Positions 1 to 59,412 of a stretch of 59,412 nt of DNA are shown in pieces; positions within the stretch are counted from its first letter, which is position 1; each line of letters begins with the position of its first letter. The position numbers and the translations under genes were made by a program. The DNA is from Candidatus Firestonebacteria bacterium RIFOXYD2_FULL_39_29 (GTDB lineage Bacteria > Oederibacteriota > D2-FULL-39-29): contig MFGV01000036.1 of the NCBI GenBank assembly GCA_001778375.1, positions 1 through 59,412 of the forward strand, in the 5' to 3' direction. The notes under the pieces were generated by a model. It had not been told where the DNA came from, searched no databases, and worked only from the letters and a program-made list of their open reading frames with translations.

Positions 1-122
1 GGAAATAGGATATGGCAAATCTAAACGGGCACGAAGTTGGAAACGACGGATACAGCCAAGAAGAGCCTGTAATCACTACGTCACCGTTCTACTCGACTAA
101 AATATCTTACAAGAGGTGTGAA

Positions 123-479
123 ATGACAGATAACGCGTTAGCTGTATTTGAAAACTATAAAATTCGGCGGCATTACGATGAGGAAAATGAGATGTGGTAC
201 TTCTCGGTGGTTGATATCATTTCCGTGCTAATTCAACAGCCGGATTATCAATCTGCAAGAAATTATTGGAAAGTATTGAAAAACCGGTTAAAGAAGGAAG
301 GAAGTGAGTCGGTTACAAAATGTAACCGACTGAAATTGGAAGCTGCTGATGGCAAGAAATACCTTACTGATGTAGCCGGTCCGGAACCCCTTTTGCGTCT
401 TATTCAATCTGTACCAAGCCCAAAAGCTGAGCCTATCAAATTATGGTTTGCAAATCAAATTAGGGACAGCGACCAATAA
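123..479 (+). CDS. Bro-N domain protein, probably truncated
   Basis: The predicted 118-residue protein matches the N-terminal Bro-N domain of phage/BRO-type antirepressor proteins: an IRRHYDEENEMWYFSVVDI start, then a GKKYLTDVAG core and PSPKAEPIKLWFA. Family members normally continue after EP-x-KLWLA with a long C-terminal part. Here the reading frame instead enters NQIRDSDQ and stops, and that DNA resembles the REP-like sequence near 1547. I chose the ATG at 123 because AGAGGTG lies just upstream; an in-frame ATG at 12 would add 37 residues without family resemblance. Bro-N proteins are usually phage or mobile-island regulators, so this is probably a remnant. The domain call is firm; truncation is inferred from usual family length. 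Confidence 0.7.
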   Translation: MTDNALAVFENYKIRRHYDEENEMWYFSVVDIISVLIQQPDYQSARNYWKVLKNRLKKEGSESVTKCNRLKLEAADGKKYLTDVAGPEPLLRLIQSVPSPKAEPIKLWFANQIRDSDQ

Positions 480-480
480 A
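460..480. repeat. REP-like remnant closing the Bro-N frame
   Basis: The bases around 462-478 (AATTAGGGACAGCGACCAAT) closely match those around 1547 (AATTAGGGACAACGACAAAA). The sequence supplies the last residues and the stop of the Bro-N reading frame, which suggests the gene end was replaced by repeat DNA. Confidence 0.4.
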
Positions 481-603
481 AACACGAAAGTGAACGCATA
501 AATAATAAAACGAAATGACAAGTGCCCTTGCTACATTGGTGGTCAATATTGAAGATGCTGTCTGTGTAAATGAGAACATTAATTTCAGATTCAGGAGAAG
601 AAA

Positions 604-828
604 ATGGGAAATAATAAAAAGAAGGATGAACTCTGGCAGGAGGCGTACAGAAAATGCCGGCTTTCGGCAAGACATATTCAAATGGCGAAGGAGATGGGAC
701 TTAATCCTCTAAGTTTAATTAAAAATATTCCTAATCCCAAGGATCAATGGAAACTCCCTGTCAGAGACTGGATAGAAGAAATATATGAAAAAAGATTTAA
801 AAAAAATATCGGAGATAGCCCCTCTTGA
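604..828 (+). CDS. Small conserved hypothetical protein (74 aa)
   Basis: A 74-residue basic protein with an AGGAGAAG ribosome site directly before the ATG. It has the pattern KCRLSARHIQMAKEMGLNP followed by SLIKNIPNPKDQWKLPV and a WIEEIYEKRF ending. I recognise this arrangement as that of small uncharacterised proteins found across many bacteria, but no function is known to me. There is no membrane segment and no cysteine pair. It sits between a Bro-N fragment and a second hypothetical gene, so it belongs to an accessory stretch. A reading frame at 515-712 overlaps it and is not credible. Confidence 0.6.
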   Translation: MGNNKKKDELWQEAYRKCRLSARHIQMAKEMGLNPLSLIKNIPNPKDQWKLPVRDWIEEIYEKRFKKNIGDSPS

Positions 829-867
829 GACGGGCAAACACAATAAATGTTTGGTTGAGGAGGATAT

Positions 868-1533
868 TTGTTTTTTGAAAGCGAAATCTCGAAATATAGA
901 AAATGGAGAAGCGTTGGTTTAGAACTGGTTAATAACCGGATATATAAAGGTTTGCCAAAAGAATATATTCTTGAAGCTGCAAAAGACTTGCGTATATTGA
1001 AAAATGAAATAATTGTTTTTGGAGAAAATGATACAAACTATTTGCCGGATAGAGCAATTTATGATATTGAAAGAAACGGCGAATTCTGGATTGATCAATA
1101 TATAAAGACACTTGGAAGCAGTTTAACTCGCAAAGAATACAAATTTGCAGAGGCGATGAAAGATTCTTTTTATTCATTGTTTTTTATCAATGATTCTGAA
1201 GAAGGCAAGTTGCTTCATGTAATGGATGTATTTTCAGGGGAGAAATATCGGATAATGGATATTAATTTGAGCCAGTCAGATATGGAGTCCGGATTTTTAT
1301 TGTCTGCAAGAATTCTTTCCATTGATGGGATAAATTTCGCATCCGGAGCAAGTTGTATCTTCAGAAAAGAGCATCTTGCGGAATTAAAGAAAAACTTTAC
1401 GGAGCTTTATGAGAAAAAGAAGAATGAAATGAGCTGGCAGAAAATGATGAGAAAATACAGTTTTTATTTTTATCTTATGGCGAAGAAATATAATGAAGTG
1501 AAAGTATATACAGATACAGGAACGTCTTTATGA
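868..1533 (+). CDS. Hypothetical protein resembling the N-terminal region of SEC-C proteins
   Basis: A 221-residue soluble protein with a TTG start behind a clear GAGGAGGAT ribosome site. The central part (EAMKDSFYSLFFI, then GKLLHVMDVFSGEKYRIMD, then a hydrophobic LLSARILSIDG-INFASGA) follows the pattern of the uncharacterised region that precedes SEC-C zinc motifs in some bacterial proteins (function unknown). The SEC-C zinc motif itself is absent; the C-terminus is an ordinary helix ending TGTSL. The C-terminal end runs close to REP-like sequence at 1547. The relationship rests on pattern memory only, so the function is left open. Confidence 0.5.
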   Translation: MFFESEISKYRKWRSVGLELVNNRIYKGLPKEYILEAAKDLRILKNEIIVFGENDTNYLPDRAIYDIERNGEFWIDQYIKTLGSSLTRKEYKFAEAMKDSFYSLFFINDSEEGKLLHVMDVFSGEKYRIMDINLSQSDMESGFLLSARILSIDGINFASGASCIFRKEHLAELKKNFTELYEKKKNEMSWQKMMRKYSFYFYLMAKKYNEVKVYTDTGTSL

Positions 1534-1546
1534 GGAGCCGATCCAA

Positions 1547-1605
1547 ATTAGGGACAACGACAAAAAATTGGGGACAGCCCCAGGGTCGGTGCAGTCCCCT
1601 GACAG
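1547..1605. repeat. REP-like palindromic repeat
   Basis: The stretch contains AATTAGGGACAACGAC, then TTGGGGACAGCCCC, with a stem GGGGAC (1570-1575) pairing with GTCCCC (1594-1599). This is the composition of extragenic repeats often spread by REP-associated Y1 transposases. No such transposase is visible in the window. It lies between the 868-1533 gene and the DUF6933 gene. Confidence 0.45.
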
Positions 1606-1618
1606 TTTGTGAGGAAAA

Positions 1619-2149
1619 ATGATTATAAGATGTACCGTAAAACTTATGAAAGAGATGGGGATAGAACCGAAAATGGCGGCGGTTGATGCCGGCGGCAGTA
1701 CAACTCTTGGGGATTGGCATGCTAATTTGTTTTATCTGGATAGGAAGAAGAATGTTATATTTATGAATGATAAAACGGTGTATACCGTTATTGCTTTTCA
1801 GGTGAACAGGGAACAGATTCGGGATTTGGGGAAGATTTTGAGGCGGGAACTGGGGAAAACTCTTCTTCAGGACGGTGTGGACGGCGCTTTGATACAAAAA
1901 CTGGTTGAAGAAATAAAAAATGTGAGTTTTGGCCCTACGAATAACAGAAGAGTCGTAGGGGCAATGGTTGATCATACTAAATATATGTGGAACTATATAG
2001 ATAACCCGGATACCGGCTGGAGCGAGGAGAACTTGAGCAATACCATCAAGCTGATGAACAGGACTCCGATGCTTGCTCCGGCGTATGTGTATGCCGTTGA
2101 TTTGCTTGGAGTGCTTCTTGGAATTAAAATATCCACAAAAAAAGATTGA
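1619..2149 (+). CDS. DUF6933 family protein
   Basis: A 176-residue protein starting MIIRCTVKLMKEMGI, with GDWHANLFYLDRKKNVIFMNDKT in the first third. This is the diagnostic pattern I associate with the DUF6933 family (short basic start, GDWHANL, nucleic-acid-independent function unknown). The C-terminal half contains VDHTKYMWNYI and a helical ending. It begins with ATG after GAGGAAAA. No catalytic motif is evident. It is followed 31 bp later by the next gene, so both may be transcribed together. Confidence 0.65.
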   Translation: MIIRCTVKLMKEMGIEPKMAAVDAGGSTTLGDWHANLFYLDRKKNVIFMNDKTVYTVIAFQVNREQIRDLGKILRRELGKTLLQDGVDGALIQKLVEEIKNVSFGPTNNRRVVGAMVDHTKYMWNYIDNPDTGWSEENLSNTIKLMNRTPMLAPAYVYAVDLLGVLLGIKISTKKD

Positions 2150-2180
2150 AAATATAAATTCATCAACAAGGCGGAAAGAT

Positions 2181-2879
2181 ATGAGCGACAATAAATTTAA
2201 GGTAATTGAAGGCGGCGCGGGGAAAACTCCGGGGTTAACTATTTTGTTGACCGAAAAAGAGCGGAAATTTCTTCTTGACGAATGTATTATTGATGATCCC
2301 GATATAATAGAGGCAATTGAAACTGCTCCCCTCAATGGCAAAAATTACACCCTTACACTGCCCGATGAAGATATGGAACATCTGGACGGGTGCGTGAGTT
2401 TTGTTTATGGCGAGTATGCCGCAGAAAACCACGGAGGTAACTCCGTGGATGAATGCGGCATGAATAATAAATTGAATTCCACTTGCCGAAACTCCGGACG
2501 TAAGTCCGCAGAGGTTTATAATCATGAGAAATCAAAGAAGAAATTAAAAATTTGTGAAGGCATCTTAGATAAGACAGATCCTGCGGTCTACGGTGAAGAC
2601 AGCATTTATGGAGATGAACTTATTCGAAAAGAGCTTCTGAGGCAGCAGCTCATTGAGGTAATAAATACGCAGATAAGCGAAAATAATCCTCCGGAAACAA
2701 AACTGACCTACGACAGGCTGATGAAACAGTTTAAAGACCATGATGAAGTTATGAGGCATATCGGCTGTGTTATCGTTGCTGAAATATTTGATGTGCTAAA
2801 AAAGAAGGAACCGTACAACAAAGAAAGATATGTGGAAAAATTGAATAACCTTCCCGACCTTTCCTGGATGAATGAATGA
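2181..2879 (+). CDS. DUF1841-like protein with an in-frame palindromic insert
   Basis: The predicted protein is 232 residues; the ATG at 2181 follows AAGGCGGAAAG and is preferred over an in-frame ATG at 2073 inside the previous gene. The N-terminal part (LTILLTEKERKFLLDE through LPDEDMEHLDGCVSFVYGEY) looks like a small conserved module. The C-terminal part (LLRQQLIEVINTQI, then EVMRHIGCVIVAEIFDVLKKK) resembles DUF1841-type domains. Between them about 40 residues (AENHGGNSVDECGMNNK and onward) are encoded by two GTAA-loop hairpins, suggesting a palindromic element inserted without breaking the frame. The stop overlaps the next start (ATGA). Function unknown. Confidence 0.55.
   Translation: MSDNKFKVIEGGAGKTPGLTILLTEKERKFLLDECIIDDPDIIEAIETAPLNGKNYTLTLPDEDMEHLDGCVSFVYGEYAAENHGGNSVDECGMNNKLNSTCRNSGRKSAEVYNHEKSKKKLKICEGILDKTDPAVYGEDSIYGDELIRKELLRQQLIEVINTQISENNPPETKLTYDRLMKQFKDHDEVMRHIGCVIVAEIFDVLKKKEPYNKERYVEKLNNLPDLSWMNE
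2427..2520. repeat. Two GTAA-loop hairpins inside a coding region
   Basis: The first hairpin is CCACGGAG-GTAA-CTCCGTGG (2429-2448, perfect 8-bp arms). The second is CGGAC-GTAA-GTCCG (2495-2508), with weaker outer pairing of AAACTC and GAGGTTT. A related hairpin with GGTTTATGA on its right side occurs in intergenic DNA at 13647-13663. They look like members of a mobile palindromic family, here retained in frame within a gene. Confidence 0.55.
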
Positions 2880-3493
2880 AAAAAATTAATCTGAAAAAAC
2901 GCGCTCTACTTTTGTCTTATTTCACTGTCTTATATAATATTGCCGAAGGGCTGATATCGGTTTTTGCAGGGGCTGCGGCGGGGAGTATTTCGCTTGTCGG
3001 GTTTGGGTTGGATAGTTTTGTTGAATCTTTATCCGGAGGGGTGATGATATGGCGGTTTTCTCCGGGGAAAAAAGTAAGTGAAGAGGAAGAAGAAAAGATA
3101 GAGAGAAGGGCGGAAAAATTCGTAGCGATGACGTTTTTTATCCTATCCGCTTACGTTTTATACAGTTCCATAAGTAAACTCGTTTTACATGAAGTGCCGC
3201 AGACAAGTATCCTGGGGTTTGCTATAACAATACTGTCGCTCATTATTATGCCGATACTATATGTTATGAAGTACAGGACCGGCATGCAGTTGAAAAGCCG
3301 CAGTCTTATAGCGGATTCGAAAGAAACTCTTGCGTGTTGTTATCTTTCCGGAGCTGTTCTAATAGGTCTGATTCTTAATGCGTTGATTGGATGGTGGTGG
3401 TCGGATCCTGTGGTCGGGCTCATTATAGTGTATTTTCTTGTAAAAGAAGGAATAGAAGCCTGGAAAGGCGAATGTGAATGTTGTTTGGAGTAA
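2876..3493 (+). CDS. Small cation-efflux (CDF-like) membrane protein
   Basis: A 205-residue protein with about six hydrophobic segments. The second carries GFGLDSFVESLSG and the fifth region carries SLIADSKETLACCYLSG; these acidic/histidine-like positions match the metal-binding TM2 and TM5 sites of cation diffusion facilitator proteins (metal/proton antiporters of the inner membrane). The usual cytoplasmic C-terminal domain is missing; the protein ends in a short cysteine-containing tail, ECECCLE. Such short forms are a known CDF-related subfamily. It overlaps the previous stop by 4 bp, implying translational coupling. Substrate cannot be told from sequence. Confidence 0.7.
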   Translation: MKKINLKKRALLLSYFTVLYNIAEGLISVFAGAAAGSISLVGFGLDSFVESLSGGVMIWRFSPGKKVSEEEEEKIERRAEKFVAMTFFILSAYVLYSSISKLVLHEVPQTSILGFAITILSLIIMPILYVMKYRTGMQLKSRSLIADSKETLACCYLSGAVLIGLILNALIGWWWSDPVVGLIIVYFLVKEGIEAWKGECECCLE

Positions 3494-3582
3494 TGTGACC
3501 TGGATCATATAGGGAAAACAACTTCCATGAGATTATTTAGTAAGGAAATATTTTAAGTTAATAAAAAAAAATGATCCCCACC

Positions 3583-3614
3583 CTATCCCTCCCCTTAGAA
3601 AGGGAGGGAAGTAT
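3583..3614. repeat. CCCTCCC / GGGAGGG inverted repeat
   Basis: The sequence CCCTATCCCTCCCCTTAG is followed by AAAGGGAGGGA, forming a GC-rich stem with one bulge. This type of C-rich/G-rich extragenic hairpin is common in many bacterial genomes. It lies between the CDF-like gene and the ferredoxin gene and might weakly terminate transcription, though no U-tract follows. Confidence 0.45.
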
Positions 3615-3635
3615 ATGGAAAGGAGAGAGAAAAAT

Positions 3636-3824
3636 ATGGCTGAAAATGTGATAATAAATGAAGTAACGTGTACGGGGTGCAAAAAGTGCGTTGATATGTG
3701 CCCGCAGGGAATACTCTATATTGACGAGAAGACGAAGAAATGCAAAGTGACGGATGCCTCAAAATGCGACCGTCTCGGGGGTTGTGAGAGAGTATGCAAA
3801 AGCAAATCCATAAAAATATCCTAA
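3636..3824 (+). CDS. Small 4Fe-4S ferredoxin-type protein
   Basis: A 62-residue protein. Residues near the start carry CTGCKKCVDMCP, a full CxxCxxCxxxCP cluster ligand set. A second set is less regular: KCDRLGGCERVC gives C-x5-C-x3-C, with an upstream cysteine in KCKVTD as possible fourth ligand. It is therefore likely a cytoplasmic electron carrier with one or two [4Fe-4S] clusters. The ATG at 3636 follows AAAGGAGAG and is preferred over the in-frame ATG at 3615. It heads a tight four-gene run with a GTCPL mini membrane protein, a DsrE-like protein and a cysteine desulfurase. Confidence 0.8.
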   Translation: MAENVIINEVTCTGCKKCVDMCPQGILYIDEKTKKCKVTDASKCDRLGGCERVCKSKSIKIS

Positions 3825-3835
3825 AGGAAAAGAAA

Positions 3836-3994
3836 ATGGTATTCAAAGTAATTATCGGAGTTGTCGTCGGTGCCTTAATCGGCGCGGGAAGCGGATACTT
3901 GTTCAGCTGTGCCGGCGGAACCTGTCCTTTAGCCGGAAGTCCCTGGCGCGGAGCCATTACGGGAGCTATACTGGGCTTGATTTTTACAATTTAA
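3836..3994 (+). CDS. DUF6132-like mini membrane protein with GTCPL motif
   Basis: A 52-residue protein starting at the ATG at 3836 (AAAGGAAAAG upstream). It has two hydrophobic segments flanking SCAGGTCPLAGSPWRGAI. The C-x-G-GTCP-L/I-x-S/N-P pattern between two helices matches the small DUF6132 family, often next to rhodanese or other sulfur-handling genes. The two cysteines could bind a persulfide or metal, which is speculation. It is 11 bp downstream of the ferredoxin and 15 bp upstream of the DsrE-like gene, so it is almost surely co-transcribed. Confidence 0.65.
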   Translation: MVFKVIIGVVVGALIGAGSGYLFSCAGGTCPLAGSPWRGAITGAILGLIFTI

Positions 3995-4009
3995 AAACCG
4001 GAGGTCTCT

Positions 4010-4330
4010 ATGAAACTGGGAATAGTAATATATTCAAATGAAGCAGAGGTGGTTTGGAACGCGTTCCGGCTGGCAAATTTTTCGCTTGGAGAAAAGGATG
4101 ATGTAAGTGTATTCCTCCTTGCCAAGGGTGTGGAGTATGAAGCCCTTTCTGGTGCAAAATACAATATAGTTGAGCTGGCGCAAAAGCTTTTGGATGCAGG
4201 CGGCAAGATACTTGCATGCGGAACCTGCCTAAAACAAAGGCAGAAAGACGGCAGTCAGTTGTGTCCTCTTTCAACAATGAAAGATCTGTACCAGATGATA
4301 AAAGAATCGGATAAGGTTGTAACATTCTAA
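4010..4330 (+). CDS. DsrE/DsrF-like sulfur-relay protein
   Basis: A 106-residue protein starting MKLGIVIYSNEAE, with an LLAKGVEYEAL strand-turn and the C-terminal half GGKILACGTCLKQRQ. The fold pattern and the conserved cysteine in ACGTC match DsrE/TusD-type proteins, which accept persulfide sulfur on that cysteine and pass it on in the cytoplasm. A GGAGG ribosome site precedes the ATG. It lies 15 bp before the cysteine desulfurase gene, the expected sulfur donor. The exact acceptor pathway is unknown. Confidence 0.8.
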   Translation: MKLGIVIYSNEAEVVWNAFRLANFSLGEKDDVSVFLLAKGVEYEALSGAKYNIVELAQKLLDAGGKILACGTCLKQRQKDGSQLCPLSTMKDLYQMIKESDKVVTF

Positions 4331-4345
4331 GGAGTTATTTCCGTT

Positions 4346-5470
4346 ATGGAAAAAATCTATCTGGATTATAATGCTACAACGCCTATACATCCGCTCGCGG
4401 CAAAAGAGATGGAGAAGTATATTTATGAATACTTCGGTAATCCTTCGAGTTCGCATTGGGCGGGGAAGAAGGCGCATGACGGGGTTGAAAACGCGCGAAA
4501 GCAAGTTGCCTCTCTTCTGGGATGCTTGCCGGAAGAGATTGTTTTTACGAGCGGCGGTACGGAATCAAATAACTATGCTATTCGCGGCGCAGCGGAACTG
4601 CTTAAACATAAAGGTAATCACATAATTACTACCCGGATAGAGCATCCTGCGGTCCTAAAACCGTGTCAGTACCTTGAGAAAAAAGGATTTGAGGTGACTT
4701 ACTTGCCTGTAGATAAGTATGGCCGCGTAAGTCCTGATGCTGTCAGGAAAGCAGTAAAACCTTCTACAATTTTGATAACTATCATGCATGCGAATAATGA
4801 AGTGGGAACGATTCAGCCGCTTAAAGAGATTTCTGAAATTGCAAAAAAATATAAGATATTATTTCATACGGATGCCGCTCAAAGCGTCGGGAAGATACCG
4901 ACTAAGGTTGAGGAGTTGGGCGTTGACCTTCTTACGGTAGCCGGGCATAAGTTATATGCGCCGAAAGGTATCGGTGTTCTCTATATCAGAGAAGGCGTAG
5001 GTCTGCAGCCGCTGATATTAGGAGCGGGTCATGAGCGTGGTCGCAGAGCCGGGACGGAGAATGTTATACAAATCGCAGGCCTGGGAAAAGCTTGTCAGCT
5101 CATGGAAAAGGAAATGGAGAAACACTCTAAAAAGATAAAAAACCTGAGAGACTATTTTTATCTTGGAATAAAGAAATTGAAAGTTGAAACGATGTTTAAC
5201 GGGGATCCGGAAAACGGTCTTCCTAATACCCTGAATATAAGCTTCAAAGGTATTAACAGCAATAAACTACTGGAAAAAATACCGTCCCTGGCGGTTTCCA
5301 CCGGCTCGGCTTGTCACGCGAATTCTTCTGAACCTTCGAAAGTTCTTATGGCTATGGGGATGAAAAAAGAGGAAGCCTTTGGCGCAATAAGATTTAGTTT
5401 GGGCTTGTTCACGACAAAAAATGATATTGAACATGCATTAGCAATACTAAACAAAGCCCTTAAGAAGTAA
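4346..5470 (+). CDS. Cysteine desulfurase (NifS/IscS family)
   Basis: A 374-residue PLP enzyme that moves sulfur from cysteine to a protein persulfide. The order of motifs is classical: YLDYNATTPIHP at the start, TSGGTESNNYAI near 70, EHPAVL near 100, HANNEVGTIQ near 148, HTDAAQSVGK near 174, the PLP lysine K202 in AGHKLYAPKG, RAGTENV near 234, and the active cysteine C323 in STGSACHANSSEP. Length is typical. It closes the ferredoxin/DUF6132/DsrE run and is the likely sulfur source for the DsrE-like protein. Whether it serves Fe-S assembly, thiolation or a dedicated relay cannot be told; no IscU-like scaffold is adjacent. Confidence 0.92.
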   Translation: MEKIYLDYNATTPIHPLAAKEMEKYIYEYFGNPSSSHWAGKKAHDGVENARKQVASLLGCLPEEIVFTSGGTESNNYAIRGAAELLKHKGNHIITTRIEHPAVLKPCQYLEKKGFEVTYLPVDKYGRVSPDAVRKAVKPSTILITIMHANNEVGTIQPLKEISEIAKKYKILFHTDAAQSVGKIPTKVEELGVDLLTVAGHKLYAPKGIGVLYIREGVGLQPLILGAGHERGRRAGTENVIQIAGLGKACQLMEKEMEKHSKKIKNLRDYFYLGIKKLKVETMFNGDPENGLPNTLNISFKGINSNKLLEKIPSLAVSTGSACHANSSEPSKVLMAMGMKKEEAFGAIRFSLGLFTTKNDIEHALAILNKALKK

Positions 5471-5690
5471 AAGTAAAGTTATAGCTCATTTCTTAAACTC
5501 TGAAGTTCATTAGGATTTCGATAGGTCTAATTTCCTCCCTCTTTTCTCTAATCCCTTTGCCTTTCCTTTGTTTTTGTAGTAAAATACAGATGTAATTGAT
5601 TTATTGGGTGAAAAGAGAAGGGGCGTTGTTTAATAGGAGAGACTATTGTCTCTAATTTTAAAGAAACAGCAAATTTTATAATGAGGTTTC
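5471..5690. other. Intergenic stretch before the AlbA_2 gene
   Basis: AT-rich sequence with a small hairpin AGAGAC-TATT-GTCTCT near 5638-5653 and a GAGG ribosome site before 5691. The word GTAGTAAAATACA near 5577 recurs at about 37324. I see no gene or clear terminator here. Confidence 0.4.
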
Positions 5691-7115
5691 ATGGAAATTA
5701 AGCAGGTTAAAAAGCTTATAAGGCAGAAAGAGGGCTTGCACCTTGAGTTTAAATCCGGACGCGATGGTGTTGGGAATTCTTTTTATGAGAGCGTTTGCGC
5801 GTTCATGAACACAGAAGGGGGGGACATTTTTGTCGGCGTAAACGACAAGGGCATTGTGGACGGGGTAGATCCTGCTTCCTTGGAAAAAACAGGGACAGAG
5901 ATAATAACCACCCTGAGCAATTCCAATAAAATTGATCCTGCGGTATCTCTGGAGCCGGTACGATATGAACTCAACGGGAAGAGCATCTTGCACCTTTCGG
6001 TTCCTGAGAGCTCAAGAGTGCACAAGCTAAAGGGAGTTGTTTATGCGAGACGGGGCGAGAGTGATCTCAAACTCGCTTCTCAGGACGAAATATCAAAAAT
6101 ATATATAAAAAAACAGAACTATTACGCGGAAACAAAGGTTTACAAGGATATAAAGTACAAACAACTAGACGGGAAGACCATAGCTAAGGCGCGAAATTAT
6201 ATTGCCTCAGGGAAACCGGGACATCCCTGGCTGGCTTACAAGAATGAAGAGTTCCTTGAAAAAGCAGAATTGTATAAAAATTCAGGAAGGTCTGCTGATA
6301 AGGGCCCGACTCTGGCTGCAATTCTTCTGTTTGGTAAAACAGAAACAATACGCTCGATTATGCCTCAATATAAAGTGGACTGCCTTGTAAAGAGAATCAA
6401 TGTTGACAGGTACGATGACCGCCTTGAGATCAAACAAAACCTTATTGAAACATATTTACTTATGATGGGGTTTGTTGAGCGATATCTTCCGGATCCGTTT
6501 TATATGGAAGGTTATACAAGGTTAAGTCTCAGGGAAAAGATATTCAGAGAGATTGCAGGGAATTTGCTTGTACACAGGGATTATACCAGTGCTTTTCCTG
6601 CGGAATTGATTATCTATAAAGATAGGGTTGAAGCAACGAATCCTTGTATTCCGAGAAGGAAAGGTCCGATAACACTTGCCAGTCACTATCATGTTCAAAA
6701 GAATCCTCTAATATCAGGATTTTTTCAGCAACTTGGCTGGGCGGATGAAATCGGCTCCGGCATTGTCAATGTAAATAGATATCTGCCAAAGTATGACACC
6801 AAAGGCAAAGCCGAGTTTTTTGAAGATGAGATATTTAAGACGGTTATAAGCTTGGGGGGTACCCCTCAAGCTACCCCCCAAGCTCGGGAAGAAGAAAGAA
6901 CCAATGCTATCCTTGAATATTGCAGGGAAGCCAGGAGTATGAGTGAGATTCAAAAACAACTAAAAATAAAAGACCGAAAATATTTCAGAAGAGAAATAAT
7001 AGCTCCGCTTGTGAAAAATAAAATATTGGAACTGACAATTCCGGATAAACCAAACAGCCCGAATCAGAAATATAGGGCTACAACACATGGAAAAGCCTTA
7101 CTTGAAAACAAATGA
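5691..7115 (+). CDS. AlbA_2/Schlafen-domain transcriptional regulator (COG2865 type)
   Basis: A 474-residue protein. Residues about 15-130 form an AlbA_2 (Schlafen-like) domain with EGLHLEFKSG, then CAFMNTEGGDIFVGVNDKG and VYARRGESD. The middle carries a degenerate HATPase_c_4-like region (LREKIFREIAGNLLVHRDY, then WADEIGSGI). After a short GTPQATPQA linker comes a winged-helix end. This architecture is widespread, usually annotated as ATP-binding or helicase-related regulator, often in accessory islands. The linker is encoded by a 13-bp inverted repeat at 6849-6884. Target and ligand are unknown. No toxin or nuclease partner is adjacent. Confidence 0.8.
   Translation: MEIKQVKKLIRQKEGLHLEFKSGRDGVGNSFYESVCAFMNTEGGDIFVGVNDKGIVDGVDPASLEKTGTEIITTLSNSNKIDPAVSLEPVRYELNGKSILHLSVPESSRVHKLKGVVYARRGESDLKLASQDEISKIYIKKQNYYAETKVYKDIKYKQLDGKTIAKARNYIASGKPGHPWLAYKNEEFLEKAELYKNSGRSADKGPTLAAILLFGKTETIRSIMPQYKVDCLVKRINVDRYDDRLEIKQNLIETYLLMMGFVERYLPDPFYMEGYTRLSLREKIFREIAGNLLVHRDYTSAFPAELIIYKDRVEATNPCIPRRKGPITLASHYHVQKNPLISGFFQQLGWADEIGSGIVNVNRYLPKYDTKGKAEFFEDEIFKTVISLGGTPQATPQAREEERTNAILEYCREARSMSEIQKQLKIKDRKYFRREIIAPLVKNKILELTIPDKPNSPNQKYRATTHGKALLENK
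6849..6884. repeat. 13-bp inverted repeat encoding the TPQATPQ linker
   Basis: The left arm AGCTTGGGGGGTA and right arm TACCCCCCAAGCT are perfect reverse complements separated by ten bases. The hairpin lies inside the AlbA_2 gene and encodes the GTPQATPQA linker between the ATPase-like and winged-helix parts. Confidence 0.7.
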
Positions 7116-7538
7116 TAATAAATACTGTCAGTACTAGTTGAGTGCCAGTACAGTATCAGTCGATACTAAGTTGGATGTAAGGTTGAGTGCAAACAAAAGG
7201 AAGATAACTAATCTATGCTGAAAAGATATACAAAATATAAAGATCCAAGGATAAATGGATGGGGGAGATTCCTCATGATGGTTATTTTCGTAGTTTTGTA
7301 GTTACTCAACTATAGGGCGCCTTTAAAAAGCTCAATATCATGTCTTAGACAGATCCGCCTCAGGCGGAAATTGAGCAACTACAAGAAAAATCACGTATTT
7401 CCCCCTTATTTAGACTAATCAGAGAAACAGTAATGTTTAGCAAGGGAAAATAAATGGTATACTAATTTAGCTAACGGTATATTGACGGCTTGTCAGTATA
7501 CCAATTAAGTGAATTGATATGACAACGAGGGATTTCTG
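7116..7538. other. Palindrome-rich 423-bp intergenic region
   Basis: No credible gene is visible; a 28-codon frame from ATG 7214 has no recognisable relatives. The region holds GTATC-AGTC-GATAC near 7155, an inverted-repeat element at 7296-7384, a TCCGCC-TCA-GGCGGA hairpin at 7354-7368, and GGTATACT/AGTATACC arms at 7456-7463 and 7495-7502. The last pair ends 37 bp before the metallophosphoesterase start and could be an operator. Confidence 0.45.
7296..7384. repeat. 89-bp inverted-repeat element
   Basis: The left arm TTGTAGTTACTCAA (7296-7309) and right arm TTGAGCAACTACAA (7371-7384) are reverse complements with one mismatch. A nested pair GCTCAAT/ATTGAGC and the TCCGCC-TCA-GGCGGA hairpin lie inside. 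No coding frame spans it. It may be a non-autonomous palindromic element. Confidence 0.5.
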
Positions 7539-8294
7539 ATGACGGAATTTAAGGAAACTGTGAAGGTTGTTTGCATAAGTGATACTCACGGACTTCATAA
7601 ATCTATGGAAAAGAAACTGCCTGCTGGGGATATGATTATTCATGCCGGGGATTGTACAAATGTCGGAGAATTGGGACAGATTGCTATGTTTTTTGATTGG
7701 TATGCTGAACTGCCTTATAAACACAAAATACTGATAGCAGGTAATCATGATTTTGGGTTTCAAGATAGATTTAATGATGTACAAAAGTTTTTAGAAGGAA
7801 GAGGAATAACCTATCTTCAGGACTCCTGTGCGGCAATAGAGGGCGTAAAAATATTCGGCAGTCCCTGGACGCTGGCTTTTCAAAACTGGGCATTCATGAC
7901 AAATGAAACAGGTTTGGAAGAAGTTTACAGAAAACAAATTTCTCAAGAAGGAAGTCCGGATATTATAGTAACTCATAGTCCGTTGAAAGGTTTTCTTGAT
8001 TCAACAGTCACTGAAGGAGAACATCTGGGTTGTAATGCCTTGCTTACGCCAATTAGGTTGCACTTTCCTCAATATGTCATTCACGGGCATATTCACGGCG
8101 GGTATGGTAAGCACAAGTTAAATAAACAGACTACTCTAATCAATGCGTCTATCTGTAATGAAGCATATGACCCTGTTAACAAACCAATAGTGATTGAAGT
8201 TATTAAAAACAAAGATTTGAAGAAAGAGAACAAAAAGCTGCGGGAATTATTTAAAAAGACGCTGTCCGCCTGCAAGGCGAGATCTCGCCAATGA
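7539..8294 (+). CDS. Calcineurin-like metallophosphoesterase
   Basis: A 251-residue cytoplasmic protein with all core motifs of two-metal phosphoesterases: D15-x-H17 in SDTHG, GD at 37-38, GNHD at 68-71, a histidine in VTHSP, and GHIHGG near 190. The layout resembles the small MPPED-like/Ser-Thr phosphatase-superfamily proteins; substrate unknown. The last residues (SACKARSRQ) are read from a dispersed TCCGCC...GGCGAGATCTCGCC repeat, so the native C-terminus may have been extended by repeat DNA. The basic tail KNKDLKKENKKLRELFKK is helical. Upstream DNA carries GGTATACT inverted repeats. Confidence 0.85.
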   Translation: MTEFKETVKVVCISDTHGLHKSMEKKLPAGDMIIHAGDCTNVGELGQIAMFFDWYAELPYKHKILIAGNHDFGFQDRFNDVQKFLEGRGITYLQDSCAAIEGVKIFGSPWTLAFQNWAFMTNETGLEEVYRKQISQEGSPDIIVTHSPLKGFLDSTVTEGEHLGCNALLTPIRLHFPQYVIHGHIHGGYGKHKLNKQTTLINASICNEAYDPVNKPIVIEVIKNKDLKKENKKLRELFKKTLSACKARSRQ

Positions 8295-8310
8295 AGTATT
8301 GGCGGGGATC
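8265..8310. repeat. Dispersed GGCGAGATCTCGCC-type repeat
   Basis: CTGTCCGCCTGCAAGGCGAGATCTCGCC contains the GGCGAGATCTCGCC palindrome, shared with repeats near 37800, 53825, 55215 and 57615. It overlaps the last codons of the metallophosphoesterase. Confidence 0.45.
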
Positions 8311-8355
8311 CCTGATATCCCAAAAAATCGGATTTCGGGATGACAAAGGGAGAAA

Positions 8356-10032
8356 ATGAATATACTGAACATTGGACATATTGAAAATCTGGCTTTGCCT
8401 CTGGTTTATGAGCGGGGGCGGGAAATATTTGATTGTGAAATAATAGAGGATTTCAGAGAAGACAGCCGTTCTGTTACCGCGCGCGTTGAAGCCAGTGGGG
8501 GTGACGTATTTTATACTGTGCATATGGAAGAAGATGACTCTCTTGAACTGTCGGCGCATTGCAACTGTCCCTATGAAGGTGAAAAGTTCTGCAAGCATAT
8601 TATTGCTGTCTTTTTGGAACATAACAGCCGGCATGTGTCCGGAAATATTGAAGCCGCTAAAGAAGAAAAAGACAAATTTGAAGCGTCGCTTCTTGCAAAG
8701 TCCAAGGAAGAACTTGTGAAAATAATTAACGAGGGTTTGCCGGAAGAAAAGAAAGAGGAATTATTACTCCGTTCTATTATCGGTGGAATTGAGATAAAAG
8801 AAGCCTCTGCTATAATGAAAAAGAAAATAAACGAAACTTTCAGGAAAAACAGGTATTTTGGATACAAAGGCGCGTACATCGTTGCCGAAAAGTCGTCTGA
8901 AATAGTCAACGCAATCGCGCGGATAGGATCAAAAAACACAGAAGAAGCGCTTGAGCTTTTAGGTCACTTTTTCTCGAAAGCGAAGAATATATTTAATGAT
9001 GTAGATGATTCAGGCGGTAGTTTTGGCATGGAAATATCGGCTGCTGCCGGATATCTGACAGAATTACTGGATATTGCAAAAAGCTCTGTAATGAAGAACA
9101 GGATAATCAAGACTCTCTACAAAGAATGGTGTGACGACGGTTACGGGTATTATGACTGTCTGAAAGTCGTACTGGAGTCCGTTCATCTGACAAAAGAAGA
9201 AACAAATCTTTTAATCCCGGATATTGAGAAAGCAATAAAAGACGCTGAAGAAACACTTGGAAATGAAACAGACGGGTTTAATAAAACCAGTATGAGGATA
9301 GACATTCAGTTTTGTGTCCAGCTTTGCGCTTTTTTGCGCGTTAACTCCGGAGAAACGCAGGAAGGAATAAGTTTCATGAAAAAGCATCTGGCCATTACAG
9401 AAGACTATGAGACTCTGGGGCAGATTTTAATGCAAAAAGGATATCTTGAGGAAGCCGAAAATGTGTTAAAGGAAGGACTTCTTAAACAAAGAGGATTAAA
9501 AGACGATTTGTTTAATAAACTAATAGCTCTTTATGAAGATAAAGGAGATTCTAAAGGGTTGGCTGACATATTGATACAGAGATATAAATATAGACCTTCT
9601 TTAGAATATTATAAGAAAATTAAGTCGTTAAGGCCCGATAACTGGCAAGAGATCAAAGGAAAACTTATTTTAATAGCAAAAAAAGACAGATCGCCGGATA
9701 TCATTGTTGATATTCTTATAGAAGAAAAAGAACTGCTGCAGGCGTATGAACTGATACTAACGTATCCGGAAGACAGATATGCCATGGAAAGATTCGGCAA
9801 GTTATTCTCAGCTTCGGATCCTGAGAAAGCAATATTTTGTTTTCAAAAATGCGTGGAATACATTGTGCCGGACGGAAGCACGCATTACTGGAAGGCCGTA
9901 GGATTTATAGACCGGATAGAAAAACTCTGCAAGAAATTAAAAAAAGAGAGTGTTTTTCAACAATATATTGATACCATTAGAATTAAATATAGACTCAAAA
10001 AAACTCTGATTGAGAGGATACGCAAATATTAA
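8356..10032 (+). CDS. SWIM zinc-finger protein with helical repeat region
   Basis: A 558-residue protein. The SWIM motif CxCx(n)CxH is clear at C69, C71, C79 and H81 (CNCPYEGEKFCKH). The N-terminal LALPLVYERGREIFD is typical of bacterial SWIM proteins, where Y-x-x-G-R-x-Y/F occurs before the zinc finger. The rest is alpha-helical, with TPR-like segments (for example YETLGQILMQKGYLEEAENVL). SWIM domains bind DNA or proteins; the role here is unknown. It is followed 3 bp later by a nucleotidyltransferase-like gene and then a treble-clef gene, so they probably form an operon. No SNF2 helicase, a common SWIM partner, is present in the window. Confidence 0.8.
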   Translation: MNILNIGHIENLALPLVYERGREIFDCEIIEDFREDSRSVTARVEASGGDVFYTVHMEEDDSLELSAHCNCPYEGEKFCKHIIAVFLEHNSRHVSGNIEAAKEEKDKFEASLLAKSKEELVKIINEGLPEEKKEELLLRSIIGGIEIKEASAIMKKKINETFRKNRYFGYKGAYIVAEKSSEIVNAIARIGSKNTEEALELLGHFFSKAKNIFNDVDDSGGSFGMEISAAAGYLTELLDIAKSSVMKNRIIKTLYKEWCDDGYGYYDCLKVVLESVHLTKEETNLLIPDIEKAIKDAEETLGNETDGFNKTSMRIDIQFCVQLCAFLRVNSGETQEGISFMKKHLAITEDYETLGQILMQKGYLEEAENVLKEGLLKQRGLKDDLFNKLIALYEDKGDSKGLADILIQRYKYRPSLEYYKKIKSLRPDNWQEIKGKLILIAKKDRSPDIIVDILIEEKELLQAYELILTYPEDRYAMERFGKLFSASDPEKAIFCFQKCVEYIVPDGSTHYWKAVGFIDRIEKLCKKLKKESVFQQYIDTIRIKYRLKKTLIERIRKY

Positions 10033-10035
10033 ATC

Positions 10036-10884
10036 ATGGAAAACAGAGAACTTTTTAGACATATGGCAGAGGAGTTTGTAGGGAAAGTTAAGGGATTTGA
10101 GAGCGTCCTGGAGATTGCCCTTGCCGGCTCGGTGGCGGGGGGAGACCCAAACCCGCTTGACCTTGATATTGCCATGGTTTTGAAAGATGTTAAGGATATT
10201 ATTGATATAGCGAAACTTTCAAGACAGACTCGCGCCAAGATACTGAATCTGGATATTTTTGTCTTTGATAAATCCGCGGAGTATCTGGGAAGAATATGTC
10301 ATAGAAAAGAATGTCCCGGAGGTTCTGTTGATTGTTATGTCGAAAATTGCGGGAAAGTGAAGCATTTAAGGATGCTGGAAGAATTTGTGTTTGATCAAAA
10401 ATCATTTTTTAGAAAGAAGATAGAGATATTATACTCGGAAGGGGAAAGCGTGCTGTTGAAAAAACAAATAGAAGTAATGAGCGCCCTTGACCTTAAGGAA
10501 CCGGAGGGTAAGGAAAATACGGAAACTAAAGAACTGAAATGTCTTGAGTGTGGTAGATACTTTAAGTTTACTCCGACTGAACAGAAAAAATTTACCAAAA
10601 ACGGATTTAAACCGCCAAAGCGGTGCGAAAAATGCAGAGACAAACAGTTTTTTGAAGAAATGGGAGTGGAAGAAGCAGACCTTGAGGAACTAAAGATTGA
10701 AGAAAAAGACGGGTACTTTTTGGATGATGGGACGCAGGTGGAACCAAAGTATATTCCAAAGCCGGGTTTGTGTTTGCTTTGCAGGTATGACAGTGATCCG
10801 GAGCAAAAAATTCTCTGTAATTTAACGCGCATTGACGGGCAAAACGGTAAGGAGTTTTTCTGTGAAGGTTTTGAAAAGAAGTAA
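10036..10884 (+). CDS. Nucleotidyltransferase-like protein with zinc-ribbon domains
   Basis: A 282-residue protein with two parts. The first 90 residues carry AGSVAGGDPNPLDLDIAMV, matching the G-S-x(n)-D-x-D signature of pol-beta/MNT-type nucleotidyltransferases, with a third acidic residue likely in NLDIFVFD. Several cysteines follow (CHRKEC, CYVENC). The C-terminal half carries LKCLECGRYFKFTPTEQKKF and KRCEKCRD, a zf-trcl-type zinc ribbon, and CLLCRYD near the end. The reaction is unknown. It is 3 bp after the SWIM gene and 26 bp before a triple treble-clef gene. Confidence 0.65.
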   Translation: MENRELFRHMAEEFVGKVKGFESVLEIALAGSVAGGDPNPLDLDIAMVLKDVKDIIDIAKLSRQTRAKILNLDIFVFDKSAEYLGRICHRKECPGGSVDCYVENCGKVKHLRMLEEFVFDQKSFFRKKIEILYSEGESVLLKKQIEVMSALDLKEPEGKENTETKELKCLECGRYFKFTPTEQKKFTKNGFKPPKRCEKCRDKQFFEEMGVEEADLEELKIEEKDGYFLDDGTQVEPKYIPKPGLCLLCRYDSDPEQKILCNLTRIDGQNGKEFFCEGFEKK

Positions 10885-10910
10885 ATATCTGACAGGAGAG
10901 GCGGGTTGAA

Positions 10911-11711
10911 ATGGGGAAGGAAGTTTTAAGCTTCAGAAGAGCTAATGAAAAAAATAATTTAAAAGTGAAGGATTCAAAGCTTGCCAAGGAATGGCACCCC
11001 GTTAAGAACGGGAAGCTTACCCCTGATGATTTGCAGGCGGGATCAGGAAAGAGCGCCTGGTGGATGTGCAAAAAGGGACACGAATGGCAGAGCGTTATCA
11101 GAAATAGAAATAAAGGAGCGAGATGTCCTTATTGCTCTAAGATAAAAGCCAGCAAAGAGTATTGTCTTGCCGTGCAAAGGCCTGATGCTGCAAAAAATTG
11201 GAATAAAGAAAAGAACGGGAAGCTGACGCCAAATGATGTAACCGGCGGCTCAGGAAAAAAAGTATGGTGGATTTGCAAAAATGGACACGAGTGGGACGCT
11301 GCAATATCAAGCAGAAATCAAGGATTTGGCTGTCCCTGCTGCAGTCATCATAGGGTATGTAAAGATAGCTGTCTGGCGACGAATTATCCGGATACGGCTA
11401 AAGATTGGCATCCTTCAAGGAATGGAACACTCACTCCTTATGATGTGATGCCGCACTCGTCAAAAAAAGTGTGGTGGAAATGTGAAATGGGCCATAATGA
11501 GTATAGGCCTATAGGCGTAAGAAGAGAGCTCGGATGTAAAGATTGTAACTATGCTTTAAGGCAGAGCTTGAAACAAAAAGTGGTTATGAGTTCCGGCGGA
11601 GGTATAGCCCGTGAACTCACTGCGAAGCTTCGCAGGACGTCTAAAATAAAAGCAAAATATATGAATAAAGAGATATTTAACCGGCCGTTTGAGAAATTAA
11701 AGAAAAAGTAA
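10911..11711 (+). CDS. Triple treble-clef zinc-finger protein (DUF4379-type)
   Basis: A 266-residue basic protein with three tandem copies of a roughly 60-residue module: AKEWHP-x-KNGKLTP, then WWMCKKGHEW, then CPYC; AKNWNKEKNGKLTP, WWICKNGHEW, CPCC; and AKDWHPSRNGTLTP, WWKCEMGHNEY, CKDC. Each pairs a CxxGH with a CxxC to bind zinc. This is the probable zinc-ribbon/treble-clef family often found beside VSR-like endonucleases or in phage and defence-related loci. No nuclease domain is present; the C-terminal 55 residues are basic and unassigned. It is likely a nucleic-acid-binding accessory protein, by inference. Confidence 0.75.
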   Translation: MGKEVLSFRRANEKNNLKVKDSKLAKEWHPVKNGKLTPDDLQAGSGKSAWWMCKKGHEWQSVIRNRNKGARCPYCSKIKASKEYCLAVQRPDAAKNWNKEKNGKLTPNDVTGGSGKKVWWICKNGHEWDAAISSRNQGFGCPCCSHHRVCKDSCLATNYPDTAKDWHPSRNGTLTPYDVMPHSSKKVWWKCEMGHNEYRPIGVRRELGCKDCNYALRQSLKQKVVMSSGGGIARELTAKLRRTSKIKAKYMNKEIFNRPFEKLKKK

Positions 11712-11724
11712 AAAGACGCTGGAT

Positions 11725-11741
11725 TCCGTATCTAGTACGGA
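11725..11741 (+). terminator. Possible weak terminator hairpin
   Basis: TCCGTA-TCTAG-TACGGA forms a perfect 6-bp stem 14 bp after the treble-clef gene. There is no U-tract, so termination activity is uncertain. Confidence 0.3.
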
Positions 11742-11900
11742 CATTACCCCCAACCGTACCTTCCTGGTGGAGCAGAGAATCGAGAATAGATAAGAAGAGG
11801 ATAATGAATAGATCAGGGGAACGTTAAGCAAAGGTTTAAATATTAGACCATATATTCTTTGCGAAATCCACCTGGGCGGATGAACTAGGGAAAGGGGAAT

Positions 11901-13475
11901 TTAACCTTTCTTAAACTCTGAAGTGAAATGGAACTCTACGTCCGGGTACTTTTCCATGAAGTAGTTGAGGGACCATTCTGATTCCGCAAAGAAGACCAGG
12001 TTCTTATCCTTATCGTAGCCCAAACTGTCGGCTTTGAAACGGCAGAAATCCTCAAACATTACCGGGTTTTTAGAGGTTATCCAGCAGGCTTTGTAGAACT
12101 TTAGCGGCTCAAAACGACACTCGGCGCCGTACTCGTGTTTTAAGCGGTATTGAATTACTTCGAATTGTAGTTGACCTACTGTTCCGACGATCTTGCGGCG
12201 GCCATAGGTAAAGGTGAAGAGCTGAGCCAGACCTTCATCTGTGAGCTGGTGGATTCCTTTCTCCAGCTGTTTTGCTTTCATGGATGTGTGGATTAGTTCT
12301 TTAAATATCTCCGGAGAGAAGCTGGGTATTCCGTGGAATTTGAGCTCTTCGCCTTCGGTTAAAGTATCTCCTATCTTAAAATTCTCCTTGTCATACAGTC
12401 CGATAACATCTCCGGGGTAAGCTTCTTCAATGAGCTCTTTCTTCTGTCCTAAAAAGCTTGCGGGGGTGTTGAAACGAAGTTCTGTTCCTAAGCGGACATG
12501 ATGGTAGAATTTATTCCTTTCGAATTTTCCGGAACAGACTCTGAAAAAGGCAATACGGTCCCGGTGACGGGCATCTAGATTTGCGTGTATCTTGAAAACA
12601 AAACCGCTGAAAGCCGGTTCTTCCGGAAGGACCTTACGGCTTTCGGTCATCATAGGCCCCGGTCCGGGCGCAATTTCGACAAACGTATCCAGAAGTTCTT
12701 TAACTCCGAAGTTATTAAGCGCGCTGCCGAAGAACACAGGCGCCAGAGTACCCGAAAGATAATGAAACTTGTCGAAGGGATCATAAACCCCGTCAAAGAG
12801 CTCCATATCTTCTCTTAACTGCTTTGCGTGGTTCGCCCCTATCTGTTCGTCCAGTAATTTGTTTTTGAGGTCAGAAACTGCGATAACATCTTTTCCCTGG
12901 GAGCGCATAAGATAAAGGTTTTGATTGTGGAGGTTATAAACACCTTTAAAGTCGGAACCCCTGCTTATGGGCCAGCTTAAAGGCCTTACCTTTATATTAA
13001 GTTTGTTTTCCAGCTCATCAAGGAGTTCAAAAGGGCTTCCGCCTTCTCTGTCGAGTTTGTTTACAAATATAATAACCGGGGTATTTCTCATGCGGCAGAC
13101 TTTCATAAGCTTTTCTGTCTGCTCTTCCACGCCTTTGACACTGTCTACCACGAGGATCACACTGTCAACTGCTGTGAGCGTTCGATATGTATCTTCTGCA
13201 AAATCTTTGTGACCCGGAGTATCCAGAAGGTTGATATTCATTTCCTTGTATTCAAAACTCATTACCGCCGAGGCAACCGAGATTCCTCGTTGTCTTTCTA
13301 TTTCCATAAAATCGGAAATTGTGCTTTTTTGGATCTTGTTTGATTTTACCGCGCCTGCGCTCTGTATTGCCCCCGCGAAAAGCAAAAACTTCTCCGTAAG
13401 GGTTGTTTTCCCTGCGTCAGGATGACTGATTATTGCAAAAGTCTTTCTTTTATTTATCTCATCTATTTGGCTCAA
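11901..13475 (-). CDS. prfC: Peptide chain release factor 3
   Basis: A 524-residue translational GTPase that recycles RF1/RF2 from the ribosome after peptide release. G1 is [15 protein letters not shown] near residue 18, followed by the RF3-typical [26 protein letters not shown] switch region, G3 is [16 protein letters not shown], and G4 is NKLDREG. The C-terminal RF3 domain ([19 protein letters not shown]) is complete and length is normal. The start is TTG behind GAGGCGG. A promoter and a terminator-like hairpin with a U-run lie upstream, hinting at leader control. Neighbouring genes are on the opposite strand. Confidence 0.95.
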
Positions 13476-13490
13476 AAATACCGCCTCTTG

Positions 13491-13518
13491 AAAAAAAATA
13501 ACCAGCTTAAGCCGGCTA
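13491..13518 (-). terminator. Terminator-like hairpin in the prfC leader
   Basis: On the minus strand AGCCGGC-TTAA-GCTGGTT (7 pairs including two G-T) is followed by A and eight T residues, the form of an intrinsic terminator. It lies between the predicted promoter and the prfC ribosome site, where it could attenuate transcription. Confidence 0.5.
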
Positions 13519-13555
13519 TGTTAATATCTTTCCCTGTAGTCCGGGGACTAAAGCT

Positions 13556-13584
13556 ATTATAACTGTTTTGATCTTGTTTGTAAA
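13556..13584 (-). promoter_or_regulatory. Predicted sigma70-type promoter of prfC
   Basis: On the minus strand TTTACA (13584-13579) and TATAAT (13561-13556) are separated by 17 bases. The start would fall near 13549, giving a leader of about 75 nt that contains the terminator-like hairpin. Confidence 0.6.
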
Positions 13585-13646
13585 ACTCAAAATCATTTAT
13601 TTGGGAATACTATGTATGTTACAATAATTAAATATATTATGAATAG

Positions 13647-13663
13647 CCGGAGTAACACTCCGG
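13647..13663. repeat. Palindromic repeat CCGGAGT-AAC-ACTCCGG
   Basis: Perfect 7-bp arms around an AAC loop, followed by TTTATGATTA. It resembles the GTAA-loop hairpins inside the gene at 2181-2879 and lies 24 bp before the phosphodiesterase start. Confidence 0.5.
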
Positions 13664-13687
13664 TTTATGATTAAAAGGAGTAACCTC

Positions 13688-14569
13688 ATGTTAAGAATAT
13701 TTTTACGCCCGGTATTATTTTGCATGCTCTTTGTGTTTTCGGCTTCAGCCGAAACTAAAAATGCTATCCTGATATCTCTTGACGGAGCGCAAAGAGCGCA
13801 TCTTTATGAACTGCTTGGCGCCGGTAAGTTACCTGCAATAAAAGAGTTAAAAGCAAACGGTGCTCTTGTGGAGATAAGAATTGAGGGACATCAGACGGAA
13901 ACCGGCCCGGGACACGCAGAGATGTTAACAGGGCTTTCAAAAGAGATTAACAATGTAGTAACCAATGGAAACTACAAGGCTATACCTGAAGGATTCACTA
14001 TTTGTGAGAGATTGGAAAAAGCTGAGGGGAAAAATAATATTATAACGGTAATGGTAATGGGAAAAGAGGGGTATATGGGTGCGAAGAAATCTTCCCAGCC
14101 ATATTTTAATGCAAAAAATAATATTGATGTCTGGGACGGGGATGAAACGAGACTCGTAGAAGTTGTCGGTCCGAAAGCCTTAGGTTATCTGGAACAATAT
14201 AAGGATAAAAGATTTTTTATGTTCTTTCATTTTAAGGATACGGATACAGAAGGTCACGGTTATGGTGAGAACTCTCCGGAATATGAAGCCGCTTTTATCC
14301 TTGAGGATGCCTGGATCGGGAGAATTATGGAGAAGCTAAAGGAGTTGAAGATCTACGATAAAACCCTCATCTATGTTACGGCTGATCATGGTTTTAACGA
14401 GGGGTCAAAAAATCATAATAAATCTCCGGAGATATTTTTAGCTGCAAATGATAAGACGGTTATAAATAATGGTACTCAGGCGGATATTGTGCCTACTATT
14501 TTGAGTCAATTTAATGTAGATCTGTCAAAACTCGAACCGCATTTGTCCGGAAAGCCGTTGAATAGGTAA
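13688..14569 (+). CDS. Secreted type I phosphodiesterase/alkaline-phosphatase-family protein
   Basis: A 293-residue protein with a signal peptide (LRPVLFCMLFVFSASAE). The start at 13688 follows AAAGGAG; an in-frame ATG at 13667 lies in repeat flank. Metal and nucleophile motifs of the alkaline phosphatase superfamily are present: SLDGAQRAHL (first metal Asp, D32), GHQTETGPGHAEMLTGL (nucleophile region), KDTDTEGHGYG (Asp and His) and TADHGFNEGS (Asp-His). It should hydrolyse a phosphoester or phosphodiester in the periplasm or outside; substrate unknown. It is shorter than many nucleotide pyrophosphatases, and no operon partner is clear. Confidence 0.8.
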   Translation: MLRIFLRPVLFCMLFVFSASAETKNAILISLDGAQRAHLYELLGAGKLPAIKELKANGALVEIRIEGHQTETGPGHAEMLTGLSKEINNVVTNGNYKAIPEGFTICERLEKAEGKNNIITVMVMGKEGYMGAKKSSQPYFNAKNNIDVWDGDETRLVEVVGPKALGYLEQYKDKRFFMFFHFKDTDTEGHGYGENSPEYEAAFILEDAWIGRIMEKLKELKIYDKTLIYVTADHGFNEGSKNHNKSPEIFLAANDKTVINNGTQADIVPTILSQFNVDLSKLEPHLSGKPLNR

Positions 14570-14721
14570 GTATCTTCGTAGCAAATTGACTTAATACATT
14601 TGTTTTACTTGCTTCTTTAATTGTCTGAAAATTTAATTAATAGCAGGTGATTTAATTCATTGGATTTGATAAAATAATCAGCCATAGCTTGTAGGCAAAT
14701 ATCTTTTTGGAGGATGAATGT

Positions 14722-16506
14722 ATGTTTAAAAAAATGATTTTAATATTTGCAGTTATCTTATCGTGCATTTTCATCCAGGCCGCGGAAAAGCTCATTCTGG
14801 TAAATTCGACAACTTTTGACGGATTGACTCCGGCAAGGCAGTATATAGAGGTAAATGGTGTCTGGATTAAACATATCTACCCTCCTTCGGTTTTGATTGT
14901 AGATGATAAAAACAGTGAAAAAATAAAAAACATTCACGGAATAACCGGGATTTATACGGATAAAATTGAAAGTCAGGTAATAAGTGCATTAACCGGCTCG
15001 GCAAATATTGGCGCAATTGCCTGGAATCAAAACCGGGATTCTCTTAAAAAAGCACCTGCGGCACCAGAAGTTCTTCCTTCCTATTTCTTTGACGGGAGTG
15101 ATTGTCTTATTTCGCCTGACTACAATGCGGCAAAATATAAAAGTCCGGGTTTTTTTGGTAAGGTGCTTCCTGAGCCTGCTACTTATATGACTACCGGTTA
15201 TCTTCTTGGGAGTACTGCAATAGGTATTATCTTTCCTCAATGTAACGGGACTAGTGAACCAATCGTGCATACCTGGACCTTGGGTGAAATTGCTACTTAT
15301 ACAAGCACTTATCAAACTGAGATGAATAAATTTATTGCCTCGGAGCCAAAAGCGCATATTACTTTTATCTATGAGATTAAAACAATCCCTGTAGACTTTG
15401 AGCCGGCTAACTATGGGAGCACTACTATAAGCGTTGAAACAGCGGGTATTGCCAAATGGATGCCTCAAGTGCTAACGGCTCTTGGTGTTTCCGGTCAAAG
15501 AGCGTATTGCAATACTTTGCAGAAGAATTATAAAACGGATTGGGCCTATATGGATTTTGAGGTAGAAGCTACAAATGGAAGATCGTTTGCATACTTTGGC
15601 GGGCCTTATACCGTTAACTTTAACCATGCTGCTGGAGCCCATGAAGCGGTTCATATCTATTATGGTCAGGATGAGTATTCGGGAAACGGGAACTCGGATG
15701 CTGCTACAACCAGCGGGTATTATTCCACACCGAACACTAATTATTTAGGTGCTGTTGAACCAAACTGTATAATGAAAACAGGCACAGGTACAACTTTTTG
15801 TACCTACACAAGAGCTCAGCTGGGTTGGGTTGATTTGAATGCAAATGCTGTTATGGATTTGCTTGAAGTACCGCCTTCCGGAACTGTATCTTTAGGAGGT
15901 AAAATATTAACGGGAGTAGCTAAAGCGGGAACCCCTCCCGGTGTTTCTTCTGATTTTGGACCTTGTTGGGGTCCGATATCAGGCTTTACCATAAAAGATA
16001 TATCTTCCGTCATGTATCGTGTGGATGGCGGAGATTGGGTACCGGCTTCTGCCTCAGACGGGAAATTTGACAGTGCGTACGAACCATATTCCTTCTATCC
16101 TACTGCGGAGCATGAAGGTACTACTCATACTCTTGATATAAAATTTACGGAGGCCGCAGGTCTAAGCACTACTATATCAACCACCGTCGGGGTTCTTGAT
16201 ATTCTGGCTCCGGTAAGCAAAGCGGTTTGTTATCCGATTCCGTTTAATCCGAGAGAAGAGGGCGCAAAGTTAAATATTGCCACCGGGGCTGTAAATCAAT
16301 CCTTTACAGTTGCCATATATAGTATGTCAGGAGAGAAAATAAGGACACTTTCTGAAGCGGGAACAGAAATTTATGCGGATACCGGTTTTGCTTCCTGGAA
16401 CGGAAAAAATACGGCAGGAGAGGAAGTTGCGAGCGGTATATATTATGTTGTCGCTACGTCAGGTACTAAGACTGCCAAAGGTAAACTATTGGTGAAGAAA
16501 AAATGA
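14722..16506 (+). CDS. Secreted HEAVH zinc metalloprotease with FlgD-like C-terminal domain
   Basis: A 594-residue protein starting at 14722 (GGAGG nine bases upstream; an in-frame start at 14707 is less likely). Signal peptide FKKMILIFAVILSCIFIQA. HEAVH at about 307-311, in a GAHEAVHIYYGQDEY context, fits an HExxH zinc site. Residues beyond about 500 form a FlgD-Ig-like domain: AVCYPIPFNPREEG, then VAIYSMSGEKIRTL, WNGKNTAGEEVASGIYYVVA, and a final KGKLLVKKK. Such domains serve as anchoring or sorting modules in proteins exported across the outer membrane. The stop overlaps the next start (ATGA), a PorV/PorQ gene. Family of the catalytic part not identified. Confidence 0.7.
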   Translation: MFKKMILIFAVILSCIFIQAAEKLILVNSTTFDGLTPARQYIEVNGVWIKHIYPPSVLIVDDKNSEKIKNIHGITGIYTDKIESQVISALTGSANIGAIAWNQNRDSLKKAPAAPEVLPSYFFDGSDCLISPDYNAAKYKSPGFFGKVLPEPATYMTTGYLLGSTAIGIIFPQCNGTSEPIVHTWTLGEIATYTSTYQTEMNKFIASEPKAHITFIYEIKTIPVDFEPANYGSTTISVETAGIAKWMPQVLTALGVSGQRAYCNTLQKNYKTDWAYMDFEVEATNGRSFAYFGGPYTVNFNHAAGAHEAVHIYYGQDEYSGNGNSDAATTSGYYSTPNTNYLGAVEPNCIMKTGTGTTFCTYTRAQLGWVDLNANAVMDLLEVPPSGTVSLGGKILTGVAKAGTPPGVSSDFGPCWGPISGFTIKDISSVMYRVDGGDWVPASASDGKFDSAYEPYSFYPTAEHEGTTHTLDIKFTEAAGLSTTISTTVGVLDILAPVSKAVCYPIPFNPREEGAKLNIATGAVNQSFTVAIYSMSGEKIRTLSEAGTEIYADTGFASWNGKNTAGEEVASGIYYVVATSGTKTAKGKLLVKKK

Positions 16507-17498
16507 GAAAACATAAATTTAAAGCACTGATAATTCTTGCTTTTGCCGCGCTCGTTCATGCCGGCGCCGGAAGCACAGGAAATGAAATTTTAAAAATCAA
16601 TGTTGGTGCTAAGCCTATCGGAATGGGCGGTGCATTTACCGGACTTGCAAACAATGTTGATGCGATATACTATAATCCCGCGGGGCTTGTTCAAATAGAA
16701 GAAATGGAGCTTTCCCTTATGCATTCGGAATATATTGTAGATACCCGTTGTGAGTATGCAGCAGTGGCTTTGCCTGTTAAAAATATGACTTTTGGTGTTA
16801 ATACGGTTTTTGTTTGGAATAGTTTTGAAAAGCTGGATGATTCAGGAACCTTACTTGGAACTATTCTTGTTTACAACTCTGCTACAACTTTTTCCTGGGC
16901 TATTGTTCCATTACCTAAGGCAATGCCCGAGCTTTCACTCGGATTAAATGCAAAATATACTTACATGTCTCTTGACGATTTTTTTCAAAGCGCGGTATTT
17001 TTTGATCTTGGATTGCTGTATCTTATTGATAAAGATCTGAGTATCGGTTTTATTGCAAAGAATTTCGGGGCGACATTAAACGAGACGAGTGATCCGGCTC
17101 CTATTACTGTGAGAGCGGGAGTCGCGTATCTGCTTTCTGTGAATGAACCTGAAAAAAAGAAGATAAAAAGTGTCGGGAATACCTCAATGAGCTCCGGAGT
17201 TAAAAAATTCAATAAAAGACAGGAAAAAGGCAGGAATGACGGAAGATTCCGGGGAAAAGATTTAATGCTTACGTTAGATGTGGAAAGGCCCCGCGGCGGT
17301 ATTTTTTCGGAAGCGTTTGGCGCGGATTATCTGTTTATGGAGGATTTAAATATTCGTGCAGGTATTTCTCTTAAAGGCACGGAAGCAAATATCTCTGCAG
17401 GAGTCGGTTTTGTCTATGAAAACTTAAAAATTGATTATTCTGTTATCCTGTCAACTTTTGGACTGCTGCATTACCCGTCTTTGACCATAAACTTTTAG
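16503..17498 (+). CDS. PorV/PorQ-family outer-membrane beta-barrel
   Basis: A 331-residue protein with a signal peptide (KALIILAFAALVHAGAG). It then shows the family hallmark KINVGAKPIGMGGAFTGLANN-x-DAIYYNPAGL, alternating strands, and a C-terminal aromatic barrel end (SLTINF). PorV/PorQ (UPF0164-like) proteins are outer-membrane barrels; in type IX secretion PorV carries cargo to the surface attachment complex. A charged insert, KKKIKSVGNTSMSSGVKKFN, lies before the last strands. Translational coupling to the upstream protease suggests that protease is its cargo. No core T9SS genes are visible here, so the export route is inferred. Confidence 0.8.
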   Translation: MRKHKFKALIILAFAALVHAGAGSTGNEILKINVGAKPIGMGGAFTGLANNVDAIYYNPAGLVQIEEMELSLMHSEYIVDTRCEYAAVALPVKNMTFGVNTVFVWNSFEKLDDSGTLLGTILVYNSATTFSWAIVPLPKAMPELSLGLNAKYTYMSLDDFFQSAVFFDLGLLYLIDKDLSIGFIAKNFGATLNETSDPAPITVRAGVAYLLSVNEPEKKKIKSVGNTSMSSGVKKFNKRQEKGRNDGRFRGKDLMLTLDVERPRGGIFSEAFGADYLFMEDLNIRAGISLKGTEANISAGVGFVYENLKIDYSVILSTFGLLHYPSLTINF

Positions 17499-17614
17499 TT
17501 GAAATTCGAGTAGATTATCTGTTGTTAAGACGGATCTTTTGACGAGATGCAAATGCGATGTCACAGATAAAACAATATCTATCAATAGTTTCATGTACCA
17601 CACGTAATTTCTCC

Positions 17615-17644
17615 TTGAAAAAATGCTCCTATAAATGATATAAT
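17615..17644 (+). promoter_or_regulatory. Predicted sigma70-type promoter of nuoJKLMN
   Basis: TTGAAA (17615-17620) and TATAAT (17639-17644) with an 18-base spacer, 65 bp before nuoJ. This suggests that the J-N half of complex I has its own promoter. Confidence 0.6.
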
Positions 17645-17709
17645 TTTTAGATTAACGGTGCTTTTGTATCTTGACGCCGTTACTTGTTTTTTTAAGGAGA
17701 AAGTAAAGC

Positions 17710-18234
17710 ATGGATTTGTCTTTTATAAGTGTAGTTCCGGTAACTTATGGGATATTTCTTTTATTCGCAGTAATTGCTATTGCTTCTGCATTTTTAGTGG
17801 TTTCGGTCAGAAGCGTCATGCATTCTGCTTTGTTTTTAGCGGTTTTTTTACTTTCTGTTGCCGCCATGTTCTTTGTTTTTGATGCGGATTTCCTCGGGAT
17901 TGTCCAGATACTTCTCTATGTCGGAGGGGTTATTGTTCTTATTCTCTTTGCCGTAATGCTTACCTCTAGGGTACAAAGTCATCTTTTACAGCAGACAAAC
18001 GAACAGAAATTTCCGGCAATCATTGTTTGTGTTCTGCTTTTTATAATGCTTTCTTATGCTATTTTGACCTCCGGTTTACAGGGTTTTGAAAAATCAGTTT
18101 TGCAGGGAGGAATTACCGGAGATGTCGGACGGCTTTTACTCACGGTATATGTGCTTCCTTTTGAAGTGGCATCCGTAGTTCTTCTTGCCGCTTTGATAGG
18201 TGCAATGGCAATTGTAGGTAAAAAAGATGAATAG
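17710..18234 (+). CDS. nuoJ: NADH-quinone oxidoreductase subunit J
   Basis: A 174-residue integral membrane subunit of complex I. The hallmark sequence is FLGIVQILLYVGGVIVLILFAVMLTSR after VRSVMHSALFLAVFLLSVA; five hydrophobic segments are evident. NuoJ contributes to the proton/quinone-coupling membrane arm. It opens a run J-K-L-M-N in the usual order, with overlapping ends. Subunits A-I are not nearby: the upstream neighbour is a PorV-like gene, so the operon is split in this genome. Confidence 0.93.
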   Translation: MDLSFISVVPVTYGIFLLFAVIAIASAFLVVSVRSVMHSALFLAVFLLSVAAMFFVFDADFLGIVQILLYVGGVIVLILFAVMLTSRVQSHLLQQTNEQKFPAIIVCVLLFIMLSYAILTSGLQGFEKSVLQGGITGDVGRLLLTVYVLPFEVASVVLLAALIGAMAIVGKKDE

Positions 18235-18541
18235 TCTGTATTTTTATACAATATTAATAGTCAGTCTGGTGCTTTTTTTAATCGGTGTTTACGGCGTATT
18301 GACCAGAAGAAATGCTATTGGTATTCTAATGGCGATAGAGATTATGTTTAATTCTGCAAATATTAATCTGGTTGCGTTTAACAAATTTCTTAATTTGGAA
18401 AACTCTATCGGGATAATATTTCCGATATTTATTATTACGCTTGCCGCGGCGGAGACTGCAGTCGGGCTGGCTCTTATTCTTTCAATATATAGAAAACTTA
18501 AGTCTGTGTATGTTGAGAAAATGGATCTTCTAAAATGGTAG
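18227..18541 (+). CDS. nuoK: NADH-quinone oxidoreductase subunit K
   Basis: A 104-residue, three-helix membrane subunit. It shows the family pattern GVYGVLTRRNAIGILMAIEIMFNSANINLVAF, with the conserved glutamate in TM2, and ITLAAAETAVGLALIL, with the second glutamate. These glutamates lie in the proton path of the membrane arm. The gene overlaps nuoJ by 8 bp. Length is normal. Confidence 0.93.
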   Translation: MNSLYFYTILIVSLVLFLIGVYGVLTRRNAIGILMAIEIMFNSANINLVAFNKFLNLENSIGIIFPIFIITLAAAETAVGLALILSIYRKLKSVYVEKMDLLKW

Positions 18542-20496
18542 AAAAAATGACGCTTCTTTTATTGATACTTATCCCACTTTTGCCGCTTCTGGCGTTTGTC
18601 GTTAACATTTTCTTCGGCAAAAGGGTCGGAACTAATGCGGCTTATGTTTCCCTGGCGGCAATTTCGGTATCTTTTGTTATATCTTTGTATCTCTTCTTTG
18701 GCATGCTGGCGGGTGGTGAGAAAATAGTCGAATACACCTTTGACTGGCTTAATTTCGGCAGTTCGGGTGTCAAACTCGGCATAATGCTGGACGGTTTAAC
18801 CGCTGTAATGCTTGTGGTCGTGACGACTGTAAGCTTGCTGGTTAAACTCTACTCCATCGGCTACATGAACGGGGATCCGAGGTACTCCAGGTTTTATGCA
18901 TACCTTTCCATGTTCACCGTCGCGATGCTCGGTCTGGTGCTTGCGAACAATTTCCTGCTTTTGTTCATCAGCTGGGAACTTGTAGGGCTCTTTTCTTACC
19001 TCCTAATCGGTTTCTGGTATGAAAAAAAGAGCGCTTCAGATGCGGGTAAAAAAGCTTTTATAACGACTAAAGTCGGTGACCTGGGTTTCTTCGCGGGTCT
19101 TTTACTTTTGTTTACAGTTTTCGGCACGTTTAATTTTAAAGAGCTGGGAGAACTTGTAATCGCGAATTTAGCTTCCGGCAGTGTGACTGTCGGCATGCTT
19201 AACCTGATTGGGATCTTGATCTTCTGTGGTGCGGTCGGGAAATCGGCGCAGTTTCCTTTACACGTCTGGCTGCCTGATGCGATGGAAGGTCCGACACCTG
19301 TTTCCGCTTTGATTCACGCTGCTACAATGGTTGCCGCAGGTGTTTATCTGGTGGCCCGGACTTTCTTTATTTACAAATGCGCGCCTTTAGCCATGGCCGT
19401 TGTTGGTTATACCGGTGCTTTCACCGCGATCTTTGCCGCTTCTATGGCGCTTGTAGCTTATGATATTAAAAGAGTACTTGCTTTCTCCACCGTGAGCCAG
19501 CTCGGGTATATGATAATGGCACTGGGCGTCGGCGGTTATACCGCGGGAATGTTCCACCTCACGACGCACGCTTTCTTTAAAGCCCTTTTATTCCTCGGTG
19601 CCGGTTCCGTAATTCACGGCTCAGGAACACAGGATATAAGGGAGATGGGCGGCCTCGGGAAGAAGATGAAGATCACTATGGTGACTTTCCTGATCGCCTG
19701 TCTGTCTATATCCGGTATTCCGGGTTTCTCCGGCTATTATTCCAAAGAAGAGGTTCTTTCTGCCGCGTTCAACAGTGGAAATATGGTCATTTATTGGGTG
19801 GGTACGATTACCGCTTTTATGACTGCATTTTATATGTTTAGATTATTCTTCATGACCTTTACCGGAACATCGCGTACAGAGATCCATGCGCATGAGTCTC
19901 CCAAAACTATGACGGTGCCTTTAATTGTGCTGGCAGTGCTTTCTATCGTTGCCGGCGGGCTTTTTGTTATGGGACATTCTTTTGAACATCTGGTGTATTT
20001 TGGTGTCGAGGGAGCGGGGGAAGGCGGAGCGGAAGCGGGTTCTCATTTTGTCAGGAACATGTCTATAACCGTTGCCGTGCTCGGTATCACTCTTGCTTTC
20101 TTTATGTACTACCTTAAAAAAATATCCCCGGAATATCTGGCTGAAAAACTGGCTTCAATACATAAACTTCTTAGTAATAAATATTATATAGACGAACTGT
20201 ATGAAATAATATTTATAAAACCCGTGAAAGGATTAGGTAACTTCCTTTTTAAGTTTGACCAGAAGGTTGTGGACGGCGCGGTTAACGGCTCCGGCTTTAT
20301 GACGGTACTTATGAGCAAACTGCAAAATCTCTTTGATAAAGTAATAGTGGATGGTGCCGTAAATGGTACCGGTTGGATCGCGAATAAAGGCGGAGAGATA
20401 CTAAAACAGTTACAGACAGGATTTATACAAAATTATATTCTTATTGCAGTATCCGGACTCTTCGTTATCGTCTTGCTCCGGATAATATTCAAGTAA
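18535..20496 (+). CDS. nuoL: NADH-quinone oxidoreductase subunit L
   Basis: A 653-residue antiporter-like subunit. Key parts are LFISWELVGLFSYLLIGFWY (conserved Glu), KKAFITTKVGDLGFF, HVWLPDAMEGPTPVSALIHAATMVAAGVYLV and TTHAFFKALLFLGAGSVIHG, then a C-terminal amphipathic helix and final TM. The C-terminal tail contains two similar segments, KVVDGAVNGSG and KVIVDGAVNGTG, as seen in many NuoL proteins. The annotated ATG overlaps the nuoK stop; a second ATG four codons later is possible. Confidence 0.94.
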   Translation: MVEKMTLLLLILIPLLPLLAFVVNIFFGKRVGTNAAYVSLAAISVSFVISLYLFFGMLAGGEKIVEYTFDWLNFGSSGVKLGIMLDGLTAVMLVVVTTVSLLVKLYSIGYMNGDPRYSRFYAYLSMFTVAMLGLVLANNFLLLFISWELVGLFSYLLIGFWYEKKSASDAGKKAFITTKVGDLGFFAGLLLLFTVFGTFNFKELGELVIANLASGSVTVGMLNLIGILIFCGAVGKSAQFPLHVWLPDAMEGPTPVSALIHAATMVAAGVYLVARTFFIYKCAPLAMAVVGYTGAFTAIFAASMALVAYDIKRVLAFSTVSQLGYMIMALGVGGYTAGMFHLTTHAFFKALLFLGAGSVIHGSGTQDIREMGGLGKKMKITMVTFLIACLSISGIPGFSGYYSKEEVLSAAFNSGNMVIYWVGTITAFMTAFYMFRLFFMTFTGTSRTEIHAHESPKTMTVPLIVLAVLSIVAGGLFVMGHSFEHLVYFGVEGAGEGGAEAGSHFVRNMSITVAVLGITLAFFMYYLKKISPEYLAEKLASIHKLLSNKYYIDELYEIIFIKPVKGLGNFLFKFDQKVVDGAVNGSGFMTVLMSKLQNLFDKVIVDGAVNGTGWIANKGGEILKQLQTGFIQNYILIAVSGLFVIVLLRIIFK

Positions 20497-20600
20497 TTTG
20501 CTTTAATTGTAAAAAATAAAGAATTATTAGAGCTGTTTGGGTTTGTATCAGTGGAATCCAGTAGCTTTGAAATCTGTGGAATCTTTTTAATGGAGGTTGT

Positions 20601-22106
20601 ATGCCGATTTTAACATTAATTACATTCTTACCGCTTGTGGGCGCTATAGTAATACTCTTTGCGCCGAAGGGGAAGGATAACCTAGTGCGCTGGGTCTCAG
20701 CTGTTGTCACGTTCCTTACCATGGTGCTCGGTTTCTATGTGTTCTTTACATTTAATAGAGGGACTGCAGACCTTCAGTTTGTTGAAAGAGCAGCCTGGAT
20801 ACCTTCTTTTGGCATCTCTTACTTTATGGGGCTGGACGGCTTGTCGATGGCGATGTTAGTCCTTACTCCTTTTCTGTCGTTTCTTGCTGCGGTATATTCT
20901 TTCAATATAAAAGAGAGAGTGAAAGAGTATTTCTTCTTTTTCCTTCTTCTTGAAACAGGAATGATCGGCGTTTTTGTGGCATTAGACTTCTTCCTTTTCT
21001 ATATATTCTGGGAGATCACTTTGGTACCGATGTATTTCTTGATAGGGATCTGGGGCGGACCGAGAAAAGAGTACGCCGCTATCAAGTTTTTCCTGTATAC
21101 GTTGTTTGGTTCCGTAGTAATGCTCCTTGGTATACTGGCTCTTTATCTTTCGAGTCCTATTACTGCTGCAAATCCTACACATACTTTTGACATTATTGAA
21201 TTATCAAAGATTCACGGTCTTACCCCGGGTTTTCAGCAGTATATTGTTTATGCTGCTCTTTTTCTTGGTTTTGCTATCAAAGTCCCGATTTTTCCGTTCC
21301 ACACCTGGTTGCCGGATGCTCATGTGGAAGCTCCTACCGCAGTTTCTGTAATACTTGCGGGTGTACTCCTTAAGATGGGTACCTATGGACTGCTCCGTAT
21401 CAGCTATACAATTCTTCCTGAAGCGACTAAATACTTTGCTATTCCGCTTTTAATACTGGCTTTTATAAATATAGTTTACGGTGCGTTTGTCGCCATGGCG
21501 CAAAAAGATCTAAAAAAGATGATTGCGTACTCCTCTGTAAATCACATGGGTTATTGTCTTCTCGGTATGGCGGCCTTATCGACCGTAGGTTTAAACGGAG
21601 CAATACTTCAAATGGTGACTCACGGAATTATAACCGGGGCGCTCTTCTTTTTAGTCGGTGTTATCTATGATCGCGCGCACACCCGTGATATCGAGGGCTT
21701 TGGCGGACTTATGACTAAAATGCCTGTTTATGCAGGTATTATGATTCTGACCTGCCTTGGTTCACTGGGTCTTCCGGGACTCGCCGGTTTTGTCTCTGAA
21801 TTTATGTGTTTCTCAGGCGCATTTAGTTCTACCGTAAATCCCGTGGTTTTTAAAATATTCACCGGGCTTTCTGTTGCCGGACTTGTTATTACGGCAGCCT
21901 ACTTTTTGATAATGATACAAAAGGTGTTTATGGGCCCGCTTAACCCGAAATGGAAAGACCTTCCTGATATGACGGTAAGAGAATATATTGCAATTGTGCC
22001 TTTGATTGTTCTTATGCTCCTTCTTGGTGTAATGCCTTTAATAGCTTCTGGTATATCTGTTGAAAGCGTTAACTCCCTTGTTGCGCTGCTCGGGGTAAAA
22101 ATATGA
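20601..22106 (+). CDS. nuoM: NADH-quinone oxidoreductase subunit M
   Basis: A 501-residue antiporter-like proton-pumping subunit. FFLFYIFWEITLVPMYFLIGIWGG holds the conserved Glu, HTWLPDAHVEAPTAVSVILAGVLLKMGTYGLLR the proton-channel Lys region, and KKMIAYSSVNHMGY a further conserved stretch. A 104-bp gap separates it from nuoL; it contains an ATCAGTGGAATC...TCTGTGGAATC repeat resembling elements at 53850 and 55250. The end overlaps nuoN by 4 bp. Confidence 0.94.
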   Translation: MPILTLITFLPLVGAIVILFAPKGKDNLVRWVSAVVTFLTMVLGFYVFFTFNRGTADLQFVERAAWIPSFGISYFMGLDGLSMAMLVLTPFLSFLAAVYSFNIKERVKEYFFFFLLLETGMIGVFVALDFFLFYIFWEITLVPMYFLIGIWGGPRKEYAAIKFFLYTLFGSVVMLLGILALYLSSPITAANPTHTFDIIELSKIHGLTPGFQQYIVYAALFLGFAIKVPIFPFHTWLPDAHVEAPTAVSVILAGVLLKMGTYGLLRISYTILPEATKYFAIPLLILAFINIVYGAFVAMAQKDLKKMIAYSSVNHMGYCLLGMAALSTVGLNGAILQMVTHGIITGALFFLVGVIYDRAHTRDIEGFGGLMTKMPVYAGIMILTCLGSLGLPGLAGFVSEFMCFSGAFSSTVNPVVFKIFTGLSVAGLVITAAYFLIMIQKVFMGPLNPKWKDLPDMTVREYIAIVPLIVLMLLLGVMPLIASGISVESVNSLVALLGVKI

Positions 22107-23575
22107 CGGGAGTGATACCTGTTGAGATGCTTCAGGGTCTACTTGCTCTTACCCCTGAAGTATTTGTCTTATGCCTGGCGTTCCTTGTTATTGCGGCAGA
22201 TATTCTTCTTCCGGTTAAATCAAAGAGGCTTATTCTTGATATTGCAGCTTTTGGATTTGTTTTTGCTCTTATATTGACACTGGGAAATCTCCGCCAGCAG
22301 GGCGCTTATTATTTTTATAATGCTATAATAGTTGATTCCTTTGCAGGTTTCTTTAAAATAATAATTCTCGTCTCTGCAATATTTATGCTCATGATGAGCA
22401 GGGATTACAAGCCGCTGGAAGATAATAAAATAGGGGAGTACACCTCTTTGGTGGTTCTTGTAACCCTCGGGATGATGCTGATGTCGGGAGCTTCCGATCT
22501 TTTAATGCTCTTTTTAAGTGTAGAATTTGTAAGTATAACTTTTTTTGTGCTTGTAGGGTTCCTTAGAAAGGATATGAAAAGCGGGGAGGGAGCGGTAAAG
22601 TATTTTCTTCTTGGCGCTTTCTCTTCCGCAGTCTTTGTTTACGGTGCTTCCTTTATAGTCGGAATTACAGGAGCCAGTTCATTTCTTTCTATTCAAAAAT
22701 ATATTATAGCAAACGGTGTCAGTCCGTTATTTATTATTGGTCTAATAATAATGCTTGTAGGGTTTGGCTTTAAAATAGCTCTGGTGCCGTTTCATATGTG
22801 GGCGCCGGACGCATATGAAGGAGCACCTACTCCGGTTACTGCTTTTCTTTCTGTAGCTTCAAAGAGTGCGGGAGTTGCAGTACTGGTTCGTACCTTTTTG
22901 GCTATCCTTCCGGAAAATGCCAATGTTAATCTGATACTTGCCGTACTTGCCGCGATTACAATGACGGTCGGAAATCTTGTTGCTATTACACAAAACAATG
23001 TAAAGCGCTTGCTGGCTTACTCCGGTATCGCCCATGTCGGTTATATTATGATGGGTTTTGTGGCTTATGGTTTACTCGGCGTGGAGTCTGTGCTTATTTA
23101 TACTCTCGCGTATCTCTTTACAAATATGGGTGCTTTCGCTTTTGCGATAGCTATCTATAACAAAACCGGCAGCGATGATATAAGAGATTACGCCGGACTT
23201 TCGGTTGTAAGCCCGGGTCTTTCATTCGTATTTTTTGTTTTCCTCCTTTCACTTGCGGGAGTTCCGCCTACGGCGGGATTTTTTGGAAAATTGATGGTTT
23301 TGGGTGCGGCCATTGAAGCGCATTATGTGTGGCTGGCTGTAATAGGCGTGCTTAACAGTGTTATTGCTCTTTATTTCTACGCCCGCATCGCCTATTATAT
23401 GTACTTTGCGAAGGAAATAAAAATTACTGAACCTTTGAAATTGTCAAGGCCGTTAAATATTATCATTTACAGCTCTTTATTTATGATACTGTGTATTTGT
23501 ATCCTTCCGGAGCAATTTTTACTCCTTGCGACCCGGACGGTCAAACTGCTTATAGGCTCTTTTCATGCTTTTTAG
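22103..23575 (+). CDS. nuoN: NADH-quinone oxidoreductase subunit N
   Basis: A 490-residue antiporter-like subunit. It shows LFLSVEFVSITFFVLVGFLRKD, then VPFHMWAPDAYEGAPTPVTAFLSVASKSAGVA and KRLLAYSGIAHVGYIMMG, as expected for NuoN. It completes the proton-pumping arm in this cluster. The start overlaps the nuoM stop (ATGA), and its end overlaps the following coiled-coil protein gene by 11 bp. Confidence 0.93.
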   Translation: MTGVIPVEMLQGLLALTPEVFVLCLAFLVIAADILLPVKSKRLILDIAAFGFVFALILTLGNLRQQGAYYFYNAIIVDSFAGFFKIIILVSAIFMLMMSRDYKPLEDNKIGEYTSLVVLVTLGMMLMSGASDLLMLFLSVEFVSITFFVLVGFLRKDMKSGEGAVKYFLLGAFSSAVFVYGASFIVGITGASSFLSIQKYIIANGVSPLFIIGLIIMLVGFGFKIALVPFHMWAPDAYEGAPTPVTAFLSVASKSAGVAVLVRTFLAILPENANVNLILAVLAAITMTVGNLVAITQNNVKRLLAYSGIAHVGYIMMGFVAYGLLGVESVLIYTLAYLFTNMGAFAFAIAIYNKTGSDDIRDYAGLSVVSPGLSFVFFVFLLSLAGVPPTAGFFGKLMVLGAAIEAHYVWLAVIGVLNSVIALYFYARIAYYMYFAKEIKITEPLKLSRPLNIIIYSSLFMILCICILPEQFLLLATRTVKLLIGSFHAF

Positions 23576-24263
23576 GACACTATTTGCGTGCATACTTTTT
23601 CTAGGGCACTTATTGGCAGCGGAAAGTACTTCCGGTACACCGGCTACCACGACTTCTATGATAACTTCCGTACCTGTGTTGCCAAATTTAAAACCGGAAC
23701 TGGATAAACAGGGCCAGGAAATAGAACAAATAAAAGTTGCGCACGAAAAAATAGAAAATTCTTATAAAGAATTGAATGCAAAGTATGAAGCTCTTGTCAA
23801 AGCAAACTCCGAAATACTGAAAACTTTTAAGGCTTTTGAGGCCGGACTGAAGGTTAACGGTGATAAACTGACAATTGCGGAAAAAAACCTGGAGAATCTA
23901 AAGGTAACGCTTGATGTGGTTAATGAAGCGCTGGCCGAGACAAATAAAAAGGCTGAAGCGGATAAACTCATTTTAACCGGGTTGAAAACACAGACAGAAT
24001 CTTTTAGAGTAAAACTTGATATTGCCAAAGATGATATTAAGGTGGGGTCTGATGAAGCCAGGGCTCTTAAGGATGCCTTATCGATCATGAGAACAAATTT
24101 TAACTCTAATATTACTGACACAATAGAATTGAAGAAAAGTGTAAGTGAAATTAAAGTAAAGGAAAGCGGCAAGCCGGCAGAAGGTATTATGGCATGGGAA
24201 TACCTGGGGATTGTTACTTCAGGAGTGGCAGTGCTGGCGTTGGTGCTATCAATTACGAAGTAA
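23565..24263 (+). CDS. Coiled-coil protein with signal peptide and C-terminal membrane helix
   Basis: A 232-residue protein with an N-terminal signal-like segment (FRTLFACILFLGHLLAAES), a Thr/Ser-rich linker, a long charged coiled coil from about 45 to 200, and a C-terminal hydrophobic helix (WEYLGIVTSGVAVLALVLSITK). It overlaps nuoN, so it is probably translated from the nuo transcript. I do not recognise a family. It could span the periplasm, tethered at the inner membrane. A role with complex I is only suggested by position. Confidence 0.55.
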   Translation: MLFRTLFACILFLGHLLAAESTSGTPATTTSMITSVPVLPNLKPELDKQGQEIEQIKVAHEKIENSYKELNAKYEALVKANSEILKTFKAFEAGLKVNGDKLTIAEKNLENLKVTLDVVNEALAETNKKAEADKLILTGLKTQTESFRVKLDIAKDDIKVGSDEARALKDALSIMRTNFNSNITDTIELKKSVSEIKVKESGKPAEGIMAWEYLGIVTSGVAVLALVLSITK

Positions 24264-24346
24264 AAAAGTTGCGGGTGACGGGTCGCGAGTTACGAGTGCT
24301 AATTAATGAGTTGTGAAATTGAATAATGACACCGTTAAAAAAGACT

Positions 24347-24408
24347 TTATCTCGGTTTGTCAACGGATGCTGACAAGTATATATTATACATATCGAGAAA
24401 AGCTTTGC
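24347..24408. repeat. 62-bp palindromic element, copy 1
   Basis: Outer arms TTATCTCGG and ATCGAGAAAAG enclose an inner stem TTGTCA (24357-24362) and TGACAA (24371-24376). Read on the minus strand it aligns with 34788-34848: GCAAARCTTTTCTCGATA, then TTGTCARCATYYGTTGACA, then CGAGATAA. Confidence 0.6.
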
Positions 24409-24446
24409 TTACAAACTTTAAAAACTTTATGAACCTTATAAACTGG
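24409..24446. repeat. Degenerate ACTTTATRAAC array upstream of yicC
   Basis: The repeats read ACAAACTTTAAAAACTTTATGAACCTTATAAAC in overlapping pieces of about ten bases. Similar arrays precede rpoZ, the acetyltransferase and the 75-residue protein. Confidence 0.45.
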
Positions 24447-24465
24447 AGCTCACAGGAGCGGCACT

Positions 24466-25329
24466 ATGAAAAGCATGACGGGATTTGGCAGGGGGAAGAA
24501 CGAGTCCGGGAATATTAAATACGCCGTGGAGATAAGCTCGGTAAATCACAAGTATTTTGATGTTAATTATAGGATGGCTTCCCAGCTTATACAGTTTCAG
24601 GAGAGAATGAAAGAAATATTAAGAAAAGAAATTGACAGGGGAAGGATTGATCTTGCGATATTTATCCTTGAGGGCTATAAAAATCAAAGAGTTGCCATTA
24701 ATCATCATCTGGCAAAAGAATATATAAGATCTGTAAATGATTTGAAAAAAAATCTTCATATTAAAGGGGATATTACACTGGCCGATGTAATCAAGCTTCC
24801 TGACATATTTAGAGTTTACGAAGAAAAACAGGTAGGCTGGGATCAGATTAAAGAAGCCCTTGAGAAGGCCCTCTCAATGTTTGTGAAAGCGAGAGAGCGT
24901 GAAGGGGGAAGAATTAAGAAAGATTTTGTTGCCAGAATTAATACCTTGAAAAAACTCTTAGAGGGTATTGAGAAAACTAACCATAAATCGAAGGGTGACA
25001 ATAAAAAGCGCATAGAAGATAAAGTAAAAAGCAATTACAAGGATGTTAAAATGGACGCCGGCAGGGTTTACACCGAGGTTTCCCTCATGGTTGAGAAAAG
25101 TGATATTTCCGAGGAAATCACGAGACTTAGGAGCCATATTAATGAATTCTACCACATAATAAATTCAAAGGGTACCAAAGGTCGTAAATTGGATTTCCTT
25201 GTTCAGGAATTTCTGAGAGAGGTAAATACGATTGGAAGTAAATGCAGTAACAGCGCAGTTTCGCATATGGTGGTTGCTTTTAAAGAAGAACTGGAAAAGA
25301 TCAGGGAGCAGGTCCAAAATGTTGAATAG
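24466..25329 (+). CDS. yicC: YicC family endoribonuclease
   Basis: A 287-residue protein starting MKSMTGFGRGK, the diagnostic YicC start. EISSVNHKYFDVNYRM and an EITRLRSHINEF / KGRKLDFLVQEFLREVNTIGSK C-terminus are typical. YicC proteins are metal-dependent endoribonucleases implicated in RNA turnover. It overlaps gmk by 11 bp, the common yicC-gmk pairing. Length is normal. Confidence 0.93.
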   Translation: MKSMTGFGRGKNESGNIKYAVEISSVNHKYFDVNYRMASQLIQFQERMKEILRKEIDRGRIDLAIFILEGYKNQRVAINHHLAKEYIRSVNDLKKNLHIKGDITLADVIKLPDIFRVYEEKQVGWDQIKEALEKALSMFVKAREREGGRIKKDFVARINTLKKLLEGIEKTNHKSKGDNKKRIEDKVKSNYKDVKMDAGRVYTEVSLMVEKSDISEEITRLRSHINEFYHIINSKGTKGRKLDFLVQEFLREVNTIGSKCSNSAVSHMVVAFKEELEKIREQVQNVE

Positions 25330-25939
25330 CAAAACTTTTAATTCAGTTGTTAAGCGAGCCGTGAAGCCGCAGGGTTTACTGGTTGTAATTTCCTCGCCTA
25401 CGGCAGTCGGGAAGACTACAGTTTGTAAGGAGCTGGTAAAGAGAGGCAAAGGTTTAATTGTTAATTCTATTTCTGCCACCTCCAGGTTGCCCAGAAAAGG
25501 AGAGCAGGAAGGTCTGGATTATTTTTTTGTAGGCAGGAAATTTCCGGAACTTATCAAGCAGGATTACTTTTTGGAATGGGAACAGGTCCATGAGAGTTAT
25601 TATGGTACGCCGAAAAAATATATTGAAGAACAGGTGGCAAAAAATAAAGCGATAATTTTGACGATAGATGTAAAAGGAGGAGCCACAATAAGGAAAAAAT
25701 TCAAAAATTCAGTCCTGATATTCCTTCTTCCGCCGTCGCTGGAAGTAATGAAAAAACGTCTGGAAAAAAGAGGTACAGAAACTGCGGCGCAGATCAAAGT
25801 GCGGCTTAATACTACCGTAAAAGAGTTGGAATATCTTAAAAAGTATGATTATTTAGTGGTTAATGACAGCTTAAATGAAACGGTAAAGACAATTGAAAGC
25901 ATAATCCTGGCAGAAAGACATTGTATTGGCAAAAAATAA
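25319..25939 (+). CDS. gmk: Guanylate kinase
   Basis: A 206-residue nucleotide kinase converting GMP to GDP with ATP. ATG at 25319 overlaps the yicC end. After a longer than usual lead comes the P-loop VVISSPTAVGKTTVCKELV (25-34 core); most family members have GPSGVGK or SPSGAGK, so PTA is unusual, but the essential GKT remains. ISATSRLPRKGEQEGLDYFFV (GMP site), EWEQVHESYYGTP, and LTIDVKGGATIRKKF follow as expected. The next genes, rpoZ-udg-priA, start after a 185-bp gap with its own promoter. Confidence 0.9.
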   Translation: MLNSKTFNSVVKRAVKPQGLLVVISSPTAVGKTTVCKELVKRGKGLIVNSISATSRLPRKGEQEGLDYFFVGRKFPELIKQDYFLEWEQVHESYYGTPKKYIEEQVAKNKAIILTIDVKGGATIRKKFKNSVLIFLLPPSLEVMKKRLEKRGTETAAQIKVRLNTTVKELEYLKKYDYLVVNDSLNETVKTIESIILAERHCIGKK

Positions 25940-25975
25940 TTTGGGTAAAAAAATGTAGTACAGACAGGGTTTATC

Positions 25976-25984
25976 TGGTATAAT
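25976..25984 (+). promoter_or_regulatory. Extended -10 promoter before rpoZ
   Basis: TGGTATAAT fits an extended -10 element. No good -35 is seen. It would drive rpoZ-udg-priA. Confidence 0.45.
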
Positions 25985-26066
25985 AACGCTTTCAAAATAT
26001 AAAAACTGGTACTGGGTACTAGGTTCGCATTTTGGAGTTATTAATATAGTAATACCACATTAATGT

Positions 26067-26110
26067 AAGACTTTATGAACTTTAAAAACCTTACAAACTT
26101 TACAAACTGT
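26067..26110. repeat. Degenerate ACTTTATGAAC array upstream of rpoZ
   Basis: GACTTTATGAAC, CTTTAAAAACC, TTACAAACTT and TACAAACTG follow one another in steps of about ten bases, ending just before the rpoZ ribosome site. Same family as at 24409, 34888 and 50796. Confidence 0.45.
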
Positions 26111-26124
26111 TTTTAGGAGGAAGA

Positions 26125-26328
26125 ATGAGTACATTTTATCTGGAAAAGTTACTTGATAAGGAAACGAATAAATTCAGGGTTTCTGTTGTTGCAGCACTAC
26201 GGGCAAGAGTGATAAATGAAAGGGAAAATGATGATAAGAAGTCCTATGCCAGAGTTGCCACACAAGCGCTTGAGGAAGTTTTGAATCATAAAGTGAAGTA
26301 TGTTGAATCAAAAAAGAAATCCAAGTAA
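26125..26328 (+). CDS. rpoZ: DNA-directed RNA polymerase omega subunit
   Basis: A 67-residue protein. NKFRVSVVAALRARVINE, then YARVATQALEEVLNHKVKY, matches the omega fold core (the KFRL-x-x-x-A-x-x-RA-x-x-L region). Omega helps assemble and stabilise RNA polymerase. AGGAGG precedes the ATG. Its place between gmk and priA-type genes is classical. It overlaps the next gene by 29 bp. Confidence 0.85.
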   Translation: MSTFYLEKLLDKETNKFRVSVVAALRARVINERENDDKKSYARVATQALEEVLNHKVKYVESKKKSK

Positions 26329-27082
26329 TAGTATCTCTGAAGTAGTCAAAGCGCTTCAGAATGAAGCAAAGCAATCCCTGGAAGACGGGTTTGTTTACTT
26401 TAAGGAAGATTTAAAGGCAAGTATGAAGGAAACGGTAATTGTGAATAAAAATAAAACCAAAAGCAGGATAGAGCCTGTCTGCCCCGTTGTTATTACCAAA
26501 CAAGGTAAAGCCAATGCAAAAGTTCTAAAAGCTTATTTCGAAGAGATAAAAAACTGCAAAAAATGTTCTCTTTGTAAGACCCGTACTAATTTTGTTTTCG
26601 GAGAAGGCAGTCCTGAAGCAAAGCTTATTTTTATCGGGGAAGCTCCCGGCGCGGATGAGGATGAACAAGGAAGGCCTTTTGTCGGGCGGTCAGGGCAGCT
26701 TCTTACCAAAATAATAGAGGCAATCGGGTTTAAAAGGGAAGAAATATTTATTTTAAATATCTTAAAATGCCGTCCGCCTAATAACCGGGCGCCGGAACCG
26801 GAAGAAATAAAACTTTGTATTCCGTATCTTTACAGGCAAATAGAGATATTAAAACCAAAACTCATCTGTACTCTTGGAAATCCGTCAACTCAGACTTTGT
26901 TAAACACTAAAGAAGGAATTACAAAGCTTCGCGGCAGGGCGCTCGACTGGAATGGAATAGAGGTGGTGGCGACTTTTCATCCGTCGGCCTGTCTTAGGAA
27001 TCCTGCTTATAAGGTGGATGTATGGAAAGATGTAAAATTCCTAAGGAAAGAATATGACCGTCTATGCGGAAGTAGCAATTAA
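26300..27082 (+). CDS. Type-4 uracil-DNA glycosylase (Fe-S)
   Basis: A 260-residue DNA repair enzyme that removes uracil from DNA. Fe-S ligands are C86 and C89 (CKKC) and C157 and C173. Motif GEAPGADEDEQGRPFVGRSGQLL (from 113) is the family 4 active-site loop, and TFHPSACLR is the second motif. An N-terminal helical lead of about 80 residues precedes the core, as in many family members. The gene overlaps rpoZ by 29 bp and priA by 29 bp, so the three are translated in close coupling. Confidence 0.92.
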   Translation: MLNQKRNPSNSISEVVKALQNEAKQSLEDGFVYFKEDLKASMKETVIVNKNKTKSRIEPVCPVVITKQGKANAKVLKAYFEEIKNCKKCSLCKTRTNFVFGEGSPEAKLIFIGEAPGADEDEQGRPFVGRSGQLLTKIIEAIGFKREEIFILNILKCRPPNNRAPEPEEIKLCIPYLYRQIEILKPKLICTLGNPSTQTLLNTKEGITKLRGRALDWNGIEVVATFHPSACLRNPAYKVDVWKDVKFLRKEYDRLCGSSN

Positions 27083-28910
27083 TGCCCCTTCGGGGAAAAC
27101 TTTTCACTATATAGTACCGGAATACCTTGCCTCTAAGCTTAACTTATTTCAAAGAGTAATAATACCCCTTGGTTTCCGTAAAACAACGGGTTTTGTGGTG
27201 TCTTTCCCTAAAGAAAGTACAATTAAAGGGTTAAAAGAAATAATCGGGCTTTATGATCCGTTTCCTGTAATTGCACAGCCTCTTTTCTCGCTCGCAAATT
27301 GGATCTCAAAAGAGTATTGCGCTTCGTTAGGACTTACCCTGCATGCCATGTATCCGGGAAAATTGAAATATTTCCCGACGAGAAAAAAAGAGTGGCAGCC
27401 GGAATGCGGACTTATAATCAGGAACGGGAAAAATGAAGTAAGCGGGATTGAAGCTCCCCTTTCTGACCGGGTTGATTACTATCTGAAAGAAATAGAAAAT
27501 ATTTTACAGGAGAAAGAGACTGTACTCCTTCTTGTTCCGGAAGTTGCACACATAGAGACCTTTGCGGCACAAATTGAAGAGCGGTGTAAGTCACCTGTTA
27601 TCCGTTTTAGTTCGCGGCTCAGTCATGGCGCAGCTTTTGAAGCGCTCAAAGGGATGCTTTATCCTTTTCCGAAGGTTATTGTTGCAACCAGGCAGGCGGC
27701 ATTTCTTCCTATAAACGGGCTTTCGACTATCATTGTGGAGGAGGAGAACTCTTCCGCGTATGAAAGTGATGAAACTCCGAGGTTTTCAACGGTTTCTGCG
27801 GTACTTAAGAGGGGTGAACTTGAAGGGTTAAAAGTACTTCTGGGGTCATACTCTCTTTCTCTGAACGCGGTGAATAAGTATCCTGTTGTTCTGAGAAAGT
27901 CACAAGACTATGCCTGTCTTGAACTGGTTGATTTCTATGATAAAAATAAAGTGATATCTTTCAAGCTGGATAATGCTTTCAAAGAAGCTTTGAAAAACGG
28001 GGGCCGTGGTGTTTTACTCGCAACCCGCAAGGGTTTTTCCACTTCACTCCGTTGTAATGATTGCGGGGAAACGGTTAAATGTGAAAAATGCGGTGTCGGT
28101 GTGACTATTCATAAAGAGGATAATACCATCCGGTGCCGTTACTGCGGTAAAAAAAGTAAGATACCTGACAGCTGTTCGTCTTGCAAAGGAATTTTGCTTT
28201 ATGCCGCGGGGCTTGGTGTTGAAAAAGCTGCCCAGGAGATAAAGAAGACTCTGAAATATGTCCCGATGGAGAGGATAGATTCTGAACTTTTAACCAAGGG
28301 GTCGGAAAAGAAGGCCGCTTTAAAAAGATTTGTTGATGGGAAAACTGAAATCATCGTCGGGACTCAGTTGGCGATGCCTTATGTGAGAGAGATGAAAAAG
28401 GGAGTCGTGGGGCTTCTTGGTTTTGATTATGTAACAAATCTTCCTTCGTTTGATTCCACGGAAAAAGCTCTGGAACTCGTACTTTCTATTTTGGATGCTT
28501 CAAATCCGGGCGTAAAGGTGTTTGTCCAGGTGATGAAAAAAGAAAACAGGATAATGGAAGCACTCATTAAAAAGGAAGTAGAAAAGTTTAAGAACGAAGA
28601 GCTTAAAATGCGGGAAGTGCTGAAATATCCGCCGTTTTACCGGCTGGGCGAGATCCTGATTTCAGGGAAAACCGAAGAAGAAGCAGGAGTGAGAGCAGTA
28701 GAATTTATGGATTGCCTGGCAAGAAAAGGGGATAAGAATGTTGAAGTTTTAGGTCCTATCCCTGCCTGCCTCCCGTCAAAAAAAGGCAAAGCCGTGCAGA
28801 TACTGGTCAAGGGTAAAACCGGAGTCAGCGAAGCGGTATCTTATGCTATTGCTCTTCTTGAGAAAAAATATACAAATGTAAGAAAATGCTTGGATGTTAC
28901 AATAAAGTAA
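27054..28910 (+). CDS. priA: PriA-like primosomal protein N' lacking helicase motifs
   Basis: A 618-residue protein, shorter than typical PriA (over 700). The N-terminal DNA-binding region is recognisable (VAINAPSGKTFHYIVPE). The zinc-binding insert is intact, with C334, C337, C343, C346, C361, C364, C374 and C377. But the Walker A TGSGKTE segment is missing entirely: LSDRVDYYLKEIE runs straight to VLLLVPEVAHIETF. DEEH is VEEEN (228-232), the SAT motif is GSYS (264-267), GTQ at 436 keeps no MIAKGHDF, and GRAGR is replaced by LSILDAS. It probably cannot hydrolyse ATP and may act as a structural restart factor. ATP-deficient PriA forms are known in other bacteria, such as actinobacteria. Confidence 0.85.
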   Translation: MTVYAEVAINAPSGKTFHYIVPEYLASKLNLFQRVIIPLGFRKTTGFVVSFPKESTIKGLKEIIGLYDPFPVIAQPLFSLANWISKEYCASLGLTLHAMYPGKLKYFPTRKKEWQPECGLIIRNGKNEVSGIEAPLSDRVDYYLKEIENILQEKETVLLLVPEVAHIETFAAQIEERCKSPVIRFSSRLSHGAAFEALKGMLYPFPKVIVATRQAAFLPINGLSTIIVEEENSSAYESDETPRFSTVSAVLKRGELEGLKVLLGSYSLSLNAVNKYPVVLRKSQDYACLELVDFYDKNKVISFKLDNAFKEALKNGGRGVLLATRKGFSTSLRCNDCGETVKCEKCGVGVTIHKEDNTIRCRYCGKKSKIPDSCSSCKGILLYAAGLGVEKAAQEIKKTLKYVPMERIDSELLTKGSEKKAALKRFVDGKTEIIVGTQLAMPYVREMKKGVVGLLGFDYVTNLPSFDSTEKALELVLSILDASNPGVKVFVQVMKKENRIMEALIKKEVEKFKNEELKMREVLKYPPFYRLGEILISGKTEEEAGVRAVEFMDCLARKGDKNVEVLGPIPACLPSKKGKAVQILVKGKTGVSEAVSYAIALLEKKYTNVRKCLDVTIK

Positions 28911-29009
28911 AAATAGAGTAATAACTAAGAATAAAGCACTAAGCACTAAATAGGAAGTTTATTAATAATAAGCACATTGATTTTGTTTAGTGCTTGAGAA
29001 TTAGTTATT

Positions 29010-29126
29010 CAGACTGTGTCGCAATTAGAAAAATATATTTTACTACACAACAGATTGTAGTTGCTCGATTTATCAAGCCTATATATTGTGGCCGTGAAGC
29101 TAAAAATTGAATTGCGACACAGTCTG
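29010..29126. mobile_element. MITE-like element with 17-bp terminal inverted repeats
   Basis: Left end CAGACTGTGTCGCAATT (29010-29026) and right end AATTGCGACACAGTCTG (29110-29126) are perfect reverse complements. Both are flanked by TATT, consistent with a 4-bp target duplication. The 83-bp interior has no reading frame. No transposase with such ends is in the window. Confidence 0.65.
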
Positions 29127-29173
29127 TATTAGTGATTAGAATTTAGATCTTAATTATTGAGTTTAGATTCGTC

Positions 29174-29202
29174 TTGCAAGTAATTAGTATTTGACCTATA
29201 AT
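29174..29202 (+). promoter_or_regulatory. Predicted sigma70-type promoter
   Basis: TTGCAA (29174-29179), 17-base spacer, TATAAT (29197-29202), 33 bp before the start of the CsgG-like gene. Confidence 0.6.
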
Positions 29203-29235
29203 AATCTTATTAAATGAGCTCTAAAAGGAATAAAA

Positions 29236-31137
29236 ATGAAAAAACATCTCTTTCTTCGTTTACTTCCCCTTCTTTTTTTGCTTTCCTTACTTCCCTTGAA
29301 CGTCTTCGCTGAAAAGTATGTTTTTAAAGATGGGACGCTGATAAACGGTAAGCTGGTCTCAGAGACAGGTATGCAGTATACGGTTAAGACGGACATCTTC
29401 GGGGACGTCACTTTTTTAAAGGAACTTGTTAAAGAGGTGGTTAAAGAAACTCTCGGAATAAAAGAAGAAGTTAAAGATGTTCCGAAAGTGTATAGCAAAC
29501 CGGTAAAGATCTCGATTATGGACTTTGAATTACAGTCAAATAATCCCATGTACGCCTACTTCGGTAAGGGTTTTGCCGAGTTTATAAGTGTTGAACTGTC
29601 AAAGTCGAAGGATATTGCACTTGTGGAAAGAGAAAAGAGACGTGAAATAATTGAAGAGCAGAAATTCACGCTTACCGGACTGGTTGACGAGAAGGATAGC
29701 ATCAAGATAGGAAAGATGCTGGCGGCTAACTACCTGGTCACCGGAAAAATAATTGATATTGTTGGAAGGATCTTTATAACTTACCGCGTGGTAGATACCG
29801 AGACGGGTTTGGTGTTATTCGACGGCAAACTCGAGGAAGATCCGGGAAAATATGACTACATCTCGGCTTTTATTGCAAAAGCAGTTCTCGTTAATTTCTC
29901 GGCAGTTGTCCCGGCTGATACTGAGCTAAAGATTGCCAGAGCACAGTCAAAATCGGTTGAAGTCGCAGTTAATTTCTCTCAGGCCGTTAATTCCTATGAT
30001 AAAAAAGATTATGTCTCGGCGAAGAAGGACCTGGCGGAAGCAAAAAAACTTGACCCGACCAATGACGCTGTTAAATTCTATATAAACAAGCTTTTTAAAA
30101 ATACGACTAAATTTAAAGTTATGCCTGAGCTTTATGTTTCCTATCAGAATCCGGCATTTTTGAGTTTCCTGGATTCAGATACTTTCTTTTCTTCAAGCAG
30201 CGGGATAACCCCGGTAAATGATCCGACACTTTTAATTGCCACACCCGGAGCAGAGCAGGGAGTTGCTGAAAGCGCAACAAAGGGCTTAAACGCTTACTAC
30301 TTCCCTGTACTTTCGGGTTTTGGTGTGGGTTTTGAATACTTCTCCTTTGCCATTAAAGATGCCATAAATGGACAATATAATAGTATCGGTTCCGCTCAAA
30401 GCGGGGGAAAGCCATATTACACTGTTGTTGCAAACAACAATATCACGGACTCCGGAGTTATCGTTACGGCAGGAGTTAAAGTTAATAAAAATTTCTCACT
30501 TGGGCTCGGAACAAGTATGTACAATCAAACAAGGAGTTTTTACCTGCTCAATAAACTGTCATTACCTCCTTTGGATGAGAATAGCTCCGAGTACAGCAAG
30601 AGAGCGTCTACGGCTCTTGCCTGGCAAGCAGGATTGGTGCTGATGGATGATACGGCTTCCGTGCTCTTTGATTCTTACTATGCCGCTACGAACGAAAAAC
30701 TGTATAAGTATTCATTTTCTCTGGATGATTTTACCGCTTACAATGTTCCTGCCGTTTTGGAGAACACGCTCAGCTTCTCTTTGAATGACAGGCAGACGTT
30801 CCTGGTATTAAAGCAGAATAATTATCTGTACAGTGATGTCAACTATTACATCGGTAATCTTACGCCGGCGGCCGAACAGTGGTTCTTTAACACTTTTTCG
30901 CTTAGGGCGGGGTATGAGCTTACGTATATGTACCTTCTGGGAGTGAAATCAACAGGCGGAGGCTATACGATTGGCTTTACTCTCCCGTTTGAGTTTCTGG
31001 TAAAACTTAATCTTGATATAAATTATACCGCAAGGCAGCGTCCGTCAAGGAATCTCGAAGGTCTCAAAATTGACGAGAAAATACTTTTTATAACGGTATC
31101 CGCAAGCGAGCTTTTCTTTGGCACCAAGAAAAAATGA
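29236..31137 (+). CDS. Periplasmic CsgG-like/TPR protein with C-terminal barrel-like region
   Basis: A 633-residue protein with a signal peptide (LFLRLLPLLFLLSLLPLNVFA). Residues about 90-235 form a CsgG/FlgO-like domain: VKISIMDFELQSNN, then VELSKSKDIALVERE, LTGLVDE and MLAANYLVTGKIIDI. A TPR-like helical pair (SQAVNSYDKKDYVSAKKDLAEAKKLDP) follows. The last 330 residues alternate as beta strands rich in aromatic and Gly residues, ending in ELFFGTKKK, consistent with an outer-membrane barrel or long beta domain. CsgG-like domains occur in export channels and envelope sensors. No curli genes are nearby, so the role is open. Confidence 0.65.
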   Translation: MKKHLFLRLLPLLFLLSLLPLNVFAEKYVFKDGTLINGKLVSETGMQYTVKTDIFGDVTFLKELVKEVVKETLGIKEEVKDVPKVYSKPVKISIMDFELQSNNPMYAYFGKGFAEFISVELSKSKDIALVEREKRREIIEEQKFTLTGLVDEKDSIKIGKMLAANYLVTGKIIDIVGRIFITYRVVDTETGLVLFDGKLEEDPGKYDYISAFIAKAVLVNFSAVVPADTELKIARAQSKSVEVAVNFSQAVNSYDKKDYVSAKKDLAEAKKLDPTNDAVKFYINKLFKNTTKFKVMPELYVSYQNPAFLSFLDSDTFFSSSSGITPVNDPTLLIATPGAEQGVAESATKGLNAYYFPVLSGFGVGFEYFSFAIKDAINGQYNSIGSAQSGGKPYYTVVANNNITDSGVIVTAGVKVNKNFSLGLGTSMYNQTRSFYLLNKLSLPPLDENSSEYSKRASTALAWQAGLVLMDDTASVLFDSYYAATNEKLYKYSFSLDDFTAYNVPAVLENTLSFSLNDRQTFLVLKQNNYLYSDVNYYIGNLTPAAEQWFFNTFSLRAGYELTYMYLLGVKSTGGGYTIGFTLPFEFLVKLNLDINYTARQRPSRNLEGLKIDEKILFITVSASELFFGTKKK

Positions 31138-31406
31138 CCCGGAAAATCAGGTCTTCCGCCGCGGCGGATGCCGAAATATATTTATGTTAAGGAAGGCAGA
31201 TGGCACAGATAGAACAATGATCTATTAGGGATAGGTCAAACATTATTAGAACTATATTAATATCGTTACAACGCTTTTACTTTCCGCCACAAAGCGTTGG
31301 CGGACTCCGTTTCACTTCGCGAGTTTCGAATTCGACTTTCCATTAAAACAAATATTTAGTCGTCCGCCGGTCTTTTTGGAGGATAGAGCTTCGAATTTGT
31401 TTTATG
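31138..31406. other. Convergent intergenic region with hairpins
   Basis: Located between two convergent genes. It holds CCGCCGCGGCGG near 31158 and a hairpin TCCGCCA (31283-31289) with TGGCGGA (31298-31304). TTCGAATTCGA-type words recur. It may serve bidirectional termination, but no U-tract is evident. Confidence 0.35.
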
Positions 31407-33749
31407 TTATTCCGTCAGCTTCTTCAACGACTGCGCGTGGGTGAAAAATTCCTTTGGTGTCATGGATTTTAAGAAGACCATACCTCTGGTTGCGCGTGTT
31501 CTGGCGACCGGGTGCGATAAAAAGAAGTCCCTGCCAAGACAGGTCTTTATTACCGAATACTGCTCCACCATTATTTTCTGCGCCAAGTCTGAGAAAGGTC
31601 CGTCGTATTCGTAGCTCGGGAAGGATGCGGATCTTTGCGAACCGAAACAATCGATAAAGGCGGTACGCATGATTGCGAGAGAATTCATTGAAACCGGTAC
31701 GAAAATGTCGGCTTCCGAGGGGTGGAACCTGAACCAGACATTCCTGTAACCCCAGACTGTTACTTTTCTTGTTTTATCCTCGTTAAGATATATCTTTAGG
31801 GCTTCCGCTATTGTCTGTAGTATCTTGTAATGTGTATCCGGTCCGCTGGCTTCCGGGTCAAAGGCAACGGTAACTATCGTGGGTTTGGTTTTTCTAAGGA
31901 GTTCAAGCGTCGGCTGAACATCACGTTCGACTTCGGGGTTCTGTGTGAAAATATCCCCGGTATAAAAACCGAGACGGAGATGGAAGATATGGTCACAACT
32001 GAACCCGAGATGACCCCAGGTAAGTTCTTCTTCCCACTCACGCACCGTCCCTTTTAGTTTCTGGACGAGCGGACTGTCTTTTTTCCCGGGATAGCTTGTT
32101 GAAAAATAGTCGTTTAGCTTCTTAATTTCTTTAAGTATCTCCACGGGAGTTGTTTTTTCTGTGAGTTCCATCAGATTCCGGAGTAAACGCCTTGTTTCAC
32201 CTTCTACCTGCATCTCTTTCTTGTTGGCCGCGACACCGTCCAGATACTGATAAATATCCCTGTTACGGCTTGCCTGGTTGTCTTTTGCAAAATAGCCTTT
32301 CGAAAGAAGTTCTCCAAACTCTTTATTTATAAGCTTTTTCTCCAGATTATTCATGATGGAGAGGATATAGGAGCTGGTAACAGAAGTAAAACCGCTTGTT
32401 AGAGTCGCAAAATAATGTTCGTTCTTCGGATTTCTGACCAAGTGAAGGATGTAAGGGAGATAGCCGAGCATTATATCGTCATGATGAGGCGCGGTATGCA
32501 GTATCACCTGATCGGAGAGGTTTTCCGAACCCTTTAGCATCTTTTCTTTAATATCGCAGGCAATTTTGGCAGCGGTGTCTAAAATATCCCTGTCATGTTT
32601 TAAAAGATGATTCCCGAGTTTGTCAGCCGCGAGATCCTCCGTTTCCAGTTCGATAAGCCGTTTCTTATTCTTATAAGCTACATCTATTAAGATCTTTTCT
32701 TTTGCTTCAAGGGGTATATTATTCCCGTAAGCTTTTAGATTTTCAAGCCGTCTTTCTGTGAGCCGTGCTGCTGCGCCGTGGGTAATGTAAAATGCCGCGC
32801 CTTTTAGATTTTGGAGGGCGGTTGCCGGATAAAGGACCGAAGGGGTATTTTCCACTGCATCTTTTACGACCTTTGCTTTGGATTCACCTGCCGCAATGAT
32901 AATTGCAGTTGCGGTTGGGTTTGTGGTAATAGTCTTAAGTCCGATGGTTATAACTACTTTCTGGCGTGATATTTCAATGCCGCCCAGATCAGTTGCCGCG
33001 GCCGCCGCTGTTTCATAATTAATAGGAATAAGCCTGGTCGTAGAGAAGTGGTCCGAACCTCTGATGTTAAACCCTATATGCCCGTCCGGACCTATACCTC
33101 CGAGAAAGAAACCGATACCTCCGGCCTTGGATATTTTTTCTTCGTATTCCATAGAGAACTGATCAGCCGCGGTAATGGCATTATACTGTAACCTGTCCGC
33201 TTCGGTTACCGGCTGTCTGAATCGGAGGGAGAGGTCAACTTTGTTATTTCCAAAGACCGAGCCGAGATTTTTACCCTCAGGTGCGCCGTTAACCCAGGTG
33301 TCAATTAGAATGGCTTTTTTTGCATCGAGGCCGAATTCTTTAAAATAAAATTTGTGTATGTAATAAGCAAAACTATTTTCCTGAGAGGGATTTAGCGGGT
33401 AAAATTCGTCTATTTGTACGAAAGTAAAAGAGGAAATATCCGGTTTTTTGGATGTATCTATGCCCCAGCTTTCGAGATCTTTTTTAACTTCGGCTTTACT
33501 CCAGTTGGAGAGGTAATGATTGGTCCATTTGATGAAATGCTCCGGAGTCTTGCCGGTAGGAAGTGACACAACACCTTCCGGATTTTTGATCATCCACTCT
33601 ACAAAACGAAGAGCTGTAAGCTTGCCCAGAGAGGGAAAGTCGGAAACTTCTATTACTTTAAGCTTTTCTGTCGGAGTGTAAATAGCTTTCTTTTTTGTTT
33701 TTTGGATGGCAGTTGCTTCTACTTTTGAACTATTATCATAATTTCGCAT
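31407..33749 (-). CDS. Glucosamine-6-phosphate deaminase fused to PIG-L/LmbE domain
   Basis: A 780-residue two-domain protein. Residues about 30-330 are NagB-like: SLPTGKTPEHF (phosphate loop), VQIDEFYPL (D114, base), GGIGPDGHIGFN (D222, H224). This enzyme converts glucosamine-6-phosphate to fructose-6-phosphate and ammonia. Residues about 415 onward carry HTAPHHDDIMLGYLP, the PIG-L/LmbE deacetylase zinc motif (PHHDD 421-425). Fused NagB-PIG-L proteins occur in Bacteroidetes and other groups and may combine N-deacetylation with deamination of amino sugars. All catalytic residues seem present in both parts. An 11-bp inverted repeat lies upstream (33787-33845). Confidence 0.85.
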   Translation of the reverse strand: MRNYDNSSKVEATAIQKTKKKAIYTPTEKLKVIEVSDFPSLGKLTALRFVEWMIKNPEGVVSLPTGKTPEHFIKWTNHYLSNWSKAEVKKDLESWGIDTSKKPDISSFTFVQIDEFYPLNPSQENSFAYYIHKFYFKEFGLDAKKAILIDTWVNGAPEGKNLGSVFGNNKVDLSLRFRQPVTEADRLQYNAITAADQFSMEYEEKISKAGGIGFFLGGIGPDGHIGFNIRGSDHFSTTRLIPINYETAAAAATDLGGIEISRQKVVITIGLKTITTNPTATAIIIAAGESKAKVVKDAVENTPSVLYPATALQNLKGAAFYITHGAAARLTERRLENLKAYGNNIPLEAKEKILIDVAYKNKKRLIELETEDLAADKLGNHLLKHDRDILDTAAKIACDIKEKMLKGSENLSDQVILHTAPHHDDIMLGYLPYILHLVRNPKNEHYFATLTSGFTSVTSSYILSIMNNLEKKLINKEFGELLSKGYFAKDNQASRNRDIYQYLDGVAANKKEMQVEGETRRLLRNLMELTEKTTPVEILKEIKKLNDYFSTSYPGKKDSPLVQKLKGTVREWEEELTWGHLGFSCDHIFHLRLGFYTGDIFTQNPEVERDVQPTLELLRKTKPTIVTVAFDPEASGPDTHYKILQTIAEALKIYLNEDKTRKVTVWGYRNVWFRFHPSEADIFVPVSMNSLAIMRTAFIDCFGSQRSASFPSYEYDGPFSDLAQKIMVEQYSVIKTCLGRDFFLSHPVARTRATRGMVFLKSMTPKEFFTHAQSLKKLTE

Positions 33750-33786
33750 TATTTGCCTTTCTTTTTTCTAAGATGTTTGATAAAAT

Positions 33787-33845
33787 TAACAGGCTGTAGA
33801 AAATATAATAATGGTACTAAATAATGGTCATAACACAGCCTGTTA
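33787..33845. repeat. 11-bp inverted repeat between divergent genes
   Basis: TAACAGGCTGT (33787-33797) and ACAGCCTGTTA (33835-33845) are perfect reverse complements with a 37-bp AT-rich spacer. It lies between the nagB-type fusion (minus) and the amidohydrolase (plus), so it could be an operator or a small repeat element. A second hairpin, CCATTTG-CTCT-CAAATGG, follows at 33851-33868. Confidence 0.5.
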
Positions 33846-33964
33846 TCTCACCATTTGCTCTCAAATGGCGGATAAAGCAGAAAGGTATTATAACATTATT
33901 TCCTGGATATAACAAGTAACACTTAACATTTGTTTGACTACATTTAACATATGGAGCTTGAAAA

Positions 33965-34771
33965 ATGAAAATAATAGACGTTCACACTCACTTCTTTCCT
34001 GACAATATCGGACCATCTACGGTAAAGATGCTTGCCGAGAAGGCAAAGATCAGCGCTTCCGGAGACGGGACTGCAGCTTCAATGCTTGAGTATATGAAAC
34101 TTGACGGAGTTACAGTTTCGGTAAATGACCCGGTTGCGACCAAAAAAGAGCAGGTGAAAGGTATTAATAAAAGAATGATAGAGTTTAACAAAACTTCAAA
34201 GAACATTATCGGCTTTGGAGCTATGCACCCGCTTTACATGGAGATAGGCAATCCGGTGGAAGAGATCGAGTTCCTTGCCGAAAACGGTATAAAGGGTATC
34301 AAACTTCACCCCGAATATCAGACGTTCTATCCTGATGACCCTTCTATGAAAAGTATTTACGAGGCTTGCGCGAAGAACAATATAATTACACTTTTTCACG
34401 CCGGAGTTGATTTTGCTTACCCCGATCTGGTGCATGCTACGCCAAAACGTCTGTTGGAAGTTTCCAAGGTAACCGGACTTAAAATGATACTCGCACACAC
34501 GGGTTCCTATCAGATGTGGGATGAAGTACTCGAGGTCCTGGCCGGCAGGGATATTTATTTTGATACTTCGTATTCCGCTGAGATAGACAAGGATACGATG
34601 AATAAAATAATAAGAAAACACGGTGCAGAAAGAATGATTTTTGGTTCCGACTTCCCCTGGATGAGAGCAAGAAAAGTGATAGACATGATAGAAAGTTTAG
34701 GGCTGGATACAGATACGAAAGAAAAGTTGTATTATCGGAATGCGGAGAAACTGCTGAATATAGAGATTTAG
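33965..34771 (+). CDS. Amidohydrolase-family TIM-barrel hydrolase
   Basis: A 268-residue protein with the metal-binding start IIDVHTHFFP (HxH), GIKLHPEYQTF in the middle, LFHAGVDF, MILAHTGSYQMWDEV, and FGSDFPWM near the end (final Asp). This is the amidohydrolase-2 / TatD-like arrangement with HxH, Lys/Glu, His, His and Asp ligands. Substrate is not predictable; related proteins hydrolyse or decarboxylate small ring compounds. It is divergent from the NagB/PIG-L gene and ends before repeat DNA. Confidence 0.8.
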   Translation: MKIIDVHTHFFPDNIGPSTVKMLAEKAKISASGDGTAASMLEYMKLDGVTVSVNDPVATKKEQVKGINKRMIEFNKTSKNIIGFGAMHPLYMEIGNPVEEIEFLAENGIKGIKLHPEYQTFYPDDPSMKSIYEACAKNNIITLFHAGVDFAYPDLVHATPKRLLEVSKVTGLKMILAHTGSYQMWDEVLEVLAGRDIYFDTSYSAEIDKDTMNKIIRKHGAERMIFGSDFPWMRARKVIDMIESLGLDTDTKEKLYYRNAEKLLNIEI

Positions 34772-34787
34772 TCTATAACGTCTATAA

Positions 34788-34848
34788 GCAAAACTTTTCT
34801 CGATAGGAAATATATTTAGTTGTCAACATTTGTTGACATGCGAGATAA
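34788..34848. repeat. 61-bp palindromic element, copy 2
   Basis: GCAAAACTTTTCTCGATAGG begins the copy, followed by an 8-bp palindrome TGTCAACA-TT-TGTTGACA (34821-34838) and GCGAGATAA. It aligns with the reverse complement of 24347-24408. Confidence 0.6.
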
Positions 34849-34887
34849 CGGTCGAAAAGTCCGTAAAAGTAAAATCGTTGAAGAATT

Positions 34888-34930
34888 TACTTTTATAGAC
34901 CTTTAAGGACATTTCTAGACTTTAATGGAC
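34888..34930. repeat. Degenerate ACTTTATAGAC array upstream of the acetyltransferase
   Basis: ACTTTTATAGAC, CTTTAAGGAC, ATTTCTAGAC and TTTAATGGAC follow in steps of about ten bases, 30 bp before the start codon. Confidence 0.45.
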
Positions 34931-34960
34931 GGCGGACTGTAAAATAAAGGATGGAGCAAA

Positions 34961-35515
34961 ATGAAAGCCCCGGAAAAAATAAATGGTAAACGTCTAATTC
35001 TTCGTCGTTTCAATCACGTCGATGCTCCTGCTGTTTATGAATATGCCAGACTTGAGTCGGTGAGCCGTTGGACAATTTATATGCCTCATCCTTATCCTAA
35101 GATGGGGGCGTTAAAGTTTATAATGGATGCCAATATTAAATTCAATAAAGGCCGGCAGTATAACTATGCTGTTGTACTAAAAGGCGGAAAAGATGAGCCG
35201 ATAGGCGGATGTTCTATCCATGATATTGATACCGCAAATAAAAACGCCTATTTTGGTTATGTGCTCGGAAAGAGACACTGGGGCAAGGGTTATGCGACGG
35301 AAGCTGCGGGTATGATGCTGGAACTCGGGTTTAAAACCCTTAAATTTCATAAAATGTCCGCAAATGTCTTCCCTGAAAACCCTGCGTCGGAACGTATACT
35401 TAAAAAATATGGTATGATACTTGAAGGAATACAAAGAGAAAAGTATTTCAAGAAAGGGAAGTGGAGAGATTTGCTGAATTATGGAATACTGGAGAAGGAA
35501 TACAGGAAAAGATAA
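34961..35515 (+). CDS. GNAT family N-acetyltransferase (RimJ/RimL type)
   Basis: A 184-residue acetyltransferase. INGKRLILRRFNHVDAPAVYEYA is the RimJ/L-like start, YFGYVLGKRHWGKGYATEA is the acetyl-CoA binding motif A (R/Q-x-x-G-x-G/A), and NPASERILKKYGMILEG is motif B. It acetylates an amine on a protein N-terminus, amino acid or small molecule; the substrate cannot be named. Length is typical. Confidence 0.88.
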   Translation: MKAPEKINGKRLILRRFNHVDAPAVYEYARLESVSRWTIYMPHPYPKMGALKFIMDANIKFNKGRQYNYAVVLKGGKDEPIGGCSIHDIDTANKNAYFGYVLGKRHWGKGYATEAAGMMLELGFKTLKFHKMSANVFPENPASERILKKYGMILEGIQREKYFKKGKWRDLLNYGILEKEYRKR

Positions 35516-35659
35516 GTACGAAGTACTAATGACTAGTGACTATTTTGTTCAAGTATTCAAGATCAAAACAAGCTGTGCTTATTTAATGTTTGCGGAGAAA
35601 AACTTCCGCTTTCCTTAAATAGTCCTTAGTCATTTGATTTGTTTTCTTGGAGGTATATA

Positions 35660-36187
35660 ATGGGTCGGAAACTTGTGTTTATATTATGTCTTTGTTTTAT
35701 GATGTCTGCTCAGTTCGGGACTGCTGAAAAAGAAAATAAATCAAAGTCCATTGAAGAAAAGTTTTTTGATTATGTAACGGGAAAGGGGAAGTCGTATAAG
35801 GAGTTGAAAGAGTATCAGGAGGATTATGAGTATCATTTGAGATCGGGGCATATGCTTTCTATGGCCTGGTTTTATAAAGGAGAGATCCGGATCGCGATGA
35901 TATTCATGCTTGATAACTTCGGGAATTATGTTCTGGTAAAAAATCTTTTTGATTGGGAGAAGAAGACGGTAAGAAAAGGAAAACTTACTCCGGAGAAATT
36001 TCAGCAGATAAAAGATGAGATAAACAAAATCAAGGCAGAGAAAGCAGCACCTAAAATGGGTAAAGAATTTTATCTTTCATTTAGAAAGGGGTTGCGCTGG
36101 AATAGTAACACCTGCGATATAGCAAAGCTTCCGAAGTATGTTGAAAACATGATAACCTCTGCAGGCATAGCTCCGGATTTTAAATGA
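35660..36187 (+). CDS. Secreted hypothetical protein
   Basis: A 175-residue protein starting at 35660 (TTGGAGG upstream; an in-frame ATG at 35639 is less likely). It has a signal peptide (KLVFILCLCFMMSAQFGTAE) and a charged soluble domain, with an EIRIAMIFMLDNFGNYVLV strand pair. I recognise no family. It is coupled by an ATGA overlap to a secreted MBL-fold hydrolase, which suggests a joint periplasmic role. Confidence 0.55.
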   Translation: MGRKLVFILCLCFMMSAQFGTAEKENKSKSIEEKFFDYVTGKGKSYKELKEYQEDYEYHLRSGHMLSMAWFYKGEIRIAMIFMLDNFGNYVLVKNLFDWEKKTVRKGKLTPEKFQQIKDEINKIKAEKAAPKMGKEFYLSFRKGLRWNSNTCDIAKLPKYVENMITSAGIAPDFK

Positions 36188-36903
36188 GCAGGATACTTTC
36201 TTTTACTCTGATGGCGGTCTTAGTTATTTTATTTGCAGATTTAAATGCGGCAGAAGAAGGGGCGAATATGAAGATGGCTGAGAATATTATCTGGCTGGGG
36301 CATGACGGGTTTTTAATTAAAGGGGAGAATGCGTCTGTTTGCATAGATCCGTATAAGGTAAAGGTTAAAGACAGTTATCCTCCTGCAGACATTATAATTA
36401 TTTCACACGAGCACGGGGATCATATGTCTCCTGACGATATTGCGAAGTTTGTCGGCGAAAAAACTGTAATTATTGCGGCTAAGGATGCTGCAGAAAAGCT
36501 TAAAGGAGCAAAGGCACTTCTTCCCGGAGAAAAGATTAAGATTGGAGATATAGACATAGAAGCGGTTCCTGCGTACAACATAAATAAGAAATTTCACACA
36601 AAAGAGTCAAATAAAAACGGTTATATCGTTACAATCAACGGTGTGAGGATATATCATGCCGGAGATACTGATTTTATTCCGGAGATGAAAGATATTAAAT
36701 GTGATATTGCCCTGCTTCCGGTCTCCGGAAAATATGTGATGACTGCTGAAGAAGCAGTTGAAGCCGCAAAGACAATTAAGCCAAAAATAGCTATCCCGAT
36801 GCATTATGGTTCAGGCGTTGTGGGGACAATAGAGGACGCTAAAAAGTTTAAAGAATGGCTGAAAGGTACAGGAATAGAGGTTGTTATTAAAGAAAAGTAC
36901 TAA
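36184..36903 (+). CDS. MBL-fold metal-dependent hydrolase with signal peptide
   Basis: A 239-residue protein. The N-terminus SRILSFTLMAVLVILFADLNAAE looks like a signal sequence. The metallo-beta-lactamase motif is SHEHGDHMS (H75, H77, D79, H80), with HAGDTDF and a final MHYGSG histidine. It resembles UPF0173/UlaG-like hydrolases, many of which are cytoplasmic, so the signal-like start is a point of note. Substrate unknown. Overlaps the previous gene (ATGA). Confidence 0.8.
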   Translation: MSRILSFTLMAVLVILFADLNAAEEGANMKMAENIIWLGHDGFLIKGENASVCIDPYKVKVKDSYPPADIIIISHEHGDHMSPDDIAKFVGEKTVIIAAKDAAEKLKGAKALLPGEKIKIGDIDIEAVPAYNINKKFHTKESNKNGYIVTINGVRIYHAGDTDFIPEMKDIKCDIALLPVSGKYVMTAEEAVEAAKTIKPKIAIPMHYGSGVVGTIEDAKKFKEWLKGTGIEVVIKEKY

Positions 36904-37493
36904 GATCAAAACACTAAGCACTAAACTTAAGAAAGTCCATTAATATAAATACTAAGATGTTGTTTTGAATTTAGAATTTGTTTTTGCTATCCCTCGATCC
37001 TTTCTTCCATGAAGAAACTGGCATCACCTGCAGAAGTATTTTTAATTGCATGATTTACATCCACGGAATCTGATGACTTCGCCTTCTTTTAGCTGGGATT
37101 TACATGAGCCGGATCTCCGCATTCAAGGGTAAGCCAAATAAAGTCGATTCCATCAGTTATAATCTGTTTGATTTTCGCAATTATTTAGAATCCTAAAGAT
37201 AGTTGGTGCATTTGCTTTGGCAATGCTATAATAAATAGTACTAAAATATTTTCAAAAAGATATGGCTTAATTCATTTGTTTCGGAGCCTCTGGGAAAAAT
37301 ATTGCTTGTTTTTTTGAAAAAAAGTAGTAAAATACAATTAAATAGAGTTAAACACTGGTAAAGAGAAGCCGTAAAGGGGGCTAAAGAATATTAAAAATGA
37401 AACTTCCGCCCTTCTCTTTAAGACTAGACCGGAGTATTAAATAATTTGTTTTTGTATGTAATTTATTAAAGGTATTCAAAAAAAGGAGGAATC
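36904..37493. other. 590-bp gene-poor region
   Basis: It begins with an ACTAAGCACTAA repeat word, contains a minus-strand gene remnant (37042-37184) and a GTAGTAAAATACAA word near 37324, and ends with the AAAGGAGGAATC ribosome site of the DUF2934 gene. Nothing else is recognised. Confidence 0.4.
37042..37184 (-). pseudogene. Frameshifted fragment of a small CxxC protein
   Basis: On the minus strand one frame reads KQIITDGIDFIWLTLECGDPAHV, and a second frame continues SQLKEGEVIRFRGCKSCN to a stop. Joined by a one-base change they give a plausible small cysteine/histidine-rich protein end. There is no start codon in the open part, so it is probably a decayed remnant. Its original function is unknown. 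Confidence 0.4.
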
Positions 37494-37679
37494 ATGGCGG
37501 TAAAAAAAGTAAATGTTTCACCTGCTGCAAATAACAGTGTCAGCAAAGAGAAGTTGTTGAAGGAAATAGAAAAAAAGGCGTACGAGCTATTTGTCAAAAG
37601 AAATGGTAAACATGGAAACGATTTGCAGGATTGGCTGGAGGCGGAGAAAATAATAAAAAAACAGTATAAAATTAATTAA
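37494..37679 (+). CDS. DUF2934 family small protein
   Basis: A 61-residue protein. The core EIEKKAYELFVKRNGKHGNDLQDWLEAE matches the DUF2934 pattern (IxxRAYELWExRGRPxGxDxxDWLxAE). A strong AAAGGAGGAATC ribosome site precedes the ATG. The family has no assigned function. The gene stands alone. Confidence 0.8.
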   Translation: MAVKKVNVSPAANNSVSKEKLLKEIEKKAYELFVKRNGKHGNDLQDWLEAEKIIKKQYKIN

Positions 37680-37774
37680 AATAGTTAAAAAAAACTATTT
37701 TTTACTGCATAGAAAAGTATAGAAATAAAGATGGGGAGATTTTCAGATTTTAGTTCATTGTACCCATATCTTGT

Positions 37775-37856
37775 ATCAGTGTCCACCTGTGGTGATATCT
37801 CGTCCGCTATAATGCTGTTTGAGAGCTCGCCAATAGGCGGGACAAAGGCGGAGAAT
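37775..37856. repeat. Dispersed repeat A (AGTGTCCACCTG type), diverged copy
   Basis: ATCAGTGTCCACCTGTGGTG followed by ATATCTCG and, after a spacer, AAAGGCGGAGAATC. Better copies lie at 53806 and 55196. Confidence 0.5.
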
Positions 37857-37887
37857 CATATAGTATTGTAACAATCAACCATTCATG

Positions 37888-37940
37888 TTTCAGGTTCATA
37901 GCCCTGTACCCGAATGAAAAGAGTGGTACAGGGTCAGTGA
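37888..37940. repeat. Dispersed repeat B, partial copy with 9-bp stem
   Basis: CAGGTTCATAGCCCTGTACC followed by GAATGAAAAGAGTGGTACAGGG. CCCTGTACC (37902-37910) and GGTACAGGG (37925-37933) form a perfect stem. It lies 3' of the CorA gene on the minus strand and matches the second half of the elements at 55001 and 56388. Confidence 0.5.
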
Positions 37941-37950
37941 AATAGCTTTT

Positions 37951-38889
37951 TTAAAAGTCCTTCCAGAATTTTTCTGTCTTTTTTATAATTAAGAAAGTCA
38001 CAACGCCTATAATTATCATTCCCAGGACAAAAAGCGAGTAGCTGAGTGTTGTGTTTTTTGCTCCAAAAATATTCATAAATTCGGACATACCGCCTACGCC
38101 TGCAAAGAAGCTTGGGACAGCCACTGCAATCACCAGTGCGTTTAAATTCTTCATCATGAAATTAAGATTGTTGCTGATGAGTGAAGCTCTTGCGTCCATT
38201 AAGCCTGATATAACCTGAGAGTATATTTCCGCCATTTTATAACACTGCACGTTTTCTATCGCCAGATCGTCTAAGAGTTCAAGATGGGCGGGTGAAAAAT
38301 TAAATTTGGCGGCATTTATTTTTACTTTGTCAATGACATGACTGTTTGAACTTATAGCGTTCAGATAAAAAACCAGACTTTTTTCCAGTTTAAACATATT
38401 AAGGAGCTGCTGGTTTGTTACGGAGGTGTTTATTTCGCTTTCCAGTTCGTCATTTACCATATTAATTACTTTTAGATGGGCTTCAAAGTGCCCGATAGAC
38501 TGATTAATAAGTTTTAAGATAGCATCCTGGATATTTCCGATATTTTTAAAATACTCGCTCTCGAAAATTGGAAAGTCGTCTGCAAGACACAAAATAAGAT
38601 GGTCGCTGAAAATAAAAAGTCCGAATGACTTGACTTTGAAAAGAAAATCATCTTCAGAACAATAGCTTTTCGGAGTTTTTAGGATTAAAGTTATATGGTC
38701 CGCTACAAATTCAATACGTCCGAGTTCATGAGGGTCCAGAGCGGATAAAATAGTATGTTCGTTAATCTTTTTTTCTGTTATTAGGTATTTCTTTTCCTGT
38801 TCGTCGGGATCCACATATATAGAGATCAAAGCGGGCTGGTTAACTGCTTCTATAAGTTTGCCGTCAGCGACAGCATATTTTTTTATCAT
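37951..38889 (-). CDS. CorA-family divalent cation transporter-like protein
   Basis: A 312-residue protein starting at 38889 (AAGGAG upstream; an in-frame upstream ATG adds 31 residues). A long cytoplasmic alpha/beta domain with LILCLADDFPIFE and helices (LEKSLVFYLNAISSN) is followed by two C-terminal membrane helices. TM1 ends in VPSFFAGVGGMSEFMNIF. Family members carry the GMN selectivity motif at that place; here it reads GMS. The overall architecture still fits CorA. Ion specificity and activity are uncertain because of this change. Confidence 0.75.
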   Translation of the reverse strand: MIKKYAVADGKLIEAVNQPALISIYVDPDEQEKKYLITEKKINEHTILSALDPHELGRIEFVADHITLILKTPKSYCSEDDFLFKVKSFGLFIFSDHLILCLADDFPIFESEYFKNIGNIQDAILKLINQSIGHFEAHLKVINMVNDELESEINTSVTNQQLLNMFKLEKSLVFYLNAISSNSHVIDKVKINAAKFNFSPAHLELLDDLAIENVQCYKMAEIYSQVISGLMDARASLISNNLNFMMKNLNALVIAVAVPSFFAGVGGMSEFMNIFGAKNTTLSYSLFVLGMIIIGVVTFLIIKKTEKFWKDF

Positions 38890-38982
38890 AAGTACTCCTT
38901 CAAAAAACATTAGACACACGGCATACTTGCTAAACCATTGGTATATTTTACTATAAAAAAGCAGCTTAATACAAGAATACAT

Positions 38983-39243
38983 TATTATATAATGAAAACA
39001 TCCCTTCTTTGAGCCAAAGGTAAGATAAGGATTCTCTCTCTCCTTGAGAGTATTAAGTTAAAAGAGATATCCGACTGTAATCTATATAACATTGACATAT
39101 TTGGTATTTTAGGGTAAAATAATTAAAATTGCTTATTTTTCAATGTAAACTGTTAAACAGTAAGAGGTTAACAGTATTATGTTACCGGGCTTAAGTGCCT
39201 TAATTTTATTAAAATGATAGGGAAATGCTAAAGGAAAGGAGCA
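38983..39243. other. Divergent intergenic region
   Basis: It contains the promoter of the giant gene (39092-39120), an AACAGTAAGAGGTTAACAGT direct repeat of AACAGT words near 39155-39175, and an AAAGGAAAGGAG ribosome site. No gene seen. Confidence 0.4.
39092..39120 (+). promoter_or_regulatory. Predicted sigma70-type promoter of the surface cassette
   Basis: TTGACA (39092-39097), 17-base spacer, TAAAAT (39115-39120). It would transcribe the 2072-residue protein gene and the genes overlapping it downstream. Confidence 0.65.
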
Positions 39244-42200
39244 ATGCATCAGTGTAATAAAACCTGTTATTTTGCATTTGCACTATTTCCTATTGCTTTA
39301 TTTCATGCCTTGAAGAAAATCAAACTCACAAAAATATTATTATTAATATTTATATTATTTGCTTCTACCTTTCAGGCTGCTGATTACGTTTGGGATGGCG
39401 GCGGCGGTAATTCGGATTGGTCTACTGGCACTAATTGGGCTCCGGATGCCGGGGCAGGTGGTCCCGGAAGCGGTGATAACGCGTTAATCGACACGGGTGC
39501 GACGAATGTTACAATAACAGGCGCGGCTTCAGTACTTTCTCTTGTAATTACTAACGGGGCAACACTTAAACTGGACACCACTTTGAATGCTTCCTCCGGT
39601 ATTGCGATTGGAAATACCTCGGTATTAATTTGCGGGGCAGCAACTGTATCAACGGGAAATCTTACCAATACCGGATCTTTAACTTCCTCAAGTGCCGTAA
39701 TAAATTGCAGTAATTTCATTAGTTCTAATACGTTTACCGCCTCAGGGGCTACGGTTATCAGTTCTTCAGGTAACGTAGATATAAGCGGAACCTTCACTCA
39801 TAATAGCTCTACGACACTATATATGAGCGGAACGAAAAGTTTGTCTTCCACTGTGCCCTTGTATAATCTGACGATTGTTTCCGGTGTTATTGCTTTTAAC
39901 AACTCGATAACGCTGGTCGGAGCTCTAACTGTTGACAGCGGCGCAGTACTGGAAGTAGGCACTAATAATCTTTTCACTGCGGGAAATATTTCCAGCAATG
40001 GGGGAACGCTTACCAATGTGTCCGGGAATCTCTCCTGTGCGGACTTTTCCTCTACAGGTGCGTTTAGTTCTTCCGGCACAACAGCCATAAGTACGACGGG
40101 TGATGTAGCAATAAGCGGAACTTTCACCCATAGTAATTTTGCCTCGTTTTACATGAGCGGAACGAAAAATTTAAGTTCGACCGTGCCTTTGTATAACCTT
40201 AATGTAATCTCTGGTGCGGTAACCCTGACAACTTCCCTGTCTCTGTCCGGGAACCTTTCAGTTACTGTTGCTCAAACGCTGAACCTTGCTGCCAACGATC
40301 TCTCGATTGCGGGAAATATTAATAATTCCGGCGTTCTAAATACTTCTACCGGTAAAATACGCTGCGTGGATTTTACTTCCTCGGGTGCCTTTGCCGCTAC
40401 GGGTACGACAACAATCAGTACTTTTGGCGATGTAATGATCAGCGGAACCTTTATGCACAACAGTTCGACTACACTTGCCATGACCGGAACAAAACTTTTG
40501 AGTGTTGTTCCTGCTCTTTACGACCTGCAAATCGTTTCCGGAGCTATAACTCTTCTCGGGGATATTTCTCTTGCGAATAATCTTACGGTGAACAGCGGGG
40601 CGACTTATAATTTAAATATTTATAAGCTTCTTGTTTCCGGGAATATTACTAACAGCGGTATACTAAATACGTCTACGGGTGATATTTCCTGCGGGGATTT
40701 TATTTCTTCGGGAACCTTTATAGCGGCAGGAACGGCAGTAATAAGTACTTCCGGAGATGTTGCTGTTACCGGGGTATTTACTCATAACAGCACGACTACT
40801 CTGGCCCTGACCGGGACCAAGACACTGACAACTTCGGTGCCGCTTGGAAATGTAAGCATAAACTCAGGTGCTATCAGTCTTTTGTCAAATGTGAATATTG
40901 CAAATAATTTCGGGCTATACAATGCTGCCGTCTTCCATGCTACGGCAAAAACGATAACCATCCAGGGGAATGTCAGTATTCCAAGCGGGGCTTTTGATTT
41001 TAGAGGCAGCGCTCTAAATATCCTTGGTAGCTGGGATTCCGGTACAAGTCCTTTGACTGCATCTCAAAGCGTGTTGTCTTTTACGGGCTCCACTAACCAG
41101 ACGGTTAATATGTCGGGCAATATACTTGAAGAGATTATTGTTAATAACATCGGTACACCGGGAAAAGTTGTCTTTTCTTCAGCGGCAGGGATCCGTGTAA
41201 GCGGGAATCTGACCGTAAGCGACGGCGTAATGGATCTTTCCGTGAATGACCCGTTTATTTATTTTTCCGGAGTGTTTAATGTGGGAGCGCAAGGGAATAT
41301 ATTAAAAGGCGCTTCAGGCGCAGGCGGAAAAATTATTTACGAAGGCGCTTCGACCAAAGAAATTATTTCAAACAGTCAGGATCTGGGCGATGTTACCGTA
41401 AGTTCCGGGACGGTTTCTATCACTAAAAATTTAAAGACGGATAATCTTACCGTAAGTTCCGGGGCAGTTTTGCAAATCAACGCAGGTTCAAATTCCGTAA
41501 TTTTTACCATAAATAACGGCAAGACGCTTTTAAACAGCGGAACTATTCAGGTGCTGAGTGATGTAAACGAGTTGAGATTTGAGTCGGATGGTTTGGCAAA
41601 CATTGACGGTGCAGGAGGCTTCATCTCCGGTTCAGGTAAAATATTTTATTTGAAAAATATCAGTATGGTTCCGGCACTTACCCTGAATACAAATGATACT
41701 GTGATTCTGGGTGGAAGCTGTACTTTTAACGGATTGATGCTTAATAACCAGGCGGTCTTTACGCAGGGGACGAATTTCACACTGACTCTTAAAGGGGATT
41801 TTCTTGTGGATTCAGGAGCCACATTCAATAAGGATGCGGGGACAGGAAAGATATATTTTAATAACGTCGGAAATCAGACAGTCCGGATAGGAAATAAAGA
41901 TCTTGGCAATATTGAAATAGGTTCAAGTTCAACCGTCAAATTTGAAGAACAAGCTACGGTTAATAATGTTTCGATTCTTTCCGGAGGGCTTTTCCAGTTA
42001 AACGGTACTTCTTTGACCACGACTTTAAATGTGGAGAACGGAGGAGTTATTACAAATGACGGGTACTTTCAGGTCTTTAACTCTACAAAACCCGTAACCC
42101 TGCAATCGCCCGGGAGTTGTACTTTCAGCGGGACGGCGTTAAATTTATTGAACCAGTCGATTTACTTAAGCAATGTTGTTTTTACTACGGGTACAACTCT

Positions 42201-45200
42201 TTCAACCAATGAAAAGATCTACCTCGCGGGAAATTGCACGTTTACAAATCTTTCAACTTCGGCGGCGAGCGCGCATATTTACCAGGGTGCAAACAATAAT
42301 CTTACTTTGAACGGCAACCTTACCATTCTTACGGCAACTTTTAATCCGGATACCGGCAGCGGTCAGGTAATCTTTAACGGCGGCACCACCCAGGTAGTAA
42401 ATGCCAACAGTAATAATATCGGGAAAATAGTCGTTACCGGAACAACAAATCTAAGTATCTCCAATAACATCCAGTTAAACGGAATTACTATTGATAACGG
42501 GTCCTCTTTGGTTTGTGGTAAAGCGGATAATGCTGTAACAATAACCGCAGGCGGACTGATTACCGTAAACGGCTTGCTACAGTTTACCGGCCCGCAATTA
42601 GGTGATGAAATAGTATTGGCTTCAAGCTCTTTGGGTAATCCTTATTCGTTAAATAAAACCGTACTTGGAACTGTTACATTTTCCAGGGTGAAGATAGGGG
42701 ATTGCACAGCGACAGGAAATACGGTTGATGCTTCCAATAACTGTATAAATACCGGGGGGAATACTAATGTTACTTTCCTTTCTGTAACCTGGGTAGGCGG
42801 CGGGTTGAATAAAAATTACAGCAATTCCGCGAATTGGGACCTTAACTTTGTTCCTTTATTTGATGACAATGTGATATTTGACGGCGTAAATAATTGCATC
42901 ATAGATGTTCCTTCTGCCCTGGGCAGACTTACTATGGCCGCTACTTACACAGGAACTGTTACTGTCAATACCGCTACTGTTACGATTAACTCGGATATGA
43001 ACTTTCTGGGCGGAACAATTGTTGATAACGGGAATATAATCTATTGCAAAGGAAATTGGAATAAAAGCGGAGGGACTTATACTGCTACAGGCACCGTGAT
43101 AATGACTGCTTCTACGGGTACGGTATATATAACGTCAGGTGGAGCGCCTTTCAGTAACCTCACAGTAACCGGGAATGCTCTCTTTTATCCGCAGGATGCG
43201 CTTACGGTAAATGGTAACCTTACCGTCTCGGCCAATGCTACGCTAAGGCCGCAAAATACTTTGACGGTAAATAATAATGCGGCGATAACGACAAATGGTC
43301 TTCTTGATTTTAACGGAAAGGGAAATGCTTTAAAAGGGAATTTTCAGAATAATGGCGGCAGTTTTACGACGGGCAGTACGGGTTTAACATTTTCTGCGGC
43401 AACCGGGACAAAAAATATAAGTACTGGAGGAAATAACTGTACGATCAACTCCTTGGTCTTTGATGACGGTGGAGGTAACGCGGTTTTTGTATTGCAGGAT
43501 TCTATTAATGTTCAAAATGACCTGACAATAAACGGCGGGACGGTGCAAGCAGGAAGTAATAATATAACGATAAAGGGGAATTTTGCGAATAGCGATATTT
43601 TCAGTGCGGGTACCGGATCTGTAATTTTCAATAAAGGCGGTTCGCAGAGAATTACAGGCGGGACTTCGGTTTATAATAATCTGATAATATCAGGAGCGGG
43701 TACAGTTCTGGATACAATTACTAATCTTAATCTTGCAAACTTAAATATAGGAGGCAATGCATCATTTTCGTGCGTAACAAGCGGTGTAAACATTACTGTT
43801 GTTCCTTCTGGAGTTATCACTGTAAATGCTTCGGGGACGTTGGACATAAGAGGAGCAGTGTCGAATATCTCGCTGTCCGGTGTCGGCGGAGCCGATTTTT
43901 ATCTTAACAACTCGGGGAGTGTGATATTTTCAAAGGTAAGCATAAAGGACTGTGATGCCTCCGGCGGATCTGCGCTGGACGCAACAACAAGTTGTGCTAA
44001 TTTGGGGAATAATACTAATATTAATTTTAGTTCTCCAAAATGGAACGGAACAATTGATAATAATTATTTCAATCCGTTAAATTGGAATACGGGGTCCGTT
44101 CCATTAAGTACGGATTATATTTCTTTTGAAACCGGCTCTGCAAATTGCAGTATTAGTAGTGATGTCTCTGTAAATAATTTTTCAATGACGGGTGTATATT
44201 CAGGCATAATTTCACTTGCTGCGGGTAAAACTTTTACCGTTAACGGGACCGCCTCTTTAACTGCGGGTAACTTTAATTGCGGGAGCGGAATATTAAAAGT
44301 AAAAGGCGGTTTTTCCGCTTCTGCCGGTGTTTTTACGGCAGGAACAGGTACACTGGAGTTTGCAGCTTCCGGAAATCTTACAACTAACGGAAATGTTTTA
44401 AATAAGCTTCTTATCAGCGGTTCAGGAACAATCGTAAGCTTGAAAGATAATCTTACAAACAGCGGGATAACTGTAGGAAGCAGCACGGAGTTTAAATGTC
44501 TTGAAAATAATATTTCTATCACAACTACTGCAGGTGAAAGTATCCTTATTGCTGGGGTATTTACTCTGATTGCTGATGCAACAAGGGAGATAAAGCTCAG
44601 ATCCGGTACGACAGGTTCAACCTTCTACCTGACTGTTAGCGGAACTGCTTCTGTTACGGGAGTAGATTTTAAAGATTGTGACGCTAGAGGCGGTACAAAA
44701 ATTAACGCAGCGAATGATTGCGTTGACAGCGGCAATAACTTTAACGTTTCTTACTTTTACGGAACCGTAGTTCTTGCAAGCGCCGGCGCGGAAGTTGAAT
44801 ATCCGGCGGATGTCCTCACAAAAATATCCATACCTGCCCTGGCGCTGGAAAAAGACAGTAAGGTGAGTATTGATCCCGTAAATTTGCCGTCGAATCGGGG
44901 TATTGGTTTTGAAATGAAAGCCAGCGGTTTTGTTGACGGAAAAGCAATTTCCAGATTGAGTGCGCAGGCGACGATAACTATACATTACCCGGCTGTTTTT
45001 ACCGGTGTAACTGCCGGAACTTATATAGAGGATCAGGATGTCGCTATCTTTTATTATAACGGTGTGGAATGGGTGAAACTCGGAGGCGTGCTTAATACGG
45101 CGGCAAAAACAATAGCTATAAAAACCGAGCAACTGGGAATGTATAAAGCCAAAGCTTCGGTACGTGCAACGGCTTTTGCGCTGAATCAGGTGGTGCCAAA

Positions 45201-45462
45201 AAAGATCTTTACCCCTAATAACGACGGGGTAAACGACCAGATACGGTTCTACATCGAAAATCCGAAGGATAATGAAGTCGTTGCAAAAGTGTATGAATAT
45301 TCCGGTGAGGAAGCAGCTGATCTGCAATTGGATCCTACCGGAACGTACTATTATTGGGATGGAAAGAACAGAAGCGGGAATACTGCGGGTGTAGGAATAT
45401 ATCTTTATCAGTTTAAAGTTGACGGTAACGTTATCAGCGGAACGGTGGTGCTTGCAAAATGA
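39244..45462 (+). CDS. Giant secreted beta-repeat surface protein with gliding-type C-terminal domain
   Basis: A 2072-residue protein. The signal peptide lies near 25-45 (KLTKILLLIFILFASTFQAAD). The N-terminal third has four to five imperfect repeats of about 85 residues built on SSGTFxxxGTxxISxxGDVxxxGxFTHNS and LxMTGTKxLS, Ser/Thr/Gly/Asn-rich and beta-helix-like. Three W-x(n)-N-W...P...D modules (DWSTGTNW near the start, NSANWD, NPLNWN) head larger blocks, each ending with a KDCDA...NC...NN-x-N motif. The C-terminus has KKIFTPNNDGVNDQIRFYI and WDGKNRSGNTAGVGIYLYQF, a CHU_C/FlgD-like sorting or anchor domain. It is probably an adhesin exported to the cell surface. Overlaps the PorV/LysM gene by 4 bp. 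Confidence 0.75.
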   Translation: MHQCNKTCYFAFALFPIALFHALKKIKLTKILLLIFILFASTFQAADYVWDGGGGNSDWSTGTNWAPDAGAGGPGSGDNALIDTGATNVTITGAASVLSLVITNGATLKLDTTLNASSGIAIGNTSVLICGAATVSTGNLTNTGSLTSSSAVINCSNFISSNTFTASGATVISSSGNVDISGTFTHNSSTTLYMSGTKSLSSTVPLYNLTIVSGVIAFNNSITLVGALTVDSGAVLEVGTNNLFTAGNISSNGGTLTNVSGNLSCADFSSTGAFSSSGTTAISTTGDVAISGTFTHSNFASFYMSGTKNLSSTVPLYNLNVISGAVTLTTSLSLSGNLSVTVAQTLNLAANDLSIAGNINNSGVLNTSTGKIRCVDFTSSGAFAATGTTTISTFGDVMISGTFMHNSSTTLAMTGTKLLSVVPALYDLQIVSGAITLLGDISLANNLTVNSGATYNLNIYKLLVSGNITNSGILNTSTGDISCGDFISSGTFIAAGTAVISTSGDVAVTGVFTHNSTTTLALTGTKTLTTSVPLGNVSINSGAISLLSNVNIANNFGLYNAAVFHATAKTITIQGNVSIPSGAFDFRGSALNILGSWDSGTSPLTASQSVLSFTGSTNQTVNMSGNILEEIIVNNIGTPGKVVFSSAAGIRVSGNLTVSDGVMDLSVNDPFIYFSGVFNVGAQGNILKGASGAGGKIIYEGASTKEIISNSQDLGDVTVSSGTVSITKNLKTDNLTVSSGAVLQINAGSNSVIFTINNGKTLLNSGTIQVLSDVNELRFESDGLANIDGAGGFISGSGKIFYLKNISMVPALTLNTNDTVILGGSCTFNGLMLNNQAVFTQGTNFTLTLKGDFLVDSGATFNKDAGTGKIYFNNVGNQTVRIGNKDLGNIEIGSSSTVKFEEQATVNNVSILSGGLFQLNGTSLTTTLNVENGGVITNDGYFQVFNSTKPVTLQSPGSCTFSGTALNLLNQSIYLSNVVFTTGTTLSTNEKIYLAGNCTFTNLSTSAASAHIYQGANNNLTLNGNLTILTATFNPDTGSGQVIFNGGTTQVVNANSNNIGKIVVTGTTNLSISNNIQLNGITIDNGSSLVCGKADNAVTITAGGLITVNGLLQFTGPQLGDEIVLASSSLGNPYSLNKTVLGTVTFSRVKIGDCTATGNTVDASNNCINTGGNTNVTFLSVTWVGGGLNKNYSNSANWDLNFVPLFDDNVIFDGVNNCIIDVPSALGRLTMAATYTGTVTVNTATVTINSDMNFLGGTIVDNGNIIYCKGNWNKSGGTYTATGTVIMTASTGTVYITSGGAPFSNLTVTGNALFYPQDALTVNGNLTVSANATLRPQNTLTVNNNAAITTNGLLDFNGKGNALKGNFQNNGGSFTTGSTGLTFSAATGTKNISTGGNNCTINSLVFDDGGGNAVFVLQDSINVQNDLTINGGTVQAGSNNITIKGNFANSDIFSAGTGSVIFNKGGSQRITGGTSVYNNLIISGAGTVLDTITNLNLANLNIGGNASFSCVTSGVNITVVPSGVITVNASGTLDIRGAVSNISLSGVGGADFYLNNSGSVIFSKVSIKDCDASGGSALDATTSCANLGNNTNINFSSPKWNGTIDNNYFNPLNWNTGSVPLSTDYISFETGSANCSISSDVSVNNFSMTGVYSGIISLAAGKTFTVNGTASLTAGNFNCGSGILKVKGGFSASAGVFTAGTGTLEFAASGNLTTNGNVLNKLLISGSGTIVSLKDNLTNSGITVGSSTEFKCLENNISITTTAGESILIAGVFTLIADATREIKLRSGTTGSTFYLTVSGTASVTGVDFKDCDARGGTKINAANDCVDSGNNFNVSYFYGTVVLASAGAEVEYPADVLTKISIPALALEKDSKVSIDPVNLPSNRGIGFEMKASGFVDGKAISRLSAQATITIHYPAVFTGVTAGTYIEDQDVAIFYYNGVEWVKLGGVLNTAAKTIAIKTEQLGMYKAKASVRATAFALNQVVPKKIFTPNNDGVNDQIRFYIENPKDNEVVAKVYEYSGEEAADLQLDPTGTYYYWDGKNRSGNTAGVGIYLYQFKVDGNVISGTVVLAK

Positions 45463-46709
45463 GATTAATGAAAATACTACATAGGCTACTATGTCTATGC
45501 ACAGTTTTATTTATGCATAGCAATGCATTCGGCGCTTTCAGCGACGATGGTGCTTTGGCAAGAAGCATGGGTGCTGCCGATGCTGTTATTTGCCAGTCAG
45601 AAACTGCTTTGAATGTTTTTTATAATCCGGCAGGTCTTGCCCCTATGAAAAACATAGAAGTAACTCTGGGTTACGGCAAAAGATTCATGGGTCTTACGGA
45701 CGGGAGTGATATAGGAAATTCTTCCCTTGCAGTTGCCGTAGGAGCCGATAAATTGGGCGGGTTTGGTATTGCGTGGCAGAATGCAGGGCTTGCCGGCAGT
45801 TATCAGGAAAATCTTCTTATCTTTTCTTGCGGTCAGCAATTTATTGAAAATTTCTATCTGGGTGCCAGTTTAAAATACTATTCAACTGAATATCTGTCCG
45901 ATGCTTATACCGTTATAGATCCACTTTTTACTTCTAATGGTTATACGAAAAAGAGTTTTGGCGGTGATGTCGGAGCTTTGGCTGTAATTGCGACTCTTCC
46001 GCTTAAGATAGGACTCACCATCTCCAATATTCTACAGCCGGATTTTGGGCTTGGAATACCGGATAAACCGCCGCTGGGCATTAAAATGGGTTTAGCTTAT
46101 TCCGTGGATGATATGAACTTTGAGCTTGATGGTAAACTGGAAAACTCGAAAGGGACCATCAGCATTGGCGGAGAAGGCTGGCTTTTACAAAAGCGCCTTG
46201 TTATCAGGAGCGGTTTTCAGATCTATGACCGCGGACTAAAACAAATAACTCTAGGAATCGGCTACAGGGAAAACCAGTTTGATTTTAATTATTCTTTCAG
46301 CTATCCCCTGTCCGGTTTTTCAGGTACGGCAGGGACACATCAAACCAGTATTTCATTCAGGTTTGAAAACCCGTTAAAATCTAAAATCGTTTCTCAACTT
46401 TCAGAAAATGGGACGAAGGTTCTGATTCCTGTCCCTGAAGTAAAAACTTCAGCTCAAACGGAAAATATCAGTACACTGGTAATTACGTCTTCTTCAAACA
46501 GTGCGGAAGAAAACCGGAAGCTCCTGCATGAAAAAGAGGAGAGCTATACTGTTCAAACAGGAGATACTTTAAAGAGTCTGGCGATAAAGTTTTATAATGA
46601 CCCAAAGCTCTGGACCTTGATCTATGAAGCAAATAAGGACAATATTAAAGTTGGTACTTTGGTACCCGGAACTGTTCTTTTAATACCGAAACAAAAACAA
46701 ATTCAGTAA
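45459..46709 (+). CDS. PorV/PorQ-family barrel with C-terminal LysM domain
   Basis: A 416-residue protein. A signal peptide (ILHRLLCLCTVLFMHSNAFG) is followed by the PorV/PorQ start ARSMGAADAVICQSETALNVFYNPAGLAPM and a beta-rich barrel body to about 310. A linker of about 40 residues leads to ESYTVQTGDTLKSLAIKFYN through GTVLLIPK, a LysM peptidoglycan-binding module. A barrel of this family linked to a LysM would tie an outer-membrane exporter to the cell wall. Coupled by ATGA overlap to the giant adhesin, its likely cargo. The kinase-like gene starts 13 bp downstream. Confidence 0.8.
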   Translation: MRLMKILHRLLCLCTVLFMHSNAFGAFSDDGALARSMGAADAVICQSETALNVFYNPAGLAPMKNIEVTLGYGKRFMGLTDGSDIGNSSLAVAVGADKLGGFGIAWQNAGLAGSYQENLLIFSCGQQFIENFYLGASLKYYSTEYLSDAYTVIDPLFTSNGYTKKSFGGDVGALAVIATLPLKIGLTISNILQPDFGLGIPDKPPLGIKMGLAYSVDDMNFELDGKLENSKGTISIGGEGWLLQKRLVIRSGFQIYDRGLKQITLGIGYRENQFDFNYSFSYPLSGFSGTAGTHQTSISFRFENPLKSKIVSQLSENGTKVLIPVPEVKTSAQTENISTLVITSSSNSAEENRKLLHEKEESYTVQTGDTLKSLAIKFYNDPKLWTLIYEANKDNIKVGTLVPGTVLLIPKQKQIQ

Positions 46710-46722
46710 AAGGAATATTGCA

Positions 46723-48159
46723 TTGACTGATGAAATAATTAACGACATATTAGATAAAATGGCAGCTTTCCGTGAGCAATTACGGAATAATACCTTTAAC
46801 AGGGAGATTCTTGCTGATTTGGATCTTTTGACCCAGTATATAAAGGATGATATCGGCGGTAGATTGAAACTGGAGCGGGATAGTTGTGACAGTCAAATAA
46901 AAAATGAATTAGAAGGGCAAAGAACCCGGATAATTCATCTTGAAACAGCCTGTTCTGAACTTGAAAAACGTTTGGCAGAAAAGGAATTGAGCCTTAGAGA
47001 ATCTGAAAATAGAGCGGCCAGGAATGAACGGGAATGGGAAAATATTGATAAAGAAAGGAGAAAAGACCTTGTGGCTTTAAGTGAAGAGCTGAAACAGATG
47101 GAAGAAAATATTATCAGGGTGAAGAAAGAAAACGAAAATAATAAAAGATTAAAAAATGAAAGTGAAGCTTGTGTGTTGAACATGAAAGAAGAATATGAAA
47201 AGAAGCTTGTCTTGGCCAAAGAAGAGTGCAAGGATGTAACGCAGGAAAAAGAAATTCTGGAAAGTAAATTAACAGAAAAAGAAGAGGAAACAAAAGGGCT
47301 TAATCAAAATATTGCTGAGCTGAGAAACAGGCTGGGGATGATCTTGCAGGAGACCGGAGAACGGGAAAAGAAAATGCTTTCCGGCTTTGCAGAACGGGAA
47401 AAGGAGATTTCTGCAGTCTGGAACAGGAATATGGCAGCTTTGGAGAAAAAGTATCAGGAGCTTATAGAGGAGAATGCTGCAGGAATATCTCTTCGTTTGA
47501 GAAGCTGCGTTAACTCAGTTAGCGGTGTTATTCAGTTGATTTCCGATAAACTGCTGCTTATAAAGAATAGAAAACAGAAACCGGAGGACGAGGAGAATGT
47601 TAGAAAAGACCTTGCCTCAACACTTCTTGAGGTAGATACTATTGCGAAAGCCGTTAAATCTTATCTGGAACTTTCAAGAGTTCCGGTTATGAATATTGCG
47701 GAGATAAATATTTATGAAAGCATAAAGAAAGTTCTGAATTATTATACCGAGCAAATAGAAAAACAGAATATTAAAGTTGTATATAATCATGATGAATTGG
47801 TCCAGAATTGCATCGGGGACAGAGAAACAATGCAAGCAATATTAAATGATATTCTGCAAAATGCTGTTGAAGCCATGACAAACGGGGGAGTTCTGACTAT
47901 TTCTGCGGATAGTGCGGTAATCGGGCCGGGTAAATACCTTAAAGTATCAATAAGCGATACGGGTATCGGAATTGACCCCCGGATAAATGATAAAATATTT
48001 CTTCCATTTTTTACTACAAAAGAGAATGGAGAAGGTATGGGTTTGTCGAGAGTTAAGCGTAATATGATTTTGAACAGAGGCAGCATAATAATTGAAAGCA
48101 AAAAGGATTTGGGGACTGTCGTTCACCTGACTTTCTATAAAGGAAAATTGGATGCTTAA
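46723..48159 (+). CDS. Coiled-coil histidine-kinase-like protein without phosphoacceptor His
   Basis: A 478-residue cytoplasmic protein with a TTG start and AAAGGAA ribosome site. Residues about 45-250 form a long charged coiled coil. The DHp-like helix SLRLRSCVNSVSGVIQLI (256-273) aligns with the H-box, but Leu257 and Arg258 stand where His-Glu should be. The ATPase part is intact: LNDILQNAVEAM (N box), SDTGIGI (G1), FLPFFTT (F), GEGMGLS (G2). It may bind ATP without autophosphorylating at this site. No membrane or sensor domain is visible. It overlaps the receiver-like gene by 8 bp. Confidence 0.75.
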   Translation: MTDEIINDILDKMAAFREQLRNNTFNREILADLDLLTQYIKDDIGGRLKLERDSCDSQIKNELEGQRTRIIHLETACSELEKRLAEKELSLRESENRAARNEREWENIDKERRKDLVALSEELKQMEENIIRVKKENENNKRLKNESEACVLNMKEEYEKKLVLAKEECKDVTQEKEILESKLTEKEEETKGLNQNIAELRNRLGMILQETGEREKKMLSGFAEREKEISAVWNRNMAALEKKYQELIEENAAGISLRLRSCVNSVSGVIQLISDKLLLIKNRKQKPEDEENVRKDLASTLLEVDTIAKAVKSYLELSRVPVMNIAEINIYESIKKVLNYYTEQIEKQNIKVVYNHDELVQNCIGDRETMQAILNDILQNAVEAMTNGGVLTISADSAVIGPGKYLKVSISDTGIGIDPRINDKIFLPFFTTKENGEGMGLSRVKRNMILNRGSIIIESKKDLGTVVHLTFYKGKLDA

Positions 48160-49483
48160 TATTCTGATAATTAGCGATGAAACAGCCGTAAGAAGCAACT
48201 TCTCGAAAGTTTTAAAACCGAGAGGTTTTAATGTTGCTGAAGCCGGAAGCGGGCAGGAGGGGATCCGTTTAGTAGAGAAACAGGAGTTTGATCTGGTTTT
48301 TGTTTCTTCCCGTCTCCATGATGTTGACGGAATAAGGATTCTGGATCTTGTAAATAAAAAGAAAAGGGATTTACCTGTTGTTCTTTGCTGCGGTCTGGAT
48401 GAACTTTCGATTGCGATTCAAGCTGTCAAATCCGGAGCTTACGATTTTATTGAAGAACCTTTTAAAAATTCCGATATCTTGAGAATTAGCCGGGAGATAC
48501 TGATTAAGAGCGGGAAAAGTGGTTTGAATGCTTCTATGGATATTGAGGAAAGCCAATATGTCTCGGATGTTGCCAGAAAAAAACTTAAATATTTGGGTAT
48601 TGGAATAGCTGTCTTTCTTCTGGTTTTAGTCAGTGTTTTGGAGATTAACAATTTATATAACAGAAAAGCGAAAAATAAGTTATCAGTTGAAAATTCTGAC
48701 AGTGTTGTCAAAATTGAGCGGATCGAAAGAAAAACGGAAGCAATAAAAACTGAAAATTCAATAAAACCTGATATTGCGGTAGAAAAAAAGAAGGAAAAGG
48801 TTGTTATCGATCTTCCTGTCATATCAGCAAAAGAAAAAATATATCCGGTATCTTATTTCCACCCTTCAGGAATATACAGATCCGGGGAATATCTTTGGGT
48901 GTGTGATTGGTTTTCCCAAAGTATCTATAAGCATAAGTTAGACGAGAAGCTGACGCTTCTTAAAACCTTTAGCACGGGTGATCTTCATCCTTCAGGTCTT
49001 GCAATAATTAATGAGTATTTGTGGGTCACTGATTCCTGGGATAGGACTGTTACTAAATTCAGAATAGATAATGAATTGGTTCTGGTTAAAACATATAAAG
49101 TTCAGGAACAGTCCCCTTCCGGATTAATGTTTGACGGAACCAGTATTTGGCTTTGTGACGCTACTTCAAAGAAGATAAGCAAGCACTGGATGGATAATGA
49201 ACTGACCATGTCTTACAGTCTTCAAAGTCCCGGGGAAAGTCCTGTTACGCTTTACTGGGACGGGACTAATATTATTTCCGGAGACCGTGATTCCGGCATT
49301 ATTTACTTTCATAAGAGCATTTATAATTTACTTGAAGTTGAGAAATTTCAAAACGAAACCCTTAAAAGCAAAAAAGGAAAATTTTCCGGTTTTACTTCGG
49401 ACCGGGACTATTTCTGGATGGTGTTTGATGGTATAGGAAGTATTTATAGATTAAGTAAAGATAATGTTAAAAAGTCACGTTAG
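48152..49483 (+). CDS. Degenerate receiver domain, membrane helix and propeller-like sensor
   Basis: A 443-residue protein. Residues 1-120 are a response-regulator receiver fold (LNILIISDE, FDLVFVSSRLHDVDG, AVKSGAYDFI), but the phosphoacceptor Asp is Ser52, the conserved Lys before Pro is Glu102 (EEPF), and the acidic pair is Ser8-Asp9. One membrane helix follows (YLGIGIAVFLLVLVSVLEI, 147-165). After a charged linker, residues 230-440 repeat a W-containing unit (PSG...GEYLWVCDW, PSG...NEYLWVTDSW, PSG...GTSIWLCDA) like YncE/NHL propellers, probably outside the inner membrane. Coupled to the His-less kinase upstream. Confidence 0.75.
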   Translation: MLNILIISDETAVRSNFSKVLKPRGFNVAEAGSGQEGIRLVEKQEFDLVFVSSRLHDVDGIRILDLVNKKKRDLPVVLCCGLDELSIAIQAVKSGAYDFIEEPFKNSDILRISREILIKSGKSGLNASMDIEESQYVSDVARKKLKYLGIGIAVFLLVLVSVLEINNLYNRKAKNKLSVENSDSVVKIERIERKTEAIKTENSIKPDIAVEKKKEKVVIDLPVISAKEKIYPVSYFHPSGIYRSGEYLWVCDWFSQSIYKHKLDEKLTLLKTFSTGDLHPSGLAIINEYLWVTDSWDRTVTKFRIDNELVLVKTYKVQEQSPSGLMFDGTSIWLCDATSKKISKHWMDNELTMSYSLQSPGESPVTLYWDGTNIISGDRDSGIIYFHKSIYNLLEVEKFQNETLKSKKGKFSGFTSDRDYFWMVFDGIGSIYRLSKDNVKKSR

Positions 49484-49595
49484 AAAATGTTTTGGATAAG
49501 CCGGTAAATGCTGGTAGGAATTGTAGCTGTTGTATCTGAACTTAGTGTTGGATATTTTTCATTTTTTAGCGGGGTAATGGGAGAAACAGAAAAAC

Positions 49596-50483
49596 ATGGC
49601 AGAACAGCAAAAAAGAAAGCATAAGAGGATATCTGTAATAATGACCAAACTTGTTTTGGAAGATGTTGAAGGCAGTACCAATATCAGGTTAATCGGAGAT
49701 ATTAATAATATCAGTCTCGGGGGGATTGCCTTAGAAACAAAAGGGCATTATGAGATTGGAATGATCTTTAAGATAAACTTTATTCTTCCAAACGGACAAG
49801 AATTCAAGAATCTTACGGGTAAGGTTATGTGGATCTCAAAAAGCTCTGATAAATATTATGTCGGAATAAGAGTTACAAGGTTTGGCCTGTTTGATAGAAT
49901 AAAGCTTGCTGGCTGCCTGCTTGAGATTATGAACAGCTATTTTGTACCTGAAAAAATGATGATTTTAAAAAAAATAGTTGAATTCTTTAAAAAGGCCCGT
50001 ACAGCCGGTGTTCTGGATTTAAGACAGCGATCTCTGATTACTGAAGCGGCGCTTAAAATTGATTTTGACAGAGTCTATAATTTATTCTTGCAGGTGGAAT
50101 CTGCCGGAGGGAGAACTATTAAAATAGGAGAATTTACGAAAATAGTTGCTTCTTTCTCTAAAGCTGTTGAAATTTTGCCCAGGGACTTTGACCCAAGTAT
50201 TATTAAGACTGAGTTGCTAAAATATAAAGAAGAGATAGAATTGTTTGAAAATATTCGTAATAATGAGGTAAAATATTTTTCTGCAATAGGTATACAGGGG
50301 TACGAGGAAGCTTTTTCTGTTCTCCTGGGTCTTTGTCATAATTTAGAGGGTGTTGTCGAAAAACACGAAAAAGATCAGGCAAAAGCTTCGAAAGAAGAGA
50401 ACAACAATAGATTATCTTTGATATATTTTGCAAACGTAATGTATTCAAGAATAGCGGATATTTATAATATTATGGAAAAATAG
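49596..50483 (+). CDS. PilZ-domain protein
   Basis: A 295-residue cytoplasmic protein. RKHKRISV near the N-terminus is the RxxxR c-di-GMP-binding motif, and NNISLGGIALETKG matches (D/N)xSxxG with Asn in place of Asp. The first 110 residues form the PilZ barrel (GKVMWISKSSDKYYVGIRV). The rest is helical and unassigned. A 112-bp gap with its own ribosome site separates it from the receiver-like gene. PilZ proteins commonly control adhesion or motility in response to c-di-GMP, which would suit the upstream adhesin gene. Confidence 0.8.
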   Translation: MAEQQKRKHKRISVIMTKLVLEDVEGSTNIRLIGDINNISLGGIALETKGHYEIGMIFKINFILPNGQEFKNLTGKVMWISKSSDKYYVGIRVTRFGLFDRIKLAGCLLEIMNSYFVPEKMMILKKIVEFFKKARTAGVLDLRQRSLITEAALKIDFDRVYNLFLQVESAGGRTIKIGEFTKIVASFSKAVEILPRDFDPSIIKTELLKYKEEIELFENIRNNEVKYFSAIGIQGYEEAFSVLLGLCHNLEGVVEKHEKDQAKASKEENNNRLSLIYFANVMYSRIADIYNIMEK

Positions 50484-50608
50484 TATATTTCCATAAAATA
50501 ATAGCCGCTTTCAAGACAAGTTCTTTTACCTCTGCTAAATTCTCCTTCAATATAGTATAATATAATATATTTAAAAGCAAAATATACCCTGTTTTTGCAG
50601 GTAATAAC

Positions 50609-50685
50609 GCGCCCGTGGCCTAATTGGATAAGGCACTAGCCTCCGAAGCTGGTGATTGGCAGTTCGACTCTGCCCGGGCGCACCA
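50609..50685 (+). tRNA. tRNA-Arg (anticodon CCG)
   Basis: A complete cloverleaf. The acceptor stem GCGCCCG pairs with CGGGCGC, the D arm is GCCT...AGGC, the anticodon stem CTAGC/GCTGG holds loop CTCCGAA (CCG at 50643-50645), and the T arm is GGCAG-TTCGACT-CTGCC. An encoded CCA ends at 50685. Upstream is a TATAATATAATAT run that may include the promoter. Confidence 0.96.
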
Positions 50686-50795
50686 ATTGAGTACGAAGTA
50701 CGAGAAGAAAGGGAAGAAAAGGAAGTAGACAAAGTAAAAGAAGTGAGTAAAGCGGTATTTGAGTTATTCTAATATATTATAACTCCGTTAAAGAA

Positions 50796-50834
50796 AGACC
50801 TTATAGACTTTATGGACGTTATGGACTTTTAGAC
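50796..50834. repeat. Degenerate ACTTTATGGAC array before the 75-aa gene
   Basis: GACCTTATAGAC, TTTATGGAC, GTTATGGAC and TTTTAGAC follow in steps of about nine to ten bases, 30 bp before the start. Same family as at 24409, 26067 and 34888; inverted pieces also flank the AraC gene (51176-51284). Confidence 0.45.
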
Positions 50835-50863
50835 AGTTGTCTTAATTCAAAGGAGGACTATTT

Positions 50864-51091
50864 ATGAAAAAACAGACCGGCGCATCATACATCAAAGTAG
50901 TCATATTCGTACTGGTTTTGTTCGTGGTGGTATATCTTGCGATAAAGTATGCGGGGAAACCGGTGAGTCAGGTACTGAATCAAGGTGCTGATACAGCCAA
51001 GAGTAAAATTGATAAAGCTCAGGATGCGGCGAATACTGCTGCAAAAGCGGCTGAAGAAGTGATAAAAAAGGCGAGAGACGCTGCAGAATAA
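50864..51091 (+). CDS. Small membrane protein with Ala-rich coiled coil
   Basis: A 75-residue protein. One membrane helix (YIKVVIFVLVLFVVVYLAIKYAG) is followed by an Ala/Lys/Asp-rich helix (AQDAANTAAKAAEEVIKKA), as in YtxH/apolipoprotein-like small envelope proteins. The ribosome site AAAGGAGG is strong. Function unknown. Confidence 0.6.
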   Translation: MKKQTGASYIKVVIFVLVLFVVVYLAIKYAGKPVSQVLNQGADTAKSKIDKAQDAANTAAKAAEEVIKKARDAAE

Positions 51092-51265
51092 ATCAAGCTG
51101 TTTAATGTTTTCTCGATGAAAATCTGAGGATGATTGTGGAGAAAGAAAGAAGTTACGGGAAGTACTGAAAAAACAGTTTATAAAGTTTGTAAAGTTTTAG
51201 ATTAGGGTGGTATTATTGGTTACCCATAAAAAAATCTCAAAAAATATCCTTCAATGATTTTACTT

Positions 51266-52150
51266 TTATAGACCTTTATAGACTAAAACAAAACCCTTCT
51301 TTTTAACAAAAAAAGAAGGGTTTTGTTTATTATATCTCTTGAATGCTGTTGCAAAATGCTGGGATGATGAAAAACCGAACTTCATTGCGGCGTCTGAGAC
51401 GTTTCCTTTGCCGGTCTCAAGAAATTCTCTGGCTTTTAATACTTTTTTCCGCAGTATATATTCTGCGGGAGGCAGTCCGGTTTCCTTTCTGAATCTGGCT
51501 TTAAACCAGGAGGTTGAAAGCCCCATGTGTACAGCAAGGTCAGGGACTCTTACATTGTTCTCCAGATTTTCGTCAATATTTTGAATGACCCTGTTCATGT
51601 TGCCTTCTTCTTGTTTGTTTGTTTCTGTTGCACATTTTAAAAGCTCCAGAATTAAGTTAACAAACGCGTTAGAAAGCGCGATATTTTTGAGCGGATATTT
51701 TGAAAGTAGAAGCAGGTGATGAATATTAGTAAAAGCCCGGTGCAGATTCCTTGAGGCAGGAAAATACCTTTTTTTTATTCCAAGAAGCTTTTTGACTAAA
51801 AGGTTGCCTTGTTCTTTATTAAGACCAAACATGTTTTTATTGCCGGTTAAAGGCAGAATATGTATCCAGTAAAGCTGCCCCTTTTCCTGTGACTGCCTTC
51901 CGCTGCTGTGCATCTCTCCCGGTTTTGTGAGAAAGATATCTCCGCTTTTCAACAGGTAATCTTTTCCGAAAACGCTGTAATTCTGATGTCCTTTTACCAG
52001 ATAGCAAATCTCAAAGCCCTTATGAGTATGTGATTCAAGGGGTTGAAGCGCTTTTTCCGTGTTGTAACTGCCAAAAATCGGTATTTCCGGAAAGCCGCAA
52101 TCTGTCAGTTTAAACCTTTTATAGATTATCTTTTGTCTGTCTTTTCTCAT
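51266..52150 (-). CDS. AraC-family transcriptional regulator
   Basis: A 294-residue regulator. The N-terminal cupin-like domain has SHTHKGFEICYLVKGH and GDIFLTKPGEMHSSG. The C-terminal double HTH has VPDLAVHMGLSTSWFKARFRKETG and NVSDAAMKFGFSSSQHFATAFKR. It should bind a small ligand and activate transcription. It is divergent from the URO-D-family gene (start-to-start gap about 200 bp), a likely target. The last residues (FFVKKKGFVLVYKGL) are coded inside a perfect 19-bp terminator-like inverted repeat, so the C-terminus may be an extension. Confidence 0.88.
   Translation of the reverse strand: MRKDRQKIIYKRFKLTDCGFPEIPIFGSYNTEKALQPLESHTHKGFEICYLVKGHQNYSVFGKDYLLKSGDIFLTKPGEMHSSGRQSQEKGQLYWIHILPLTGNKNMFGLNKEQGNLLVKKLLGIKKRYFPASRNLHRAFTNIHHLLLLSKYPLKNIALSNAFVNLILELLKCATETNKQEEGNMNRVIQNIDENLENNVRVPDLAVHMGLSTSWFKARFRKETGLPPAEYILRKKVLKAREFLETGKGNVSDAAMKFGFSSSQHFATAFKRYNKQNPSFFVKKKGFVLVYKGL
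51286..51328. terminator. 19-bp perfect inverted repeat, probable bidirectional terminator
   Basis: AAACAAAACCCTTCTTTTT (51286-51304) and AAAAAGAAGGGTTTTGTTT (51310-51328) form a perfect stem with A/T-rich flanks on both sides. It overlaps the 3' end of the AraC coding region. Confidence 0.7.
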
Positions 52151-52348
52151 GTATATAATTATACTGTATATAAAAATAAACGCAATATAAATCGTATTGT
52201 GATATAATTACTATAGAAGCAAGCGGAATTTTACTCTAAATGAAAGTTTGCGATGAGAGGTAAGTACAATATGTGGATGAATATCATAACTCAATATATT
52301 GTTTTTTGTCATTCGTAATTTGTAATTTGCCGATTGAAAGGGGGCCTT
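52151..52348. promoter_or_regulatory. Divergent promoter region of AraC gene and URO-D gene
   Basis: AT-rich DNA with TATAAT at 52203-52208 on the plus strand and a CGCAATATAAATCGTATTG near-palindrome (52181-52199) that could be a regulator site. The ribosome site for 52349 is GAAAGGGGG. Confidence 0.35.
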
Positions 52349-53491
52349 ATGAAAATGGATTTTAAAAAGCACAATGAAGAAGCGAAAAATGTATGGGATG
52401 CATATTTGGCTGGAAAACCTGTTCGTGTTCTGATGATTATAGGTTGTAATGCCCGCATGATTTTGCTGGATCCGAAATTGAACAACAAAAAAATAACTTT
52501 TAAACAGTATATTGAGAATCCTGATGTTATGCTTAAAGTCCAAATGGAATTTCAGAGATGGTTGAAACTGAATGTACCTCAGGATGCTATTATGGGAATT
52601 CCGCCTGACGGGCTTCCCGTAAGTGTGGACTTTCAGAACTGTTCTGAAGCCGCCTGGTTTGGGGCTGAAATACATTATAGAGACGGGCAGGTTCCGGACA
52701 CGGAGCCTATTTTAAATGGCGATAAGAAGCAAGCTCTTTTTGATAAGGGTATTCCGGATCCTTTTGACGGTATAATGAAGACAAAAATTAATTATTATGA
52801 ATATTTTATGAAGAAGCAAAAAGAGGGCTTTTGCTTCGAAGGTTCTCCTATCAAATCAATAACCATGAGCGGGCTCGGGACTGACGGGATTATGACCGGA
52901 GCTGTTAATCTGAGAGGGGTCGAGATATTTACCGATTTTTATGAGGATCCTGATTATGTCAGAAAGCTGTTTTCTTTTCTGACAGAAGCAACGATTAAAA
53001 GAATAAAAGCTTTCAGAAAATACTCAAACCAACCTGAAAAAAGCAAAGGGATTTCCTTCGCTGATGATAGTATTGCCAATATTTCCACAGAGATGTATAA
53101 GGAATTTGTATTGCCTTTTCATAAAAAGCTGGCAGCTGAATTGTCTGAAGGTGGTACGGGTTCGATACACTTGTGTGGAGATGCAACCAGACATTTTAAG
53201 ACGATAAGAGATGAACTAAATATAATGCAGTTTGATACCGGCTTTCCTGTCGATTTTGGCCGGCTAAGGAAAGAATTAGGCAAGGATGTTGAAATATACG
53301 GAGGACCAAACATAAATTTATTGATGAGAGATGATATTCCCGCGATAGTGGCGGAAACAAAAAGGATATTGCAGTCGGGAATAGCGGATGGAAAATTTAT
53401 TATAAGAGAAGGTAATAACCTTGCGCCGGGAACTCCTATGGAAAATCTTTGGAAGATGTATGAGACGGTGAAAGAATTCGGGAAATACTAA
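52349..53491 (+). CDS. Uroporphyrinogen decarboxylase (URO-D) family methyltransferase-like protein
   Basis: A 380-residue cytoplasmic TIM-barrel protein. The ATG at 52349 follows GAAAGGGGG; an in-frame TTG at 52334 is possible. SIHLCGDATRHF matches the H-x-C zinc motif of MtaA/CmuA-type methyl-corrinoid:thiol methyltransferases rather than heme-type HemE. GISFADDSIANIS and DVEIYGGPNIN are typical of this group. The URO-D superfamily also holds many uncharacterised catabolic enzymes. No corrinoid protein is adjacent. The AraC gene upstream is probably its regulator. Confidence 0.8.
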   Translation: MKMDFKKHNEEAKNVWDAYLAGKPVRVLMIIGCNARMILLDPKLNNKKITFKQYIENPDVMLKVQMEFQRWLKLNVPQDAIMGIPPDGLPVSVDFQNCSEAAWFGAEIHYRDGQVPDTEPILNGDKKQALFDKGIPDPFDGIMKTKINYYEYFMKKQKEGFCFEGSPIKSITMSGLGTDGIMTGAVNLRGVEIFTDFYEDPDYVRKLFSFLTEATIKRIKAFRKYSNQPEKSKGISFADDSIANISTEMYKEFVLPFHKKLAAELSEGGTGSIHLCGDATRHFKTIRDELNIMQFDTGFPVDFGRLRKELGKDVEIYGGPNINLLMRDDIPAIVAETKRILQSGIADGKFIIREGNNLAPGTPMENLWKMYETVKEFGKY

Positions 53492-53896
53492 CGAAGGTTC
53501 CACGTTCCATGTTGCTCAGGATAATCACGTAAGAAATCATCCAAAACGTCTTGCGTTAATGTATCGTTTTTTATTAAGAGTTGAAGTTTTATCCGCCTGC
53601 TTCCCGCCGGGAACAAATATATTTCTTTGAACAAAAAGTCTATTTGGGGACTCTTAATGCACGTAAAGGGAATCTTTAGTTTAGTATTTCTCTTTATTTT
53701 ATATGAAAATCGTGGTAAAATGTGCAAGTAAATTAGTTCTAAACAATGGTAAACAGGAATCTAGAAAATTTTAAAAAGTCAAATATAATAGGATTATTAT
53801 TTTTGTGTCAGTGTCCACCTGCGGTGAGATCTCGCTAAAGGCGGAGAATCCGGCAGTTTTGTAATCAGTGAAATCGATTTAAATTGGAGGAGAAAA
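53492..53896. other. 405-bp region with repeat A and a doubtful remnant
   Basis: Repeat A lies at 53806-53875. The minus strand has an open stretch over 53488-53727 (IDFLFKEIYLFPAGSRRIK and onward) without a family match, possibly a decayed fragment. Otherwise nothing is recognised. Confidence 0.35.
53806..53875. repeat. Dispersed repeat A, copy before the lipoprotein gene
   Basis: GTGTCAGTGTCCACCTGCGG, GTGAGATCTCGCTAAAGGCG, GAGAATCC, then TTTTGTAATCAGTGAAATC. Nearly identical to 55196-55266; both lie directly before a gene. Confidence 0.6.
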
Positions 53897-54958
53897 ATGA
53901 GGAAATTTCTGGTTTTGTGTGCTGCTTTAGTGTTTTTGACCGGTTGCGCGGAAGAGAGGAAGTTTATAAAATCACCGTTTGGAGGACCGGATGTGTTGGT
54001 TTGTCAGGCTCAGGGTTATTTTGCTTTTTCTTCGCTTCCATATAATGTTTACCGTAATCGGCAGACTGATAGTGTTCCTTTTCCGGGATTTATAGTAACT
54101 GAAGCAGAGGGAAAGGTAGTGATTGATACCATAATCGGAGGGCAGAATGTTTTTAAGGAGTTAAGAAGAGATGACCAGGTTGTGGCTGTAAACGGAAAAA
54201 CAGTAAAGAATAAAAAACACTTTTTGGAATTGATCAGAGGTGAAAGATACGATGAAATGTCATATCTTACATTTCGGAGATATACTTCGGAGTTTTCAAT
54301 TGCAATAAGACTAAGCCAGATGAATATGTCCAGGATGTATACAAATCTTGAGAAAAAACTCTTGGAAGGTGCAAAAGTAAGTGTCGCAATAATTCCCAGC
54401 GCAAACACAACCACCACAAGTATTTCCGTAAATGTCCAGGGTCTTATTGAGAATGATAAAGCTTACATAGCTTCTGCCTATGAGAAGATGTTCATAACAG
54501 AGTTTAATTCGTATCCTAATTTTTCGGTGATAGACAGAAATATTATAGAAAAAATAATTAATGAACAAAAATTTCAGATTTCAGGAGCTGTTGATGATGC
54601 AACTATACAAAAGTTAGGAAAAATAATAGGTGCCTCCAATTTGTTTTTTATTACTATGAGCAGGTATGAAGACTCGACGAATTTTGTGGAACGGCTTGTT
54701 GAGGTTGAGACAGCAAGAGTTGCTTATAGCGATAATTATACCTATGTGAAACCGAAACCGGTTGTGGTTGTAAAAAAGAAAAAAGGCAAAGGCGAGGATG
54801 ATGATGAGGAAAAAAAAGATAAGAAAAAAGAGGAAAAACAGCCTTTGATTATTAATATAAATAATGTAAACACAAATACCAATGTGATTTCAAACACTAA
54901 CATTAATACGAATAACAATAACAATTCAAGTAATCCGACGATTAATATTAGCAAATAA
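53897..54958 (+). CDS. Lipoprotein with PDZ and CsgG-like domains
   Basis: A 353-residue protein. The signal with lipobox (LCAALVFLTGCAEE) predicts lipidation at Cys17. Residues about 60-130 look like a PDZ domain (GFIVTEAEGKVVIDTII, then LRRDDQVVAVNGKTVKNKKHF). Residues about 155-275 resemble CsgG (VSVAIIPSANTTTT, then FSVIDRNIIEKIINEQKF, IQKLGKIIGASNLFFITMSRYE). A Lys/Glu/Asp-rich linker leads to an Asn/Thr-rich end (NNVNTNTNVISNTNINTN). It probably sits on a membrane facing the periplasm. Repeat elements flank the gene on both sides. PDZ plus CsgG in one lipoprotein is unusual; function unknown. Confidence 0.7.
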   Translation: MRKFLVLCAALVFLTGCAEERKFIKSPFGGPDVLVCQAQGYFAFSSLPYNVYRNRQTDSVPFPGFIVTEAEGKVVIDTIIGGQNVFKELRRDDQVVAVNGKTVKNKKHFLELIRGERYDEMSYLTFRRYTSEFSIAIRLSQMNMSRMYTNLEKKLLEGAKVSVAIIPSANTTTTSISVNVQGLIENDKAYIASAYEKMFITEFNSYPNFSVIDRNIIEKIINEQKFQISGAVDDATIQKLGKIIGASNLFFITMSRYEDSTNFVERLVEVETARVAYSDNYTYVKPKPVVVVKKKKGKGEDDDEEKKDKKKEEKQPLIININNVNTNTNVISNTNINTNNNNNSSNPTINISK

Positions 54959-55000
54959 AGCAGAAACAGCAGTTGAAGCAAGTACAGTAAGAGAAGGAAG

Positions 55001-55136
55001 TTGAGCGAACCTTGAACCACTCCCGTGAAACGGTCGGGTTCATGGTTCTGTACCCGGAAGTTTTGAGTGGTACAGGGGTCTAAATATCGAACCTTAAACC
55101 TTTACGAAATCCGCCTAGGCGGAAGAAGCAAAAACA
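55001..55136. repeat. Dispersed repeat B, full copy 1
   Basis: It lies 43 bp after the lipoprotein gene. It contains GAACCACTCCCGTGAAACGG, then TCGGGTTCATGG, CTGTACCCGGAAGTTTTGAG, TGGTACAGGGG and GAAATCCGCCTAGGCGGAAG. Pairings CTGTACC/GGTACAG and CCACTC/GAGTGG predict a compact fold. Confidence 0.65.
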
Positions 55137-55195
55137 GTAAATACAGTCAGTGAAAAAATCGTGAACCATTCAAGACTACAGGTACATGGTCCATG

Positions 55196-55266
55196 TATCA
55201 GTGTCCACCTTCGGTGAGATCTCGCCAAAGGCGGAGAATCCTGAAGTTTTGTAATCTGTGGAATCT
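55196..55266. repeat. Dispersed repeat A, copy before the AI-2E gene
   Basis: ATCAGTGTCCACCTTCGGTG, AGATCTCGCCAAAGGCGGAG, AATCC, then TTTTGTAATCTGTGGAATC, ending 14 bp before the start of the AI-2E-type gene. Confidence 0.6.
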
Positions 55267-55280
55267 TATTTGGAATAAGG

Positions 55281-56375
55281 ATGACCTTGAAAGAGAAGTT
55301 GGAAAAGAGGAACAAGAAACAAAGTAAAATACTGCGCATGGTCTTTATCTATTCCGGGTTTGCCGCAGTAATTCTCTTTGTTTTCTGGCTTAAGGCGGTA
55401 CTCTTGCCTTTTGTAATTGCATTTGTGCTGGCGTATTTGTTAAATCCCACTGTTGACTATTTTGAAAAAAAAGGCATCAAAAGAGTCTTGGTTATTCTTA
55501 CCTATTTTATGGTTATTTTTTCCGTGGTTACCGTGCTTCTCTTCATATTTATTGATTTTACGGCCAAGGAAATATTGGTAATACAGGACAAACTTCCCTT
55601 TGTCTCCGGTAGAATAGAAGAAATAATTGGAGAATATTCCTTAAAGGCAGAAAAATACTTTCCAAATTCAAAGCCTGCCGAGCTGAAATCCCTGCTTATT
55701 GAAAACACGCAGAACATGACGGCGGAAATAAGTAAAAGTATTGTCGGGATGTTTTCTGATATTATCAATTGGATAAGCAGTGCGACAGGAAGTTTGATGA
55801 ATGTTTTGATTGTGTTATTCTCTTTGTTTTATCTGTTAAAAGATTGGAAAAAGATAAAAGAGGCAGTTAAAAGAGCGGCACCGGTTTCGTATCATGGCAT
55901 AGTGGAAAAACTTGCAATTAGTGTGAGCTTCCAAATTAACAGATATATAAGAGGCCAAATTATTGTAGCTTCCACTGTAGGTCTGATAACAATGTTCTCG
56001 TTGTATTTTCTTGGTTTTGAATACTATTTTATTCTTGGTGTTATTACAGGACTTTCAAATCTTATCCCCGTAATAGGTCCTTTTATAGGTATGTGCGTGG
56101 GAACAGCACTGTCTTTTTTTATACATGAACCGTTTTTTAGCGGGATACTAAAGGTGCTAGGAGTCTTGTTATCCGTACAATTACTTGATAACATAGTTAT
56201 AAGTCCGCTAATCATCGGAAAAGCAGTAAAAATTCACCCGGTTACGGTTTTAATTGTTCTTTCTTTCGGATGGTTCTTCTTGGGCATCCTTGGAATGCTG
56301 ATATCCATTCCGTTTTATACTACAATGAAGTTTGTTATTGCGGAAATATACGGTTTTCATGTGCAAGTGAAGTAA
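55281..56375 (+). CDS. AI-2E family transporter (PerM-like)
   Basis: A 364-residue membrane protein with about seven to eight helices. FVIAFVLAYLLNPTVDYFEKKGIKR at the start, a middle periplasmic region, YIRGQIIVASTVGLITMF, and the signature LSNLIPVIGPFIGMCVG followed by SPLIIGKAVKIHPVTVLIVLSFG are typical. The family includes AI-2 exporters and Na+/H+ antiporters, so the substrate is not certain. Flanked by copies of repeats A and B. Confidence 0.9.
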   Translation: MTLKEKLEKRNKKQSKILRMVFIYSGFAAVILFVFWLKAVLLPFVIAFVLAYLLNPTVDYFEKKGIKRVLVILTYFMVIFSVVTVLLFIFIDFTAKEILVIQDKLPFVSGRIEEIIGEYSLKAEKYFPNSKPAELKSLLIENTQNMTAEISKSIVGMFSDIINWISSATGSLMNVLIVLFSLFYLLKDWKKIKEAVKRAAPVSYHGIVEKLAISVSFQINRYIRGQIIVASTVGLITMFSLYFLGFEYYFILGVITGLSNLIPVIGPFIGMCVGTALSFFIHEPFFSGILKVLGVLLSVQLLDNIVISPLIIGKAVKIHPVTVLIVLSFGWFFLGILGMLISIPFYTTMKFVIAEIYGFHVQVK

Positions 56376-56387
56376 TCGAAGCAAGTT

Positions 56388-56520
56388 GAGCAAACCTTGA
56401 ACCACTCCCGTGAAACGGTCGGGTTCATGGACCTGTACCCGGAAGTTTTGAGTGGTTCAGGGGTCTAAATTTCAAACCATAAGTCTTTGCGAAATCCGCC
56501 TAGGCGGAAGAAGCAAGTAC
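56388..56520. repeat. Dispersed repeat B, full copy 2
   Basis: It begins 13 bp after the AI-2E gene stop and is nearly identical to 55001-55136: GAACCACTCCCGTGAAACGG, TCGGGTTCATGG, CTGTACCCGGAAGTTTTGAG, TGGTTCAGGGG and GAAATCCGCCTAGGCGGAAG. Confidence 0.65.
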
Positions 56521-56701
56521 AGCAGGGACAGAAAAAGAAGTAGAGGAATCAAATACAGAAAGTGAAGTAAAGAAAGTACAGAAAATGTAGTTTTTGCCGG
56601 AGTTTATGTGGTTTTTGGCATTATTTTTAGAATTTATCATTTTGTTGGTTTTGTTTCGAATTTCGAGTTTAAAGTTTCAAATTTGTTTTAATGGGGGTGC
56701 A

Positions 56702-57457
56702 GTGAAGCCTCTACAATTGATTTTTAAAATACTTGTTCTGTTTTTTCCGGTCATATATCTTTTTTCTGATGCAAAAACTATCCAAACTGCGAACCAACTT
56801 CTGGAAAGCCGGCATCTTCGAACAGAAAATCTACAGGATGCGCAAAAAACAATATTGAAAGGTATTGAAGAGGGTGAAATAAACGGTGAAATATTTACTG
56901 TGGCTTCCAAAATATACTTTTACCTGGGGGATACCGAGCCGGATAAGACGATTAAAACAGCTTATTTTGAGCAGGGCATAATGTACGGTAAAAAAGCTGT
57001 TGCAGCGGCTCCAAAATCCGATGTGGCGCATTTTTGGTATATGGGAAATACTGCCAGGACCATACAGCTTAGGGGTATCTTAAATGCTTTATTAGCCGTA
57101 AAGGAGATAAAAAAAGAAATTAAGCTTATTCTTGATCTGAATCCAAAAAATGTCGGTGCAATTTCCGCTCTCTCAAGTTATTACGCGGAAGTGCCGGGCA
57201 TTCTTGGCGGCAGTATAGAAAAATCAGAAAAACTGATACTTCAGGCGCTGGAGTACCAGCCAAAATATACTTTTTTATATATTGATACCGCCAATGTTTA
57301 TATCAGGCTTGGAAAATTAATGGAAGCAGAGAAGTATCTGAATACCATGTTGAAAATTGAGGAGCCGGTTTCAAAGGCGGATTTTGAGCTGCTGGATAAA
57401 CCAAATGCACTTAAGATGCTTGCAGAGATAAAAAAATTACAATCTTCTCCGGAGTGA
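56702..57457 (+). CDS. TPR-repeat envelope protein
   Basis: A 252-residue protein. I chose GTG at 56702, preceded by GGGGGTG and giving a clean signal (KPLQLIFKILVLFFPVIYLFSDA). An in-frame TTG at 56594 would add 36 hydrophobic residues from AATTTCGAGTTT-type repeat DNA. TPR-like helices (YGKKAVAAAPKSDVAHFWYMG, NPKNVGAISALSSYYAEVPG, TANVYIRLGKLMEAEKYLNTM) fill the rest, reminiscent of the TatT-type periplasmic TRAP-associated family. No TRAP transporter genes are adjacent. Followed by repeat B copy 3. Confidence 0.65.
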   Translation: MKPLQLIFKILVLFFPVIYLFSDAKTIQTANQLLESRHLRTENLQDAQKTILKGIEEGEINGEIFTVASKIYFYLGDTEPDKTIKTAYFEQGIMYGKKAVAAAPKSDVAHFWYMGNTARTIQLRGILNALLAVKEIKKEIKLILDLNPKNVGAISALSSYYAEVPGILGGSIEKSEKLILQALEYQPKYTFLYIDTANVYIRLGKLMEAEKYLNTMLKIEEPVSKADFELLDKPNALKMLAEIKKLQSSPE

Positions 57458-57477
57458 CAGGAGAAGCAAAGGAAGCA

Positions 57478-57550
57478 AGTTGAGCGAAGGCTAAATATTA
57501 AACCATAAAGCTTCGCGAAATCCGCCTAGGCGGAGGAAGCAAAAACAGTA
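57478..57550. repeat. Dispersed repeat B, shortened copy 3
   Basis: AGTTGAGCGAAGGCTAAATA, AACCATAAAGCTTCGCGAAA and TCCGCCTAGGCGGAGGAAGC lie 20 bp after the TPR gene. The CCACTC/GTACCC part is missing. Confidence 0.55.
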
Positions 57551-57598
57551 AACAGAGTGAGTAAAGTGGAAAAAGCATTTTCTCGTAACTCGTCACCC

Positions 57599-57632
57599 GA
57601 TATCCGCCTGTTAGGCGAGATCTCTCCAAAAC
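57599..57632. repeat. Dispersed GGCGAGATCTC repeat, partial
   Basis: CGATATCCGCCTGTTAGGCG followed by AGATCTCTCC, part of the repeat A family, lies before the GT-C-like gene. Confidence 0.45.
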
Positions 57633-57677
57633 ATTGGAGGACCCGTAACGTTCTTTAGTATTTTACAGGAGGAACTT

Positions 57678-59285
57678 TTGAACCAACGTAAAGCATGGCT
57701 TGTCGTGACCGCCTTCGCTATTATCGTCGCTATTATTACTCTTGTTCCTTATCTTATAATGGATGCCAATACCCCTCCGGGAAATGTATTTCTTTATACC
57801 ATGGGTAATAATTACGATCAGGCGAGTTATCAAGCCTGGATAAAACAGGCGGAAGAGGGGAAGATTTTAGCCGGAAGTAACTACACTACAGAAAGGCAAT
57901 CCGGGAAGTTTTTCAATCCTTTCTTTGTCGTTTGCGGCTGGTTTGTGAAAATTACAGGATTTGGAATGATATTTGCTTATCAGCTTATCAGATTGTTTTT
58001 TGTTGTTGTATTAATACTTGTGCTTTTTAAATTTTCAGAGTTGTTTCTAAAGAGTTTCCCGGAAAGGTTTTTCTTTGTAGCCCTGGTTTCACTTTTTTCC
58101 GGTCTTAGCTTCTTATTTCCCTTTAAATGGCTGCAGTACCTGAAGGAGACTTACAATATAGGACCGCTGGATCTTTGGGTCCCGGAAGCAAATATCTTTA
58201 TAACCTTACTTGAAAAACCACTTTTTATGATGGCTTTAATTCTAATACTTATTACGTTTATGCTTTTATTCAAGGTTTTTAAATCCCCGGAAAGAATTAA
58301 AGTTTACTCCGCCGGTTTTGTAATGTTTCTTCTTGGTTTAGTACATCCGTATGATTTCGCTACAATTTATGGGACCGTAGTATTGTTTCTCCTCTGGACA
58401 AAAGCGGATAGAAAACGCTGGGTTTGTTTTTTTGGCGTAGTAGTTCTTTCCCTGCCGGCATTGATTTATGAATATATGTTAAGTGTTTACGATCCATTTT
58501 TAAGGGAATGGGGAAAAACGCTTACCCTTTCCTCTACGATATATAGCTATCTCCTGGGTTATGGTTTTATATTGATTGCTGCCGCTGCTTTTACTATAAA
58601 AAAATGGAGAAAGCTTGAGAAAACAGAGATATTTCTTCTTTCCTGGGTTGTGTCCCATCTTATTCTGGCTTATATGCCTATTAGATTCGAAAGAAGATTG
58701 CTTCTTGGGCTTTCTGTACCTCTTGCCTTGCTTGCGTCTCTTTATTTATTCAGATATCTTTGGCCATATTTGAGCAAGAATTATGTTTTTTTAAAAAAAC
58801 ACTCTCTGTCGACTATGATTATTATTATACTTATAACAATACCCTCAAATATAAGATATGTTGTTGACGAATGTATTTTTTTTAATATATTTCCTAATAA
58901 TTACTGTCTTGCAAACGGAGATTATGAAGCCTTTCTTTGGATGGATAAAAACTTGAAACGGGATACGGTGGTTTTTGCTTTTTATTCGACAGGTGTTTAT
59001 ATGCCGGGTCTTACCGGATGCAAGGTTTACGCCGGACATTATGACCAGACCTTAAATGCTGAAAGGAAAAAAAAGCTTACTGGTGTTTTCTATCAAACAA
59101 ATACCTCTGATTACTTTAGAGTAGATTTGCTGAAAAATATCAAAGCAAAATACCTGTATTTCGGTTCTTTTGAGAAAAACATCGGAGACCCGGGTTTTGA
59201 TTCAAAACCGTATCTTTCCAAGGTCTATGATAAGAGCGGAGTTAAGATCTATCTTTTAAAAGGGACAGCGACTATTAATTATTGA
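57678..59285 (+). CDS. Multi-pass membrane protein, GT-C glycosyltransferase-like
   Basis: A 535-residue protein with a TTG start behind CAGGAGGAA. About 11-12 hydrophobic helices alternate with loops. A long first extracytoplasmic loop contains NNYDQASYQAWIKQAEEG, resembling the acidic loop of GT-C enzymes, and FERRLLLGLSVPLALLASLYLF is a typical late segment. A soluble C-terminal part (FLWMDKNLKRDTVVFAFYS, YLYFGSFEKN) follows the last helix. Such proteins transfer sugars from polyprenyl-phosphate donors in the membrane. The acceptor is unknown and the assignment rests on topology. Confidence 0.6.
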   Translation: MNQRKAWLVVTAFAIIVAIITLVPYLIMDANTPPGNVFLYTMGNNYDQASYQAWIKQAEEGKILAGSNYTTERQSGKFFNPFFVVCGWFVKITGFGMIFAYQLIRLFFVVVLILVLFKFSELFLKSFPERFFFVALVSLFSGLSFLFPFKWLQYLKETYNIGPLDLWVPEANIFITLLEKPLFMMALILILITFMLLFKVFKSPERIKVYSAGFVMFLLGLVHPYDFATIYGTVVLFLLWTKADRKRWVCFFGVVVLSLPALIYEYMLSVYDPFLREWGKTLTLSSTIYSYLLGYGFILIAAAAFTIKKWRKLEKTEIFLLSWVVSHLILAYMPIRFERRLLLGLSVPLALLASLYLFRYLWPYLSKNYVFLKKHSLSTMIIIILITIPSNIRYVVDECIFFNIFPNNYCLANGDYEAFLWMDKNLKRDTVVFAFYSTGVYMPGLTGCKVYAGHYDQTLNAERKKKLTGVFYQTNTSDYFRVDLLKNIKAKYLYFGSFEKNIGDPGFDSKPYLSKVYDKSGVKIYLLKGTATINY

Positions 59286-59289
59286 CAGC

Positions 59290-59412
59290 AAGAATTGATA
59301 TAAACAAAAAATGTCAAGAACAAGTAGAGCGATAGTAGAGGGGCAGCCTCACGCGCAGCCAATAAAATGTTTAGTCTAACAGGTGAAAGTCCTGTCTTAG
59401 CAAATTGTCCGT
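59290..59412 (+). other. Possible 5' part of a group II intron at window edge
   Basis: After the last gene the sequence GTTTAGTCTAACAGGTGAAA continues into GTCCTGT, giving a hairpin ACAGG-TGAAAGT-CCTGT (ends in GTCCGT at the edge). Structured GTGAAAGTC hairpins are common in group II intron domain I just ahead of the reverse-transcriptase gene. The window stops before any ORF, so this is only a suspicion. Confidence 0.3.

Follow-up and report, generated by a model that had tools for sequence, protein, structure and literature searches.

Organization of the locus

The window is a stretch of 59,412 nucleotides from Candidatus Firestonebacteria bacterium RIFOXYD2_FULL_39_29, whose genome comprises 3.0 Mb in 93 contigs. 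Between positions 39244 and 50483, ORF analysis of the window resolves five reading frames on the + strand, encoding in order a giant adhesin, an outer-membrane barrel, a histidine-kinase-like protein, a receiver-like protein and a PilZ-domain protein. A preliminary description of this DNA had placed five genes here in a single direction; all five frames are confirmed, at the stated coordinates and with the following spacing. The adhesin and barrel genes overlap by 4 bp (ATGA), a gap of 13 bp separates the barrel gene from the kinase-like gene, the kinase-like and receiver-like genes overlap by 8 bp, and 112 bp lie between the latter and the PilZ gene, which could form a separate transcript. 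Among relatives that carry the same genes, Candidatus Firestonebacteria bacterium RIFOXYA2_FULL_40_8 (MFGS01000027) is the nearest and is used below for comparison.

Upstream of the operon, a sigma-70-like promoter, TTGACA-17-TAAAAT (39092..39120, + strand), is assigned by consensus match only, agreeing at 11 of 12 positions. It is the top scorer among 35 promoter-like sites in the region, a total near the shuffle expectation of 28.7 (s.d. 5.4), so that only its score and position favour it. Within the adhesin leader, the near-palindrome AACTGTTAAACAGT (ACTGTTAAACAGT) at 39148..39161 is a possible operator. No second exact copy occurs within the window, and a partial repeat, GTTAACAGT, lies in the same leader. 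Elsewhere in the window, on the − strand (31407-33749), a protein of 780 residues matches profiles of the glucosamine-6-phosphate deaminase-like type, and Pfam assigns it no domain at E 0.001.

The adhesin and its barrel form a probable type IX-like pair

The adhesin gene (39244..45462, + strand) encodes the secreted repeat protein of 2072 residues that had been described, built of β-solenoid-like repeats and ending in a CHU_C/FlgD-Ig-like tail. As for the gliding-type C-terminal domain described there, the motif FTPNNDGVND is found in the tail, but the profile matches are weak, with CHU_C scoring 23.3 bits against a cut-off of 27 and TIGR04131 14.2 against 35. The adjoining gene (45459..46709, + strand) encodes a FadL-family outer-membrane barrel of 416 residues with a LysM domain at its C-terminus. 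The barrel exceeds the cut-offs of PorP_SprF (Pfam PF11751, 26.2 against a gathering cut-off of 22.3), LysM (28.8 bits against 20.9) and TraF_2, and falls below the curated cut-off of PorV_fam (NF033709, 54.8 against 90). The barrel and its LysM domain thus stand as first described, but a PorP/SprF-like identity fits better than the PorV/PorQ type named at that time. At 14707-17498 in the window, the gene of another secreted protein, whose C-terminus is FlgD/Por-tail-like, overlaps a PorV/PorQ-family gene, which scores 111 bits with PorV_fam, above the cut-off.

In Bacteroidota, PorP-like barrels bind type B cargo and hold it on the surface (PMC9143113), and dedicated shuttle genes are often linked to type B substrates (PMC12618676). 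As in SprB/SprF and PG1035/PorP, a large adhesin built of repeats and bearing a CHU_C-like tail is here encoded beside a FadL-family barrel gene above the PorP_SprF cut-off, and, as in the SprB/SprF systems of Bacteroidota type IX secretion, the genome encodes a SprA-like protein. Such a protein is present in 10 of 10 genomes examined, under the family cut-off in all but one; it appears as several collinear stretches in one frame of 1781 residues, the best scoring 83.9 bits against a cut-off of 200. A C25 peptidase of the PorU type is not found in the window genome or its eight nearest relatives, and a search for the GldM/PorM motor gives no match, its controls being equally silent. The locus further differs from both Bacteroidota pairs in the fusion of LysM to the barrel, the tail profile under cut-off, the signalling genes within the operon, and the phylum, Firestonebacteria. 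Adhesin and barrel thus look like a commonplace pair of type IX-like cargo and shuttle, comparable to SprB and SprF. The window genome contains 16 CHU_C-like tails, and nine more adhesin-barrel pairs are found in it and RIFOXYA2_FULL_40_8, all without signalling genes; this adjacency is common in these genomes, so on its own it is uninformative.

The kinase-like and receiver-like proteins have lost their phosphorylation sites

The kinase-like gene (46723..48159, + strand) encodes a cytosolic coiled-coil pseudo-histidine kinase of 478 residues, with AtoS and ZraS as its nearest named profiles. It had been described as a kinase-like ATPase deprived of its phosphoacceptor His, and both features are borne out by a HATPase_c score of 62.2 bits, above the Pfam cut-off, and by alignment of the H-box, which reads GISLRLRSCV against GVAHEINNPM in intact kinases of related genomes. 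Leu257 occupies the position of the phosphoacceptor in the window genome and in RIFOXYA2_FULL_40_8 alike (70% identical), and in the alignment of both species the helical region contains no His at any position. The N and G boxes, which bind ATP, are complete in both.

The receiver-like gene (48152..49483, + strand) encodes 443 residues comprising a pseudo-receiver, a membrane helix and a β-propeller, the architecture first noticed. The receiver scores 72.9 bits with Response_reg, above the Pfam cut-off, and its nearest named profiles are NtrX, LuxO and AtoC. The phosphoacceptor Asp is replaced by Ser in the window protein and by Cys in that of RIFOXYA2_FULL_40_8; the alignment shows further replacements of the first acidic-pocket Asp by Ser, of Thr/Ser by Cys and of Lys by Glu. 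One strong membrane helix is predicted at residues ~144-168, followed by five repeats of ~42 residues that are modelled as a β-propeller (residues ~236-441) in a prediction with a mean pLDDT of 54. In a Foldseek search the propeller matches virginiamycin B lyase (E 2e-9), and its weak matches in four other genomes look like general propellers.

The closest profile relatives of the two proteins, together with the overlap of their genes, recall operons of the AtoS-AtoC and NtrB-NtrC type. Unlike in those operons, both phosphorylation sites are lost, and a membrane helix and propeller stand in place of the AAA+ and DNA-binding output. The simplest history would be an operon of AtoS/NtrC type that lost its phosphorylation sites and exchanged its DNA-binding output domain for helix and propeller. 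The retained ATPase domain and replaced phospho-His are shared with the pseudo-histidine kinases DivL, RocA and the ChrS variant. Among these, DivL is kinase-dead yet senses a response regulator, acting through receiver binding (PMC4211667). In contrast to all three, the protein described here is cytosolic, has a long coiled coil and is paired with a pseudo-receiver that lacks its Asp as well. A kinase-receiver pair losing both phosphorylation sites together would represent a natural reuse of two-component parts as a binding switch.

The PilZ protein carries a domain derived from glycyl-tRNA synthetase

The last gene (49596..50483, + strand) encodes 295 residues, with a PilZ domain at residues 1-~98 and a GlyS-type anticodon-binding domain at residues ~120-293, both placed by profile searches. 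The PilZ domain scores 42.3 bits, above the Pfam cut-off. Its c-di-GMP motifs, R7xxxR11 and N38xS40xxG43, are intact in both species, and the window genome has 13 GGDEF matches, in agreement with the link to c-di-GMP proposed for this gene.

The second domain had been missed. A Pfam profile search assigns nothing to the C-terminal half, which matches TIGR00211 at E 4.5e-7 and, directly, GlyS frames of ~700 residues in many relatives. Compared with the organism's own GlyS, it gives 7.9e-10 in phmmer. Profile-profile alignment to the GlyS domain in hhalign gives a probability of 97.6 across 169 columns that extend to the C-terminus. These matches make its homology to the anticodon-binding domain of the glycyl-tRNA synthetase β-subunit (GlyS) clear at the level of sequence profiles, on which the assignment rests because the two-sequence structure prediction is unusable (pLDDT 38). 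The homology to GlyS is collinear over ~170 residues to the C-terminus; unlike in GlyS, the domain stands apart from the synthetase, is fused to PilZ and has lost its anticodon-reading loop. E. coli GlyS recognizes C35 through a loop containing F652, V655, V657 and M658, and C36 through R585 (PMC9908026). The C35-reading loop and R585 are kept in the organism's own GlyS; in the PilZ protein the loop is replaced by VVEKHEKDQAK and Arg585 by Lys189.

This fusion is the most unusual part of the locus. A literature search found no report of PilZ joined to a glycyl-tRNA synthetase or anticodon-binding domain, plasmids yielded none, and when 84,980 species genomes were scanned with two insensitive 7-residue patterns from the PilZ alignment, only the known relative emerged. 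A PilZ domain with a synthetase-derived anticodon-binding domain is thus apparently unreported, and it is easy to assay.

Conservation of the unit in a second species

In RIFOXYA2_FULL_40_8 the order barrel-kinase-receiver-PilZ is kept, with the same 13 bp gap and 8 bp overlap and with 114 bp before the PilZ gene. Because order and near-equal spacing recur in a second species, the locus is not a chance arrangement. The phosphorylation sites are lost in both species. The one relative that has the kinase and receiver genes thus also lacks both His and Asp, and no homologues scattered away from barrel neighbours were found. The expected recurrence across several lineages did not materialize: among 45 genomes of the phylum, the signalling genes are present in two, representing two species of one genus, and are absent from a third genome of that genus (94% complete).

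Synteny ends after the PilZ gene. In the window, a tRNA-Arg (CCG) lies directly after it at 50609-50685, and RIFOXYA2_FULL_40_8 has no tRNA-Arg at this place. The adhesin of that genome lies on another contig (C17, L092), where it shares 89.6% identity across the final 788 codons and its stop is overlapped by a barrel gene 66% identical to the window barrel. The barrel copy preceding the kinase gene (L033) is 86% identical over its N-terminal half. As the two copies are distinct, they could represent barrels in tandem or belong to two loci.

Synonymous divergence between the two species is uneven, being low for adhesin and barrel (0.3-0.7), ~1 for the kinase, and saturated for receiver and PilZ; recombination or codon bias could underlie this. 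Protein identity remains at 66-76% at saturated or near-saturated synonymous sites, and this sequence comparison makes a protein-level constraint on the unit clear.

Proposed mechanism and alternatives

From the gene content and order, the lost and retained residues and the conservation in two species, we infer the interactions and the direction of signal flow in the following reading. Tentatively, at somewhat less than even confidence, the locus is taken as an SprB/SprF-like unit for adhesin display, in which a large cargo with a type B-like C-terminal domain has a dedicated FadL-family barrel, and to which a non-phosphorylating envelope sensor and a c-di-GMP effector would belong. The barrel would carry the adhesin and anchor it on the outer membrane, with the LysM domain tying the barrel to peptidoglycan. 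From the inner membrane, the receiver-like protein would extend its β-propeller into the periplasm, where the propeller would probably contact the barrel, its LysM part or passing cargo, and since the LysM domain sits on the barrel and the propeller reaches into the periplasm, the propeller could report the state of the barrel. A precedent is PorE of Bacteroidota, consisting of a propeller and a peptidoglycan-binding domain, which binds PorP (PMC9143113). Here too a propeller, predicted to be periplasmic, would lie next to a PorP-like barrel, and the assembly would include a module that binds peptidoglycan; unlike in the periplasmic lipoprotein PorE, the propeller sits on a pseudo-receiver of the inner membrane and the barrel itself bears the peptidoglycan module, LysM.

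Contact at the propeller would alter the cytosolic pseudo-receiver, which may dock on the pseudo-kinase encoded by the adjoining gene. With phospho-His and phospho-Asp gone, the pair would work through binding and ATP-dependent conformation instead of phosphotransfer, controlling another partner. By analogy, this would be a DivL-type switch, with c-di-GMP as a second input through PilZ. The PilZ protein may serve as the input or output arm for c-di-GMP, its GlyS-derived helical domain being a putative binding module. The earlier picture of the locus is plausible and, like the display-unit reading, draws on two species of one genus; this small degree of evolutionary replication counts against the display unit, as do the sub-threshold scores of the adhesin tail and the SprA matches, the search that found no PorU-type peptidase, the possibly separate PilZ transcript and the low pLDDT of the receiver-like model. 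As adhesin and anchor genes beside a phosphorylation-dead pair and a PilZ-GlyS fusion in two related uncultured Firestonebacteria, the locus is a candidate for a rare link between adhesion and signalling. An operon with a predicted built-in sensor offers concrete proteins for studying how cells sense the export or contact of a type IX-like adhesin.

It is possible, if doubtful, that the kinase-like and receiver-like proteins act instead on intact two-component proteins, as DivL or RocA do, the adhesin being only a co-expressed target. The pseudo-kinase would then bind a partner encoded elsewhere, either an active kinase or a response regulator in its phosphorylated state, with tuning by the adjoining pseudo-receiver. 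The DivL precedent (PMC4211667), the ATP-binding boxes and helical region retained without His, and the abundance of receivers (31 matches in the window genome) are consistent with this arrangement. The overlap of the two genes in both species, however, points to each other as first partners, and the arrangement names no external one.

The kinase, receiver and PilZ genes are unlikely to be mere passengers that share the operon but are functionally unconnected with the adhesin pair. Nine adhesin-barrel pairs do without such genes in these two genomes, and synonymous divergence rising from low values to saturation towards PilZ suggests that the histories of the genes may differ; yet the order and spacing from barrel to PilZ are kept despite the saturated synonymous sites at the 3′ end.

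The display unit also has a more specific form, decidedly unlikely as a whole: a phosphorylation-free unit leading from envelope to cytosol for one adhesin, in which the propeller would read the adhesin-barrel pair, the pseudo-receiver and pseudo-kinase would relay by conformation, and the PilZ-GlyS protein would give a c-di-GMP-dependent effect, possibly on RNA. It is quite improbable that the PilZ protein regulates by binding RNA, with c-di-GMP gating the hold of its GlyS-derived domain on tRNA or mRNA and adhesin output thereby tied to translation. The clear homology to an anticodon-binding domain favours such a role, as does DALRD3, which shows that a domain of this type outside a synthetase can serve as a tRNA adaptor (PMC7237682). 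The C35-reading loop and Arg585, however, are replaced in the PilZ protein, while the GlyS of the same organism retains the loop, and the adjoining tRNA-Arg is missing beside the second copy, for which reason this tRNA is rejected as a functional partner.

A two-component system decaying towards loss would explain why both partners lack active-site residues, but this very improbable reading is rejected on the evidence of purifying selection (protein identity kept against near-saturated synonymous sites, kinase dN/dS of 0.14, retained ATP boxes) and of open frames, full length in the window and interrupted in RIFOXYA2_FULL_40_8 only where N runs of the assembly coincide.

Two genera of the family contain another kind of PilZ gene, whose product has a Cys-rich N-terminus, immediately ahead of lepA and a PorV-like gene (L080 5026-6936; L081 3762-5544; L082 4845-6966), and matches suggest that the same PilZ-PorV pair is present in another family of the order.
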